A stretch of 64,000 nt of DNA from Cellulosimicrobium cellulans (lineage in GTDB: Bacteria > Actinomycetota > Actinomycetes > Actinomycetales > Cellulomonadaceae), in the NCBI RefSeq assembly GCF_016907755.1, contig NZ_JAFBCN010000001.1:2666001-2730000 (forward strand), in the 5' to 3' direction. Shown here in pieces: positions 1-64,000 of the stretch. Each line of letters begins with the position of its first letter. Positions within the stretch are counted from its first letter, which is position 1. Made by a program: the position numbers and the translations under genes. The notes under the pieces were generated by a model that made no database searches, was not told where the DNA came from, and worked only from the letters and a program-made list of their open reading frames with translations.

Positions 1-626
1 CCGGCGCGGCCGACGCGGCCGCGCCGGGCGGCGCCCCCGACCCCGGCCCCAGGGCGACCGTCGAGCTGCCGGGCGACCACCCGCGGTTCGACGACGGCCT
101 GGACCGGCTCTGGACCCCGCACCGCATGGTGTACATCGGCGGGCAGGACAAGCCCGCCGACGACTCGCGTGGGCAGTGCCCCTTCTGCCGCATCCCGGAC
201 CGGTCGGACGAGGAAGGCCTGATCGTCGCGCGCGGCGAGACCGCGTACGTCGTGCTCAACCTCTATCCGTACAACCCGGGCCACCTCATGGTCGTGCCGT
301 ACCGCCACGTGTCCGACTACACGGACCTCACCGAGGCCGAGACGGTCGAGGTCGCGCACCTCACGCAGACCGCGATGCGGGTCGTGCGCGCGGTGTCGGC
401 GCCGGACGGGTTCAACCTCGGCATGAACCAGGGCGCCGTCGCCGGCGCCGGCATCGCCGCGCACCTGCACCAGCACGTGGTGCCGCGCTGGGCGGGCGAC
501 GCCAACTTCCTGCCGATCGTCGCGCAGACCAAGGCCGTGCCCGAGCTCCTCGGCGACACGCGGGCGCGCCTGGCCGCCGCCTGGCCGGATCTCGCGGGTC
601 GGCCCGTGGACGGGGAGGGCGCCTGA
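1..626 (+). CDS. HIT family protein (AP4A phosphorylase-like), 5' partial
   Basis: Nucleotide-binding hydrolase/phosphorylase of the histidine triad superfamily. The reading frame is open from base 3, so the gene starts before the window; the conserved stretch 'DGLDRLWTPHRM' lies upstream of the first ATG at 126, showing that ATG is internal. The triad H-L-H-Q-H is at 462-476, and a CxxC pair (codons at 178-189) resembles the metal site of the actinobacterial branch. In M. tuberculosis the homologue Rv2613c (AP4A phosphorylase) sits in the same place before pgsA. The TGA stop overlaps the next ATG by one base, indicating translational coupling. The family call is firm; the substrate (Ap4A) is inferred from the homologue and context. 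Confidence 0.9.
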   Translation, partial: GAADAAAPGGAPDPGPRATVELPGDHPRFDDGLDRLWTPHRMVYIGGQDKPADDSRGQCPFCRIPDRSDEEGLIVARGETAYVVLNLYPYNPGHLMVVPYRHVSDYTDLTEAETVEVAHLTQTAMRVVRAVSAPDGFNLGMNQGAVAGAGIAAHLHQHVVPRWAGDANFLPIVAQTKAVPELLGDTRARLAAAWPDLAGRPVDGEGA

Positions 627-1288
627 TGTTCGGACGCCTGCGCACGCTCACGACCCGGCTGTTCACGCCGCTCGCCGCGGTCCTGCTCCGTCTCGGCGTG
701 AGCCCGGACGCGGTGACGGTCGCCGGGACCCTGGGTGTCGTCGTCGGCGCCCTGTGGCTCTTCCCGACGGGACACCTGTTCGCCGGGGTCATGGTCGTCA
801 TGGTCTGCGCCTTCGCCGACGTGCTCGACGGCGTCATGGCTCGCCGCGCGGGCCGGTCCGGCCCGTGGGGCGCGTTCCTCGACTCGACGCTCGACCGCCT
901 CGCGGACGCGGCCGTGTTCGTCGGCCTCACGCTGTGGTTCGTCCGGGCGGACGACCCGCGCCTGACCCCCGACCTCGCCGCCTGGGGGACCGGCGTCGCG
1001 CTCGCGTGCCTCGCGCTCGGCGCCGTCGTGCCCTACGCGCGCGCCCGGGCCGAGAGCGTCGGCATGACCGCGCAGGTCGGGATCGCGGAGCGCGCCGACC
1101 GGCTCGTCGCCGCGCTCGTCGCGGCCGGGATCGTCGGCCTGGGCGTCCCGCCCGTCGTGCTCGTCGTCGTCCTGGGGCTGCTCGCGCTCGCGAGCGCGGT
1201 CACGGTCGTGCAGCGCGTCGCCACCGTGCGCCGTCAGGCCCTCGCGCTGGCGGCCGCGCGCCCCGAGGAGAAGGAGGACGGTCGCTGA
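626..1288 (+). CDS. pgsA: CDP-alcohol phosphatidyltransferase, probably phosphatidylinositol phosphate synthase
   Basis: Integral membrane enzyme (220 aa) transferring a phosphatidyl group from CDP-diacylglycerol, most likely to inositol phosphate. It shows the complete CDP-OH motif: D65, D68-G69, A72-R73, G82, D86 and D90, the metal and catalytic residues of the family. Several hydrophobic helices follow (about 28-64, 105-135, 160-190). The start at 626 overlaps the HIT stop (TGATG) and the stop overlaps the next start in the same way, so it is the second gene of a tightly coupled operon. Neighbouring patA and pimA genes support phosphatidylinositol as the product rather than phosphatidylglycerol. 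The symbol follows the mycobacterial name pgsA1 (Rv2612c). Confidence 0.9.
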   Translation: MFGRLRTLTTRLFTPLAAVLLRLGVSPDAVTVAGTLGVVVGALWLFPTGHLFAGVMVVMVCAFADVLDGVMARRAGRSGPWGAFLDSTLDRLADAAVFVGLTLWFVRADDPRLTPDLAAWGTGVALACLALGAVVPYARARAESVGMTAQVGIAERADRLVAALVAAGIVGLGVPPVVLVVVLGLLALASAVTVVQRVATVRRQALALAAARPEEKEDGR

Positions 1289-2262
1289 TGGCCCTCGACG
1301 CCGGCAAGGCGTTCACGTTCGCCTGGCGCAACGCGCGCAAGGTCCCCGAACCGGTCCTGCGCGGGCTGTTCACCGTGATCGCCGACGTGACCTGGCTCCT
1401 GCGCGGCGGGGGAGTGCGCCAGCTCGAGCGCAATCTCGCGCGCGTCCGCCCGGAGCTCGCGCCGCGGGCCCTGCGTCGCCTGTCGCGAGCCGGGATGCGC
1501 TCGTACATGCGCTACTACCGCGAGGCGTTCACCCTGCCCGCGTGGAGCCCCGAGCGGATCCGGGCCCGGGTGCGGGTCGTCGGGCTCGACAACGTCGGGC
1601 GGCACCTCGACGGTGACCGGAGCCCGGTGCTGGCGCTGTCGCACCAGGGGAACTGGGACCTCGCTGGTGCGTACGCGACGCCGAACATCGCGCCCGTGCT
1701 CACCGTCGCGGAACGGCTGAAGCCCGACGAGCTGTTCGAGGAGTTCCTCGCGTTCCGCACCTCGCTCGGCCTCGAGATCCTCGCCCTCGGCGACGGGGAC
1801 GTCTTCCGGGACCTCGTGCGCGGTGCGAGCAGGCCCGGACGGATCATCCCGCTGCTCGCCGACCGCGACCTCACCCACCGCGGCGTGGAGGTCGACCTGT
1901 TCGGTCACCGGGCGCGCGTCGCCGCCGGGCCTGCGGCGCTCGCCGTCACGACCGGCGCCCCGCTGGTCCCCGCGGGCATCTACTACGAGCGCCTGCACGG
2001 TGCGCGCCGACGGGCCGCCCGTTCGCCGTGGGGCCTGGTCATCCGCTTCTTCCCGCAGGTCGAGGTCGCGCAGGACGTCCCGCGCGCCGAGCGCGTCGCC
2101 GCGGCCACCCAGGGCTGGGTCGACGCCCTGAGCGTCGCGATCCACGAGCATCCCGAGGACTGGCACATGCTCCAGAAGGTGTTCGTCGACGACCTCGACC
2201 CCGCGCGCTACGCCCAGACCCGGGCTGCCGCGGGCGAGCAGGACACGGAGCGGGTCGCATGA
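1288..2262 (+). CDS. patA: phosphatidylinositol mannoside acyltransferase (LpxL/HtrB family)
   Basis: Membrane-associated acyltransferase of 324 aa. It carries the H(x4)D catalytic motif of the LpxL/PatA superfamily, H119-Q-G-N-W-D124, and a later 'LLADRDLTHRGVEVDLFG' region typical of these enzymes. In mycobacteria PatA (Rv2611c) acylates the mannose at position 2 of PIM1/PIM2. The ATG at 1288 overlaps the pgsA stop and the TGA overlaps the next ATG (ATGA), so pgsA-patA-pimA are coupled. The position between pgsA and pimA is the conserved actinobacterial order and is the main support for the specific substrate. The family alone would also allow another glycolipid acceptor. Confidence 0.87.
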   Translation: MALDAGKAFTFAWRNARKVPEPVLRGLFTVIADVTWLLRGGGVRQLERNLARVRPELAPRALRRLSRAGMRSYMRYYREAFTLPAWSPERIRARVRVVGLDNVGRHLDGDRSPVLALSHQGNWDLAGAYATPNIAPVLTVAERLKPDELFEEFLAFRTSLGLEILALGDGDVFRDLVRGASRPGRIIPLLADRDLTHRGVEVDLFGHRARVAAGPAALAVTTGAPLVPAGIYYERLHGARRRAARSPWGLVIRFFPQVEVAQDVPRAERVAAATQGWVDALSVAIHEHPEDWHMLQKVFVDDLDPARYAQTRAAAGEQDTERVA

Positions 2263-3470
2263 GCCTGCGCGTGGGGATCGTGTGCCCCTACTCCTTCGAG
2301 GCCCCGGGCGGGGTCCAGTTCCACGTCCGCGACCTCGCCGAGGCGCTCATGGCCCAGGGGCACGAGGTCTCCGTGCTCGCCCCCGCCGACGACGACACAC
2401 CGGTCCCGGAGTACGTGACGCCCGCCGGGGGCGCGGTCCCGGTCCGGTACAACGGGTCGGTCGCGCGCGTGACGTTCGGTCCCCGGAGCGCGAGCCGGGT
2501 CCGGCGCTGGCTCGAGGCGGGCCGGTTCGACGTGCTCCACATCCACGAGCCCGTGAACCCGTCGCTGAGCATGGTCGCGCTGTGGATCGCCCAGGGCCCG
2601 ATCGTCGGGACGTTCCACACCTCGATCGTGCGCTCGCGCGCGCTCCAGGTCGCGTACCCGCTCGTCCGGCAGAGCCTGGAGAAGATCGACGCGCGCATCG
2701 CCGTCTCGGAGGACGCGCGCCGCACGCTCGTCGACCACCTCGGCGGGGACGCGGTCGTCATCCCCAACGGGGTGTACGTCGACGCGTTCGAGTCAGCGCC
2801 CGCGAACCCCGCGTGGCAGGGCACGCCGGACGCGCCGACCATCGGCTTCCTCGGCCGCCTGGACGAGCCGCGCAAGGGCCTGCCCGTGCTCGCCGCCGCG
2901 ATCCCGGCGATCCTCGCGAAGGTCCCCGGCGCACGGTTCCTCGTCGCGGGCCGGGGCGACGACGGCCGCGAGGCCGCGATCGAGGCGCTGGGGGAGCACG
3001 CCGCGTCGGTCGAGTTCCTCGGCGGCGTGAGCGACGAGGACAAGGCGAGCATGCTCGCGTCCGTCGACCTGTACATCGCACCGCAGACCGGGGGCGAGAG
3101 CTTCGGCATCGTGCTCGTCGAGGCGATGAGCGCCGGCGCGTGCGTCGTCGCGAGCGACCTCGGCGCGTTCCGGCGCGTGCTCGACGACGGCGCCGCGGGC
3201 GCGCTGTTCTCGGTGGGCGACCCGGAGGCGCTCGCCGCGGCGGTGCTCGACGTGCTCGCCGACCCGTCGCGCCGCGACGCCTACCGGGCCCGCGCGAGCG
3301 AGTTCGTCCGGCGCTTCGACTGGTCCGCGGTGACCGCCCAGGTCCTCGCCGTCTACGAGACGGTGCTCGCGGCGTCCGAGGCCGTCATCCCGGTCCACGA
3401 GGACCCGCGCTCGCGCCGGGGCGGTCGACTCCTGGGCCGCGCACGCGACGACGAGGGGGGTCGCTCATGA
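2259..3470 (+). CDS. pimA: GT4 glycosyltransferase, phosphatidylinositol mannosyltransferase
   Basis: Glycosyltransferase of 403 aa with the two Rossmann-like domains of the GT-B fold. The N-terminal glycine loop (PGGVQFHV, about residues 16-23) and the C-terminal nucleotide-sugar motif ExFGxxxxE (GESFGIVLVE) are intact. The family includes PimA (Rv2610c), which transfers the first mannose from GDP-mannose to phosphatidylinositol on the cytoplasmic face of the membrane. The start ATG at 2259 overlaps the patA stop by four bases and the stop overlaps the next gene likewise. Identity as PimA rests on family plus the pgsA-patA-pimA order. Confidence 0.9.
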   Translation: MSLRVGIVCPYSFEAPGGVQFHVRDLAEALMAQGHEVSVLAPADDDTPVPEYVTPAGGAVPVRYNGSVARVTFGPRSASRVRRWLEAGRFDVLHIHEPVNPSLSMVALWIAQGPIVGTFHTSIVRSRALQVAYPLVRQSLEKIDARIAVSEDARRTLVDHLGGDAVVIPNGVYVDAFESAPANPAWQGTPDAPTIGFLGRLDEPRKGLPVLAAAIPAILAKVPGARFLVAGRGDDGREAAIEALGEHAASVEFLGGVSDEDKASMLASVDLYIAPQTGGESFGIVLVEAMSAGACVVASDLGAFRRVLDDGAAGALFSVGDPEALAAAVLDVLADPSRRDAYRARASEFVRRFDWSAVTAQVLAVYETVLAASEAVIPVHEDPRSRRGGRLLGRARDDEGGRS

Positions 3471-4129
3471 CCTGGTCCGAGATCACCGTCCTCGTCCTCG
3501 TGGTCGCTGCGCTGGTGGCGTGGGTCCTGTGGGTCGCCGCCTCGCGGCTCGACCGGCTGCACCGCAAGGTGATGGCCTCGCGGCTGGCGCTCGACGCCCA
3601 GCTCGTGCGCCGCGCGTCGGCCGCGGTCGACCTGGCGGCGTCGGGCGAGCTCGACCCGGCCAGCTCGATGCTCGTCGCCGAGGCCGCGCACGCCGTCCTG
3701 GACGACGACGACGACACCCGTCGGCTCGCCGACCAGGTGCCCGGCCTGGGGGGCGGCGGGGGGGCCGACGAGGGGACACGGCCACGGCGCCTCCTCGGGG
3801 GCATGGCCGAGTCCCGCGCCCTCGCCGAGAGCGACCTCACGGCCACGCTGCGCTCGGCCCTCGAGGACGCCGACGAGGTCGCGGAGCTCCGGTCGGGCCC
3901 CGCCGGCGACGAGCTGCTCGGCTCGCTCTCCGCCGCCTGGTACCGCGCGCAGCTCGCGCGGCGGTTCCACAACGAGGCCGTCGCCCAGGCGCAGCGCGTG
4001 CGGCGCAAGTGGTGGGTGCGGCTGTTCCACCTGGCCGGGCACGCGCCCATGCCGGCGACCGTCGAGCTCGACGACGCCGCGCCCGACGTCCTCGTGCGCC
4101 CCGCCGCGTCGGCGGGCACGCCGGACTGA
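3467..4129 (+). CDS. single-pass membrane protein of unknown function, last gene of the PIM operon
   Basis: Protein of 220 aa with one N-terminal transmembrane segment (residues about 6-26), then a basic helical stretch rich in Leu, Ala and Arg, a Gly/Asp-rich loop near residue 90, and a conserved-looking C-terminal helix with Trp, Arg and Phe residues (about 160-195). Downstream of the membrane helix the arrangement resembles LemA-like proteins, but no diagnostic motif is visible, so no function is assigned. ATGA overlap with pimA shows it is co-translated with the mannosyltransferase, suggesting a role at the membrane site of PIM synthesis. Confidence 0.75.
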   Translation: MTWSEITVLVLVVAALVAWVLWVAASRLDRLHRKVMASRLALDAQLVRRASAAVDLAASGELDPASSMLVAEAAHAVLDDDDDTRRLADQVPGLGGGGGADEGTRPRRLLGGMAESRALAESDLTATLRSALEDADEVAELRSGPAGDELLGSLSAAWYRAQLARRFHNEAVAQAQRVRRKWWVRLFHLAGHAPMPATVELDDAAPDVLVRPAASAGTPD

Positions 4130-4297
4130 CCCCGCCCCCGGCCCGCCGGAACGTCCCGTGGGTGGGTTCGTTGCCCCGTCGGGTGGACGCCCCGGCGATA
4201 GGATGAGAGCGCGTGGGAGCATGTGCCGTCGAGCCTGTTCGACGGCGTCCGTGCGCGTGCGCGCGACGTTCCCCTGACCTGAAGGTGTGAGGTACCG

Positions 4298-5248
4298 GTG
4301 ACCAACGTGGCCGACCAGAACGTCCCTGCCGAGAGCGCCCCGGGCGCCGCGACCGCGGAGGGCGCCGGCGCCGTCGGCACCGCCAAGGTCAAGCGCGGGA
4401 TGGCCGAGATGCTCAAGGGCGGCGTCATCATGGACGTCGTCACGCCCGAGCAGGCGAAGATCGCCGAGGACGCCGGCGCGGTCGCGGTCATGGCCCTCGA
4501 GCGCGTCCCCGCGGACATCCGCGCGCAGGGCGGCGTCTCGCGCATGTCCGACCCCGACATGATCGACGGCATCATCGAGGCCGTCTCGATCCCGGTCATG
4601 GCGAAGGCCCGCATCGGCCACTTCGTCGAGGCGCAGGTCCTCCAGTCGCTCGGTGTGGACTACGTCGACGAGTCCGAGGTGCTCACGCCCGCCGACTACG
4701 CCAACCACATCGACAAGTGGCAGTTCACCGTCCCGTTCGTGTGCGGTGCGACGAACCTCGGCGAGGCGCTGCGCCGCATCACCGAGGGCGCGGCGATGAT
4801 CCGCTCGAAGGGTGAGGCCGGCACGGGCGACGTCTCCAACGCGACGACGCACATGCGCACCATCCGCGCCGAGATCCGCCGCCTCACCTCGCTCGCGGAG
4901 GACGAGCTGTTCGTCGCGGCCAAGGAGCTCCAGGCGCCGTACGAGCTCGTCAAGGAGGTCGCCGCCACGGGCAAGCTGCCCGTCGTGATGTTCACCGCGG
5001 GCGGCATCGCGACGCCGGCCGACGCCGCGATGATGATGCAGCTGGGTGCCGAGGGCGTGTTCGTCGGCTCCGGCATCTTCAAGTCCGGCAACCCGGAGCA
5101 GCGCGCCGCCGCGATCGTCAAGGCGACGACGTTCCACGACGACCCCGACGTGATCGCGAAGGTCTCGCGCGGCCTGGGCGAGGCGATGGTCGGCATCAAC
5201 GTCGACGAGCCGGCGCGGTCGATCCAGTTCGCCGAGCGCGGCTGGTGA
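4298..5248 (+). CDS. pdxS: pyridoxal 5'-phosphate synthase, lyase subunit PdxS
   Basis: Makes PLP from ribose 5-phosphate, glyceraldehyde 3-phosphate and ammonia supplied by PdxT; forms the dodecameric core of the complex in the cytoplasm. The 316-aa sequence has the very conserved TIM-barrel signatures '[20 protein letters not shown]', '[20 protein letters not shown]', '[14 protein letters not shown]' and the late phosphate loop '[20 protein letters not shown]'. A variable N-terminal extension of about 25 residues precedes the core. The GTG start at 4298 has a purine-rich stretch upstream. The gene is followed by a strong hairpin terminator and is separated from pdxT by two other genes, an uncommon arrangement. 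Confidence 0.97.
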
Positions 5249-5265
5249 CGGAACGCCACCCCGCC

Positions 5266-5300
5266 CAGCCGTCCGTCGTCGTGCCGGCGACGGACGGCTG
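5266..5300 (+). terminator. hairpin terminator after pdxS
   Basis: Perfect 13-bp inverted repeat, arms 5266-5278 and 5288-5300 with a 9-nt loop, 18 bases after the pdxS stop. There is no clear T tract, as is usual in high-GC actinobacteria. It ends 8 bases before the GTG proposed for the next gene. Confidence 0.7.
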
Positions 5301-5307
5301 AGCCGTC

Positions 5308-5871
5308 GTGGCCGAGGCCGCCGGAGCGCCGTCGTCCCTGGGTCCCGACTGGGTCCTCGGCGACGACGGGCTCTACTTCCGCCGGGGCGCGCGCGTCCTG
5401 CTGCTCGACGACGCCGACCGGATCCTCCTGGCCCGTGGGCACGACGTCGACCAGCCCGAACGCTCGTGGTGGTTCACGATCGGCGGGGGCGTCGACCCCG
5501 GCGAGAGCGACCGCGACGCCGCGCTGCGCGAGGTCCGCGAGGAGACCGGGATCCGGCTCGACCCGGGCGCGCTCGTCGGCCCGGTCTACACGCGCAGCGC
5601 GATCTTCGACTTCTACCGCCAGCACTGCCGCCAGGACGAGGTGCTCTACCTCGCGCGCGTGGCCGGCGCGACCGGTGGTGACGAGCTGAGCCGCGACGGG
5701 TGGACCGACGTCGAGCACGATGTCGTGGACGAGATGCGCTGGTGGTCGCTCGACGACCTGCGCGGCGTCGAGATCGAGGTGTTCCCCGAAGGCCTGGCCG
5801 ACCTCGTCGCACCGTTGCTGGGCGGGTGGGACGGCGTGACGCACCACCTCGGGATCGCGCGCGAGGACTGA
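5308..5871 (+). CDS. Nudix hydrolase
   Basis: Pyrophosphohydrolase of nucleoside diphosphate derivatives, 187 aa. The Nudix box Gx5Ex7REUxEExGU is intact (G-VDPGE-SDRDAAL-REVREETG-I), with the two metal-binding glutamates present. The segment 'LLLDDADRILLARGHD' before it is the usual first strand pair. The GTG start at 5308 has no clear ribosome site and lies only 8 bases after the terminator hairpin of pdxS, so the true start or promoter could differ. Substrate is not predictable from sequence. M. tuberculosis also carries a Nudix gene near this locus, so the neighbourhood is conserved. Confidence 0.85.
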   Translation: MAEAAGAPSSLGPDWVLGDDGLYFRRGARVLLLDDADRILLARGHDVDQPERSWWFTIGGGVDPGESDRDAALREVREETGIRLDPGALVGPVYTRSAIFDFYRQHCRQDEVLYLARVAGATGGDELSRDGWTDVEHDVVDEMRWWSLDDLRGVEIEVFPEGLADLVAPLLGGWDGVTHHLGIARED

Positions 5872-5908
5872 GCCGGGCGCGGGACGACCCGCGCGGGCCG
5901 CGCGGCGC

Positions 5909-6598
5909 CTAGCGTCGCCGCGCGACGACCCGCCACACGATCCCGCCGACGAGGAGCCCCAGGCCCACCAGCGCCCCACCGATGGCGACGAACCACAGCA
6001 GGACGGTGCCGCCGACCGTCGCGAAGAACTCGCCGAACTGCCAGCCCTCGGTGACGACGAAGGTCGCCCCGGGCGAGGCGTCGCCCTGCGCGACGGCCAC
6101 CGTGCAGGTCTGGGTCGACGGCGGGGTGACCTCGGCGACGGTCGTCGCCTCGTGCGAGCCGAAGCCGGAGCTCCCCGAGACGGAGGGGTGCCGCACCGTG
6201 AGGTCGCCGTCGGGGCACGTCACCGTGACGTCTTCGACGTCGAAGCCGTCGGCGCCGATCGGGACGACCGCCCAGACGCTGTACGGCTGCCCGCCCGACA
6301 GCTCGATCTCGGCCTCGCCCGGGACGTCGCCGGAGCCGAGGGCGGCCGAGCCGGGCGCGCCCGCGCCGTCGACCACGCCCGTGGGCAGCGCCCGCAGGAA
6401 GGTCGTGACGCCGAGGACCCCCGCGACGAGCGCGACCACGAGCAGGACCGCACCGACCACGATCAGGACCGTCGCGCCGCGCGTGCTTTGCGGCGGACGG
6501 GGCGGGAGGCCGGGGTACGAGGCCGAGGGGCCGGGGTATCCGGACGGCGGCCGGGCGGGGGACGGCGGTGTGGGTCCGGGGCCGGGCGGAAGGGTCAC
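5909..6598 (-). CDS. proline-rich membrane protein of unknown function
   Basis: Protein of 229 aa on the opposite strand to its neighbours. Order: a Pro/Gly/Ser-rich N-terminal tail (about 1-42), a first transmembrane helix (about 45-68), an exported domain of roughly 110 residues containing only two cysteines (in TVTCPDGD and TQTCTVA), and a second transmembrane helix (about 200-225) followed by Arg residues. The two cysteines may form a disulfide outside the membrane. The GTG at 6598 is chosen over an upstream ATG because a -10 hexamer sits 7 bases before it. I do not recognise a named family. Confidence 0.7.
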   Translation of the reverse strand: MTLPPGPGPTPPSPARPPSGYPGPSASYPGLPPRPPQSTRGATVLIVVGAVLLVVALVAGVLGVTTFLRALPTGVVDGAGAPGSAALGSGDVPGEAEIELSGGQPYSVWAVVPIGADGFDVEDVTVTCPDGDLTVRHPSVSGSSGFGSHEATTVAEVTPPSTQTCTVAVAQGDASPGATFVVTEGWQFGEFFATVGGTVLLWFVAIGGALVGLGLLVGGIVWRVVARRR

Positions 6599-6605
6599 GA
6601 CGGCG

Positions 6606-6611
6606 AGGCTA
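6606..6611 (-). promoter_or_regulatory. -10 element for the opposite-strand membrane protein
   Basis: TAGCCT on the minus strand, ending 7 bases before the GTG at 6598, preceded by TGC as in extended -10 promoters. Predicts a leaderless transcript. Confidence 0.55.
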
Positions 6612-6649
6612 GCAACCGTCCCGTGGCGGGGCGCGGGCGCCGACGGACG

Positions 6650-6655
6650 TATCAT
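6650..6655 (+). promoter_or_regulatory. -10 element for pdxT
   Basis: TATCAT lies 8 bases before the pdxT GTG. No ribosome site precedes the GTG, so the message is probably leaderless. No convincing -35 is seen. Confidence 0.55.
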
Positions 6656-6663
6656 TCCCGTTC

Positions 6664-7326
6664 GTGACGATCACGATCGGAGTCCTGGCGCTGCAGGGCG
6701 ACGTGCGCGAGCACCGCGCCGCGCTCGAGACCGCGGGTGCCCGCACGGTCGGCGTGCGGCGCCCTGAGGAGCTCGCCGCGGTCGACGGGCTGGTGCTCCC
6801 CGGGGGCGAGTCGACGACGATCGACAAGCTCCTGCGCATCTTCGAGCTCGCGGAGCCGCTGCGCGCCCGCATCGCCGGGGGCCTGCCGGTCTACGGCTCG
6901 TGCGCCGGCATGATCCTGCTCGCCGACCGCATCCTCGGTGGCACGGCCGACCAGCGGACCATCGGCGGTCTCGACGTGACGGTCCGGCGCAACGCCTTCG
7001 GCCGGCAGGTCGACTCGTTCGAGACCGACCTCGCGTTCGAGGGCCTGGCCCCGCGGGACGGCGCTCGCGACGGGGGAGCCACGGCGCGCGCGGAGCAGGG
7101 CGCGGTGCATGCCGTGTTCATCCGCGCGCCGTGGGTAGAGGAGGTCGGTCCGGGCGTGAAGGTCCTCGCCCGGATCCCCGACCACGAGGCGCCCGGCATC
7201 CCGGCGGCCGCCGCCGGTAGGATCGTCGCAGTCCAGCAGGGATCGCTGCTCGCCACCTCGTTCCACCCGGAGATCTCCGGGGACGCGCGCGTGCACGAGC
7301 TGTTCGTCAGAATCGCGAAGGGGTAG
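6664..7326 (+). CDS. pdxT: pyridoxal 5'-phosphate synthase, glutaminase subunit PdxT
   Basis: Class I glutamine amidotransferase that hydrolyses glutamine and channels ammonia to PdxS. All catalytic residues are visible: nucleophile C80 in 'VYGSCAGM', and H201/E203 in 'SFHPEIS'. '[10 protein letters not shown]' at the N-terminus and 'LPGGESTTI' at about 45-53 are family signatures. Length 220 aa is slightly above the usual 190-200. It has its own promoter rather than sharing one with pdxS, which lies 1.4 kb upstream beyond an opposite-strand gene. The yebC gene follows 6 bases after the stop and is likely cotranscribed. Confidence 0.96.
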
Positions 7327-7332
7327 GAACGC

Positions 7333-8094
7333 ATGTCAGGGCATTCCAAGTGGGCCACGACCAAGCACAAGAAGGCGGCCATCGACGCCAAGCGCGGCAA
7401 GCTCTTCGCGAAGCTCATCAAGAACATCGAGGTCGCGGCGCGCACGGGCGGCGGTGACCCCGCGGGCAACCCGACGCTGTTCGACGCCATCCAGAAGGCG
7501 AAGAAGTCGTCGGTCCCCAACGACAACATCGACCGCGCCGTCAAGCGCGGGTCCGGCACGGGCGCCGACGCCGTCGACTACCAGACGATCATGTACGAGG
7601 GCTACGGCCCCAACGGCATCGCCGTCCTGGTCGAGTGCCTCACCGACAACAAGAACCGGGCGGCCTCCGAGGTCCGCCTCGCGTTCAGCCGCAACGGCGG
7701 CAACCTCGCCGACCCGGGCTCCGTGTCCTACCTCTTCTCGCGCAAGGGCCTCGTCGTCGTGCCGAAGGCGGACGGCGTGACCGAGGACGACGTCATGCTC
7801 GCCGCGCTCGAGGCGGGCGCCGAGGAGGTCACCGACTCCGGCGAGGTCATCGAGGTGCTGTCCGAGGCGAGCGACCTCGTGGCCGTGCGCAGCGCGATCC
7901 AGGAGGCGGGGATCGAGTACGACTCCGCCGACTCGATCTGGCACCCGTCCATGGAGGTCGAGGTCGACGCCGAGGGCGCGCGCAAGATCCTGCGTCTCAT
8001 CGACGCGCTCGAGGACAGCGACGACGTGCAGAACGTCTACGCGAACTTCGACGCGTCGGACGAGGTCATGGCGGAGCTCGAGAACGACGACTGA
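7333..8094 (+). CDS. YebC/PmpR (TACO1-like) family protein
   Basis: Conserved cytoplasmic protein of 253 aa, the usual length for the family. The N-terminal '[20 protein letters not shown]' signature and the three-domain arrangement are intact. Family members have been described as transcriptional regulators and, more recently, as ribosome-associated factors that help translation of difficult motifs; the sequence does not decide between these. It starts 6 bases after pdxT with an AGGAA ribosome site. The usual actinobacterial order yebC-ruvC-ruvA-ruvB is kept, although a large hairpin lies between yebC and ruvC. Confidence 0.93.
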
Positions 8095-8133
8095 TCCAGC
8101 GCAGCTCGCGTCCCGATGGTCGGGTCGCGGTGC

Positions 8134-8228
8134 GGCCGGGAGGTCGGTGCGCGGTCTACCATCCGCGGCGCTCGTGCCTCGCGCCGCTCCCGCCAGGCCC
8201 GCCACGACCGCGCACCGACCTCCCGGCC
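8134..8228. repeat. large perfect inverted repeat between yebC and ruvC
   Basis: Arms of 23 bp, 8134-8156 and 8206-8228, are perfect reverse complements separated by 49 bases. The loop itself contains a smaller GC-rich inverted repeat (GCGGCG near 8164 and CGCCGC near 8181). As RNA it would form a very stable cruciform-like stem. It could terminate the pdxT-yebC transcript or regulate ruvC; the stem is longer than an ordinary terminator. Confidence 0.8.
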
Positions 8229-8301
8229 CCACCGCTGGCTGGTCCGTCGCCAGCCCGCGTGGCACGGCCGGTCCGTGCCGTTCACGTGAAAGGGTCGAGG
8301 G

Positions 8302-8871
8302 GTGCGCGTTCTCGGAGTGGATCCTGGGCTGACCCGGTGCGGTGTCGGGGTGGTGGACTCCGCGCGCGGGCGGCGGGCCGAGCTCGTGGCCGTCGGCGTG
8401 ATCCGGACGGACCCGGACCTCAGCGTGGACCTGCGGCTCCTGCGGATCGCGGAGCGGCTCGACGCGTGGTTCGACGAGCACGTGCCGGACGTCGTCGCGG
8501 TCGAGCGCGTGTTCGCCCAGCACAACGTCGGGACCGTGATGGGCACGGCCCAGGCCGCGGGTCTCGCGATGGTCGGGGCGGCGAAGCGGGGCGTCCCCGT
8601 GGCGCTGCACACGCCGTCGGAGGTCAAGGCCGCGGTGACGGGGAGCGGGCGCGCGGGCAAGGAGCAGGTCCAGCGCATGGTCGCGAGCATCCTGGGGCTC
8701 GCGGAGCCGCCGAGGCCCGCGGACGCCGCCGACGCGCTCGCGCTCGCGATCTGCCACCTGTGGCGGCCGTCGGGTGCGCTCCAGGGCGGCGAGCGGCACG
8801 AGCTGACGCCGGCGCAGCGCGCCTGGGCCGCGGCGGAGCACGCGGCGAAGGGACGGCGGGCGCCGCGCTGA
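8302..8871 (+). CDS. ruvC: Holliday junction resolvase RuvC
   Basis: Endonuclease that cuts four-way junctions during recombination, working with RuvAB. The four acidic catalytic residues are present: D7 in 'GVDPGL', E68 in 'VAVERVF', and D141 and D144 in '[13 protein letters not shown]'. Length 189 aa is normal. The GTG start at 8302 has a purine-rich AGGG upstream. A perfect palindrome TTCACGTGAA (8281-8290) lies just before the start. No LexA-type box was found upstream, although ruvC is in the SOS regulon of mycobacteria. Confidence 0.95.
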
Positions 8872-8922
8872 CGGCTGCTGACGCCTCCCGTGTCGGTCGG
8901 TCGGGGCGTGGGCGCACCTTGC

Positions 8923-8928
8923 TAGAGT
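8923..8928 (+). promoter_or_regulatory. -10 element upstream of ruvA
   Basis: TAGAGT about 107 bases before ruvA in the 164-base ruvC-ruvA gap, implying ruvAB can be transcribed separately from ruvC. No good -35 at 16-18 bases. Confidence 0.4.
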
Positions 8929-9035
8929 GACCGCGGTCGTACGGGTGTTCGACGCACTCCTCGGCGCCGCGCGAGGTCGTCGGGCCGGCAGACCATCGGA
9001 CCAGGTCGGCGCTGCCGACCGGGAGAGGAGCCTGG

Positions 9036-9674
9036 GTGATCGCGTCGCTGAGCGGAGTCGTGGCGAGCGTCCAGCTCGACCGCACCGTGCTCGAGGTCGG
9101 GGGAGTGGGGTACCTGGTGCACGCCACGCCGGCCACGCTCGCGGGCCTGCGCGTCGGCGAGGACGCCCGGCTCGCGACGAGCCTCGTGGTCCGCGAGGAC
9201 TCCTTCACCCTCTACGGGTTCGCCGACGACGACGAGCGGACCGTCTTCGAGACCGTCCAGACCGTGAGCGGCGTCGGGCCCCGACTCGCGCTGGCGATGC
9301 TCGCGGTGCACACGCCCGACGCCCTGCGCCGCGCCGTGGGAGGTGGCGACATCGCCGCCCTCGTCCGCGTCCCCGGCATCGGGAACAAGGGTGCGCAGCG
9401 GATCGCGCTCGAGCTGGGCGACAAGCTCGGGCCGCCCACCGGTGCCGACGCCCCCGGGGCGGAGACGACCGCCGCCGCGAACGGGACGCGCCGGGTCGAC
9501 GACCGCCGCGACCAGGTGGTCGAGGCGCTCGTGGGCCTCGGCTGGAACCTCAAGGCCGCCGACGACGCGGTCTCCACCGTGCTCGCCCAGGCCGGTGTCG
9601 ACGTCGTCGAGGCGCCCGACGTGGCCGGCGCGCTGCGCGCCGCGCTGCGCGTCCTCGGCGGACCGAGGGGCTGA
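9036..9674 (+). CDS. ruvA: Holliday junction branch migration protein RuvA
   Basis: DNA-binding subunit that clamps the Holliday junction and loads the RuvB motor. Starts with the OB-fold signature '[15 protein letters not shown]', followed by helix-hairpin-helix motifs ('[13 protein letters not shown]' and '[20 protein letters not shown]') and a C-terminal RuvB-contact domain after a variable linker. 212 aa, typical. The GTG start at 9036 is preceded by a strong GGGAGAGGAG ribosome site. ruvB begins 2 bases after its stop. Confidence 0.96.
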
Positions 9675-9676
9675 CC

Positions 9677-10753
9677 GTGGCGAACTTCGACCAGGTGGGC
9701 GTGGACGGCTTCGGCGGGGACGGGACGTTCTCGTCCGAGCGGATCGTCGCGGCGGGGGCCGACGACCTCGAGCGCGCCGCCGAGGCGGCGCTGCGCCCGC
9801 GCCGGCTCGAGGAGTTCGTCGGGCAGGCCGTCGTGCGCGACCAGCTCTCGCTCGTGCTCCAGGCCGCGCTCGCCCGCGGGAGCTCGCCGGACCACGTGCT
9901 CCTGTCCGGTCCGCCCGGGCTGGGCAAGACGACGCTGGCCATGATCATCGCGGCCGAGCTCGGCACGTCGCTGCGCGTGACGTCCGGCCCGGCGATCCAG
10001 CACGCGGGCGACCTGGCGGCCGTCCTCTCCTCGCTCGAGGAGGGCGAGGTGCTCTTCATCGACGAGATCCACCGCCTCGCGCGGCCCGCGGAGGAGCTCC
10101 TCTACATGGCGATGGAGGACTTCCGGGTCGACGTCGTCGTGGGCAAGGGCGCGGGCGCGAGCGCCATCCCGCTCTCGCTGCCGCCGTTCACGGCGGTCGG
10201 CGCCACGACGCGCGCGGGGCTGCTGCCCGCGCCGCTGCGCGACCGGTTCGGCTTCACCGGGCACCTCGACTTCTACTCGAGCGACGAGCTGGAGCGTGTG
10301 CTCTCCCGGTCCGCCGGGCTGCTCGGCGTGGCGCTCGACCCGGACGCCGCGCGCGAGATCGCCGGCCGCTCGCGCGGCACGCCCCGCATCGCCAACCGCC
10401 TGCTGCGGCGCGTGCGCGACTGGGCGCAGGTCCGCGGCGACGGGAGCATGGACCTCGCGGCCGCGCGGGCGGCGCTCGAGGTCTACGAGGTGGACCCCAT
10501 CGGCCTCGACCGCCTCGACCGGGCGGTCCTCACGGCGCTCTGCACGCGGTTCAACGGCGGGCCGGTCGGGCTGACGACGCTCGCCGTGACGGTCGGCGAG
10601 GAGGCGGAGACGGTCGAGACGGTCGCCGAGCCGTACCTGGTGCGCGAGGGACTGATCGGGCGGACCCCGCGCGGGCGCGTCGCGACCCCGGCCGCGTGGG
10701 CGCACCTCGGACTCACCCCGCCGCGCGAGGGCGGCACCCTGTTCGACGCCTGA
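9677..10753 (+). CDS. ruvB: Holliday junction DNA helicase RuvB
   Basis: AAA+ ATPase that drives branch migration, 358 aa. Walker A 'GPPGLGKTT', Walker B 'FIDEIHRL', sensor region 'GATTRAG' and the C-terminal winged-helix '[13 protein letters not shown]' are all in order. The GTG at 9677, two bases after the ruvA stop, is chosen because the family begins shortly before the conserved '[12 protein letters not shown]'. ruvA and ruvB form one transcription unit. Confidence 0.97.
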
Positions 10754-10881
10754 CGGCAGTCCTGCCCGAGACCCGTCGCGAGCGACGACGAGGGCCCCGT
10801 GACGGCGGTCACAGGCGCGCCGAACGTGGTCCTAGAATGGTCGGGACCCGAGCGGGCGGAACTCCGCGGCGAGACGGCTCG

Positions 10882-10910
10882 TTGGTGAACCGTGCGCGCA
10901 CGCCTAGACT
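10882..10910 (+). promoter_or_regulatory. promoter of the yajC-secDF operon
   Basis: TTGGTG (10882-10887), 17-base spacer, TAGACT (10905-10910): a good vegetative sigma promoter about 40 bases before yajC. A second -10-like hexamer, TAGAAT, is at 10833-10838. Confidence 0.65.
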
Positions 10911-10950
10911 GCGCGCAGATCCCGCACAGAACAGGACACGAGACTCCGTC

Positions 10951-11400
10951 ATGGATATCAGCTTCATCCTCATCCTCGCCCTCGCGGCGGGTGCGATGTT
11001 CCTCATGACCAGCCGCACCCGCAAGCAGCAGCGCGAGGCCCAGAACTTCCGGGCGACGCTCGCCCCCGGGCAGGAGGTGATGACGGGCTCGGGCATGTTC
11101 GGCACGATCGTCGACGTCGACGAGGACGCCGACATCATCACGATCGAGTCGACTCCGGGCAACCAGTCCCGGTGGCTGCGGGCGGCCATCTCGAAGCTCG
11201 TCGACCCGCCGGTCGAGCCCGAGGAGGAGGAGTCGGAGTCCGACGAGGCCACCGACGACGCCGCGCTCTACGGCAGCGCGTCGCCCGCGTCCAAGGAGGA
11301 CGTCGACGACCTCGTCGTCCCCGACGACCTGTCCGGCCTGACCGGCGAGGCCACGGACAAGGACCGTGACCGTCGCGACGAGGGCACCGAGAGCAAGTGA
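10951..11400 (+). CDS. yajC: preprotein translocase accessory subunit YajC
   Basis: Small membrane protein (149 aa) associated with the SecDF complex at the translocon. One N-terminal transmembrane helix (about 4-22) is followed by the YajC core containing 'LAPGQEVMTGSGMFGTIVDV'. The C-terminus, after about residue 88, is a long acidic tail rich in Glu and Asp, common in actinobacterial homologues. It is the first gene of yajC-secD-secF, with its own promoter upstream. Confidence 0.9.
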   Translation: MDISFILILALAAGAMFLMTSRTRKQQREAQNFRATLAPGQEVMTGSGMFGTIVDVDEDADIITIESTPGNQSRWLRAAISKLVDPPVEPEEEESESDEATDDAALYGSASPASKEDVDDLVVPDDLSGLTGEATDKDRDRRDEGTESK

Positions 11401-11404
11401 CCGT

Positions 11405-11458
11405 GCGCCGGTCGCCCCGTGCGACCGGCGCCTGACCTGGTCGGCCCCCGGGCCGACC
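11405..11458 (+). promoter_or_regulatory. two tandem hairpins between yajC and secD
   Basis: First stem is 10 bp (11405-11414 with 11422-11431, 7-nt loop); second is 8 bp (11439-11446 with 11451-11458, 4-nt loop). Both are perfect. They occupy nearly the whole yajC-secD gap and end 20 bases before the likely TTG start of secD. Possible roles are partial termination, mRNA stabilisation or translational control. Confidence 0.6.
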
Positions 11459-11478
11459 GCACGAGAAGAGACAGACAG

Positions 11479-13485
11479 TTGGCCAACTCCAGCACGCGCC
11501 GTTCCCGGCCCGTCCGGACGATCGTCCTGTTCCTGCTCCTGAGCGTCGTCCTCTTCGGCGCGCTCTTCGCGGGGACCAAGGTGGACGGTCGGTCGGCGGA
11601 CAACCCGGGCGGTGCCTCCTTCGCCCCTGCGCTCGCGCTCGACCTCGAGGGCGGGACGCAGATCGTCCTGCAGCCCGTGACGGAGGACGCGTCCGCGGTC
11701 ACGCCCGAGACGATCAACCAGGCGATCAACGTCATCCGCCAGCGCATCGACGCGCAGGGCGTCTCCGAGACGGAGATCACGAGCCAGGGCCGCGACAAGA
11801 TCGTCGTCGGGATCCCGGGTCAGCCGTCCCAGGAGACGATCGACCTCGTCAGCGCGTCGGCGCAGATGCGGTTCCGGCCGGTCCTCACGGTCGGCATGCC
11901 GACCGCGACGCCCGCCGAGGACGCGACGGGTGACGAGGCCGCGACGGAGGAGAGCGCGGACCCCGCGACCGAGTCCGCGGACCCTGCGACCGACGACGCG
12001 ACGGATCCCGCTGCCGACGGGGCCACGGACCCTGCGGCCGACGCGGCGACCGACGCTCCCGCCGACGACGCGACGACGGGCACCGACACGGAGACGACCC
12101 GCCCGGAGAACCCCAGCGACCTGGCGCAGATCACGCCGGAGCTGCAGGCGGAGTTCGACGCGCTGGACTGCACCCTGCCGGAGAACCAGGTCGGCGGCGA
12201 CAGCGGCCCGACCGACGCGGCGTTCGTCTCGTGCGCGGACGACGGCTCGGCCAAGTACATCCTCGGTCCGGTCGAGATCGAGGGCACCGACATCTCGAAC
12301 GCGAACTCCGGCCTGCGCGTCGGGCAGAACGGCGTCGTCACGAACGAGTGGGTCGTCAACCTCGAGTTCGACTCCGAGGGCACCAAGGAGTTCCGCGACG
12401 TCACCACGCGCCTCACCTCGCTGCCGGCCCCCCAGAACCAGTTCGCCATGGTGCTCGACGGGCTCGTCATCTCCGCGCCGGTCTCGCAGGCCGTCATCCC
12501 CGACGGCAAGGCCGAGATCTCCGGGAGCTTCACGCGCGACTCCGCCGCGACGCTCGCCAACCAGCTCAACTTCGGCGCGCTTCCCCTGACGTTCGAGGTG
12601 CAGAGCCAGGAGCAGATCTCGGCGACCCTGGGGAGCGAGCAGCTCCAGAAGGGGCTCATCGCCGGCGTCATCGGTCTGCTGCTCGTGTTCATCTACTCGC
12701 TCTTCCAGTACCGGATGCTCGGGTTCCTCACCATCGCGTCGCTCATCGTGGCGGGCGTGGTCACCTACCTGACCATCGCGCTCATGTCGTGGGGGATCGG
12801 CTACCGCCTCTCCCTCGCGGGCGTCGCGGGCCTCATCGTCGCCATCGGCTTCACCGCGGACTCGTTCATCGTGTACTTCGAACGCATCCGCGACGAGCTG
12901 CGCGACGGACGCACGCTCCAGCAGGCCGTGTCCAAGGGCTGGGCGCGTGCCCGCCGGACGATCCTCGCCGCGAAGGCCGTCAACCTCATCTCCGCCGTCG
13001 TGCTGTACTTCCTCGCGGTGGGTGGCGTCCAGGGCTTCGCCGTCACGCTCGGTCTCACGACGATCATCGACGTCGCCGTGGTCTTCTGGTTCACGCACCC
13101 GGTGATGGAGCTCGTCGCCCGAGTCCCGTTCTTCCGCGACGGGCACAAGTGGTCCGGCCTCTCGCCGGACCGGCTGCAGACGCGCGGCCCGCGCTACGTG
13201 GGTGCCGGCAAGGTGGTCGGGCCGGGGCAGCCCGCCGACCGCCGCGACGCCCCCGTGGCCGAGCAGGAGCCCGCAGGTGCGAAGGGCGAGGACGAGCTCG
13301 TCCTCGCCGGCTCCGCGCCGCGGACGCCGGCGCACGCCGAGGACGGGCGACGACTGACGATCGCCGAGCGCCGCGCGGCGGAGCGTCGCGCCGCCGCCGC
13401 ACAGGAACCGGCACCCGGTGGGACGGACGGGCCGGCTGACGCCGCGCCGTCCGCCATCGACGGTGAGAACGAGGAGAACCGCTGA
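11479..13485 (+). CDS. secD: protein translocase subunit SecD
   Basis: Membrane protein of 668 aa that uses the proton gradient with SecF to complete export through SecYEG. TM1 is at about 14-31, then the conserved 'LDLEGGTQIVLQ' (54-65), a large exported domain, and five C-terminal membrane helices including 'AGLIVAIGFTADSFIVYFER'. The exported domain is interrupted by an unusual Ala/Asp/Thr/Pro linker at about 146-212 made of degenerate ATDPAADGA repeats. TTG at 11479 is preferred because AGAAGAGA precedes it; an in-frame GTG at 11419 would sit in a hairpin loop. A charged C-terminal tail of about 100 residues follows the last helix. Confidence 0.93.
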   Translation: MANSSTRRSRPVRTIVLFLLLSVVLFGALFAGTKVDGRSADNPGGASFAPALALDLEGGTQIVLQPVTEDASAVTPETINQAINVIRQRIDAQGVSETEITSQGRDKIVVGIPGQPSQETIDLVSASAQMRFRPVLTVGMPTATPAEDATGDEAATEESADPATESADPATDDATDPAADGATDPAADAATDAPADDATTGTDTETTRPENPSDLAQITPELQAEFDALDCTLPENQVGGDSGPTDAAFVSCADDGSAKYILGPVEIEGTDISNANSGLRVGQNGVVTNEWVVNLEFDSEGTKEFRDVTTRLTSLPAPQNQFAMVLDGLVISAPVSQAVIPDGKAEISGSFTRDSAATLANQLNFGALPLTFEVQSQEQISATLGSEQLQKGLIAGVIGLLLVFIYSLFQYRMLGFLTIASLIVAGVVTYLTIALMSWGIGYRLSLAGVAGLIVAIGFTADSFIVYFERIRDELRDGRTLQQAVSKGWARARRTILAAKAVNLISAVVLYFLAVGGVQGFAVTLGLTTIIDVAVVFWFTHPVMELVARVPFFRDGHKWSGLSPDRLQTRGPRYVGAGKVVGPGQPADRRDAPVAEQEPAGAKGEDELVLAGSAPRTPAHAEDGRRLTIAERRAAERRAAAAQEPAPGGTDGPADAAPSAIDGENEENR

Positions 13486-14600
13486 TGGCCGCCCGTAGCT
13501 TTGCCCAGTGGGGCAACGACCTCTACACGGGGCGCAAGTCCTACCCGATCGTCCAGCAGCGCAAGCGCTGGTTCATCGTCGTGGGCATCCTCAGCCTGCT
13601 CTCCGTCATCGTGATCGCCGTCCAGGGGCTCAACCTGGGTCTCGACTTCCGCGGTGGCTCGGAGTTCACGGTCACGAGCATCACGGACAAGTCGCAGGAG
13701 CCGGCCGTCGACGCCGTGCACTCGATCGCGCCCGACGCCGAGCCCCGCGTGTCGAGCGTCGGCGAGAGCGCGCTGCGGGTCCAGACCGCGGAGCTCGCCG
13801 ACGAGGACCAGGTCAACGCGGTGCGGCAGGCCCTGGCGGACGCCTACGGCGTCGACGTGAACGAGGTGGCGAGCGCGTTCGTCGGCCCGACCTGGGGCGC
13901 CGACGTGTCGTCGCGCGCGCTGTGGGGCGTCGTCGTGTTCATCGGCCTCGTCGCGGTCTTCATGGCGATCTACTTCCGCGCCTGGCGCATGTCGCTCGCC
14001 GCGATCATCGCGCTGCTCGCCGACCTGCTCATCTCCGCGGGCGTCTACGCCGCGGTGGGCTGGGAGGTCACGCCGTCGACCATCATCGGGTTCCTCACGA
14101 TCCTGGGCTACTCGCTGTACGACAAGGTCGTGGTGTTCGACAAGGTCCGCGAGAACACGGCGGGCATCCTCGACCAGACCCGCAGCACGTACGCCGAGCG
14201 GGCCAACCTCGGTGTGAACCAGACGCTCGTCCGGTCGATCAACACCGGAGTGGTCGCGCTGCTCCCGGTCGCGGGCATCCTCTTCATCGGTGCCTTCGCC
14301 CTCGGCGCCGGCACGCTGCGGGACATCTCGCTGTCGCTCTTCGTCGGTATCGCCGTCGGCACCGCGTCGTCGATCTTCCTCGCGACGCCGCTCGAGGTCT
14401 GGCTCCGCACGCGGGAGCCGGCGATCGCTGCGCACACGCGCAAGGTGGAGGCGCTGCGCGCCGAGCGGCTCGCGGACGCCGGCGAGGAGTCGGACGACGA
14501 CGCCGTGCTCGCGGCGGCGGGCGTGTCGGGCCACCGTCAGCTCCAGCCGGGTGAGCACCTCGGCAACAAGGCGCAGCCGCGTCGCCGTCGTCCCCGATGA
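13485..14600 (+). CDS. secF: protein translocase subunit SecF
   Basis: Partner of SecD, 371 aa with six membrane helices: TM1 about 28-47, then '[11 protein letters not shown]' in the exported domain, then a block of five helices with '[20 protein letters not shown]' and 'VRENTAGI', the family signatures. The ATG at 13485 overlaps the secD stop by one base (TGATG). The stop overlaps apt by four bases. A basic tail of about 70 residues ends the protein. Confidence 0.95.
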
Positions 14601-15202
14601 CGGACCCGCACCACACGCCGACCGGCGAGGTGGACGGCCTGCGGGCCGTCGGCCTCGCCGGTCTCGGCGCGCAGCGGTCCTCCCGCGTGCTCGAGCTCGT
14701 GCGTGCCGTGCCCGACTACCCGGGGCCCGGCATCACGTTCCGCGACATCACGGGTCTCCTCGCCGACGGCGCGGCCTTCGGTCACGTCATCGAGGCGCTC
14801 GGGGACGTGGCGCGCGCGGCGGGCGGCATCGATCTCGTCGCGGGCATGGAGGCGCGGGGCTTCCTGATCGGCGCCCCGCTCGCGACGCACCTGGGCGTCG
14901 GCTTCGTGCCGCTGCGCAAGGCCGGCAAGCTGCCGCCGCCCACCGACGCCGTGACGTACGACCTCGAGTACGGCACCGCCACGATCGAGCTCCGGTCGGG
15001 AACACTGCCGCCCGGTGCGCGTGTTCTGGTGGTGGACGACGTGCTCGCGACCGGGGGCACGGCGGCCGCGGGCGCCGAGCTCGTCGAGCGCGGGGGAGGC
15101 GTCGTCGTCGGCCTCGCGTTCCTCCTGGAGCTCGAGGGACTGGGTGGCCGGGAGCGGCTCGCGGGCCGCGACGTGACCACGCTGGTCCACGTCGAGTCGT
15201 AG
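14597..15202 (+). CDS. apt: adenine phosphoribosyltransferase
   Basis: Purine salvage enzyme converting adenine and PRPP to AMP. 201 aa with the PRPP-binding motif '[17 protein letters not shown]' and the APT signature '[15 protein letters not shown]'. ATGA overlap with secF shows translational coupling. The apt-rel pair after secDF is the standard actinobacterial order. The product gene name is secure. Confidence 0.95.
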
Positions 15203-15276
15203 GATTGCCACTCCGGTCGTCTCGGCTGGTCGTCGACACCGTGTCGGCGATCGCCGCCCTGCGGAAGGAGGCGCGC

Positions 15277-17622
15277 ATGAGCGAGAACACCAGGACGTCG
15301 CGCGCCCCGGAGAAGGCGGGCGCGCAGCCCGCTCCCGGCGCGGGCGGTTCGGGCGGGCGCGGGGTGCGGTCGCGCCTCGTCCGCTTCGGTGCCCGGCCCA
15401 ACGCGGGCAGCCCCGCGCTCGAGCCCGTCCTCCAGGCCGTCCGCACCAACCACCCCCGCACCGACCTCACGGTCATCGAGCGTGCCTACGAGACCGCGGA
15501 GCGCGCGCACCGGGGGCAGCTGCGCAAGAGCGGCGACCCGTACATCACGCACCCCGTCGCCGTCGCGACGATCCTCGCCGAGCTCGGCTTCGACGGTTCG
15601 ACCCTCGCCGCCGCGCTCCTGCACGACACGGTGGAGGACACCGACTACTCTCTCGCGCAGCTCACCGAGGAATACGGCGAGGAGATCGCCATGCTCGTCG
15701 ACGGCGTGACCAAGCTCGACAAGGTGACGTACGGCGACGCCGCGCAGGCCGAGACGGTGCGCAAGATGGTCGTCGCCATGGCGCGCGACATCCGTGTGCT
15801 CGTCATCAAGCTCGCCGACCGCCTGCACAACGCGCGCACCTGGAAGTACGTCTCGTCCTCGTCGGCGGGCCGCAAGGCGCGCGAGACGCTCGAGATCTAC
15901 GCGCCGCTCGCGCACCGCCTCGGCATGAACACGATCAAGTGGGAGCTCGAGGACCTCTCGTTCCAGGCTCTGTACCCCAAGGTCTACGACGAGATCGTGC
16001 ACCTCGTGGCCGAGCGGGCACCCGCACGCGAGGAGTACCTCGCGGTCGTGCGCGAGCAGGTCACGGCGGACCTGCGCAGCGCGAAGATCAAGGCGACCGT
16101 GACCGGGCGGCCCAAGCACTACTACTCGATCTACCAGAAGATGATCGTGCGCGGGCACGACTTCGCGGAGATCTACGACCTCGTCGGTGCGCGCGTCCTC
16201 GTGGACAGCGTCCGGGACTGCTACGCGGCGCTCGGCGCACTGCACGCGCGGTGGAACCCCGTGCCCGGGCGGTTCAAGGACTACATCGCGATGCCGAAGT
16301 TCAACATGTACCAGTCGTTGCACACGACGGTCATCGGCCCCGGCGGCAAGCCGGTCGAGATCCAGATCCGCACGCACGAGATGCACCGGCGCGCGGAGTA
16401 CGGCGTCGCGGCGCACTGGAAGTACAAGGAGACCGCCAAGTCGGGCGGGAAGACCGCGAAGGACGACACCGCGGCGAACGACATGCGGTGGCTGCGCCAG
16501 CTCGTCGACTGGCAGCGCGAGACGGCGGACCCCGCGGAGTTCCTCGACTCGCTGCGCTTCGAGATCGGCGGCGCCGAGGTCTACGTCTTCACCCCCAAGG
16601 GCGACGTCATGGCGTTGCCCGCGGGGTCCACCCCGGTGGACTTCGCCTACGCGGTGCACACCGAGGTCGGCCACCGGACCATGGGCGCGCGCGTCAACGG
16701 GCGTCTCGTGCCGCTCGACTCGACGCTCGAGAACGGCGACTCGGTCGACGTCCTCACCTCGAAGTCCGAGAACGCGGGGCCCAGCCGTGACTGGCTCGCG
16801 TTCGTCAAGAGCCCCCGCGCGCGCAACAAGATCCGGCAGTGGTTCTCCAAGGAGCGTCGCGAGGAGGCCGTCGAGCACGGCAAGGACGCGATCGCCAAGG
16901 CGATGCGCAAGCAGAACCTGCCGATCCAGCGCCTGCTCTCGCACGAGTCGCTCGTCGCGCTCGCCAACGAGCTCCGCTTCGCCGACGTCACGGCGCTGTA
17001 TGCCGCGATCGGCGAGGGCCAGGTGTCGGCGGCCAACGTCGTCTCCAAGCTCGTCCAGGCGATGGGTGGCGAGGAGGGCACGGTCGAGGACGTCGCGGAG
17101 ACCGCGCGCCCCGGGCACACCGCGCGCCGCGTGCGCACAGGCGACCCCGGCGTCATGGTCAAGGGCGTCGACGACATCTGGGTCAAGCTCGCCAAGTGCT
17201 GCACCCCTGTCCCCGGCGACGAGATCATCGGCTTCATCACGCGCGGCCAGGGCGTCAGCGTGCACCGCGCGGACTGCGCGAACGTCGTCGGGCTGCGCAA
17301 CCAGCCCGAGCGCATCGTGGACGTCTCGTGGACCACGGGCAGCAACGCGATGTTCCTCGTCCAGATCCAGGTCGAGGCGCTCGACCGGGCGCGCCTGCTC
17401 TCCGACGTCACGCGCGTCCTGTCGGACAACCACGTGAACATCCTCTCCGCGACCGTGTCGACGTCGAACGACCGCGTCGCGATGTCCCGCTTCGTCTTCG
17501 AGATGGCGGAGCCGGCACACCTCGCGCAGGTGCTCAGCGCGGTCCGCAAGGTCGACGGCGTGTTCGACGTCTACCGCATCACGGGGACGAAGGCCGCCGA
17601 GGCGACGCAGCTCCCCGCCTGA
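15277..17622 (+). CDS. rel: bifunctional (p)ppGpp synthetase/hydrolase
   Basis: Central enzyme of the stringent response, 781 aa. An HD hydrolase domain is intact with H116-D117 and E120-D121 (HDTVED); the synthetase domain has '[20 protein letters not shown]', where RFKD is the form seen in bifunctional enzymes. A TGS domain ('[20 protein letters not shown]'), a zinc-finger-like segment ('[11 protein letters not shown]') and a C-terminal ACT domain follow. The ATG at 15277 has a strong GGAAGGAGG site. A -10-like TAGGAT overlaps the apt stop (15200-15205), so a second promoter is possible. Confidence 0.96.
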
Positions 17623-17630
17623 CCCGTCGT

Positions 17631-17647
17631 GCTCGCGCCGCGCGAGC
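17631..17647 (+). terminator. short hairpin after rel
   Basis: Perfect 7-bp stem GCTCGCG/CGCGAGC with a 3-nt loop, 9 bases after the rel stop. Likely terminator of the sec-apt-rel operon; no T tract. Confidence 0.45.
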
Positions 17648-17714
17648 AGCCGTGCCTGGCGCGACCCGGACGTGTCGTCGTGCCGCACGCTGCGGCCGGT
17701 GGCAGCATCGGCAC

Positions 17715-18821
17715 ATGGACCTGCCCGTCATGCCTCCCGTGCTACCCATGCTCGCGAAGTCCGTGCCCGACGTGCCCGAGCCCGACGCCGTGGAGGGTGG
17801 GTACGTCTACGAGCCCAAGTGGGACGGGTTCCGCGCGATCGTGTACCGCGACGGCGACGAGGTGCGCCTCGACAGCCGGAACGCGCGCCCGATGGAGCGC
17901 TACTTCCCGGAGGTCGTCGAGGCGGTGCGCGAGGCCCTGCCGCCCCGCTGCGTCGTCGACGGCGAGATCGTCGTCGCCCGGGACGGGCGCCTCGAGTTCG
18001 AGGTGCTGCAGCAGCGCATCCACCCCGCGGCCTCGCGCGTGCGCCTGCTCGCCGAGCAGACGCCCGCCGCGCTCGTCGTGTTCGACGTGCTCGCGCTCGG
18101 TGACGACGACCTCACGGGCGAGCCGCTGGCACGCCGTCACGAGGTGCTGGACTCGCTCGGCTTCGACGGCCCCGCCGTGCACGCCACCCCCCGTACCCGT
18201 GACGTCGCGGTCGCGCGCGAGTGGTTCGACACCTTCGAGGGTGCGGGGCTCGACGGCGTCGTCGCGAAGCCGCTCGACGGGACCTACCAGCCTAACAAGC
18301 GCGCGATGCTCAAGATCAAGCACGGGCGCGAGGCGGACGTCGTGCTCGCGGGGTACCGGCTGCACAAGACGTCGACGCCCGCGAAGCCGCTGCTCGGGTC
18401 GCTCCTGCTCGGACTGTACGACGACGGCGGCCAGCTCCAGTTCGTGGGTGTCGCCGCGTCCTTCCCGGCGGCGCGCCGGGCCGCGCTCGTGGCCGAGCTC
18501 GCCCCGCTGGTCGTCGAGCCGGGCACGCCGGAAGCCGATGCGCACCCCTGGTCCGGCTGGGAGAACCCCGCGGGCGAGCGGATGCCGGGCGCCGTGTCGC
18601 GGTGGAGCTCCGGCAAGGACCTCTCCTTCACACCGCTGCGCGTCGAGCGCGTGCTCGAGGTGGCGTACGACCACATGGAGGGCACGCGGTTCCGGCACAC
18701 GGCGCAGTTCCGGCGCTGGCGCGACGACCGGGACCCGTCGTCGTGCACGTACGCCCAGCTCGAGGAGCCGGTGCGCTACGACCTGACGGGCATCCTCCCG
18801 GGTGCGCCCGGCGTGGCCTAG
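17715..18821 (+). CDS. ligC: ATP-dependent DNA ligase, LigC type
   Basis: Seals nicks in DNA using ATP. 368 aa with the nucleotidyltransferase motif I 'EPKWDGFR' (AMP-accepting K35), motif III-like 'LVVFDVLAL', motif IV 'DGVVAKPL', motif V 'KIKHGREADVVL' and a C-terminal OB-fold domain. Length and domain order match actinobacterial LigC rather than multidomain LigD. The neighbouring convergent gene encodes a Prim-PolC-type polymerase, the known functional partner of LigC in mycobacterial excision repair. No Ku gene is present in the window, so a role in end joining is not supported. Confidence 0.9.
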   Translation: MDLPVMPPVLPMLAKSVPDVPEPDAVEGGYVYEPKWDGFRAIVYRDGDEVRLDSRNARPMERYFPEVVEAVREALPPRCVVDGEIVVARDGRLEFEVLQQRIHPAASRVRLLAEQTPAALVVFDVLALGDDDLTGEPLARRHEVLDSLGFDGPAVHATPRTRDVAVAREWFDTFEGAGLDGVVAKPLDGTYQPNKRAMLKIKHGREADVVLAGYRLHKTSTPAKPLLGSLLLGLYDDGGQLQFVGVAASFPAARRAALVAELAPLVVEPGTPEADAHPWSGWENPAGERMPGAVSRWSSGKDLSFTPLRVERVLEVAYDHMEGTRFRHTAQFRRWRDDRDPSSCTYAQLEEPVRYDLTGILPGAPGVA

Positions 18822-18845
18822 CCGCTCGCGCGCCCGCGCCGACGG

Positions 18846-19922
18846 CTACTCGCGCGGCCGGTCGCGGTCCTTGCTCGGCTGCACGCGCTTGGGCTCGCCC
18901 GGCATCTTGGGGTACTCCGGGGGATAGGGGAGGTCGCCGAGCCCGTGCTCCGCCTCGTCGCGCCGGGACAGCTCCAGCGCGGCCTCGAGCGAGGCCCCCG
19001 GGTCGTCCCGGTCGGCGCGCAGCGGCGCGAACAGGTCGCCGACCTCGGCGAACCGGGCCGGCACGGTCAGCACGTCGAAGTCGTCCGGGTGGACGTCGCC
19101 GAGCTCCTCCCAGCGCAGCGGCGCCGAGACGGTGGCGCGCTGGTTGGATCGGATCGAGTACGCCGAGGCGATGGTGCGGTCGCGCGCCATCTGGTTGTAG
19201 TCGACGAAGATCTTGGCGCCGCGCTCCTCCTTCCACCACTTGGTGGTGACCTGCTCGGGGAGGCGGCGCTCGAGCTCGCGGCCGATCGCGATCGTCGCGC
19301 GGCGTGCCGCGACGAAGTCCCACTCGGGCGCGATCGGCACGAAGACGTGGATGCCGCGCCCGCCCGACGTCTTCGGGTACCCGGGGAGGCCGAGCTCGTC
19401 GAGCACCTCGCGCAGGTGCGGCGCGACGCGCACGGCGTCGTCGAAGTCGGTCCCGGGCTGGGGGTCGAGGTCGATGCGGAGCTGGTCCACGGCCTCGACG
19501 TCCTCGCCCCGCACGGGCCACGGGTGGAACGTCAGGGTCCCGAGGTTCGCGGCCCACGCGACGACGGCGAGCTCGGTCGGGCACACCTCGTCGGCGGTCC
19601 GCCCGCTCGGGAAGGCGATGCGCGCGGTGCGCACGTAGTCGGGCGCGCCCTTGGGGATGCGCTTCTGGTAGAACGCGTCGCCGGTGTTGTCGGTGCGGGT
19701 GCTCATCCGGGCTCCCTCGAACACGCCCTTGGGCCAGCGTTCGAGCGTGGTCGGACGGTCGACCAGGGCGCCGAGGATCCCGTCACCGACGCTGAGGAAG
19801 TACTGCACGACGTCGAGCTTGGTCACCCCGCGCGCGGGGAAGACGACGCGGTCCGGGCTCGTGACGCGCACGGTCCGGCCACGGACGTCGAGCTCCACGG
19901 GAGGTGTCGTGGCTGCGGCCAT
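18846..19922 (-). CDS. LigD-type polymerase/primase, Prim-PolC-like
   Basis: Stand-alone polymerase of the archaeo-eukaryotic primase superfamily, 358 aa. The metal-binding pair is in 'RIDLDPQPG' (D151, D153), with 'KTSGGRGIHVFVPI' at 184-196 and a third acidic site in 'VDYNQMARDRTIAS'. Such proteins fill short gaps with ribo- or deoxynucleotides for LigC. It is convergent with ligC, with only 24 bases between stops. ATG at 19922 is chosen because a -10 TAGGTT lies 7 bases before it. The C-terminal tail is Pro/Lys/Arg rich. Confidence 0.88.
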   Translation of the reverse strand: MAAATTPPVELDVRGRTVRVTSPDRVVFPARGVTKLDVVQYFLSVGDGILGALVDRPTTLERWPKGVFEGARMSTRTDNTGDAFYQKRIPKGAPDYVRTARIAFPSGRTADEVCPTELAVVAWAANLGTLTFHPWPVRGEDVEAVDQLRIDLDPQPGTDFDDAVRVAPHLREVLDELGLPGYPKTSGGRGIHVFVPIAPEWDFVAARRATIAIGRELERRLPEQVTTKWWKEERGAKIFVDYNQMARDRTIASAYSIRSNQRATVSAPLRWEELGDVHPDDFDVLTVPARFAEVGDLFAPLRADRDDPGASLEAALELSRRDEAEHGLGDLPYPPEYPKMPGEPKRVQPSKDRDRPRE

Positions 19923-19929
19923 GCCGACC

Positions 19930-19935
19930 AACCTA
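19930..19935 (-). promoter_or_regulatory. -10 element for the Prim-PolC gene
   Basis: TAGGTT on the minus strand, 7 bases before the ATG at 19922; its first three bases are also the TAG stop of the upstream gene. Implies a leaderless message. Confidence 0.5.
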
Positions 19936-20607
19936 GACCGGGTCGTCCTCCCCGGCGAGCAGGAGCGCAAGGGTGCGTCGCGCCCGCGACCGCTCGGCCC
20001 ACCGGTGCCGCAGCTCGAGCGACCGGGCGGCGACCCGGGGCTCGAGCCCGCACACGTCGCGCAGCCGGCGGAGGGTCGCGAGCGCCTCGTCCGGGTCGCA
20101 CCGCGTCGCGACGTCCAGGGCGGTCCGCACGACCGACGTCACCTCCACACCGGCGACGAGGGCCCGGTCGTCGCGCAGCACGTGCGACTGGCGCGGCGCG
20201 CGCCCCGCGAGCGGTGCGGGACGGTGCCGACCGGGCGGGTACACGACGTCGAGCACGCGCGGTGCGGGCGAGCCGCACAGCACCCACGCCGCGGCGCTCC
20301 CGCCGAGGACGGTCCCCTGCGGGACGAGGTCGCGGACCGCGAGCGCGCGGAGCGTCGGCGTGTCCGGCACGCGCGCGGGCGCGGCGACGTCGGCCCAGAG
20401 GCGGCGGAGCGACCCGGACCGCACGAGGTCCTGGAAGGCGGCGTGCCCACCGACGTCGGCCGGTACGACCAGGAGCCCCACGTCCACGGCGCGAGGCGTG
20501 AGGAGACGTGCCAGGGTCTCGGCGAGTCCGGCGGCGGGACCGCCGGCGGGTCTGACGGTACGGGTGGCAGGCAGCATGCGCACACCGTGCACCATCGGCC
20601 CCGGCAC
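19933..20607 (-). CDS. AbiEi antitoxin-like protein, hypothetical
   Basis: Protein of up to 224 aa. An N-terminal segment with 'FQDLVRSGSLRRLWADVAAP' resembles the winged-helix part of AbiEi-type antitoxins, followed by 'VLGGSAAAWVLCG' and 'VTSVVRTALDVATRCDPDEAL', a layout common in abundant actinobacterial proteins annotated as AbiEi-like or DUF559 relatives. The C-terminal nuclease-like domain of DUF559 proteins is missing and no AbiEii toxin gene is adjacent, so a working toxin-antitoxin pair is not supported. Start is uncertain: GTG 20607, ATG 20595 or ATG 20577, none with a good ribosome site. Confidence 0.6.
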   Translation of the reverse strand: MPGPMVHGVRMLPATRTVRPAGGPAAGLAETLARLLTPRAVDVGLLVVPADVGGHAAFQDLVRSGSLRRLWADVAAPARVPDTPTLRALAVRDLVPQGTVLGGSAAAWVLCGSPAPRVLDVVYPPGRHRPAPLAGRAPRQSHVLRDDRALVAGVEVTSVVRTALDVATRCDPDEALATLRRLRDVCGLEPRVAARSLELRHRWAERSRARRTLALLLAGEDDPV

Positions 20608-20612
20608 GCGGA

Positions 20613-20650
20613 AGGGGCCGGCGCTCGCCTGTGGACGAGTGCCGGCCCCT
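20613..20650 (-). terminator. hairpin terminator after the DUF349 gene
   Basis: Perfect 10-bp stem, arms 20613-20622 and 20641-20650, loop 18 nt, about 30 bases downstream of the minus-strand stop at 20680. It lies just upstream of the AbiEi-like gene and probably separates the two. Confidence 0.55.
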
Positions 20651-20679
20651 CCGGGTGCAGCAGATGCTGACGGACGACG

Positions 20680-22578
20680 TCAGCCGCGCGAGTCCTCCGC
20701 CGCGCGCACGACCTGCTCGAGCCAGGCACGGCGCGCGGTCAGCGCGGTCTCGAGGTCCTTGACCGCACGCGCGTCCCCGCGGCTCTGCGCCGCCGCGAGG
20801 TCCGCCTCGAGGCCCTCGATCGCGGACTCGAGCTGCGCCGCGGCGCCCTCGGCGCGCGCCCGCGTCTCGGGGTTGGTCCGCGTCCACTGCGCCTGCTCGG
20901 CGTCGCGGACGGCGTTCTCGACCGCGCGCAGGCGACCCTCGACGCGCTGCAGGTCGCCGCGCGGCACGCGGCCGGCCTCCTCCCAACGCTCCTGGAGGTC
21001 GCGCAGCGCCGCCTTCGCCGCGCCGAGGTTCTTCACCGGGACGAGCTTCTCCGCCTCCGCGAGCAGCGCCTCCTTGACCTCGAGGTTGGCCGCGTACTCG
21101 GCGTCGGTCGCCGAGTTGGCCGCGTCGCGGGCCTGGAAGAACGTGTCCTGCGCGGCGCGGAACCGGGCCCACAGCGCGTCGTCGTCCTTGCGGCTCGCCC
21201 GGCCGGCGGCCTTCCACCGCGCCATGAGGTCGCGGTACGCGCCGGCGGTCGGACCCCAGTCCGTGCTGGACGACAGCGCCTCGGCCTCGGCGACGAGCTT
21301 CTCCTTGGCCGTCTTGGCGGAGGCGTTGCGCTGCTCGAGCTCGGCGAAGTAGTGCCGACGCTCGCGGTCGAACGCGGTCCGCGCGTGGCTGAACCGCTTC
21401 CAGAGCGCCTCCTCGCTCGTCCGGTCGATACGCGGGCCGGAGCGCTGCGCCTCCTTCCAGCGGTCGAGCAGGCCGCGCAGCTCCTCGCCGGCGGGCCGCC
21501 ACTGCATGCGGCTCGGGTCGGTCGCAGCGATCTTCTCGGCCGCCTCGATGATCTCGGTCCGAGCCTCGAGAGCGGCCGCCTTGGCGGTGGCGCGCTCCGC
21601 CTCGAGCTGGCCGCGGCGCTCGGCCGCGGCACCGCGCAGCGCCTCGACCTGCGCGCGCAAGCCGTCGAGGTCGCCGACGGCGGACGGCTCGGCGGTCTCC
21701 TCGGTGAGGCGCGTGATCGTCTGGTCGATCTCCTTGACCGACAGGTCGGTGCTCGTCAGGCGCGCCTCGAAGAGCGCGACCTTCGCCTGGAGGTCGAGGT
21801 ACCGCCGCACGTACAGCGCGAGCGCCTCCTCGGTGTCGACGCCGGGGAACTGACCGACGGAACGCTCGCCGGCGCTCTCGCGGACGTAGACGGTGCCGTC
21901 CTCGTCGACGCGGCCGAACTCGGCCGCTGCCTTCGCCGCGGCCGAGTCGTCGGCGAGCGCCGGGACCGCCGGCACCTCGGGTACGGACGCCGGAGCGGCC
22001 GGGGAGCCCGCTGCCGCCGGAGCGGGCTTGCGCGGCGGGTGGGGCACGGCGGAGGGCTTGGGGCGGGGGCCCGGTCGCGGAGCGGCGGGCTTCGGCGCCG
22101 CCGCGGCCTCGGTCTCGGCGGCGGCCTCCTCGACGACGGGCTCGGTCTCGGCGGCGGCCTCTTCGACGACGGGCTCGGTCTCGGCGGCGGCGTCGGCCGC
22201 GGGTGCCGGGTCGTCGGTCGGGGGCGTCTCGGGGCCCTGCGCCTCGGCGGTCGGTGCGTCGGTCGGCTCGGCCGGCGCGACGTCGGTGACAGGCTCGGCG
22301 ACGCCCGGAGCGGTCTCCTCCGCGCTCGTCGCGGTGTCCGCCGCGGTCTCGTCCGTCGCCTGCTCGGCCGGGTCGTCGGGCTGCTGCGCGGCAGCGGGCT
22401 CGTCCGTGGGCTGCTCGTCAGCAGGGGCCGGGGTCTCGGTCGCGTCGGCGGCCTCGGCGGCCGCGTCGGCGGGGGCGTCCGTCGGCTCCACGTCTGTCGC
22501 GTCGACCCGTCCGGTCTCGCTCGCCTCCGCGGGCTCCGGTGCCGGTGCGCTCGCCTGGTCCTTGGCGGGATCGCTCAC
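20680..22578 (-). CDS. DUF349 domain protein with long acidic N-terminal tail
   Basis: Protein of 632 aa. The first 215 or so residues are a low-complexity Ala/Pro/Glu/Thr tail, including a tandem EPVVEEAAAET repeat, and 'PAAPRPGPRPKPSAVPHPP' just before the folded part. The remainder is helical and carries several DUF349 repeats (helical units with conserved Trp such as 'LWKRFSHARTAF' and 'LWARFRAAQDTFF'). Function of the family is unknown; no enzyme motif is visible. The GTG start overlaps the cyclophilin stop by four bases (GTGA), so the two are co-translated. Confidence 0.85.
   Translation of the reverse strand: MSDPAKDQASAPAPEPAEASETGRVDATDVEPTDAPADAAAEAADATETPAPADEQPTDEPAAAQQPDDPAEQATDETAADTATSAEETAPGVAEPVTDVAPAEPTDAPTAEAQGPETPPTDDPAPAADAAAETEPVVEEAAAETEPVVEEAAAETEAAAAPKPAAPRPGPRPKPSAVPHPPRKPAPAAAGSPAAPASVPEVPAVPALADDSAAAKAAAEFGRVDEDGTVYVRESAGERSVGQFPGVDTEEALALYVRRYLDLQAKVALFEARLTSTDLSVKEIDQTITRLTEETAEPSAVGDLDGLRAQVEALRGAAAERRGQLEAERATAKAAALEARTEIIEAAEKIAATDPSRMQWRPAGEELRGLLDRWKEAQRSGPRIDRTSEEALWKRFSHARTAFDRERRHYFAELEQRNASAKTAKEKLVAEAEALSSSTDWGPTAGAYRDLMARWKAAGRASRKDDDALWARFRAAQDTFFQARDAANSATDAEYAANLEVKEALLAEAEKLVPVKNLGAAKAALRDLQERWEEAGRVPRGDLQRVEGRLRAVENAVRDAEQAQWTRTNPETRARAEGAAAQLESAIEGLEADLAAAQSRGDARAVKDLETALTARRAWLEQVVRAAEDSRG
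22108..22191. repeat. 33-bp tandem repeat in the DUF349 gene
   Basis: Two full 33-bp units (22108-22140, 22141-22173), differing at one base, plus a third partial copy to 22191. In frame they encode EPVVEEAAAET-type repeats, so copy number changes would keep the frame. Confidence 0.8.
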
Positions 22579-23333
22579 TGGGTCTCAACTCCTTCGATGG
22601 TGACCGGGGTGGCGGGGGACCCGTCGCCGGATCCGTCCTGCGTCCCCGCGTCAGCGACTGCCTGGACGACGTCCAGGCCGGACGTGATGGTGCCGAACAC
22701 CGTGTAACCACCCGCCGCGTCGGACGGGATGGTCGAGTCCTCGTACACGAGGAAGAACTGGGAGCCCATCGACTCGGCGTTCCCGCCCTGGCGCGCCATG
22801 GCGACGGTCCCCGCGGGGTACACGTCGTCGGACGGGGGGTTCTCGATGGGGCCGAACGAGTAGCCCGGGCCGCCGGTTCCCGTGCCGGTCGGGTCGCCGC
22901 ACTGGAGCACGAAGATGCCCGACGTGGTGAGGCGGTGGCACGACGTGCCGTCGAAGTACCCGGACTCGGCGAGAGACACGAAGCTCGCGACGGCCTGCGG
23001 AGCGTCGGCGCCGTCGAGCGTGAGGGTGATGTCGCCCGCGCTCGTGGTGAGCGTCGAGGTCCAGTCGCGGCCCTCCGCAGCAGAGGCGGGGGGCAGCGTG
23101 TGCTCGCCGGACGCCGCCGGAGCGGTCTCGTCGCCGTCGCCACCGGGGTCGGTGCCCGGTGCCTGGGTGGCCGACAGCGCCCACCACACGGCGACGCCGA
23201 TCACCACGAGCGCCGCGACGACGCCGACGATCGACCAGGTCCGCTGGCGCCTCGCGCGGAGCTGGGCCACGTGCTGGTCCCACTTCTCCTCACGACGGCG
23301 CGCCTGCTCGCGCTCGCGACTCTTCGTCGACAC
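22575..23333 (-). CDS. membrane-anchored cyclophilin-type peptidyl-prolyl isomerase
   Basis: Catalyses proline cis-trans isomerisation, apparently outside the membrane. 252 aa: a basic N-terminal segment (1-35), one transmembrane helix (about 35-54), a Gly/Asp/Ala linker, then a cyclophilin domain with 'YFDGTSCHRLT', 'GTVAMARQGGNAESMGSQFF' and 'TVFGTITSGLDVV'. GTG at 23333 is chosen because GGAG lies the right distance upstream. In M. tuberculosis ppiB (Rv2582) occupies the same place near rel and hisS. It is the first gene of a two-gene unit with the DUF349 protein. Confidence 0.9.
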   Translation of the reverse strand: MSTKSREREQARRREEKWDQHVAQLRARRQRTWSIVGVVAALVVIGVAVWWALSATQAPGTDPGGDGDETAPAASGEHTLPPASAAEGRDWTSTLTTSAGDITLTLDGADAPQAVASFVSLAESGYFDGTSCHRLTTSGIFVLQCGDPTGTGTGGPGYSFGPIENPPSDDVYPAGTVAMARQGGNAESMGSQFFLVYEDSTIPSDAAGGYTVFGTITSGLDVVQAVADAGTQDGSGDGSPATPVTIEGVETQ

Positions 23334-23404
23334 CCCAGCTCCTTCGTCCGGCGCCGTCGTGGCGCGCACGGTCGACCCCGGTGCGGCCGCGGTCGGTAGG
23401 GGAC

Positions 23405-23410
23405 AGTCTA
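23405..23410 (-). promoter_or_regulatory. -10 element for the cyclophilin gene
   Basis: TAGACT on the minus strand about 70 bases before the GTG; gives a conventional leader with a ribosome site. No clear -35. Confidence 0.4.
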
Positions 23411-23531
23411 GGCACCGAGCGCCCTGGTGGCGGGTGGATTTGCCGCGCGCAGGTCACGGTCCGATATCGACCGCTCCGGCCCTCGCCCCGGCGCGCCCCT
23501 GTCGTCGGAGACCTCACGAGGCGTCGCGGGC

Positions 23532-23537
23532 TACCCT
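23532..23537 (+). promoter_or_regulatory. -10 element for the MBL gene
   Basis: TACCCT, 7 bases before the GTG at 23545; no ribosome site, so a leaderless message is likely. Confidence 0.5.
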
Positions 23538-23544
23538 CGGCCGC

Positions 23545-24378
23545 GTGGACCGACCCCGCGGCCTCCCGCCGACGCCCCCGTCCGACGCTCCGTCCGACAC
23601 CCCGCCCGACGCTCCGTCCGACACAGTGTCCGGCGACGGCTCCGGCGAGCCCGCCGTGACGGTGCGCGTCGTCGTCGCGCCCGTCTTCGGGACCAACTGC
23701 ACGGTGCTGAGCGCCCCGGGCGGCGACTGCGTCGTGGTCGACGCCGGCGCGGGGGTGGCGGACGCGGTCGTCGCCCTGGTCGAGTCCGTGGGGCTCGTCC
23801 CGCGCGCCGTGCTCGCGACGCACGGCCACGTGGACCACACGTGGGACGCGGCGGCGCTCGCGGACCGGTTCGACGTGCCCGTCGTCCTCCACGCGGCCGA
23901 CGCCTACCGGCTCGCGGACCCGTTCGGCAGCCTCGAGCACGCCCCGCTCGGCAGGGACCAGCGCGCTCGCTCGCTCGTCTCCGGCCCGCTCGGCGCGGCG
24001 CTCGCGGACGCCGGGGCCCGGCCGGAGGACTACCGCGAGCCGACCCGCGTGGAGACGCTCGACGTCGCCGCGGGCGAGGAGCTGGCGCTCCGCTGGGGCG
24101 ACCTCGCGCTGCGCGCGGTCGGTGCCCCGGGGCACACCGAGGGGTCGACCCTCTACCTCGTGGGGGAGCCGGGCACGGGGGTCGTGCTGAGCGGCGACGT
24201 GCTCTTCGCCGGGTCGGTCGGCCGCACGGACCTGCCGGGCGGCGACGGCACGACGATGGCCCGCACGCTGCGGGACGTCGTCGGGCGCCTCGACCCGGCG
24301 TGGGACGTGCTGCCGGGGCACGGCCCCGCGACCACGGTCGCGCGCGAGCTCGCGACCAACCCCTTCCTCGCGGGCTGA
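23545..24378 (+). CDS. MBL-fold metallo-hydrolase (glyoxalase II-like)
   Basis: Zinc hydrolase of 277 aa. The metal motif HxHxDH is in 'ATHGHVDHTWD'; further metal ligands lie in 'GAPGHTEGSTLYL' and 'SGDVLFAGSVGRTDLPGGD', and the last His in 'LPGHGPATTV'. These match the YcbL/hydroxyacylglutathione hydrolase-like group. The first 35 residues are an odd Pro/Asp/Ser repeat tail (PSDAPSDTPPDAPSDT). The position before hisS is the same as Rv2581c in M. tuberculosis. Substrate unknown. Confidence 0.88.
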   Translation: MDRPRGLPPTPPSDAPSDTPPDAPSDTVSGDGSGEPAVTVRVVVAPVFGTNCTVLSAPGGDCVVVDAGAGVADAVVALVESVGLVPRAVLATHGHVDHTWDAAALADRFDVPVVLHAADAYRLADPFGSLEHAPLGRDQRARSLVSGPLGAALADAGARPEDYREPTRVETLDVAAGEELALRWGDLALRAVGAPGHTEGSTLYLVGEPGTGVVLSGDVLFAGSVGRTDLPGGDGTTMARTLRDVVGRLDPAWDVLPGHGPATTVARELATNPFLAG

Positions 24379-24451
24379 GTCCCTCGGCCGCGCCCGTCCG
24401 GCGGCCGGGACGGTGCGGTCGGCAGTGCCGACGTCTGGGAAGATCTGACCC

Positions 24452-25846
24452 ATGGCCAGGCCCACACCCCTCTCCGGTTTCCCCGAATGGCTCCCCGACG
24501 GTCGGATCGTCGAGCAGCACGTCCTCGACACCCTGCGTCGGGTGTTCGAGCTGCACGGGTTCGGCGGGATCGAGACGCGCGCGGTCGAGCCGCTCGACCA
24601 GCTCCTGCGCAAGGGCGAGACGTCCAAGGAGGTCTACGTCCTGCGGCGCCTGCAGGAGGAGACCGGGGACGCCGACGACGCCCGCCGGGACAAGGGCGAC
24701 AAGCAGCTCGGCCTGCACTTCGACCTCACGGTCCCCTTCGCGCGCTACGTGCTGGAGAACGCCGGGCACCTCGCCTTCCCGTTCAAGCGCTACCAGATCC
24801 AGAAGGTGTGGCGCGGCGAGCGCCCCCAGGACGGGCGCTTCCGCGAGTTCACCCAGGCCGACATCGACGTCGTCGGCGCGGGCGAGCTGCCGTACCACTA
24901 CGAGGTCGAGCTGCCGCTCGTCATGGCGGAGGCGCTCGGCGCGCTGCGCGACATCGGCGTGCCCGAGGTCCGCGTCCTGGTCAACAACCGCCGGGTCGCC
25001 GAGGGCTTCTACCGCGGTCTCGGGATCGACGCCGTGGACGAGGTCCTGCGCCAGATCGACAAGCTCGACAAGATCGGCCCCGAGAAGGTGGCCGCGCTGC
25101 TGGTCTCCGAGGCCGGGGTCACGCCCGAGCAGGCCGGGGCGTGCCTCGCGCTCGCGGCGATCAGCGGGAGCGACACGGGCGTCGTCGACCGCGTGCGGGC
25201 GCTCGCGGCCGAGCACGGCGTGGTGAGCGACCTGCTCGAGACCGGGCTCGGCGAGCTCGGCGCGCTCGTCGAGGCGGCGAGCGTGCGCGCCCCGGGCGTC
25301 GTCGTCGCCGACCTCAAGATCGCGCGCGGGCTCGACTACTACACGGGCTCGGTCTACGAGACCGTGCTCGTCGGGCACGAGCAGCTCGGATCGATCTGCT
25401 CGGGCGGCCGGTACGACACGCTCGCGTCCGACGGCGCGAACACCTACCCCGGGGTCGGCCTGTCGATCGGCGTGTCCCGCCTCGTCTCGCGCCTGCTCTC
25501 GGCGGGCCTGGTCCGGGCGACGCGCTCCGTGCCGAGCGCCGTCGTCGTCGCGGTGACGAGCGAGGAGACGCGCGGTGCGTCCGACGCGGTCGCGACCGCG
25601 CTGCGGTCGCGGGGCGTCCCGGTCGAGGTCGCGCCGGCCGCCGCCAAGTTCGGCAAGCAGATCCGCTACGCCGACCGGCGCGGGATCCCGTTCGTCTGGT
25701 TCCCGGGGCGCGTCGAGGAGGACGGGACGCGCTCGCCCGACCAGGTGAAGGACATCCGCTCGGGCGAGCAGGTGGACGCCGACGCCGCGACGTGGGCGCC
25801 GCCTGCCGAGGACCTGCACCCGCGCGTCGTGCCGGCGGGCGACTGA
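24452..25846 (+). CDS. hisS: histidyl-tRNA synthetase
   Basis: Charges tRNA-His in the cytoplasm; class II synthetase. 464 aa, longer than the common 420-430. Motif 2 region 'RYQIQKVWRGERPQDGRFRE' and the histidine signatures 'LDYYTGSVYE' and 'CSGGRYDTLA' are intact, with an anticodon-binding domain at the C-terminus ('FGKQIRYADRRGIPFVWFPG'). The ATG at 24452 has no strong ribosome site. Confidence 0.96.
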   Translation: MARPTPLSGFPEWLPDGRIVEQHVLDTLRRVFELHGFGGIETRAVEPLDQLLRKGETSKEVYVLRRLQEETGDADDARRDKGDKQLGLHFDLTVPFARYVLENAGHLAFPFKRYQIQKVWRGERPQDGRFREFTQADIDVVGAGELPYHYEVELPLVMAEALGALRDIGVPEVRVLVNNRRVAEGFYRGLGIDAVDEVLRQIDKLDKIGPEKVAALLVSEAGVTPEQAGACLALAAISGSDTGVVDRVRALAAEHGVVSDLLETGLGELGALVEAASVRAPGVVVADLKIARGLDYYTGSVYETVLVGHEQLGSICSGGRYDTLASDGANTYPGVGLSIGVSRLVSRLLSAGLVRATRSVPSAVVVAVTSEETRGASDAVATALRSRGVPVEVAPAAAKFGKQIRYADRRGIPFVWFPGRVEEDGTRSPDQVKDIRSGEQVDADAATWAPPAEDLHPRVVPAGD

Positions 25847-25890
25847 CGGGACCGACCCGACGGCGTGGGGGCGGGGGGAGGCGCGACGAC

Positions 25891-26559
25891 GTGGTGGACG
25901 CGGTCGAGCTCGCCCTGCCGTTCGCGGGCACGTGGCTCGTGCAGAACAGCCCGGCGCGGCGCGTGCCGAGCCACGGGACGCACCTGTTCGCCACGACCTA
26001 CGCGATCGACTTCGTCGCGGTCCGCGGCCGCCGTACCGCGGACGTGCGCGACTGGCGCACCGCGCTCGGCACCGAGCCGCCCGAACGGTTCCTCGGCTTC
26101 GGCCTGCCCGTCCTCGCGCCCGGCGCGGGCACGGTCGTCGCGGCGCACGACGGCGAGCCCGACCACGAGGCCCGGCGCTCGCCGTTCGCGCTGCTCGGGT
26201 ACGCGTTCACGCAGGCGTCCCGGGCACGTGCCGGCGGCGCGGCGCTCGCGGGGAACCACGTGGTGCTCGCCCTCGACGTCCCGGGCGCGTTCGTGGTCCT
26301 GGCCCACCTGCGGCGCGGGTCGGTCGAGGTGCGCCCGGGGCACCGGGTGACACCAGGTGACGTGGTGGGCCGGTGCGGGAACTCGGGGAACTCGACGCAG
26401 CCGCACGTGCACGTGCAGGCCATGGACGGCCCCGACGCGTACGTCGCGCGGGGCGTGCCGCTCGCGTTCCGCACGTACCGCGAGCACGGGCTCGACGCGG
26501 GCGTCCGCGGGGTCGCGCTCGGGGTCCCGGGCGAGGGAACGGTCGTCGAGCCGACGTGA
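25891..26559 (+). CDS. M23 (LytM-like) peptidase domain protein without signal peptide
   Basis: Protein of 222 aa with features of the zinc peptidase family M23: 'SHGTHLFATTYAIDFV' supplies the first His and Asp, 'GAGTVVAAHDG' is the usual beta-hairpin, and 'QPHVHVQAMDG' gives the HxH motif. Family members cut peptidoglycan cross-bridges, but no signal peptide or membrane helix is visible, which is unusual. The GTG at 25891 has a GGGGGGAGG site about 10 bases before it. It is convergent with the thiamine transporter operon. It could be a non-secreted M23 relative with another substrate. Confidence 0.75.
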   Translation: MVDAVELALPFAGTWLVQNSPARRVPSHGTHLFATTYAIDFVAVRGRRTADVRDWRTALGTEPPERFLGFGLPVLAPGAGTVVAAHDGEPDHEARRSPFALLGYAFTQASRARAGGAALAGNHVVLALDVPGAFVVLAHLRRGSVEVRPGHRVTPGDVVGRCGNSGNSTQPHVHVQAMDGPDAYVARGVPLAFRTYREHGLDAGVRGVALGVPGEGTVVEPT

Positions 26560-26582
26560 GCCTCGGCCGGTCGGTTGGTCGG

Positions 26583-26600
26583 CCGGGCGGGTTCGCCCGG
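26583..26600. terminator. bidirectional hairpin terminator
   Basis: Perfect 7-bp stem CCGGGCG/CGCCCGG with a GGTT loop, between the convergent M23-like gene and ecfT. Likely used from both sides. Confidence 0.5.
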
Positions 26601-26622
26601 GAACGCCGACGGCGGTGTCGCC

Positions 26623-27411
26623 TCAGGCGGTGAGCGCGCCGATCCCGGTCACCCACCCCCCGAGGACGCCCGCCGCGACCACCGCGCCGGCGACGGCCAG
26701 GACGGCGCCCGCCGCGACGACGTCGGGCACGCGGAGCGGGACGGGCCGCGAGGTCGTCCGGGGGCCGGAGCCCAGCCCGCGCGACTCGAGCGCGACCGTC
26801 AGGCGCTCCGACCGGCGCACCGCGCCGACGAGGAGCGCGAAGGCGGCCGCGCCGAGCGACCGTGGCGACCGGGGGAGCCGGCCGGGGTGGCGCCGAGGGT
26901 CGCGCACGGCCTGGGCGCAGCGGATCGTGTGCCACGCGTCGGGGAGCTCGACGAGGAGCCGGTGCGCGGCGAGCACGGCGAACGTCCAGGTCGCGGGCAG
27001 GCGCGCGTGCTGGTGCAGGCTCGTCATCAGGCGCACGGGGTCGGTCGTGAGGACGAGCGCGAGGGACAGCGCGCCCACGAACAGCGTGCGCACCGCGAGC
27101 GCCGCGCCGATCGTCAGCCCGTCCGCGCCGACGGTGAGCGGACCGAGCGGGACGGCGTCGCCGCCGGGCCGGGTGACGACGTTGACGACGAGCAGGCTCG
27201 TCGCGAACACCACGAACGGGACGTGCGCGAGCGCGAGCGTGCGGCCGGGCACCCGGCCGAGCACCAGCAGCGCGGCGACGGTGAGCACCCAGCCGGTCGC
27301 CGGGGTCACCGGGTCGGTGACGAGCAGCGCGGCCGTCGACAGGACGAGCACCGTCGCGAGCTTGACCGTGGGGTTCCACCGTTCGAGGACCGTCAGGCGG
27401 GGTGCGGTCAC
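26623..27411 (-). CDS. ecfT: ECF transporter transmembrane subunit EcfT (YkoC/CbiQ family)
   Basis: Membrane scaffold that couples ATP hydrolysis to the substrate-binding subunit. 262 aa with about five or six hydrophobic helices and the family coupling motif A-x-x-x-R-G in 'VALESRGLGSG', as well as 'RLTVLERWNPTVKL' at the N-terminus. GTG at 27411 overlaps the stop of the ATPase gene (GTGA). With the YkoE-like and double-ATPase genes upstream it completes a YkoEDC-type transporter for thiamine or its pyrimidine precursor HMP. Confidence 0.9.
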   Translation of the reverse strand: MTAPRLTVLERWNPTVKLATVLVLSTAALLVTDPVTPATGWVLTVAALLVLGRVPGRTLALAHVPFVVFATSLLVVNVVTRPGGDAVPLGPLTVGADGLTIGAALAVRTLFVGALSLALVLTTDPVRLMTSLHQHARLPATWTFAVLAAHRLLVELPDAWHTIRCAQAVRDPRRHPGRLPRSPRSLGAAAFALLVGAVRRSERLTVALESRGLGSGPRTTSRPVPLRVPDVVAAGAVLAVAGAVVAAGVLGGWVTGIGALTA

Positions 27412-29261
27412 GGGGTCGCCTCCGCGGGGACGGCCGCTGCGGGCGTCGGTGCGCCCACGAGCCCGGTGCCCGGGGCGTTGCGGGCCTCGACCTCGTACCC
27501 GGCGTCGCACGCGGTGTCGAGCGCGCGGACGAGCACGCCCGGGTCGACGCCGCGACCGCGGCCGACGCGTGCCCACCAGTCGAGCAGCGGGGGCCGGCGC
27601 AGGCCAGCGAGCGCGCACAGCGCGTCGTCGGCGAGGACGGCTGACGGCTCCGCGACCGTGACGAGCGCGCCGTCCACGACCACGGCCACCCGGTCGGCGG
27701 CGGCCGCGACGAGCGACAGGTCGTGCAAGACGACGACCACCGCACCGCCCGCGTCGGCGCGCTCCCGCAGCACGCGGGCGGCCGTCGCGGTCTGGGCCCG
27801 GTCCAGCCCGAAGGTGGGCTCGTCGGCGAGGAGGACCGGCGGGTCGAGGACGGTCGCGGTCGCCAGGGACAGGCGCCGCTGCTCGCCGCCCGAGAGCCGG
27901 TACGGGTTCGCGTCGGCGAGATGTTCGAGCCCGAACGCGGCGAGCGTCCGGTCGACGCGCGCGTCGACGTCGGCGAGCCGCGCGAGCCGGGCCGACCAGG
28001 CGACCTCCTCGCGCACCGTGCGGGCCACGAACTGGTGCTCGGGGTCCTGGAACACCATCGCGACCGGCTCGCCGGTCGCGGTCGCGACGTCGCCCGTGGT
28101 GCGCTCGAGCCCGGCCAGGCCGCGCAGGAGCGTCGACTTGCCGCCCCCGTTGGGCCCGACGACGGCGAGCACCTCGCCCGCGCGGACGTCGAGGTCCACG
28201 CCGCGCACGACGGCCGTGCCGACGTGCCGGGACCGCCCCGCGCGGAGTCCGCCGCGGTGGACGGCGAGGTCACGGGCCCGGAGCGCGACCGGGCGCGCTG
28301 CGCCGCCCGGGGTCGCGGCCGGGGGCCGGTCCGAGGTCCCCGGGCGCGCGGGCGACGACCGCGCGAGGTCGACCAGCCAGTCGTCGGTCTCGGGGGAGCC
28401 GATCGGCCCCGGGGCGCCGGCTTGTTCGAGCCGGACCGCGAGCGGCAGCCAGCACCCCAGGTCGGCGAGGTCGCGCGCGTGAGCGCGCAGGACGCGGTCG
28501 GTGGGGCCGTGCGCGACGACCCGACCCTCGCGGCCGAGCACCAGGACCGTGTCCGGCAGCGCGCCCAGGTCGTCCAGGCGGTGCTCGACGAGCACGACCG
28601 AGCGGTGCCGTGGCGCCACGTCGTGACCGTCGTCGGGCCCGGGGTGGCGCGCGAGACCGGTGACGAGCGCCCCGACGTCGTGGGCGGAGGCGGGGTCCAG
28701 CAGCGCGGTGGGCTCGTCGAGGACGACGAGCTCCGGGTCGGCGACGAGCGCCGCGGCGACCGCGACGCGCTGCGCCTCCCCGCCCGACAGCGCGTGGGTC
28801 GGGCGGTCGTGCAGGTGCGCGGCGCCGACGGCGGTGAGCGCCGCGGTCGCGCGGGCGTCCATGGTGCGGGGGTCGGCGCCGCGGTTCTCGAGCGCGAACC
28901 GCAGCTCCTCGTCCACGCGCGCCAGGCAGAGCTGGTCACCGGGCCGCTGCTGGACGAGGCCCACGCGCGCGGCGAGCGCGGGCGGCGGCACCTCGCGCGG
29001 GTCGAGCCCGGTCACCCGCAGCCGGCCCGCGACGGTACCCGGGAGCGTGTGCGGGACGACGCCGACGAGCGCGCGCAGGAGGGTCGACTTCCCGCACCCG
29101 GACGGGCCGAGGACCAGCAGGCTCGTCCCGGCGGGGACGGTGACGTCGACGCCGTCGAGCACCCGGGCGCCGTGGTGCCCGAGGCGCACGGTCAGGCCGT
29201 CGGCTGCGACCGCGTCGGGGGCGACGGCGTCGGGCGTGCGGGTGACAGCGTGCTCAGCCAC
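27408..29261 (-). CDS. ECF transporter double ATP-binding protein (YkoD-like)
   Basis: 617-aa protein with two fused ABC ATPase domains. Domain 1 has Walker A 'GPSGCGKST' and signature 'LSGGEAQR'; domain 2 has 'GPNGGGKST' and 'LSGGEQRR'. Both have Walker B segments ending in Asp-Glu ('LVVLDEPTALLD', 'VLLADEPTFGLD'). A linker of about 60 residues rich in Pro, Gly and Ala joins them. It energises the EcfT/YkoE complex. The GTG at 29261 overlaps the ykoE stop by eight bases. Conserved motifs in both halves suggest both sites are active. Confidence 0.93.
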   Translation of the reverse strand: MAEHAVTRTPDAVAPDAVAADGLTVRLGHHGARVLDGVDVTVPAGTSLLVLGPSGCGKSTLLRALVGVVPHTLPGTVAGRLRVTGLDPREVPPPALAARVGLVQQRPGDQLCLARVDEELRFALENRGADPRTMDARATAALTAVGAAHLHDRPTHALSGGEAQRVAVAAALVADPELVVLDEPTALLDPASAHDVGALVTGLARHPGPDDGHDVAPRHRSVVLVEHRLDDLGALPDTVLVLGREGRVVAHGPTDRVLRAHARDLADLGCWLPLAVRLEQAGAPGPIGSPETDDWLVDLARSSPARPGTSDRPPAATPGGAARPVALRARDLAVHRGGLRAGRSRHVGTAVVRGVDLDVRAGEVLAVVGPNGGGKSTLLRGLAGLERTTGDVATATGEPVAMVFQDPEHQFVARTVREEVAWSARLARLADVDARVDRTLAAFGLEHLADANPYRLSGGEQRRLSLATATVLDPPVLLADEPTFGLDRAQTATAARVLRERADAGGAVVVVLHDLSLVAAAADRVAVVVDGALVTVAEPSAVLADDALCALAGLRRPPLLDWWARVGRGRGVDPGVLVRALDTACDAGYEVEARNAPGTGLVGAPTPAAAVPAEATP

Positions 29262-29979
29262 GGCGGGCCGCGCCGATGGCGAACGCGTCGAGGGCGCCCG
29301 TGCGGGCGAGCGCGTCGCCGAGGAGGCGGGCCGCGAGGCCGCACAGCACGACGCACGACACGACCTGGACCCCGAGCCGGAGGATCGCGTAGTCCTGCCC
29401 GAGCCAGCCGAAGCGCACGGCGTTGAAGGCGAACGTGACGAGCGCGGCGCTCACGCCGGACGCGACGAACACCCACCAGCCGAACCGGCGGTACCTCGTG
29501 AGCGCGAACGGCAGCTCGGCACCGACGCCCTGGACCAGGCCCACGACGAGCAGCAGCGGCCCCGCGGGGGAGGCGAGGAAGACGACCTCGACGAGCGCGG
29601 CGAGGGTCTCGGCGAGGATGCCGACCCCCGGCTTGCGCACGATGTACGTGGCCAGGGGGCCGACGACGATCCACGCGCCCGCGAGGACGTTCGCGGCGAG
29701 GTCCGCGAGGGGGCCCATCGCGAGCTGGAGCGGGGCCCAGAGCTGGACGAACGCCCAGTACACGAACCCGAAGACCACGCCGAGGACGGCGATCAGCACC
29801 GTCTCGTGCAGCGTCAGCCCGCGACGCGGCGCGAGACGCCCGGTCGGGCGGACCGCGGGACCGGGCGCCCCGCCGACCGACACGCCGGGCGACACGCCGG
29901 CCGACCCGGTGGGCGGCCGGTCGGTGGGTACGGCGGCGCTCGGAGTCGCCTGCTGCGGGGTGGTGCGGGGCTCGGCCAT
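29254..29979 (-). CDS. ykoE: YkoE-like substrate-specific component of a thiamine-type ECF transporter
   Basis: Substrate-binding membrane subunit, 241 aa. After a Pro/Thr/Gly-rich tail of about 60 residues come five to six membrane helices; 'FGFVYWAFVQLWAPLQLAMG' and 'QGVGAELPFALTRYRRFGWW' are typical of YkoE. Known YkoEDC systems import thiamine or HMP. The ATG at 29979 has a GGAGGG site (29987-29992). It is the first gene of ykoE-ecfA-ecfT and is preceded by a TPP riboswitch, which directly supports a thiamine-related substrate. Confidence 0.92.
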   Translation of the reverse strand: MAEPRTTPQQATPSAAVPTDRPPTGSAGVSPGVSVGGAPGPAVRPTGRLAPRRGLTLHETVLIAVLGVVFGFVYWAFVQLWAPLQLAMGPLADLAANVLAGAWIVVGPLATYIVRKPGVGILAETLAALVEVVFLASPAGPLLLVVGLVQGVGAELPFALTRYRRFGWWVFVASGVSAALVTFAFNAVRFGWLGQDYAILRLGVQVVSCVVLCGLAARLLGDALARTGALDAFAIGAARRG

Positions 29980-30100
29980 GCGGGTTCCCTCCGTCGGGCC
30001 CCCGGGGCGAGGGGTGCACGACGGCGCGCCACCGCCGGCCCGCGCGGACGGCCGGGCGCGAGCGCACGGGCACGAGCGCGCAGGGGACGGTGACGTCGGC

Positions 30101-30205
30101 CCTGCTCCCTTCGCTGGTACGAACCAGATCAGGTTCCACGGGTCTGCAGGAGGGACGGGTGTCCGGCCTGCACTCTCAGCGCTCGTGCGCTCCCCGGGGG
30201 CGTTC
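30101..30205 (-). ncRNA. TPP riboswitch (THI element)
   Basis: On the minus strand the conserved blocks occur in order: GGGGAGC, GCTGAGAGTGC, GACCCGTGGAACCTGATCTGG, TTCGTACCAGCGAAGGGA. This is the thiamine pyrophosphate aptamer and sits between a good promoter and the thiamine transporter genes. The 120 bases between aptamer and ATG contain CCCTC (30009-30013) able to pair with the ribosome site GAGGG (29987-29991), so control may be at translation; this pairing is inferred. The stretch 29980-30293 holds only this leader and its promoter. Confidence 0.95.
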
Positions 30206-30211
30206 GGCCCG

Positions 30212-30240
30212 ACCCTAGGCCCTCGGCGCGACCCGGACAA
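30212..30240 (-). promoter_or_regulatory. promoter of the TPP-riboswitch operon
   Basis: Minus strand TTGTCC (30240-30235), 17-base spacer, TAGGGT (30217-30212). Places the transcript start near 30205, at the 5' edge of the aptamer. Confidence 0.7.
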
Positions 30241-30293
30241 TCCCAGCGTCTCAGCCAGCGGGACGCGCCGTCGGGGCGTGAGAGCGTGGCGGC

Positions 30294-30734
30294 ATGACCA
30301 TGGACGACGACCCCGCGGCGGTCGCGGAGCTCGACCGCCTCGCCGAGGCCGTCCGGTCGGCGCCCGCCGGAGACACGACGGCGCAGATCGCCCTCTGGCG
30401 TCAGGCGACCCGGCTCGACACCTGGTTCTTCATCGCGCGCGGCCCCGGGGACCGGCCCCGCCCGTACGCGGTGGCCGCCGCCCAGGGGCCGATGATCTGC
30501 CTCTACAGCGGCGCCGACCGCGCGAAGGAGGCCGCGCTGGCCCTCGGGCTCGCCGCAGAGGGCGACGCCGTACCGCTCCTCGGGGTCCCGGTGCCGGCCG
30601 CGATCGACTACCTCGCCTCCTTCGGCGCGGCCGGCGTCGTCGGGGTCGCGCTGGACCACCCCCGGATCGGGCACCACGTGCCCCTCGCCAACCTGTCCCT
30701 GCTCAAGGCGTGGGCCGTCGCGGACGCGGAGTAG
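30294..30734 (+). CDS. SseB-like small protein
   Basis: Protein of 146 aa without membrane segments. 'RLDTWFFIARG', 'GPMICLYSGADRAKEAALALG' and 'GVPVPAAIDYLASFGAAGVVGVALDHP' resemble the SseB N-terminal-like family found in many actinobacteria. Molecular function unknown. Two ATGs (30294, 30300) are possible starts, neither with a good ribosome site. It lies between the divergent thiamine promoter and the SOS box. Confidence 0.65.
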   Translation: MTMDDDPAAVAELDRLAEAVRSAPAGDTTAQIALWRQATRLDTWFFIARGPGDRPRPYAVAAAQGPMICLYSGADRAKEAALALGLAAEGDAVPLLGVPVPAAIDYLASFGAAGVVGVALDHPRIGHHVPLANLSLLKAWAVADAE

Positions 30735-30762
30735 ACGTCGTGCGGGCGGCTGCCCTCAGGGC

Positions 30763-30791
30763 TTGACGGCGAATCGAACACCTGTTCGAAT
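30763..30791 (+). promoter_or_regulatory. promoter of the radical SAM gene, overlapped by a LexA box
   Basis: TTGACG (30763-30768), 17-base spacer, TCGAAT (30786-30791), ending 6 bases before the GTG at 30798. The LexA box covers the -10, the position expected for repression. A leaderless transcript is implied. Confidence 0.6.
30774..30789. promoter_or_regulatory. LexA (SOS) box
   Basis: TCGAACacctGTTCGA is a perfect palindrome with the 4-base spacer of the actinobacterial/Gram-positive SOS consensus GAAC-N4-GTTC. It lies directly before the radical SAM gene. From memory, the M. tuberculosis homologue Rv2578c is also among the genes with LexA boxes. Confidence 0.88.
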
Positions 30792-30797
30792 GTGCGG

Positions 30798-32462
30798 GTG
30801 AGGTGGGACGGACAGGCGCTCGGCGCGGACGACGGCGCTCTCCCGGGGCTGGAGCGGGCGGGCCTCGTGCGCAGCGTGCGCACGCCCGAGTTCGCCGGGA
30901 TCACGTTCCACGAGGTGACGGCCAAGAGCGCGCTGTCGAAGGTCCCGGCGATGTCGCGGATGCCGTTCCGCTGGACGGTCAACCCGTACCGCGGCTGCAG
31001 CCACGCCTGCTCCTACTGCCTCGCGCCGTCGACGCCCGTGCTGCTCGCCGACGGCACGCAACGGCCGATCGGCGAGCTGCGCGTCGGCGACGAGATCGTG
31101 GGGACCGCACCGCGCGGCGCCTACCGGCGCTACGTGCGCACGCGCGTGCTCGACCGCTGGACCACCCGCAAGCGCGCGTACCGCGTGACCCTCGCGGACG
31201 GCACGCGCCTCGTCGCGAGCGGTGACCACCGGTTCCTCACCGAACGGGGCTGGCGTCACGTCGTCGGCGGGGCCGGTCGCCGCGCCCACCTGGCGCTGGG
31301 CGACGTCCTCGTCGGTCCGGGGGCGGCCGCGCTCGCGGACGGGCGGGTCGCGCTCGACGGCCGGGACGTCACGGGCGACGAGGCGCTGCGCGTCGACTCG
31401 CTCGAGGCGCTCGACGGGCCGGGGGAGGAGACCGAGCTCGTCGACATCACCACCGGGACGCGGGACTTCGTCGCCTCCGGGGTCGTGAGCCACAACTGCT
31501 TCGCGCGGCCCACCCACCAGTACCTCGACCTCGACGCGGGCGACGACTTCGACCGCGAGGTCGTGGTCAAGGTGAACGTCGACGAGGTGCTGCGCGCCGA
31601 GCTCGCCCGCGCGTCGTGGAGCCGCGAGCCCGTCGCACTCGGCACGAACACGGACCCCTACCAGCGGGCCGAAGGGCGCTACCGCCTCATGCCGGGCATC
31701 ATCGACGCGCTCGCGGGCTCCGGCACACCCCTGTCGGTCCTCACCAAGGGCACGCTCCTGCGCCGCGACCTGCCGCTGCTCGCCGACGCCGCCTCGCGCG
31801 TCGAGGTCGGGGTCGGCGTCTCGCTCGCGCTGCTGGACCCGACTCTCCAGGCGAGCGTCGAACCGGGCACGCCCTCGCCGCGCGCCCGCCTCGACCTGAT
31901 CCGCGCGGTCCGCGAGGCGGGCCTGCCGTGCGGCGTCATGGTCGCGCCCGTGCTGCCGTGGCTCACCGACTCCACGCGCGCGCTGACGGACCTGCTCGAC
32001 GCCGTGCAGGACGCCGGGGCCACGGGGGTCACCGTGCTGCCCCTGCACCTCAAGCCCGGCACGCGCGAGTGGTACCTGGGCTGGCTCGCGCGCGAGCACC
32101 CCCAGCTCGTCCCCGGGTACGAGCGCGTCTACGCGCGCGGCGCGTACGCCTCGAAGGCGTACCGCTCGTGGCTGTGGGACCGTGTGCGCCCGATGCTCGA
32201 GGCACGCGGCTTCGCGGTGTCCGGCCATCGCGGTCCCGCCGGCGTCGAGGGGCGGTACCGCCGGGGCGAGCTCGGCGGCCTCGGCTCCGGGCCGCTGGAC
32301 CCCGGCCCACCCCTCGACGGTGCGTACCCCGCCGGGAGCATGGCGCGCGGCGCCCGGGACGCAGAGACGCATCGAGGCCACGACGGGGCGCTCGCGGGCA
32401 TGCCGGTCGACGGGGGTGGGCTCGACGTCGTCGGCGGGGGAGTCGAGCAGGTCCTGTTCTGA
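30798..32462 (+). CDS. Rv2578c-family radical SAM protein, intein-containing
   Basis: Precursor of 554 aa; spliced protein about 394 aa. The radical SAM cluster motif CxxxCxxC is formed only after splicing: C67 and C71 lie in the N-extein (RGCSHACSY) and the third Cys is the first residue of the C-extein (CFARPTHQYLDLD). The rest follows the SplB-like radical SAM fold ('PVALGTNTDPYQRAEGRYRL', 'LTKGTLLRRDLPLL', 'VTVLPLHLKPGTREWYLGWL'). Related proteins are linked to DNA photolesion repair by fold, but the reaction of this family is not established. GTG at 30798 (MRWDGQ) is preferred over GTG 30792 given the promoter. LexA control suggests a DNA-damage role. Confidence 0.92.
   Translation: MRWDGQALGADDGALPGLERAGLVRSVRTPEFAGITFHEVTAKSALSKVPAMSRMPFRWTVNPYRGCSHACSYCLAPSTPVLLADGTQRPIGELRVGDEIVGTAPRGAYRRYVRTRVLDRWTTRKRAYRVTLADGTRLVASGDHRFLTERGWRHVVGGAGRRAHLALGDVLVGPGAAALADGRVALDGRDVTGDEALRVDSLEALDGPGEETELVDITTGTRDFVASGVVSHNCFARPTHQYLDLDAGDDFDREVVVKVNVDEVLRAELARASWSREPVALGTNTDPYQRAEGRYRLMPGIIDALAGSGTPLSVLTKGTLLRRDLPLLADAASRVEVGVGVSLALLDPTLQASVEPGTPSPRARLDLIRAVREAGLPCGVMVAPVLPWLTDSTRALTDLLDAVQDAGATGVTVLPLHLKPGTREWYLGWLAREHPQLVPGYERVYARGAYASKAYRSWLWDRVRPMLEARGFAVSGHRGPAGVEGRYRRGELGGLGSGPLDPGPPLDGAYPAGSMARGARDAETHRGHDGALAGMPVDGGGLDVVGGGVEQVLF
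31017..31496 (+). other. mini-intein (160 aa) inside the radical SAM gene
   Basis: Residues 74-233 of the precursor. Block A begins 'CLAPSTPVLLADGTQRPIGE' with Cys1; block B has 'LVASGDHRFLTERGW'; block F is near 'ELVDITTGTRDFVASG'; block G is 'VVSHN' with the penultimate His and terminal Asn, followed by Cys +1. All splicing residues are present, so it should be active. No LAGLIDADG endonuclease domain fits in 160 residues, so it cannot home by itself. The insertion point is immediately before the third iron-sulfur cluster Cys. Confidence 0.93.
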
Positions 32463-32491
32463 CGCCCTGCGGGGAGCCGCCCGTCGCGGTG

Positions 32492-32803
32492 TCAGGCCGA
32501 CGGTTCGGTTCCCACCGCGCCGACCCGGACGATGTCCGTCCGTGCGACGGCCCGGTCGCGCACGTCCGCCAGTGCCACGCGCGCGGGGTCGGCCATGTAC
32601 GCGGCCAGCGCGTCGTCATCCGGCATCTCGATGACCTGCACCTCGGTCGGCAGCGTCGCGTCCTGACCGGGCAGCGCCCGCACACGCGACAGCACGCGTC
32701 CCCCGTGCGCGGGCACGAGGGCGAGGACGTCGTCCTCGTACCGGCTCAGCAGGTCGGCTCTGCCCTCGACGGGCCACAGCAGGACGCACAGGGTGATCGG
32801 CAT
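32492..32803 (-). CDS. DUF1330-like small protein
   Basis: 103-aa cytoplasmic protein of ferredoxin-like (dimeric alpha/beta barrel) appearance: 'MPITLCVLLWPVEGRADLLS' followed by 'EVQVIEMPDDDALAAYMADP', a layout seen in DUF1330 and EthD-like proteins. No catalytic residue is evident. ATG 32803 lies 6 bases after a -10 hexamer. Convergent with the radical SAM gene. Confidence 0.65.
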   Translation of the reverse strand: MPITLCVLLWPVEGRADLLSRYEDDVLALVPAHGGRVLSRVRALPGQDATLPTEVQVIEMPDDDALAAYMADPARVALADVRDRAVARTDIVRVGAVGTEPSA

Positions 32804-32809
32804 GGCCGA

Positions 32810-32815
32810 ACGCTA
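32810..32815 (-). promoter_or_regulatory. -10 element of the DUF1330-like gene
   Basis: TAGCGT on the minus strand, 6 bases before the ATG at 32803; leaderless transcript likely. Confidence 0.45.
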
Positions 32816-32838
32816 CGCCGCCGCGGTGCTCGCGGGGC

Positions 32839-33306
32839 TCAGCCCTCCGCGAGTCGAGCGGGGAAGCCGCCGGTCGCGACCGGGCCCCAGCGCGTGATCG
32901 TCAGGCGCACGAGCGACTTGCCCTGCGCGACCATCGCCGCGCGGTACTCGTCCCAGTCCGGGTGCTCGCCGCTGATGGAGCGGTAGTACTCGACGAGCGG
33001 CTCGACGGACTCCGGAAGGTCGATCACCTCGGCGTCGCCGTCGACCTGGACCCACGGGTCGGAGAAGCGCTCGCCCAGCGACAGCAGCGACGCGCGCGGG
33101 TCGCGGCGCGCGTTGACCGACTTCGCGCGCTCCGGGTACGTCGACACGACGACCCGGCCCGCGTCGTCCACCCCGTACGTCACCGGGCTGAGCTGCGGCC
33201 GCCCGTCGGCGCGCGTCGTGACGAGGACGCCGTCGTGCCGGGACCGCAGGAACTCCTCGAGCTCCTGGCGCTCGACCCTGCGGTTGGTGGCGATGGTGCG
33301 GGCCAC
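32839..33306 (-). CDS. PPOX-class F420/FMN-dependent oxidoreductase
   Basis: 155-aa split-barrel flavin-binding protein. 'HDGVLVTTRADGRPQLSPVTYG' and 'VVVSTYPERAKSVNARRDPRASL' are typical of the actinobacterial PPOX-class, F420-dependent Rv1155-like group. It probably reduces a small organic substrate using F420H2 or FMN; the substrate is unknown. GTG at 33306 has AGGAGG 7 bases upstream. A hairpin-forming palindrome lies in its leader. Confidence 0.82.
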   Translation of the reverse strand: MARTIATNRRVERQELEEFLRSRHDGVLVTTRADGRPQLSPVTYGVDDAGRVVVSTYPERAKSVNARRDPRASLLSLGERFSDPWVQVDGDAEVIDLPESVEPLVEYYRSISGEHPDWDEYRAAMVAQGKSLVRLTITRWGPVATGGFPARLAEG

Positions 33307-33324
33307 GGGAGGCCTCCTCGTCCG

Positions 33325-33351
33325 GTGCGGTAGGGGTACCGCACGACCCTA
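33325..33351 (-). promoter_or_regulatory. -10 and adjacent palindrome upstream of the PPOX gene
   Basis: TAGGGT (33351-33346, minus strand) is followed at once by a perfect 8-bp inverted repeat, 33325-33332 and 33337-33344 around a GGGG/CCCC loop. It covers the expected transcript start, so it may be a repressor operator or a 5' mRNA hairpin. Confidence 0.5.
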
Positions 33352-33391
33352 TCTCCGCGCGGAACCGCGACCGGTTCGACGAGCGCCGAGG

Positions 33392-35323
33392 TCAGGGCGC
33401 GGCCTCGAACGCCCTGCCGACCGGGGTCGCGACACCGCCCGGACCGTAGAGCCCCGAGCGCAGCGGACCGTCCTCGGCAGGCAGCCCGAACCACGCGTAG
33501 CGGTGGACGTAGTCGAGTCCGGCGAGCATCCGTGTCGCCTGGGCGAGGAACGCCGCCTGCTCGTCCTCGCTCGCGTGCCGCACGCCCTGGGAGAAGTCGA
33601 TGAGCGCCACCTCGGTGAGCCAGATCGGCTTGCCGTACCGCGCGTGGACCGCCTCGAGGTACCGCCGGAGCTGGTCGGTCGCCCGCGTGGCGTCGAAGTC
33701 CCCGCCGTACCAGTGCAGCGTCACGAAGTCGACGCGGTACCCGCGCTCGTCGGCGCCGCGCAGGAAGCGATCGAGCCACCCGTCGGGCGCGTCGCCTCCC
33801 CACGCGACCGCGGGGCTGCCGAGCACCTGACCCGTGGCCTCGAGGCGCGGCCACAGCGCGAGCGCCTCCTCGACGCTCATCTCGGCCTGTCCGGCGAGGT
33901 CCGGTTCGTTGAACCCGAGCAGGTAGCGTCCCTGGCTCGCGGCGCGCGCGAGGTTCTCGTCCGTCACGTGGTCGCGGCCCCAGATCATCGGGACGAACTC
34001 CACCCCCGACGCCGCTCCCGGCCCGGGGTCGGTGCCCCAGGTGTAGTACCAGGCGGCCCCCGAGGCGGTCAGCGCCGTGGCGGCGTCGTCGAACGCCCAC
34101 ACGGCCGCACCCTTCTTGCCCGACGGCGGTGCGGCCGGACCGGGGTCCGCCGCGGCGCCCGGGGCCTCACCCGGGGCCGACGACGGCGCCTCGGGCGAGG
34201 CGGGTGCCGGCTCGACGGTCGGAGGATCGACCGGGGTCACGGCGGGCTCCGGAGACGGGTCGGGCGCTGCCTCGCGCGGCGGCGTCGTGGTCACCGTGAC
34301 CGCCGTCGGGACCGGCGCCGCGACCGTCGGCGCGGGACCGCCCCCGAGGGCGAGCGCCGCGACGACCCCGACAGCCGCCGCAGCGGCGCCCGTGACGAGC
34401 GCGGTCCGCAGGGGCGAGCGCACCCAGGAGAGCAGACCGGTCCGGGTCTGCGGGTGCGTGACGGGGAGCACCTCGGTGGCCGAGCCTCCCGCGAGCCCCT
34501 CGATCGTCGGTGCACCCGCGAGCCCCTCGGCGGCGAGGCGGGAGGCCGCGCCCGCGAGGGCCGCCGGCGGCACGAGGAGCGGGAGACCGGCGAGCAGCCG
34601 CTCGGGCGACCGCGCCTCGAGGCCGCCGCAGCGCGGGCAGTCCAGCACGTGCCGCGCCATCCGCTTGCGCCACAGCGGGCTCGGGAGCCCGTCCCAGCGC
34701 CGCGCGACGTCCGTGAGCCCCGCGCACGGCGGGGTGCGGTCGAGCGCCACGACGATCGCGCGCCCCGTCGCGAGACGCTCACGCATCCGCTGGACGCGCA
34801 CCGCAGCGTGCCGGCGCTCGACGCCGAGGGACTCGGCGAGCTCGGCCCGCGTCAGCTCGCCGGTCGACTCGAGCCACCACAGCGCGAGCACGTCCCGGTC
34901 GCGCGGGTCCAGCCACCGCGTCGCCCGGGCGAGGACCCGTCGCTCCCCGGCGAGGAACAGCCGGTCGATCGTCGTCGCCACGAAGTCCGCCGCCGGGTCC
35001 GCCGCGAGCTCCACCGCCGACAGGTCCGCATGGCGCTCGCGGTCGACCCGACGCCGACGCATCCAGTCCCGCACCTGTCGCACCGTGATCGCGAGCAGCC
35101 ACGAGCGGAACGACTGCGGGCGCTCGAGGGAGCCGAGCCCGCGCACCACGCGCAGGACCGACTCCTGGACCACGTCGTCGGTGTCCGGGTGCCCGTCGAG
35201 AGCGCGCCCGACGACGTTGTAGACCAGCGGCAGCGACTGCGCGACGAGGCGGTCGAGCGCCTCCGGGTCGCCGGAGCGCGCGGCGAGGACCACATCGACG
35301 GGCACTTCCTGGGTCGGTCGCAT
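33392..35323 (-). CDS. ECF sigma factor fused to anti-sigma-like segment, membrane helix and GH128-like glycoside hydrolase
   Basis: 643-aa multidomain protein. Residues about 25-95 are sigma region 2 ('DDVVQESVLRVVRGL', 'SFRSWLLAITVRQVRDWMRR'); about 120-185 are sigma region 4 ('LDPRDRDVLALWWLE', 'LAESLGVERRHAAVRVQRMR'). A segment with H225-x3-C229-x2-C232 matches the zinc anti-sigma motif. One transmembrane helix is at about 303-328, then a Pro/Ala/Glu linker (330-403), and an Asl1/GH128-like hydrolase domain (404-643) with candidate catalytic Glu473 in 'GFNEPDLAG' and Glu571 in 'IWLTEVALIDFS'. The topology puts the sigma domain inside and the hydrolase outside. ATG 35323 has AAGGAG upstream. 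Likely a one-protein sensor of beta-glucan; this role is inferred. Confidence 0.88.
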   Translation of the reverse strand: MRPTQEVPVDVVLAARSGDPEALDRLVAQSLPLVYNVVGRALDGHPDTDDVVQESVLRVVRGLGSLERPQSFRSWLLAITVRQVRDWMRRRRVDRERHADLSAVELAADPAADFVATTIDRLFLAGERRVLARATRWLDPRDRDVLALWWLESTGELTRAELAESLGVERRHAAVRVQRMRERLATGRAIVVALDRTPPCAGLTDVARRWDGLPSPLWRKRMARHVLDCPRCGGLEARSPERLLAGLPLLVPPAALAGAASRLAAEGLAGAPTIEGLAGGSATEVLPVTHPQTRTGLLSWVRSPLRTALVTGAAAAAVGVVAALALGGGPAPTVAAPVPTAVTVTTTPPREAAPDPSPEPAVTPVDPPTVEPAPASPEAPSSAPGEAPGAAADPGPAAPPSGKKGAAVWAFDDAATALTASGAAWYYTWGTDPGPGAASGVEFVPMIWGRDHVTDENLARAASQGRYLLGFNEPDLAGQAEMSVEEALALWPRLEATGQVLGSPAVAWGGDAPDGWLDRFLRGADERGYRVDFVTLHWYGGDFDATRATDQLRRYLEAVHARYGKPIWLTEVALIDFSQGVRHASEDEQAAFLAQATRMLAGLDYVHRYAWFGLPAEDGPLRSGLYGPGGVATPVGRAFEAAP

Positions 35324-35355
35324 CGGATTCGTCTCCTTCGTTCGCACGGACGTGA

Positions 35356-35368
35356 GTCCCCCGGGGAC
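35356..35368. repeat. short palindrome upstream of the sigma-hydrolase gene
   Basis: GTCCCCCGGGGAC, a 6-bp inverted repeat around one C, 33 bases before the minus-strand ATG at 35323. Candidate operator; function unproven. Confidence 0.35.
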
Positions 35369-35469
35369 GGCCGCAGCGGACGGACCCTCCCGCAGCAGGA
35401 GACGCGCGGGCACGGCGGCGACAACACTATTCGGCGCACGGCCCGGCAGACGGCCCGCACATGGCCCAC

Positions 35470-35475
35470 TAGACT
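35470..35475 (+). promoter_or_regulatory. -10 element for aspS
   Basis: TAGACT about 60 bases before the aspS GTG; no convincing -35. A GGAAGGAACC ribosome site follows. Confidence 0.45.
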
Positions 35476-35535
35476 CGTGCGGACGCGCACCCCTCGGGAG
35501 CGCGAACCCCACCGCCCACCTGGAAGGAACCCTCC

Positions 35536-37338
35536 GTGCTGCGCACCCGAACGGCCGGCTCACTGCGGGCCGAGCACACCGGTCAGACCGTCACCCTCAC
35601 GGGTTGGGTCGACCGTCGGCGCGATCACGGCGGCGTCGCCTTCATCGACCTGCGCGACGCCTCCGGCATCGCCCAGGTCGTCATCCGCGACGAGGCCGTC
35701 GCGCACCCGCTGCGCAACGAGTTCGTCCTCCAGGTCACCGGCGAGGTCTCGCGCCGCCCCGACGGGAACGAGAACGCGGCCCTGCCCACCGGCGAGATCG
35801 AGGTCGTCGCGAGCGACGTCGTCGTGCTCAACACGTCCGAGGCGTTGCCGTTCCAGGTCTCCACGGCGCTCGCGGACACCGAGACGATCGGCGAGGAGGC
35901 GCGCCTCAAGCACCGCTACCTCGACCTGCGCCGCCCCGCTCCCGCGCACGCGCTGCGCCTGCGCGCCAAGGTCAACCAGGCGGCGCGCCGCGTGCTCGAC
36001 GCGGAGGAGTTCGTCGAGATCGAGACGCCGACCCTCACGCGCTCGACGCCCGAGGGCGCGCGCGACTTCCTCGTGCCGGCGCGCCTCGCGCCCGGGTCCT
36101 GGTACGCGCTGCCGCAGTCCCCGCAGCTCTTCAAGCAGCTCCTCATGGTCGCCGGCATGGAGCGCTACTACCAGATCGCGCGCTGCTACCGCGACGAGGA
36201 CTTCCGCGCCGACCGCCAGCCCGAGTTCACGCAGCTCGACGTCGAGATGAGCTTCGTCGAGCAGGACGACGTCATCGCCCTCGCGGAGAAGATCCTCGTC
36301 GCGCTGTGGGAGCTGATCGGCTACACGATCCCGACGCCGATCCCGCGCATGACGTTCCACGACGCCATGCGCCTGTACGGGTCGGACAAGCCCGACCTGC
36401 GCTTCGGCAACCCGCTCGTCGAGCTCACGGACTACTTCAAGGACACGCCGTTCCGCGTGTTCCAGGCCGAGTACGTCGGCGCCGTCGTCATGGCCGGCGG
36501 GGCGTCGCAGCCGCGCCGCCAGTTCGACGCGTGGCAGGAGTGGGCCAAGCAGCGCGGCGCCCGCGGGCTCGCCTACGTGACCTTCCAGGAGGACGGGACG
36601 CTCGCCGGCCCGGTCGCCAAGAACCTGTCCGACGCCGAGCGCGAGGGCCTGCGCGACGCGACCGGCGCGCAGCCGGGCGACGCCGTGTTCTTCGCCGCGG
36701 GCAAGACGTCGGAGTCGCGCGCGCTGCTCGGCGCCGCGCGCCAGGAGATCGCCAAGCGCACCGGCCAGATCGACGAGGACGCCTGGGCGTTCGTCTGGGT
36801 CGTGGACGCGCCGCTGTTCAAGCCGACCGGGGATGCCGCCGACGAGGGTGACGTAGCCCTGGGGCACTCGGCCTGGACCGCCGTGCACCACGCGTTCACG
36901 TCGCCCACGCCGGACTGGGTCGACACGTTCGAGCAGGACCCGGGCGAGGCGCTCGCCTACGCGTACGACATCGTCTGCAACGGCAACGAGATCGGCGGCG
37001 GCTCGATCCGTATCCACCGCCGCGACGTGCAGGAGCGGGTGTTCGAGGTCATGGGCATCGGGCCCGAGGAGGCGCAGGAGAAGTTCGGCTTCCTCCTCGA
37101 CGCCTTCAAGTTCGGCGCGCCCCCGCACGGTGGGATCGCGTTCGGCTGGGACCGCATCGTCGCGCTGCTGACGAAGTCGGACTCGATCCGCGACGTCATC
37201 GCGTTCCCGAAGTCGGGCGGCGGGTTCGACCCGCTGACGCAGGCCCCCGCTCCGATCACGCCCGAGCAGCGCAAGGAGGCGGGTGTCGACGCGAAGCCCG
37301 CAGCGCCGAAGGACGAGTCGGGCGGCGGCGAGGCGTAG
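35536..37338 (+). CDS. aspS: aspartyl-tRNA synthetase
   Basis: Class IIb synthetase, 600 aa, bacterial type: N-terminal OB anticodon-binding domain ('[20 protein letters not shown]'), catalytic core with motif 2 '[18 protein letters not shown]', the bacterial GAD insertion (about 290-420), and motif 3 '[14 protein letters not shown]'. GTG start at 35536 with GGAAGGAACC upstream. Many actinobacteria use this enzyme in non-discriminating form, making Asp-tRNA-Asn for amidation; the sequence alone does not settle that here. Confidence 0.96.
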
Positions 37339-37360
37339 CACCCGCCTGCCCGCGCCGAGC

Positions 37361-37400
37361 ACGAAGGGCGCTCCACCCGCAGGGGTGGAGCGCCCTTCGT
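37361..37400. terminator. strong bidirectional terminator between aspS and the MMPL gene
   Basis: Perfect 18-bp stem, arms 37361-37378 and 37383-37400, with a GCAG loop, lying in the 69-base gap between convergent stops. On each strand one arm is followed by a short TTCGT run. One of the most stable hairpins in the window. Confidence 0.9.
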
Positions 37401-37407
37401 CGCGTGC

Positions 37408-39666
37408 TCAGTGCGTGATCGCGAGCTTGCGGTGCACCCACCGGAGCGGTCGCGGGGCCCACCAGTTGAACCGGCCGAGCAGCGTCATCGTCGCGGGGAC
37501 GAGGAGGAGCCGGACGATCGTCGCGTCGATGAGCACGGCGACGGCGAGCGCGAACCCGACCTCCTTGATGACGAGGAGGTCGCCGAAGACGAAGCCCGCG
37601 AAGACGACGATGATGATCGCCGCCGCGGAGGTGATGATCCGGCCGGAGCGCTGGAGCCCCAGGCGCACGGCCTCGTCGTTCGGGTGGCCGGCGTCGTAGA
37701 GCTCCTTGACGCGCGCGAGCAGGAACACCTCGTAGTCCATGGCGAGGCCGAACGCGAACGCGACGACGAGCGCGACCACGTAGGTCTCGATCCCGCCGAC
37801 CGAGGAGAAGTCGAGCAAACCTTCCAGGTGCCCGTCCTGGAACACCCACACGAGCACGCCGAGCGACGCGGCGAGCGAGAGCGCGTTCGTGAGCAGCGCC
37901 TTGACCGGCACGACGACGGAGCCGGTCATGAGGAAGAGCAGCACGAGCGTCGCGCCGACGACGATCCCGACGGCCCACCACACGCGCTCGCCGAGCGCGT
38001 CGAGGAAGTCGACCTGCCCGGCAGCCTGCCCGGTGACCCACACCTCGAACCCCGGGTCGGTGGCGCGGACCTCCCGCACGACCGACACCGCCTCGGGGCC
38101 GCCGGCGTCGTCCGCGTCGACGTGCACGCCCACGACGGCGTGGTCGCCGAGCGGGGCGGCCGGGTCGACGCTCGCGACGCCGTCGAGCCCCGCGACCTCG
38201 TCGGCCCACGCCTGGGCGTCCTCGACGCTCGCGTCGACCACCGCCACGACCTGGGCGCTCTCGCTCGACGGGTACTGCGCGGCGAGCTCGTCGACGAACT
38301 CCCGCTGCGGGGACCCCTGGGGGAGCAGCTCGATGCCCGAGTTGCGCATGTGGAGGCCGAGCACGGGCAGTGCGAGGACGACGAGCACGACGACCGTCGT
38401 GAGCAGCACCCACACCGGGTGGCGCTGCACGCGCGCGGCGAGACGGGAGAACGCGCCCTCGTCGGACTGCACGTCCGCGGTCCGGGCGAGCACGCGGCGC
38501 AGACCGGGGATCCGGCCGAGGATCCCCGGCTTCGCGAGCCGGCGACCGGAGAACGCGAGGAGCGCGGGGACGAGCGTGAGCGCCGTCGCCACCGCGACGA
38601 GGACGACGCCGAGGCCGCCCGCGCCGACCGACCGCAGGATGTCCGGGCGGAACACCATGAGCCCCGCGATCGAGATCGCGACCGTGAGCGCCGAGAACGC
38701 GACGGTGCGGCCCGCCGTCTCCATCGTGCGGATCAGGGCGGCGTGCACGACGCCGTCACCCCGCCGCCGCCGCAGCGACGGGTCGTCGCCCGCGGCGATC
38801 AGCCGGTGCAGCTCCTCCCGGAACCGTGACACGACGAGCAGCCCGTAGTCGATCGAGAGCCCGAGCCCGAGCAGGGTGACGACGTTGACCACGGACGCGT
38901 CGACGTCGAGCGCGTAGGTGAGGCCGAGCAGCACGCCGAGGCCCGTCCCGATGGACGCGACGGCCCCCGCCATGGGCATCGCCGCGGCGAGGAAGCCGCC
39001 GAACACCAGCACCATGATGAGCAGGGCGACCGGCAGGGCGACCTTCTCGCCCGTCGTGAGGTCCTCCTCGACCTGCCCGGTGATGGCGTCGACGATGAGC
39101 GCGTTCGACCCCACGAGCCCCGTCGCGTCCCCGGCCGCGTCGGGCGCGGCCTCCGCGAGGACGCCGGGCACCGCCTCGAGCTGCTCGACGACGCGCTCGG
39201 CCACGGCGTCCGTCCGCTCCGCGTCGAGGTCGGTGCGCAGCGTCACCACGGTGAGGAACCCGTCGCCCTCGTTCGCGACGAGCGACTGCGCGGCAGGGTC
39301 CTCGACCCCGCCAGGGATCACGTACGGGTTGATGACCGTGTCCACGCCCTCGATCGCCACGAGGTCCGCGTTCACCTCCGTCATGGCAGCCACGACCTGC
39401 GCGTCCGCGGGGTCGACGTCGCTCACCAGGAGCGTGATCTCCGGGCCGCCCTCGTCGTTCTCGGCGAGGATCTCCGTCGCGCGCTCGCTGTCCGAGCCGG
39501 GGATGGAGGGCGCTCCCGTCGTCACCCGGTCGAACACGCTCTCGCCGTGCACGCCGAACAGCGCGAGCGCGAACCCGAGCCCGGTGAGGACGACCCACAC
39601 GACGACCGTGAGGCGGGGATGGCGGGCGACACGACGACCGAGGCTCGAGAACACGAGCGCCAGCAT
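37408..39666 (-). CDS. MMPL/RND-family transporter
   Basis: 752-aa membrane protein with the two-fold RND layout: TM1 (about 14-34), a large exported domain, five or six helices with 'GLGLSIDYGLLVVSRFREEL', then a repeat of the same with 'FAFGLAMDYEVFLLARVKEL'. These two conserved motifs define the MMPL group, which exports lipids or drugs using the proton gradient. The substrate is unknown; it stands alone, convergent with aspS and divergent from rarA. ATG at 39666. Confidence 0.92.
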   Translation of the reverse strand: MLALVFSSLGRRVARHPRLTVVVWVVLTGLGFALALFGVHGESVFDRVTTGAPSIPGSDSERATEILAENDEGGPEITLLVSDVDPADAQVVAAMTEVNADLVAIEGVDTVINPYVIPGGVEDPAAQSLVANEGDGFLTVVTLRTDLDAERTDAVAERVVEQLEAVPGVLAEAAPDAAGDATGLVGSNALIVDAITGQVEEDLTTGEKVALPVALLIMVLVFGGFLAAAMPMAGAVASIGTGLGVLLGLTYALDVDASVVNVVTLLGLGLSIDYGLLVVSRFREELHRLIAAGDDPSLRRRRGDGVVHAALIRTMETAGRTVAFSALTVAISIAGLMVFRPDILRSVGAGGLGVVLVAVATALTLVPALLAFSGRRLAKPGILGRIPGLRRVLARTADVQSDEGAFSRLAARVQRHPVWVLLTTVVVLVVLALPVLGLHMRNSGIELLPQGSPQREFVDELAAQYPSSESAQVVAVVDASVEDAQAWADEVAGLDGVASVDPAAPLGDHAVVGVHVDADDAGGPEAVSVVREVRATDPGFEVWVTGQAAGQVDFLDALGERVWWAVGIVVGATLVLLFLMTGSVVVPVKALLTNALSLAASLGVLVWVFQDGHLEGLLDFSSVGGIETYVVALVVAFAFGLAMDYEVFLLARVKELYDAGHPNDEAVRLGLQRSGRIITSAAAIIIVVFAGFVFGDLLVIKEVGFALAVAVLIDATIVRLLLVPATMTLLGRFNWWAPRPLRWVHRKLAITH

Positions 39667-39768
39667 CCCATCCGCCCGCGCCGCGTGTCAGATCCCCCGC
39701 GGCGCTGTGGACGACGTTCACCCGACCTCCCCACGCCGGCGGCGTCCGGGCGCGTGGGCGGCGGTGCG

Positions 39769-39774
39769 TAGGCT
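39769..39774 (+). promoter_or_regulatory. -10 element for rarA
   Basis: TAGGCT, 6 bases before the rarA ATG, with no ribosome site; leaderless transcript likely. Confidence 0.5.
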
Positions 39775-39780
39775 CGGGGC

Positions 39781-41271
39781 ATGTCCACCGGTGATCTGTT
39801 CGGCGGCGACCTCTTCGGCGCCGCCACCTCCGGCGCGCAGGGCACGCCGCGACCCGGACCGGGGGCCCCGCTCGCCGTGCGCATGCGTCCCGCCGCCCTC
39901 GACGAGGTCGCGGGCCAGGCGCACCTGCTCGTCCCCGGCTCGCCCCTGCGGCGCCTCATCGAGTCGGACGCGTCCGGCGGCCGTGCCGTGCCCGGCTCCG
40001 TCATCCTCTGGGGTCCGCCCGGCACGGGCAAGACGACGCTCGCCTACCTCATCGCGACCGCGTCGGGTCGTCGCTTCGTCGAGCTCTCCGCCGTCACCGC
40101 GGGCGTCAAGGACGTGCGCACCGTCGTCGAGGACGCCCGCCGCCGCCTCGCGACCGGCGGCGAGGAGACCGTCCTGTTCATCGACGAGGTGCACCGCTTC
40201 TCCAAGTCCCAGCAGGACGCGCTCCTGCCGAGCGTCGAGAACCGCTGGGTCACGCTCGTCGCGGCGACCACGGAGAACCCCAGCTTCTCCGTGAACTCGC
40301 CCCTGCTCTCCCGCTCGCTCCTGCTCACGCTCCAGCCCCTCGGGGACGACGACGTCCGCGCCCTCGTGCGCCGCGCCGTCGCCGACGACCGGGGGCTGGG
40401 CGGTCTCGTCGCGCTCACGGACGAGGCGGAGGGCCACCTCGTGCGCCTCGCCGGCGGCGACGCGCGCAAGGCCCTCACCGTGCTCGAGGCCGCGGCCGGC
40501 GCCGCGCTCTCGGACGCCCCGGTGCCCGTGCCCGTGGCGGCGTCCGAGGACGTCGACGGCGACGCGGACGCCGACCCGCACGGTGACGCTACGCGCGGCG
40601 AGGCCGACGGCGCCCCGGCTCCCGTGCCGGTAGACCTCGAGGCCGTCGAGCGAGCCGTGGACGTCGCGGCCGTGCGCTACGACCGCGACGGCGACCAGCA
40701 CTACGACGTCGTGTCCGCGTTCATCAAGTCGATGCGCGGCTCCGACGTCGACGCCTCCCTGCACTACCTCGCGCGCATGATCGCGGCGGGGGAGGACCCG
40801 CGCTTCATCGCCCGGCGCATCGTCATCGCGGCCGCGGAGGACGTCGGCATGGCCGACCCGTCCGCGCTCCAGACCGCGGTCGCCGCGGCCCAGGCCGTCC
40901 AGCTCATCGGCATGCCCGAGGGGCGGATCGTCCTCGCGGAGGCCGTCGTGCACCTCGCGACCGCGCCCAAGTCCAACGCCGCCTACCTCGGGATCGACGC
41001 GGCGCTCGCGGACGTGCGCGCCGGGAAGGCCGGGTCCGTCCCGACGCACCTGCGCGACGCGCACTACCCGGGCGCCAAGCAGCTCGGGCATGGCACCGGG
41101 TACCGGTACGCGCACGACGCGCCCCACGGCGTCGCGGCGCAGCAGTACCTGCCCGACACGCTCGTCGGGTCGCGGTACTACGCGCCGACCGACCGCGGGT
41201 ACGAGCGCCAGGTCTCCGACCGCCTCGGCCGGATCCGGGACATCCTGGCCCAGGACGAGCCCGCGCGCTGA
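39781..41271 (+). CDS. rarA: replication-associated recombination protein A (RarA/MgsA)
   Basis: AAA+ ATPase related to RuvB and the clamp loader, acting at stalled forks; 496 aa. Walker A 'GPPGTGKTT', Walker B '[18 protein letters not shown]' and sensor '[12 protein letters not shown]' are intact; the C-terminal tetramerisation region contains '[20 protein letters not shown]' and '[11 protein letters not shown]'. An acidic Ala/Asp/Pro insertion of about 40 residues (around 240-280) interrupts the lid region. M. tuberculosis Rv2559c occupies the same place. Confidence 0.94.
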
Positions 41272-41303
41272 TGTGCGGGGGACCGCCGCCCCGGGGCGTG
41301 CGG

Positions 41304-41309
41304 TAGACT
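41304..41309 (+). promoter_or_regulatory. -10 element for rpsD
   Basis: TAGACT in the 197-base gap before rpsD; predicts a leader of about 150 bases. Confidence 0.5.
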
Positions 41310-41315
41310 TCTCAG

Positions 41316-41468
41316 GTTGCCTTCACGGCGACCACCTGGGACCTCGGCCCCGACCTACCGTCTCTCCTCGGAGAGGCACGTGGTCCATCGGCTGGTCCCG
41401 CACCCGGACCCGACTCCTCGGGACCAGGTGTGACGTCAGTACCCACACGACAGGAATGAGATACCGCT
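41316..41468 (+). promoter_or_regulatory. structured leader of rpsD
   Basis: The leader contains CACCTGG (41333-41339) complementary to CCAGGTG (41424-41430), closing a domain of about 98 bases, and a small hairpin CTCTC-CTCG-GAGAG inside. S4 is a known autoregulator in other bacteria, so this may be its binding leader; that is inferred. Confidence 0.4.
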
Positions 41469-42095
41469 GTGACGTCTGTCAAGCGCTCGCGCCGCCAGGT
41501 CCGCCTGAGCCGCGCCCTGGGCATCGCCCTCACCCCGAAGGCCGTCAAGCACTTCGAGAAGCGCCCGTACCCCCCGGGTGAGCACGGCCGCGCCCGCCGC
41601 CGCACCGAGTCGGACTACGCGGTCCGTCTCCGTGAGAAGCAGCGTCTGCGCGCCCAGTACATGCTCCGCGAGAAGCAGCTCGCGCGTGCGTACGAGGAGG
41701 CCCGCAAGGACAAGGGTCTGACCGGTGAGGCGCTCGTCGAGAACCTCGAGACCCGCCTCGACGCGCTCGTGCTGCGCGCCGGCTTCGCCCGCACCATCCT
41801 GCAGGCGCGCCAGGCGGTCACGCACCGCCACATCCTCGTCGACGGCAAGATCGTGGACCGCCCGTCGTTCCGCGTGAAGCCCGGCCAGACCCTCCAGGTC
41901 AAGCCGAAGAGCCAGGCGACGACGCCGTTCCAGGTCGCCGCCGCGGGCGCGCACCGCGACGTCCTCCCGGCCGTCCCGGGCTACCTGGACGTCCAGCTCG
42001 AGAAGCTGAGCGCGATCCTCACGCGTCGCCCCAAGCGCGCCGAGGTCCCCGTGCAGTGCGAGGTCCAGCTCGTCGTCGAGTACTACGCTCGCTGA
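41469..42095 (+). CDS. rpsD: 30S ribosomal protein S4
   Basis: Primary rRNA-binding protein of the small subunit, 208 aa. The S4 signature '[20 protein letters not shown]' and the S4 RNA-binding domain '[20 protein letters not shown]' are intact. The N-terminus lacks the four-cysteine zinc site ('[20 protein letters not shown]'), so this is the zinc-independent form. GTG start with AGGAATGAG upstream. It is outside the usual alpha operon, as in other actinobacteria that keep rpsD near alaS. Confidence 0.96.
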
Positions 42096-42102
42096 CCCCC
42101 GC

Positions 42103-42156
42103 TCCGGACGCCTCGCTCACCGCTTCGTCGGCGAGCGAGGCGTTCGTGCGTCCGGA
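42103..42156 (+). terminator. hairpin terminator after rpsD
   Basis: Outer stem TCCGGACG/CGTCCGGA (42103-42110 with 42149-42156) and a 10-bp inner stem, 42109-42118 with 42133-42142, 14-nt loop. The two overlap slightly and may be alternatives. Eight bases after the rpsD stop. Confidence 0.65.
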
Positions 42157-42221
42157 CCGCGGCGCCCGCGGCGACCCCGCCGTCGTGTCGCGCCCGACGA
42201 TGGTCCCCGCCCTGGTGCGGG

Positions 42222-42227
42222 TAGTGT
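42222..42227 (+). promoter_or_regulatory. -10 element for the DUF948 gene
   Basis: TAGTGT about 47 bases before the ATG at 42274. Confidence 0.4.
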
Positions 42228-42273
42228 TTCGCGGAGCCGTGGACGCGGCACCGTGACTGGCACTGGAGGAAGA

Positions 42274-42669
42274 ATGTCCCTGGGAGACGTGGCCGGCCTC
42301 ATCGCAGCCATCGCGTTCGTGCTGCTCGTCGGCCTGCTCGCGGTGCCGCTCCTCAAGCTCGGCCGTGTGCTCGACGAGGCGCGGGCGAGCATCAAGGAGG
42401 TCACGGACCACTCGGTCCCGATCCTCGACGAGGCCGCGACCACGGTCGCGACGGCCAACAGCCAGCTCGTCAAGGTCGACACGATCACGACGTCGGCCGC
42501 CCAGGTGAGCGAGAACGTGTCCGCGCTCACGGGGCTGTACGCCGCGACGTTCGGCGCCCCGCTGGTGAAGGTCGCCGCGTTCACCTACGGCGTGCGCCAG
42601 GCGGCCGCCCGCTCGTTCGGCCGACGCCGTTCGTCGGACGGCGCCGGACGTGCCGAGGGGTCGCGCTGA
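42274..42669 (+). CDS. DUF948 single-pass membrane protein
   Basis: 131-aa protein with one N-terminal membrane helix (about 4-25), an amphipathic helical region ('RVLDEARASIKEVTDHSVPI') typical of DUF948, and a basic C-terminus. Function unknown; it is conserved upstream of alaS in actinobacteria. GGAGGAAGA ribosome site before ATG 42274. Its stop overlaps the next ATG. Confidence 0.8.
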   Translation: MSLGDVAGLIAAIAFVLLVGLLAVPLLKLGRVLDEARASIKEVTDHSVPILDEAATTVATANSQLVKVDTITTSAAQVSENVSALTGLYAATFGAPLVKVAAFTYGVRQAAARSFGRRRSSDGAGRAEGSR

Positions 42670-43028
42670 TGCGCCGCGTCTTCTGGGTCGGCGTCGGGGT
42701 CGCGATCACGGTCGTGGTCGTCGTCCGCGGCAAGAAGATCCTCGCGCGCTACGCGCCGGCGTCGCTCGTGGACCAGGCCACCGAGCAGGTCAACGGGCTG
42801 GGCGAGAAGGTCGTCGGGATCGCCCGCGACTTCCGCACCGAGTTCACGCTCGCGCGCGACGCGCGCGAGCAGGAGCTCATGGCAGCGCTCCTCGCCGAGG
42901 GCCAGGAGGACCCGGACGTGGTCCGAGCGCGCCGCGCGGCCGGCCGCCACACGCGCCCGGCCGCGGGAGACCCCAGCCCCTTCGACGACACGGACGACGT
43001 CGAGGACCTCCTCGGTTACTCCTTCTAG
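42669..43028 (+). CDS. small membrane protein (DUF6167-like)
   Basis: 119-aa protein: an N-terminal membrane helix (about 4-20), then a helical region and an acidic C-terminal end. The position between the DUF948 gene and alaS, with a one-base TGATG overlap, matches a conserved actinobacterial pair; the DUF6167 label is from memory of that context. Function unknown. The two proteins are probably made together and may interact at the membrane. Confidence 0.65.
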   Translation: MRRVFWVGVGVAITVVVVVRGKKILARYAPASLVDQATEQVNGLGEKVVGIARDFRTEFTLARDAREQELMAALLAEGQEDPDVVRARRAAGRHTRPAAGDPSPFDDTDDVEDLLGYSF

Positions 43029-43100
43029 GACGCGCGGCCCGGCCGCCGCGACCCACAGCACAGCACCCGCACGACCCACCGACTGCCCCCGAAGGACATC

Positions 43101-45788
43101 ATGCGCACCGCCGAGATCCGCAAGCGCTGGCTCGACTACTTCGCCGACCGCGACCACACCGTCGTGCCCTCGGCGTCGCTCGTCTCCCCGGACCCGTCCA
43201 CGCTGTTCACCATCGCGGGCATGGTCCCGTTCATCCCGTACATGACGGGTGAGCAGACCCCGCCGTGGGACCGTGCGACCAGCGTCCAGAAGTGCGTGCG
43301 CACGCTCGACATCGACGAGGTCGGCAAGACGACGCGTCACGGCACGTTCTTCCAGATGAACGGCAACTTCTCCTTCGGGGACTACTTCAAGGAAGGCGCG
43401 ATCACCTACGCCTGGGACCTCGTCACGGGTCCGCGCGAGGAGGGCAAGTACGGGTTCGACCCGGAGACGGTCTGGGTGACCGTCTACCACGACGACGACG
43501 AGGCGCGGCAGCTCTGGAAGCGCATCGCCGGCCTGCCGGACGAGCGCATCCAGGCGCGCGGCAAGAAGGACAACTACTGGTCCACGGGCCAGCCCGGTCC
43601 CGCCGGCCCGTGCTCGGAGATCTACATCGACCGCGGCCCGGAGTTCGGCCAGGAGGGTGGCCCCGTCGTCGACGAGGACCGCTACCTCGAGATCTGGAAC
43701 CTCGTGTTCATGCAGTACGCGATCGACGACGTGAAGTCGAAGGAGGAGTTCCGGATCGTCTCGGAGCTCGCGCGCAAGAACATCGACACGGGCATGGGCC
43801 TGGAGCGCGTCGCCTACCTGCTCCAGGGCAAGGACAACCTCTACGAGATCGACGAGGTGTTCCCCGTCATCGCGGCCGCCGAGGCGCTCTCGGGCCGGCG
43901 CTACGGCGCGAACCGGGAGGACGACGTGCGCATGCGCGTCGTGGCCGACCACGTGCGCTCGGCGCTCATGATCATGAGCGACGGCGTGCGCCCCTCCAAC
44001 GAGGGCCGCGGCTACGTCCTGCGCCGCCTGCTGCGCCGCTCCGTGCGCGCGATGCGCCTGCTGGGCGTGGAGGACCGTGCGATGCCCGCGCTGCTCCCGG
44101 TGAGCCGCGACGCCATGGCGCCGTCGTACCCGGAGGTCGCGACCGACTTCGAGCGCATCTCGAACGTCGCCTACACCGAGGAGGACGCGTTCCGTCGCAC
44201 CCTCACCTCGGGGACGACGATCCTCGACACGGCCGTCACCAAGGCCAAGGCTGCCGCGGGGACGGGCGGGGTGCCGCTGCTCGGCGGCGACCAGGCGTTC
44301 GCCCTGCACGACACGTACGGCTTCCCGATCGACCTCACGCTCGAGATGGCCGCCGAGCAGGGTGTCCAGGTCGACGAGAAGGCGTTCCGCGCGCTCATGA
44401 CCGAGCAGCGCCAGCGCGCCCGCGCCGACGCGCTCGCCAAGCGCTCGGGCGGGGTCGACACGGCCGCCTACGAGTCGCTCGCGGGCGAGCTCTCCGCGCC
44501 GGTGGAGTTCCTCGGCTACACGGAGTCCTCGGCCTCCGTGCGCGTGGCCGGGCTGCTCGTCGACGGCGTGCCCGCTCCCGCCGCGACCGCGCCCGCCGAC
44601 GTCGAGGTCGTGCTCGACCGCACGCCGTTCTACGCGGAGGCCGGCGGCCAGCTCGCCGACCACGGCACGATCGTGCTCGACGGCGGCGCGACCATCGAGG
44701 TCGACGACGTCCAGCGCCCGATCAAGGGTCTGTCGGTGCACCGAGGCCGCCTCGTCGAGGGAACGGCGGCGCTCGGCGACCCCGGCACCGCGACGATCGA
44801 CCGCGACCGCCGCAAGGCGATCAGCCGTGCCCACTCCGCGACGCACATGATCCACAAGGCGCTCCAGGAGTCGCTCGGCAAGGAGTCGACCCAGGCCGGC
44901 TCGGAGAACGCGCCCAGCCGCATCCGCTTCGACTTCCGCCGCTCGTCGGCCGTGCCCGCGGGCGCGCTGTCGGAGATCGAGGAGCGGGTGAACACCCAGC
45001 TCCAGGAGAACCTCGAGGTCACGGACCAGCTCATGCCGATCACCGAGGCGCGCGCCCTGGGCGCGATGGCGCTGTTCGGCGAGAAGTACGGCGACGTCGT
45101 GCGCGTGGTGTCGATCGGCGGCGACTGGTCGCGCGAGCTGTGCGCCGGTACGCACGTGCAGCAGACGGGGCAGCTCGGCCTCGTCACGCTGCTCGGCGAG
45201 TCGTCCATCGGCTCGGGCGTGCGTCGCGTCGACGCGCTCGTCGGCGACGGCGCGTACGGCTTCCAGGCCAAGGAGCACGCGCTCGTCGGCCAGCTCACCG
45301 GCCTGCTCAACGTGCGGACCGAGGAGCTGCCCGACCGCGTGAGCTCGCTCGTGTCGCGGCTGCGCGACGCGGAGAAGGAGCTCGCGCAGCTCCGGCAGGG
45401 TCAGCTCCTCGCGGTGGCCGGCACGCTCGCCGCGGGCGCGGAGCTCGCGGGCGGCACGCGCGTCGTCGTGCACGACGCCGGCGAGGTTGCCTCCGCGGAC
45501 GACCTCCGTGCGCTGGCGCTCGACGTGCGCGGTCGCCTCGGCGAGTCCGAGCCCGCCGTCGTGGCGGTCGGGGGCGTCGCGAAGGACCGCCCGCAGGTGG
45601 TCGTCGTGACCAACGCGTCGGCCCGTGCCGCGGGCCTCCGCGCCGGCGTGCTCGCCAAGGCGGCCGCCCAGACGCTCGGCGGCGGCGGCGGCGGCAAGGA
45701 CGACATGGCCCAGGGCGGCGGCACGGACGTCTCGGCGCTGCCCGCCGCCCTGCAGGGCGTGCGCGACGGCGCTGCGGCGGCCGCGTGA
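43101..45788 (+). CDS. alaS: alanyl-tRNA synthetase
   Basis: Class II synthetase, 895 aa. Aminoacylation core '[20 protein letters not shown]', editing domain with the zinc-site motifs '[11 protein letters not shown]' and 'CAGTHV', and a C-terminal C-Ala domain ending '[15 protein letters not shown]', the glycine-rich signature. The ATG at 43101 opens on '[19 protein letters not shown]', the usual N-terminus. The stop overlaps ruvX by four bases, making alaS-ruvX-mltG-aroE one coupled unit. Confidence 0.97.
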
Positions 45789-46321
45789 CGGCCGTCCCCT
45801 GGCTGCCCGCCGACGACGGGCGCGCCCCCCTCCCGCGCGGGGCGCGCCTGGGCGTCGACGTGGGCAGCGTGCGCGTCGGGCTCGCGGCGAGCGACCCCGA
45901 CGGGCGCGTCGCGACCCCGGTCGAGACGCTCGCGCGCGACACGAAGGCCGGGGCCGCGGTCCCGACGGACGTCGCGCGCATCGCCGCCGAGGTCGACGAG
46001 CGCGGCGCCCAGGTGGTCTACGTCGGCCTCCCGCGCCACCTCTCCGGGGGAGAGGGTGCCGCCGCCCAGGGGGCGCGGGCGTACGCTGGACTGGTGGCAC
46101 GCGTCGTCGCACCGGTGCCGGTGCACCTCGTCGACGAGCGGATGACGACCGTCAGCGCGCACCAGGCGCTGCACGCGTCGGGACGCGCCGGCAAGAAGCA
46201 CCGCAGCGTCGTCGACCAGGCGGCCGCCGTTATCATTCTGCAATCCGCTCTCGACGCCGAGCGGGGCGCGGGGGCGCGCGCCGGAGAACCTGTAGACCCG
46301 ACAGGAGACCACCGACCGTGA
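45785..46321 (+). CDS. ruvX: Holliday junction resolvase-like RuvX (YqgF)
   Basis: RNase H-fold nuclease, 178 aa, implicated in pre-16S rRNA 5' end processing and possibly junction resolution. Motifs: '[17 protein letters not shown]', '[13 protein letters not shown]', '[13 protein letters not shown]' and '[15 protein letters not shown]', with the catalytic Asp/Glu/Asp residues in place. GTG at 45785 overlaps the alaS stop (GTGA). Confidence 0.92.
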
Positions 46322-47472
46322 CCGACCTGTTCGAACGGCCCGCCGTCCAGGGCGAGCAGCAGCCCGCGCGCTCGTCGCGCTCGGAGCAGCGCGCCCGCCG
46401 GGCGGCGAAGAAGCGACGCCAGCGCCGGCGTCGCCGCGCCCTCGTGGTGCTGCTCGTCTCCCTCCTCGTGGTGGGCGGCGCGGGGTACCTGCTGCTCAAC
46501 AACGCCTCCGACCTCTTCGGGTTCGCGAACCCGCTGGAGGCCAAGGACTTCGAGGGGCCGGGCACCGACCCCGTCGACGTCGTCATCGAGCCCGGCTCGA
46601 CCGGCCGCGACATGGGCGCGGTCCTGACCGAGGCCGGCGTCGTCGCCAGCTCGGCTGCCTTCGCGAAGGCGTTCGAGGAGAACCCGAACGCGGGGAAGAT
46701 CCAGCCGGGCACCCACACGCTGCTCCTCGGCATGCCGGCCAAGGACGCCGTCGCGCGCCTCGTGGCGAACGACTCGCGCGTCGAGACCAAGATCACGATC
46801 CCCGAGGGCTACACGGTCAAGCAGATCCTCGAGAAGGCGTCCTCGGTGACGGACATCCCCGTCGCCGACTTCGAGGCCGCGATGGCCGACACCACCGCCA
46901 TGGGCCTGCCCGCGGAGGCGAACGGCAACTACGAGGGCTGGCTCTACCCGACGACGTACGTCCTCGAGCCGGGAGACGTCAACGCGACGGGGATCATCCA
47001 GAGCATGGTCAGCCAGACCACGAGCGAGCTCGCCGACCTCGGCGTCCCGCCGGAGCGCTTCCAGGAGGTGCTCACGATGGCGTCGATCGTCGAGTGGGAG
47101 GGCAAGAACGCGGAGCAGCGCGGGATGGTCGCGCGGGTCATCTACAACCGCATCGCGGACGGCATGCCTCTCGGCATGGACGCGATCGACGTCTACGGGC
47201 TCGGCAAGCCGGCGAACGAGATCACGACCGAGGAGTTCCAGAACCCCGACCTGCCCTACGCGTCGCGCGTCCACCAGGGCCTTCCCCCGACCCCGATCGG
47301 GAGCCCCAGCCGCGAGAGCGTGGAGGCGGTCATGAACGCCCCCGACGGCCCGTGGCTCTGGTACGTGACCGTCAACCTGGACACGGGCGAGACGAAGTTC
47401 ACCGACACGTACGCCGAGTTCGAGCAGTTCAAGCAGGAGTACCGGCAGTGGCTCGCGGAGAACGGCGGGTGA
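46318..47472 (+). CDS. mltG: endolytic murein transglycosylase MltG
   Basis: Cuts nascent peptidoglycan strands at the membrane and so limits glycan length. 384 aa: a very basic cytoplasmic start (RRAAKKRRQRRRRR, 27-40), one transmembrane helix (41-60), a LysM-like region, then the YceG domain. The catalytic Glu is E259 in 'MASIVEWEGKN', followed by 'RGMVARVIYNRI' and 'SRVHQGLPPTPIGSPS', the family signatures. The GTG start overlaps ruvX and the stop overlaps aroE. Confidence 0.94.
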   Translation: MTDLFERPAVQGEQQPARSSRSEQRARRAAKKRRQRRRRRALVVLLVSLLVVGGAGYLLLNNASDLFGFANPLEAKDFEGPGTDPVDVVIEPGSTGRDMGAVLTEAGVVASSAAFAKAFEENPNAGKIQPGTHTLLLGMPAKDAVARLVANDSRVETKITIPEGYTVKQILEKASSVTDIPVADFEAAMADTTAMGLPAEANGNYEGWLYPTTYVLEPGDVNATGIIQSMVSQTTSELADLGVPPERFQEVLTMASIVEWEGKNAEQRGMVARVIYNRIADGMPLGMDAIDVYGLGKPANEITTEEFQNPDLPYASRVHQGLPPTPIGSPSRESVEAVMNAPDGPWLWYVTVNLDTGETKFTDTYAEFEQFKQEYRQWLAENGG

Positions 47473-48347
47473 GCGCGACGCGCGCGCCGCGACGGGCGGC
47501 CGTCCTCGGCCACCCCGTCGCCCACTCGCTGTCCCCGGTGCTGCACCGCGCCGCGTACGAGGCGCTCGGCCTCGACGGCTGGACGTACGAGGCGATCGAC
47601 ACGACCGAGGAGCAGCTCCCGGCCCTCGTCAACGGTCTCGACGCGTCGTGGGCGGGCCTGAGCCTGACCATGCCGCTCAAGCACGCCGTGATCCCGCTGC
47701 TCGACCACGTCGACCCGCTCGCGAACGTCGTCGGCGCGGTGAACACGCTCGTCGTGCAGCCCACGGGCGGCCGGCGCCCGACGTTCGTGGGGACCAACAC
47801 CGACGTGCACGGGCTCGTCGCCGCGCTCCGCGAGGGTCTGGGGGAGCGGGACGCGCGGACCGCCGTCGTGCTCGGGGCGGGCGCGACCGCCGCGTCGACG
47901 CTCGCCGCTCTCGCCGAGCTCGGCTGCCCGACGCCGACGGTCCTGGTGCGCTCGCTCGGGCGCACCGGCACGCTCCAGCGCGCGGCGCACCGCATGGGCG
48001 TCGAGCCGCGCTTCGAGATCCTCGACCCGTCGTCCTCCGCACTGCGCGACCGCCTCGGGCGGGCCGACGCGGTCGTCGCGACCCTTCCGTCGCGTGCGGC
48101 CGACCCGGTGGCCGAGGCGCTGGCACAGGCGGCCGCGCCCGTCGCAGGCGTGCTGCTCGACGTGGTCTACGACCCTCGACCCACCGCGCTCTCGGCGGCC
48201 TGGGCCGCGGCGGGCGGCACCGTGGTCGGCGGCGAGCGCATGCTCCTGCACCAGGCGGCCGAGCAGGTGCGGCTCATGACGGGCAAGGTGGTCCCGCTGG
48301 AGGCGATGGACCGGGCGCTCACGTCAGCGCTGGACGTCCCGGCCTGA
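47469..48347 (+). CDS. aroE: shikimate dehydrogenase
   Basis: Reduces 3-dehydroshikimate to shikimate with NADPH; 292 aa. Substrate-site signatures 'GHPVAHSLSPVLHRAAY', catalytic Lys in 'LTMPLKHAV', and 'VGAVNTL', 'NTDVHG' are intact, with the nucleotide loop 'VLGAGATAAST'. GTG at 47469 overlaps the mltG stop. It is separated from the other aro genes by an opposite-strand prepilin peptidase gene. Confidence 0.95.
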   Translation: MSATRAPRRAAVLGHPVAHSLSPVLHRAAYEALGLDGWTYEAIDTTEEQLPALVNGLDASWAGLSLTMPLKHAVIPLLDHVDPLANVVGAVNTLVVQPTGGRRPTFVGTNTDVHGLVAALREGLGERDARTAVVLGAGATAASTLAALAELGCPTPTVLVRSLGRTGTLQRAAHRMGVEPRFEILDPSSSALRDRLGRADAVVATLPSRAADPVAEALAQAAAPVAGVLLDVVYDPRPTALSAAWAAAGGTVVGGERMLLHQAAEQVRLMTGKVVPLEAMDRALTSALDVPA

Positions 48348-48395
48348 CATGCGTCCCCGCGTCGCGAGGCCTGCCGGCCCGGCGCGAGGCACTGC

Positions 48396-49037
48396 TCACG
48401 CGGGCGCGTACGCCCCGACCACCGCGCCGCCGAGCACGGCGGCGACGCCCGCACCGGCGACCATGAAGGGTCCGAACGGCACGGCGGTGTCCCGACGTGC
48501 TCGTCGCAGGACGACCAGCCCGAGCGCCCACACGCCGCCGAGCAGGAACGGCAGGACGAGTCCGGTGACCAGGTCGCCCCACCCGAGCCACGCGAGCGGC
48601 GTGCCGAGCATCCCCGCGAGCTTGACGTCGCCGAAGCCGAGACCCGGCGGGTACGCGATCCGGAGCGCGGCGTAGGCGCCGAAGCCCAGGGCGCCCCCGA
48701 CGAGCGCGCGCACGAGGGCGGCGTCGTCCCCGGTCCCGAGCGCGGCGACGGCGAGGAGCAGGACCGCACCGAGCCACGTCGGCAGGACGACGACGTCGGG
48801 CAGGCGGTGCGTGCGCGCGTCGATCACGGCCACGAGCGCGCCGGCCCCGGCGACGAGCACGAGGGCCGGCGTCGCCCACGACAGACCTGACCACCAGGCC
48901 GCGCCCAGCGCCGCGAGCACCGTGAGAGCCGCGCCCGGCCGGCCCGCGACGCGCGCCTCCCGCGCCAGGTCGTCGCGCCGACGTCGTCCCCACGTCTCCG
49001 GCCGGTCGGTCGTCGTCCTGTCCCCCTGCTGGACCAT
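48396..49037 (-). CDS. A24-family prepilin peptidase, short form
   Basis: 213-aa integral membrane aspartyl protease. The two active-site Asp motifs are visible: '[14 protein letters not shown]' and '[15 protein letters not shown]' (GxGDxK). It lacks the N-terminal cysteine-rich methyltransferase domain of full-length PilD, like the enzymes serving tad/Flp pili or competence pseudopili in Gram-positives. No pilin genes lie in the window. A homologue (Rv2551c) sits next to aroE in M. tuberculosis. ATG 49037 has a -10 seven bases before it. Confidence 0.9.
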
Positions 49038-49044
49038 GCGCGGC

Positions 49045-49050
49045 ACGGTA
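49045..49050 (-). promoter_or_regulatory. -10 element for the prepilin peptidase gene
   Basis: TACCGT on the minus strand, 7 bases before ATG 49037, no ribosome site; leaderless transcript likely. Confidence 0.45.
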
Positions 49051-49214
49051 GCGCGCCCGCGACGGCGCGCGCCGCCGTCGTCCACAGCGTGCCGGACGGC
49101 CCGTCCTCTCCCCGGATCCGGCGCGCGGCTCGCCCCGAGGCGCCGTCCGCGACCGCCGGTCCGCACTGCGGGCGCCCGCCGGGACGTGCGCGCCGACGTG
49201 GGAGGATGGCGATC

Positions 49215-52209
<2,995 letters not shown>

Positions 52210-52228
52210 CGTCGCGACGCCCGCGCGC

Positions 52229-53011
52229 TCACGCCCACAGGCCGCGCGCCCGGAGCACGTCGCGCAGCAGGTCCGCGCGGTCGGTGACGATCCCGTCGAC
52301 CCCGAGGTCCAGCAGCCGGTGCATCGTCGCGCGGTCGTTCACGGTCCACGCGTGCACCGCGACGCCTGCCCGGTGCGCGGCGCGCACGAAACCCGAGTCG
52401 ACGACGCGCACCCAGCCCCCGCGCACGGGGACCTGGAGGCAGTCGACCGAGCGCGCCGCGAGGCGGGCCAGCGCGTCCGTGCGCGCCCTCCCGGCGAGGA
52501 ACATGCCCAGGACCGCGCCTCGCGCCCCCGAGACGGTGACAGGGCGCGAGAGCCGTGCCACCGTCGCCTCCCGGCGCGACGCCGCGAACGACGCGACGCA
52601 CACGCGGTCGTGCGCGCGCGTGCGCTCGATCGCCCGCGCGACCGGCTCGGCGGCCGCCGCGGACTTCACGTCGACGTTCACGCGCAGGTCCGGCCACGTG
52701 CCCAGCACGTCCTCGAGCGACGGCACGGGCTCGGTCCCGCCGATCCGGGCCGCGCGCACGGTCCGCCACGGGAGGTCGGCGACGAGCCCGTGCGCGTCCG
52801 TCGTGCGGTCCAGGGACGCGTCGTGGAGCGCGACGGCGACCCCGTCCGCCGTCGCGTGGGCGTCCGTCTCGACGTACCGCAGCCCGAGGTCGCGCGCGGC
52901 GGCGAAGGCCGCCATGGAGTTCTCCAGGCCCGCGCGCGAGAACCCGCGGTGCGCGAGCGCGACGAACGGCGCCTCGAGGTAGCCGCCGGCGCGGTCCGCG
53001 GCGACGCTCAC
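52229..53011 (-). CDS. glycerophosphodiester phosphodiesterase
   Basis: Hydrolyses glycerophosphodiesters to glycerol 3-phosphate and an alcohol; 260 aa TIM barrel. 'ALAHRGFSRAGLENSMAAF' gives the HR and E residues, 'YVETDAHATADGVAVALHD' the metal-binding E/D and the catalytic His. No signal peptide, so cytoplasmic. GTG at 53011 overlaps the stop of the alpha/beta hydrolase gene, suggesting a joint role in lipid turnover. Confidence 0.9.
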   Translation of the reverse strand: MSVAADRAGGYLEAPFVALAHRGFSRAGLENSMAAFAAARDLGLRYVETDAHATADGVAVALHDASLDRTTDAHGLVADLPWRTVRAARIGGTEPVPSLEDVLGTWPDLRVNVDVKSAAAAEPVARAIERTRAHDRVCVASFAASRREATVARLSRPVTVSGARGAVLGMFLAGRARTDALARLAARSVDCLQVPVRGGWVRVVDSGFVRAAHRAGVAVHAWTVNDRATMHRLLDLGVDGIVTDRADLLRDVLRARGLWA

Positions 53012-54030
53012 GCCGCCACCCGGGCCGCGTGCTCGTCGAGCCAGCCGGTGAGGGCGCTCAGATACCTCGCGCGCGGGCCGTCGGCGGAGAGCGTGAGGTC
53101 GTGCACGGCGCCGGCGACGACGAGCTCCGTCACGTCGCGCCCGAGCCGCGGTGCGAGCCGGGCGATCTGGGCGACGTCGAGCACGGTGTCGCTCGCGTCG
53201 AGGTCCCGCTCGCGGTCCGGGCTCGTCGGGTCGTCCGTCCCGGACCGCTCGGCCCGGGCGACGAGCACCGGGCACGCGACCTCCAGGCCGCGCGCCACGC
53301 GCGCGTGCCCCTGCCGCACCGCCCGCAGCCAGCCGGCCCGCACCGGCACGCCCTCGGGACGCTTCAGCGTGGTGTCGAACGTCCACCGGCCGCCCCGGTC
53401 CGCGAGCAGGTGCCCGGTGTACGCGGAAGGCCCCGCGCTGACGACCGTCAGCGGGCTCCACGGCCCGACGGCGTCCAGCACCCGCGTCCCCACCGTCCGC
53501 TCGACCCACGACGCGCGCAGGTCGAGGAACGGGCTGTCGAGCACGAGCGCGTCGCACCCGCCACCACCCCGGTGGGCGTGGGCCCACAGCGCCGCGACGA
53601 GGCCGCCCGTCGAGTGCGCGTGCACGACCACCGGGCCCGGCGTCCGCCGCGCGGCCGCGACCGCCACGCCGAGGTCCGCCGCCGTCTCGCGCAGGTCGTC
53701 CACGTAGTGCGGCACCTGCCCCGGACGCAGCGACCGGCCCGCGCGCCGCAGGTCCACGCCCAGCGCGTCCCACCCCGCCTCGGCGAGCGCCGCGACGACG
53801 TGGTCCTGGAAGACGTAGTCGTTGTAGCCGTGGACGAGGACGACGGTCCCTGCCGGACGTGCCGGTCGGTGCGCGCGCCGCACCAGCGTCAGGACCGGCG
53901 GGACCGCCTCGCGCGCGCTGCCCGGCGTGGCGACGCCCGGCAGCCGCGGGGCCGGGAGCTCGAGCGACTCCCACCCCTCGACCAGCGCGTCGGGCTCCCA
54001 GCGGGCGCGGGGGACGGCGACGAGGCTCAC
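53008..54030 (-). CDS. alpha/beta hydrolase, monoacylglycerol lipase-like
   Basis: Serine hydrolase of 340 aa. The oxyanion segment 'VVLVHGYNDYVFQDHVVAAL' and nucleophile elbow 'VVHAHSTGGLVAALWAH' (Ser in H-S-T-G-G) are clear; the final His is probably in 'AGAVHDLTLS'. The lipase-like role fits the downstream GDPD gene with which it overlaps by four bases. GTG 54030 is preferred: longer versions would run across the aroQ promoter and start. Confidence 0.85.
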   Translation of the reverse strand: MSLVAVPRARWEPDALVEGWESLELPAPRLPGVATPGSAREAVPPVLTLVRRAHRPARPAGTVVLVHGYNDYVFQDHVVAALAEAGWDALGVDLRRAGRSLRPGQVPHYVDDLRETAADLGVAVAAARRTPGPVVVHAHSTGGLVAALWAHAHRGGGGCDALVLDSPFLDLRASWVERTVGTRVLDAVGPWSPLTVVSAGPSAYTGHLLADRGGRWTFDTTLKRPEGVPVRAGWLRAVRQGHARVARGLEVACPVLVARAERSGTDDPTSPDRERDLDASDTVLDVAQIARLAPRLGRDVTELVVAGAVHDLTLSADGPRARYLSALTGWLDEHAARVAA

Positions 54031-54137
54031 CCCGCCAGCGTGCCCGACGGCGCGGCCCGCCGCGCGTCGAGAAGCCCCCGTGCCGTGGGGCCCGACCACG
54101 GCACGAGCACGTACGCGCCGCACGCCCACGGCGCCGC

Positions 54138-54143
54138 TAGGCT
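54138..54143 (+). promoter_or_regulatory. -10 element for aroQ
   Basis: TAGGCT, 8 bases before the aroQ ATG; leaderless transcript likely. Confidence 0.5.
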
Positions 54144-54151
54144 CGGGCGCC

Positions 54152-54598
54152 ATGGAACGCGTGCTGGTCCTCAACGGACCCAACCTCGGCCGGCTCGGTG
54201 TGCGCGAGCCGGAGATCTACGGCTCGGCGTCGATGGTCGACCTCCAGGAGTCCGCGGTCGCGTGGGGGAGCGCGCTCGACCTCACGGTCGACGTGCGCCA
54301 GACCGACGACGAGGCCGAGCTCGTGGGCTGGCTCCACGAGGCCGTCGACGCGCGCGCCCACGTGGTGCTCAACCCGGCCGCGTTCACCCACTACTCCTAC
54401 GCCGTGCGCGACGCCGCGGCGCAGGTCACGACCTCCGGCCTCCTGCTCGTCGAGGTGCACCTGAGCAACCCCGCGGCACGCGAGGCGTTCCGCAGCCACT
54501 CGGTCGTCGGAGCGGTCGCCACGGGGACGATCGCGGGGTTCGGGTTCGACTCCTACCGCCTCGCGCTCGAAGCGCTCGCAGCCCGGCTGCGGGGCTGA
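54152..54598 (+). CDS. aroQ: type II 3-dehydroquinate dehydratase
   Basis: Third step of the shikimate pathway; 148 aa, forms dodecamers in this family. 'VLNGPNLGRLGVREPEIYG' holds the catalytic Tyr, 'LNPAAFTHYSYAVRDA' the Asn/His region, and 'VEVHLSNPAAREAFRSHSVV' the conserved His and Arg. Transcribed from its own promoter, not coupled to aroB because the lipase/GDPD pair intervenes. Confidence 0.95.
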   Translation: MERVLVLNGPNLGRLGVREPEIYGSASMVDLQESAVAWGSALDLTVDVRQTDDEAELVGWLHEAVDARAHVVLNPAAFTHYSYAVRDAAAQVTTSGLLLVEVHLSNPAAREAFRSHSVVGAVATGTIAGFGFDSYRLALEALAARLRG

Positions 54599-54627
54599 CG
54601 TCGGGTCCTCCGCTCCCCACCGTCCGC

Positions 54628-54647
54628 CTTGATCTCTCGCGATCAAG
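54628..54647. repeat. CTTGATC/GATCAAG inverted repeat upstream of the SatD-like gene
   Basis: Perfect 7-bp inverted repeat (54628-54634, 54641-54647) with 6-base spacer. A second pair of the same half-site, CTTGA (54656-54660) and TCAAG (54671-54675), overlaps the promoter. Looks like a multi-site operator. Confidence 0.6.
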
Positions 54648-54656
54648 TCCCCATGC

Positions 54657-54685
54657 TTGATTCCTCCCTCTCAAGGGTCTAGCCT
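54657..54685 (+). promoter_or_regulatory. promoter of the SatD-like gene
   Basis: TTGATT (54657-54662), 17-base spacer, TAGCCT (54680-54685), then 7 bases to the ATG at 54693. A near-consensus vegetative promoter giving a leaderless message, overlapped by CTTGA/TCAAG half-sites. Confidence 0.75.
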
Positions 54686-54692
54686 GGATCGC

Positions 54693-55343
54693 ATGTTCGT
54701 CCTCACCGTCGACCAGCGCGGGAGCACGGGCCACCCGGACCGGGTGCCCGAGGTGCTCGCGCGCCTGGGCGAGCTCCTCGACGGCCGCCCCGGCGTCGTG
54801 GTCCCGTTCGACCGGACCGTGGGCGACGAGGTGCAGGGCGTGCTCGGCGACGCCGGCACCGTGGTCGACGTCGTGCTGGACCTGCTGCGCGACGGCGGCT
54901 GGAGCGTCGGCGTCGGCGCCGGGAGCGTCGACGAGCCCCTGCCGGCGGTCTCGCGCGAGGCCTCGGGGGAGGCGTTCGTGCGGGCGCGGGAGGCGGTCGA
55001 GCAGGCCAAGTCGCGTGCGGCGACGGCGCCCGTCGCCGTCCGGGGCGAGCCGTCGGCGCGGGCGGCCGAGGTCGAGGCGCTCCTGCGTCTCCTCGCGGCG
55101 GTCGTGGAGCGGCGGACCGCGCCGGGGTGGGAGGCGGTCGACACGCTCGCGCGTGTGGGTGGCACCCAGAAGGATGTGGCCCGCGTGCTCGGGGTCTCCG
55201 AGCAGGCGGTGAGCCAGCGGCTGCGCGTCGCGCTGTGGCCCGAGGAGGCGGCGGTGCGACCCGTGGTGGCGAGGCTGTTGGGCGAGCTCAGGTCGAGTCG
55301 TCAGGGTGAGCCGTTCGAGGATCCGCGGGAGGGTGGGAGATGA
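54693..55343 (+). CDS. SatD-like protein with C-terminal helix-turn-helix
   Basis: 216-aa cytoplasmic protein. The N-terminal part '[20 protein letters not shown]' and '[17 protein letters not shown]' resemble the SatD family (possibly related to nucleotide-cyclase-like folds). The C-terminus has a helix-turn-helix, '[20 protein letters not shown]', suggesting DNA binding. Repeated CTTGA/TCAAG sites over its own promoter suggest autoregulation. ATGA overlap with the membrane protein downstream makes a two-gene unit. Family label moderately sure; function unknown. Confidence 0.7.
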
Positions 55344-55831
55344 CGGACCCGGTGTCGGTCGTGCTGGTCGTGCTGGTGTGGGTCGTCGCGCTCGTCGCGA
55401 GCGTGCTCGGCGGAGGGCCCGTGACGCAGTGGGTGCTGCGCGCCGCGGCACGCTCCGGCGACCCGGCACGCTCGGGCTCCGGCGGTGCGGGGCGCGGGAG
55501 GGCCCGGTCCGCCGCGGCGGACCCGGCCGCCGTCCCCGTCCCCCCGCCGCCGCCTCCGGCGACCGGGCCCATCGGCACCGAGGCCGTCAAGGCGCTGCGC
55601 GGCGGCACGTGGATCGGGATCCTCGAACGGTTCGCCATCACCGGCTGCCTCCTCGCCGGCGAGCCTGGCGGGATCGCCTTCGTCGTGGCGATCAAGGGCC
55701 TCGGGCGCTACCCGGAGCTGCGCGAGCACCCTGTGGCGTCCGAGCGGTTCGTCATCGGGACGCTCGCCTCGATGTGCTGGGCGGCGACCGTGGGCGTCGT
55801 GGCGAACGCGGTCCTCGTCGCGCTCCGGTAA
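55340..55831 (+). CDS. membrane protein partner of the SatD-like gene (DUF3307-tail-like)
   Basis: 163-aa protein: N-terminal membrane helix (about 5-24), an Arg/Ala/Pro-rich loop with a poly-Pro run (about 35-75), then two more hydrophobic segments. '[15 protein letters not shown]', '[15 protein letters not shown]' and '[15 protein letters not shown]' resemble the C-terminal half of DUF3307 proteins, which are often next to satD genes; the N-terminal half of that family is not recognised here. Co-translated with the SatD-like protein. Confidence 0.65.
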
Positions 55832-55834
55832 GAT
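55829..55834 (+). promoter_or_regulatory. -10 element for efp
   Basis: TAAGAT, overlapping the TAA stop of the preceding gene, about 108 bases before efp. The leader contains a 6-bp hairpin (55877-55882 with 55887-55892). Confidence 0.45.
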
Positions 55835-55941
55835 CGTCAAGGCCCATTTCCGCATCCCGTCCTCGGGGGACCCTCTCGTGCCGTCCGGCACGCGGTCCCG
55901 CGTGGGGCGGAGACCGCAGACCCTCCGACAGGAAGACGAAC

Positions 55942-56505
55942 GTGGCGACCACCAACGACATCAAGAACGGCACCGTGCTGCGACTCGACGGCCAGCTGTG
56001 GACCGTGATCGAGTTCCAGCACGTCAAGCCCGGCAAGGGTGGCGCGTTCGTCCGCACCAAGATCAAGAACGTCATGACGGGCAAGACGATCGACAAGACG
56101 TTCAACGCCGGCCTCAAGATCGAGACGGCCAACGTCGACCGCCGCGACTTCCAGTACCTGTACCAGGACGGCGCGGACTACGTGTTCATGGACACCTCGA
56201 CGTACGACCAGATCACGATCTCGGCGGAGATCGTGGGCGACGCCAAGGACTACATGCTCGAGAACCAGAACGTGCTCATCGCGTCCAACGACGGTCAGCC
56301 GCTCTACATCGAGCTCCCCGCCTCGGTGGTCCTCGAGATCACCTACACCGAGCCCGGCCTCCAGGGCGACCGCTCCACGGGCGGCACCAAGCCGGCGACG
56401 CTCGAGACGGGCGCGCAGATCCAGGTCCCGCTCTTCCTCGAGCAGGGCACCAAGGTCAAGGTCGACACGCGCGACGGCTCGTACCTCGGCCGCGTGAACG
56501 ACTGA
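55942..56505 (+). CDS. efp: elongation factor P
   Basis: Relieves ribosome stalling at polyproline; 187 aa with three beta-barrel domains. The loop that reaches the peptidyl-transferase centre reads '[13 protein letters not shown]', with an unmodified-type Lys at the tip. No modification genes are seen nearby. GTG at 55942, 'AGGAAGACGAAC' upstream. Poly-Pro runs occur in several proteins in this window, including the neighbouring membrane protein. Confidence 0.97.
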
Positions 56506-58882
<2,377 letters not shown>

Positions 58883-58886
<4 letters not shown>

Positions 58887-60247
58887 GCAGCGCCGCAACC
58901 ACCACGTACGTCCTGCGCGGCGCGCGCCCGCTCGGGGGCGAGCCCGTCGACCTCGTGCTCTCCGGCGGCGTGATCGCCGAGATCGCGCCGGTCGGCGCTG
59001 CGCGCGCCGGGTCCGCGGACGGCGAGACCGTCGTCGTCGACGCGACGGGCCTCGTGGCGCTGCCCGGCCTGGTCGACCTGCACACGCACCTGCGCGAGCC
59101 GGGCCGCGAGGACGCCGAGACGATCGAGTCCGGCACGCGCGCCGCCGCGGCGGGCGGGTTCACGGCCGTCCACGCCATGGCCAACACGACGCCCGTCGCG
59201 GACACGGCCGGCGTCGTCGAGCAGGTGTGGCGCCTCGGTCGCGACGCCGGCTGGGTCGACGTGCACCCGGTCGGCGCGGTGTCCGTCGGGCTCGCGGGCG
59301 AGCAGCTCGCCGAGCTCGGCGCGATGGCCGACTCCGCGGCCCGCGTGCGCGTGTTCTCAGACGACGGGAAGTGCGTCGACGACCCGATCCTCATGCGCCG
59401 GGCGCTCGAGTACGTCAAGGCGTTCGACGGCGTCGTCGCCCAGCACGCGCAGGAGCCGCGCCTCACCGAGGGCGCCCAGATGAACGAGGGCGTCGTCTCG
59501 GCCGAGCTCGGCCTCGCGGGCTGGCCCGCGGTCGCCGAGGAGGCGATCATCGCGCGCGACGTGCTCCTCGCGGAGCACGTGGGCTCGCGCCTGCACGTGT
59601 GCCACCTGTCCACCGCGGGCTCGGTCGAGATCGTGCGCTGGGCCAAGGGCCGCGGCATCGACGTGACCGCCGAGGTCACGCCCCACCACCTCGTGCTCAC
59701 GGACGACCTCGCGCGCGGCTACGACCCGACGTTCAAGGTCAACCCGCCGCTGCGCACCGCCGCGGACGTCGAGGCGGTGCGCGAGGGGCTCGCGGACGGG
59801 ACGATCGACATCGTCGCGACCGACCACGCGCCGCACGCCCGCGAGGACAAGGACTGCGAGTGGGCGGCGGCCGCGTTCGGCATGACCGGCCTGGAGACGG
59901 CGCTGAGCGTCGTCCAGCAGACCATGGTCGACACCGGTCGCCTCACGTGGGCCGACGTCGCGCGCGTGCTGTCGAGCGCGCCCGCGCGCATCGGCCGCAT
60001 CGACACCGGCGAGCGCGCCCAGGGCCGCCCGCTCGAGGTCGGCGAGCCCGCCAACGTCACGCTCGTCGACCCGGCCGCGCGCCGGGTCGTCGACGGCGCA
60101 GGGCAGGTCACGGCGAGCACCAACACGCCGTTCCAGGGTCGTGAGCTGCCCGGTGCCGTCGTCGCGACGTTCCTGCGCGGGCGGGCCACGGTGCTCGACG
60201 GCGCACCCGTCCCGGCGGGCACCGAGGCGCGGGGGGTGCGGGCGTGA
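58883..60247 (+). CDS. pyrC: dihydroorotase
   Basis: Zinc amidohydrolase cyclising carbamoyl-aspartate; 454 aa, class I. Metal ligands: HxH in '[12 protein letters not shown]', His in '[11 protein letters not shown]', His in 'HVCHLST' and Asp in 'VATDHAPHA'. GTG at 58883 overlaps the pyrB stop. Confidence 0.96.
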
Positions 60248-60954
60248 ACCTGCCCCAGCCCGTCGCGGTCGGCATCTGGGTCGTCCTCGGCGTCGTCCTG
60301 CTGACGCTCGTCCTCGTCGGTCGACGCCGCCTCGTGCGCCGCTCGGTCGGCGTCGTCCCGACGCCTCCGGCGGCGCCCGCCGAGGCGGCGCGGGGCGCCG
60401 TGGTGCTCGGGCCGCTCGACGCGCTCTACGTGTCCAGCACGCTCGCGGGCGACTGGCTCGCGCGCGTCGGCGCCCACGGTCTCGGCGACCGGTCCCAGGC
60501 CCAGGTCACCGTGCACGACGGCGGCCTGCACGTCGCGCGCAGCGGCGCCCCGGACCTGTGGGTGCCCGCCGCCGCGGTCGGGGGCGTGGCCCTCACGCCC
60601 GGGATGGCCGGCAAGTTCGTCGGCAAGGAGGCCATCGTCGTCGTGACGTGGACCGTGCCGGCCGAGCCCGTCCCGGCGGACGCGCCCCCGGCACGGACGG
60701 ACGCTCCGGCGGAGGTCCGGCTCGACACCGGCCTCCTGCCCCGTCACGACCACGACGTCGCACGCCTCCTGGAGGCCGTCCAGGGCCTCGCCGGACGAGC
60801 CGACGACGACCGCGACCGAGCCGCCGCCGACGGCTCGGACGAGCGACGACCCGGGGCGCCGAGCGGCGCCGCCCCCGCAGACCCCGCAGACCCGGCGCCG
60901 ACGCGCGAGAGCGCGACACCCGGCACCGACGAGAACGACGAGGAAGCACCGTGA
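60244..60954 (+). CDS. membrane protein with PH-like domain between pyrC and carA
   Basis: 236-aa protein: one N-terminal membrane helix (about 8-26), a beta-rich domain ('[16 protein letters not shown]', '[12 protein letters not shown]') resembling bacterial PH-like domains, and a disordered Ala/Asp/Pro tail (from about 180). M. tuberculosis Rv1382 holds the same position. Function unknown; overlaps with both neighbours mean it is made with the pyrimidine enzymes. Confidence 0.75.
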
Positions 60955-62210
60955 CCGCCCCAGTGAACACAGCGACCACCCAGGTCTCCGCCACCGCACC
61001 GCCCGCTGACCGGGCCCTGATCGTCCTCGAGGACGGCACCGTGCAGACCGGGCGCGCCTACGGCGCGCGCGGCACCACGGTCGGCGAGATCGTCTTCAAC
61101 ACCGGCATGACCGGCTACCAGGAGACGCTCACCGACCCGTCCTACCACCGCCAGATCGTCGTCATGACGGCGCCCCACATCGGGAACACCGGCGTCAACG
61201 ACGAGGACCCCGAGTCCGGCAAGATCTGGGTCGCCGGGTACGTCGTGCGCGACGCCGCCCGCCGGGCCTCCAACTGGCGCGCGCAGCGCACCCTCGACGA
61301 CGAGCTCGCCGCGCAGGGGATCGTCGGCATCAGCGACGTCGACACGCGCGCCCTGACGCGCCACCTGCGCGAGCTCGGCGTCATGCGCGCCGGCATCTTC
61401 TCCGGCGCCGCGCTCGTGCGCGACGGCTACCCCCGCACCGTCGAGGACCTCGTCGCCGAGGTGCAGGCCGCGCCCGCGATGGCCGGCGCCGACCTCGCGC
61501 GCGAGGTGAGCACCGCCGAGGCCTACGTCGTCGAGCCCTTCGAGGGCACGACGACCGACGGCGAGCCCGTCGCGACGGTCGTCGCCGTCGACCTCGGCAT
61601 CAAGTCGATGACGCCGCAGCGCCTCGCGCAGCGCGGCGTGCGTGTGCACGTGGTGCCCGCCGCCTCGACGATCGAGGACGTCGAGGCGTACGCGCCCGAC
61701 GGCGTGTTCTTCTCCAACGGACCCGGCGACCCGGGCGCGGCGACGCACGAGGTCGAGCTGCTCCGCGGCGTCCTGGACCGCGGCACCCCGTTCTTCGGGA
61801 TCTGCTTCGGCAACCAGATCCTCGGGCGCGCCCTCGGGTACGGCACGTACAAGCTCGCGTACGGCCACCGCGGCATCAACCAGCCCGTGATGGACCGCCG
61901 CACCGGCAAGGTCGAGGTCACCGCGCACAACCACGGGTTCGCCGTGGACGCGCCGCTCGACGGCGAGTCCGTCGCCCCGCACGACGGCGGCCGCTACGGG
62001 CGCGTCGTGGTGTCGCACGTCGGGCTCAACGACCAGGTGGTCGAGGGGCTCGAGTGCCTCGACCTGCCCGCCTTCTCCGTCCAGTACCACCCCGAGGCCG
62101 CGGCCGGCCCCCACGACGCCGCGTACCTCTTCGACCGCTTCGTCGAGCTCATGGCGTCCCGACGCGCGGAGAGCTCCGCAGCCGCCGACCAGAACACCAA
62201 GGAGAGCTGA
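60951..62210 (+). CDS. carA: carbamoyl-phosphate synthase small subunit
   Basis: Glutaminase subunit supplying ammonia to CarB; 419 aa. N-terminal domain '[20 protein letters not shown]', then a class I amidotransferase with nucleophile C285 in 'GICFGNQ' and H380/E382 in 'QYHPEA'. GTG at 60951 overlaps the preceding stop. The first 20 residues are a variable Thr/Ala tail. Confidence 0.96.
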
Positions 62211-62212
62211 CC

Positions 62213-64000
<1,788 letters not shown>

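Follow-up and report, generated by a model that had tools for sequence, protein, structure and literature searches.

A predicted one-piece polysaccharide sensor joining an ECF sigma factor to a GH128 domain in Cellulosimicrobium cellulans, and its modular relatives

In Cellulosimicrobium cellulans, an ECF sigma factor, a zinc anti-sigma-like segment, a membrane helix, a linker and a GH128 domain are encoded in a single chain. By analogy with known systems, this protein is probably a one-piece polysaccharide sensor of the ECF52/ECF53 kind, which would be activated by proteolysis and control matching depolymerase genes. Relatives of its chassis, all actinomycetes, carry different outer domains, and in many cases the outer domain seems to fit the polysaccharide enzymes that the protein would switch on. 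To the broader reading, a modular class with swapped glycan-facing domains, a shared promoter and an outer domain that predicts the regulon, in which the present protein, with an entire glucanase as its outer domain and its own gene as the main target, would be the most extreme form, a self-amplifying sensor-enzyme on its substrate, we give an even chance. The architecture is already catalogued (ECF52/ECF53), and the pairing of outer domain and enzyme is the part worth testing.

The gene lies in a stretch of 64,000 nucleotides (the window; positions 2666001-2730000 of the 4.79 Mb genome), where an RBS-like AAGGAG precedes it at 35338-35333. Its parts and immediate surroundings are as follows.

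33392..35323, minus strand: whole gene, 643 amino acids, single open frame
34769..35263, minus strand: ECF sigma factor domain, residues 21-185, with region 2 at residues 26-92 (TIGR02937, PF04542)
34628..34726, minus strand: zinc anti-sigma-like segment, residues 200-232, with ligands C200, H225, C229 and C232
34346..34408, minus strand: predicted single membrane helix, about residues 306-326 (hydropathy)
34124..34336, minus strand: Pro/Ala/Thr/Glu linker, residues 330-400 (composition; AF2 pLDDT)
33401..34120, minus strand: GH128 subgroup-I beta-1,3-glucanase-like domain, residues 402-641 (similarity to AmGH128_I)
33905..33907, minus strand: predicted catalytic glutamate E473, aligned with E102 of AmGH128_I
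33611..33613, minus strand: predicted catalytic glutamate E571, aligned with E199 of AmGH128_I
35398..35425, minus strand: promoter-like motif GTTGTC-N17-TCTCC between this gene and the divergent aspS; it begins 102 bases ahead of the ATG
35536..37338, plus strand: divergent neighbour aspS, aspartyl-tRNA-synthetase-like (PF00152, 5.1e-115; GAD domain)
32839..33306, minus strand: downstream neighbour, pyridoxamine-phosphate-oxidase-like (PF01243, 6.9e-18)

A sequence-only reading had proposed this succession of parts in one chain, and domain hits, zinc ligands, hydropathy and a GH128 match bear it out. The sigma domain comprises the regions 2 and 4 seen in that reading, and these only, and matches the ECF model TIGR02937 well above the cut-off (1.6e-20; 73.4 bits against 42.9) as well as PF04542 (7.2e-12); region 4 taken alone matches weakly. 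In the AF2 model the pLDDT of this block is mostly around 90, with lower values at residues 91-125 or so. The predicted membrane helix coincides with a hydropathy peak (2.26, at residue 308); a peak of at least 1.6 lies C-terminal to the zinc segment in 77 of 79 aligned members, in some of them nearer the N-terminus, around residue 250. The proposed Pro/Ala/Glu linker is evident in the composition of residues 330-400 and in an AF2 pLDDT below 50 over residues 267-398. Beyond it, the outer domain matches AmGH128_I, a subgroup-I endo-beta-1,3-glucanase of Amycolatopsis mediterranei, at 58% identity and 1.1 Å; the family fold and sequence and the pair of glutamates both place it in GH128 subgroup I. 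E473 and E571, the two catalytic glutamates postulated earlier, are invariant in all 14 GH128-type members, and we regard the domain as beta-1,3-glucanase-like with predicted catalysis. The solved chain of AmGH128_I (263 residues) contains no sigma factor. Because the closest structural match has this specificity, beta-1,3-glucan is favoured over a wall polymer in general within the earlier target of 'beta-glucan or wall polymer'. From the order of the parts, the sigma part would be cytoplasmic and the GH128 part extracellular.

The hallmark of zinc anti-sigma (ZAS) domains is H-x3-C-x2-C plus an upstream ligand. The window protein has both: the H225-x3-C229-x2-C232 noted in the sequence-only reading and, as a further ligand, C200, all four residues being invariant in the 79-member alignment. 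Resemblance to known anti-sigma models is weak: zf-HC2 matches 12 of 43 members (E up to 10, best 0.0009) and does not match the window's own zinc segment. Against the PDB, the top match of the segment is an anti-sigma factor (E 0.27), followed by an unrelated terpene synthase (0.28). We infer that the segment binds zinc and inhibits the fused sigma domain.

Proteins of this kind have stood in catalogues for years. The accessible parts of two reviews (PMC10766802, PMC8999054) describe ECF52 and ECF53 as having zinc-finger and transmembrane extensions, some with predicted glycosyl hydrolase or carbohydrate-binding domains, in keeping with the remark in the sequence-only reading that ECF classifications include membrane-bound groups with carbohydrate-related domains. 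Like these, as far as the reviews describe them, the window protein combines an ECF sigma factor, a zinc-finger-like segment, a membrane helix, a Pro-rich extension and a carbohydrate-related outer domain in a single chain, and the order in ECF52 (zinc finger, membrane region, Pro-rich extension, carbohydrate module) is the same. The ECF52 protein SCO4117, of which a truncated form was studied and offers a precedent in the available text (PMC5826349), differs in bearing a smart00776 carbohydrate module where the window protein has GH128. The ECF52 zinc finger, pfam13490, has no match in the window protein, and no ECF52-type module is among the 13 Pfam families listed for the 79 members, a scan that does not extend to smart00776 itself. 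The window protein likely belongs to ECF53, its domain order agreeing with the reviews' descriptions. The earlier impression of a little-characterised system is shared by a 2024 review, which in the part available places experimental validation of glycosidase- and CBM-bearing ECFs in the future (PMC10766802); in the open-licence literature, as far as accessible, we found no experimental paper on a glycosidase-bearing ECF fusion and, for the same architecture, the SCO4117 study alone. The accessible review text likewise contains no report of a shared motif or an enzyme pairing, which the primary catalogues (Huang 2015, Pinto 2019, Casas-Pastor 2021) may already note.

In function, the RsgI proteins of C. 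thermocellum come closest; in the text available, their outer domains include CBM3, PA14, GH10 and CBM42, and they are autoregulated (PMC4711584), with proteolytic steps by RseP and ClpXP (PMC12203970). As in the window protein, outer CBM or GH domains are there tied through a membrane segment to sigma control. The GH10 domain of RsgI6 shares 57% identity with Xyn10D, a xylanase of its regulon, and has very low activity (PMC4711584, as far as accessible), whereas the window GH128 retains both catalytic glutamates; hydrolysis may therefore belong to the signal or to the output. SigI/RsgI consists of two proteins with a sigma factor of the SigI type, in contrast to the ECF sigma factor and anti-sigma-like segment joined in the window protein. 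To our knowledge, the anti-sigma part of RsgI is not a zinc domain. Membership of SigI/RsgI is excluded by the ECF sigma factor in the same chain, although it may function in an RsgI-like way. IutY (ECF243), which mediates iron-siderophore signalling in Pseudomonas and is activated by regulated proteolysis (PMC8999054), also unites sigma factor and membrane anti-sigma in one chain; the available passage mentions no glycan domain for it, unlike the GH128 of the window protein. For ECF48, ECF52 and ECF53, the same review, in its accessible part, reports proposals of activation by proteolysis (PMC8999054).

Using the sigma and zinc part as the query against one genome per species, we found 89 relatives and kept 80; 79 proteins, including the window's and that of a further Cellulosimicrobium genome (G012), were aligned. 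Pfam identified sigma region 2 in all 79, AbfB in 30, PF11790 in 14, beta-helix in 13 and CAP in 9, and BLAST grouping of the outer parts gave AbfB 30, GH128 14, beta-helix 14, an unnamed domain 10, CAP 9 and two singles. On a quick tree of the chassis the five outer-domain labels take six changes where four is the minimum possible. A single clade of AbfB carriers is rejected (p-AU 0.000265), and therefore outer domains have been exchanged, at least for AbfB; a single clade of GH128 carriers is not rejected (p-AU 0.149). Two Actinoplanes species each carry both beta-helix and AbfB sigma factors. The unnamed domain (L020, L021, L026, L030, L031, L032, L040, L043, L049 and L068) is beta-rich in a low-confidence model and went unmatched in single Pfam scans of three members; it is possibly an undescribed glycan-binding domain.

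Upstream of these sigma genes lies a shared sequence. Alignment of three Cellulosimicrobium upstream regions, together with a dyad count over 81 upstream regions, yielded GTTRTC-N17-TCTC, and the window copy recurs in C. terreum and C. arenosum. Counted in the same regions that had yielded it, many of them from close kin, the strict form GTTRTC-N15-19-TCTC stands in forward orientation at 14/15 GH128, 3/9 CAP, 3/10 unnamed-domain, 0/29 AbfB, 0/14 beta-helix and 1/4 ungrouped loci, against a mean of 0.07 and a maximum of 1/81 in shuffles. A relaxed form, GTTR-N18-20-TCTMC, sought on either strand from 250 bases before to 30 within the sigma gene, is present at 50 of the 81 loci (shuffles: mean 0.62, largest 2), namely 15/15 GH128, 7/9 CAP, 6/10 unnamed-domain, 11/29 AbfB, 9/14 beta-helix and 2/4 ungrouped; it is forward in all 15 GH128-type genes, the window's included, and every copy counted in the AbfB and beta-helix groups is oriented to the divergent neighbour, away from the sigma gene. 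We take GTTR-N18-20-TCTMC as a putative promoter used by these sigma factors.

Within the genus, strong matches are confined to four of 17 genomes (the window's, C. terreum, C. arenosum and G012), and seven show no match at all. The C. terreum orthologue is full length at 68%. That of C. arenosum (L012/L017) is in two pieces: an in-frame TGA follows the zinc segment, and the reading frame shifts ahead of the GH128 part. It represents a pseudogene, a split gene or an assembly error. In G012 the relative (44%, open frame of 531 aa) bears AbfB (E 1.1e-30) and not GH128. The broken copy and the patchy distribution would suit a chance or decaying fusion without regulated function, an account we consider highly improbable: the survey of relatives proposed earlier found the full-length GH128-type architecture conserved in 12 members that belong to other families, with 47-53% identity, and the relaxed motif stands before every GH128-type gene. 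Another ECF sigma factor in Cellulosimicrobium (L014, 1501-3803) has zf-HC2 (8.5e-9) and DUF11 within a 1,825-residue open frame, and a further search match (L015) resembles it.

We then compared the outer domains with the adjoining genes. By Pfam on scanned neighbours, beta-helix types stand beside a ricin-lectin pectinesterase and a pectate lyase, AbfB types beside GH43-like proteins with AbfB, GH43, GH62, GH10 and GH97, CAP types beside CAP proteins, unnamed-domain types beside an alginate-lyase-family protein plus AbfB, and two Streptacidiphilus GH128 types beside thaumatin-family proteins; two genes beside Lentzea GH128 types do not encode carbohydrate enzymes, one product being lipoyl-ligase-like and the other without a match. 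The catalytic parts were searched by tblastn against 81 flanks (E below 1e-6, sigma gene masked). Pectinesterase and pectate lyase flank 11 of 14 beta-helix loci and none of the other 67, and GH43, GH62 or GH10 occurs at 17 of 29 AbfB loci, at none in the other four groups and at one ungrouped locus (L024), whose chassis falls within the AbfB clade; the queries came from these same loci, and it is the absence elsewhere that is informative. GH97 was found at three AbfB loci, CAP at 6/9 CAP and 2/4 ungrouped loci, alginate lyase at 5/10 unnamed-domain loci and 1/29 AbfB loci, and thaumatin at 2/15 GH128 loci. Among the families searched, a neighbour with a possible glucan function is present at just two of the 15 GH128-type loci, and at the window there is none.

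The motif also precedes many of these enzymes. In the 1 kb ahead of the enzyme domain, counted on the coding strand and with at most 0.08 expected in each case, it was found before pectinesterase (9/11), GH43a (GH43-AbfB; 8/9), thaumatin (2/2), alginate lyase (5/5 in the unnamed-domain group and 1/1 in the AbfB group), CAP (3/6 in the CAP group, 2/2 ungrouped) and GH97 (1/3). Before pectate lyase it occurs in 2/11, which are the two loci with the lyase as the nearer gene. The remaining neighbours in the AbfB group lack it (GH43b 0/5, GH62 0/5, GH10 0/4, GH43c 0/4; in total 0/18), and at L024 it precedes GH43c (1/1) and not GH43a (0/1).

This spectrum of neighbours bears on a second account, in which the protein would be a developmental or wall regulator like SCO4117, its outer domain reading the organism's own or a neighbour's wall and its regulon serving morphogenesis and not foraging. 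SCO4117 controls secondary metabolism and differentiation, according to the part of the study available (PMC5826349), and CAP-type neighbours, like a possibly wall-anchored neighbour in Streptacidiphilus carbonis described below, are not obvious foraging genes. The pectinesterase, pectate lyase, GH43, GH62, GH10 and alginate-lyase-family neighbours point instead to plant or algal polysaccharides. We know of no actinobacterial wall polymer that is a beta-1,3-glucan, and we consider this account improbable.

Genome-wide, the strict motif in a 30-base form has 15 sites in six GH128-type genomes, against one for the reversed control. By sequence, six are the sigma-gene sites. Each of the four Lentzea genomes searched contributes one site shortly before a DUF1996 gene; all four products are confirmed by Pfam and show, by eye, a hydrophobic N-terminal segment. 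Because the Lentzea species are closely related, these sites count as a single independent event or a few of them. A proteomics paper, in its accessible part, suggests a possible link between DUF1996 and polysaccharide degradation (PMC7679414). One site, in S. carbonis, precedes a gene (L141, 562-1437, minus strand) whose product is 43% identical to the unnamed outer domain over 136 residues and has a weak LPXTG-type wall-anchor match just below the cut-off; it adjoins another ECF gene of this chassis, its start 57% identical to the window's. The last four sites lie in or across coding-like frames.

In the window genome, three strict hits were found (that of the gene itself and two inside coding frames), and two for the reversed control. 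Of the 17 genus genomes, 8 encode DUF1996: all four with the chassis gene and four of the 13 others; the window genome's own protein (L159, G000:C1:1383203-1383844) carries an F5/8 type C domain. Neither near this DUF1996 gene nor near two GH16 genes did the stretches examined contain a match approaching the scores of true sites. PF11790 was found in this genome in the present gene alone, and the five neighbouring frames scanned, which also include DUF1330-like, MMPL and radical-SAM proteins, contain no carbohydrate enzyme. As the sole surviving site is the one before the window gene, autoregulation is the one supported target in this organism; other targets may use motif variants inseparable from background. 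The radical-SAM gene (30792-32462, plus strand) has, directly after a C-x3-C-x2-C stretch, an intein-like insert (residues 92-235; Intein_splicing 5e-4, below the cut-off), an arrangement repeated in C. arenosum (L017:7314-9131).

A target list limited to the gene itself would also suit a protein that is a membrane-tethered glucanase first, with a sigma part that regulates its synthesis in response to a non-glucan cue such as envelope stress or the state of the zinc segment. Its invariant catalytic pair is unlike a worn-out binding shell, and a Cys/His segment could conceivably respond to metal or redox cues. We hold this unlikely, given that AbfB and CAP types share this chassis and have matching secreted proteins as neighbours, consistent with a sensing role of the outer domain. 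AbfB we take to be a binding domain, and AbfB and CAP outer domains are presumably not evident catalysts.

Under the preferred reading of a one-piece polysaccharide sensor, the cytoplasmic sigma domain would be kept inactive at the membrane by the fused zinc anti-sigma-like segment, and the GH128 domain, outside on its long linker, would meet beta-1,3-glucan, for example from yeast or fungal walls. Binding or cutting of the glucan would bring about proteolysis at or in the Ala-rich membrane helix, the zinc segment would be cleared, and the freed sigma factor with RNA polymerase would transcribe from GTTR-N18-20-TCTMC promoters. The steps from glucan contact through helix cleavage and loss of the zinc segment to free sigma are modelled on the analogous routes for IutY, ECF48/52/53, SCO4117 and RsgI. 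In the window organism, activation would raise the amount of the cell's own sensor and glucanase; in relatives, sensors with different outer domains on this chassis would drive the adjoining secreted enzyme. Taken as a whole, the interpretation in the sequence-only reading is partly supported.

For dozens of actinomycete ECF fusions, the motif and the pairing of outer domain and enzyme allow the signal and the target to be predicted concretely. If the pairing is true, glycan specificity would be readable from the outer domain of the sigma factor, or the other way round, and a chassis with exchangeable outer domains would point to a simple switch that responds to glycans.
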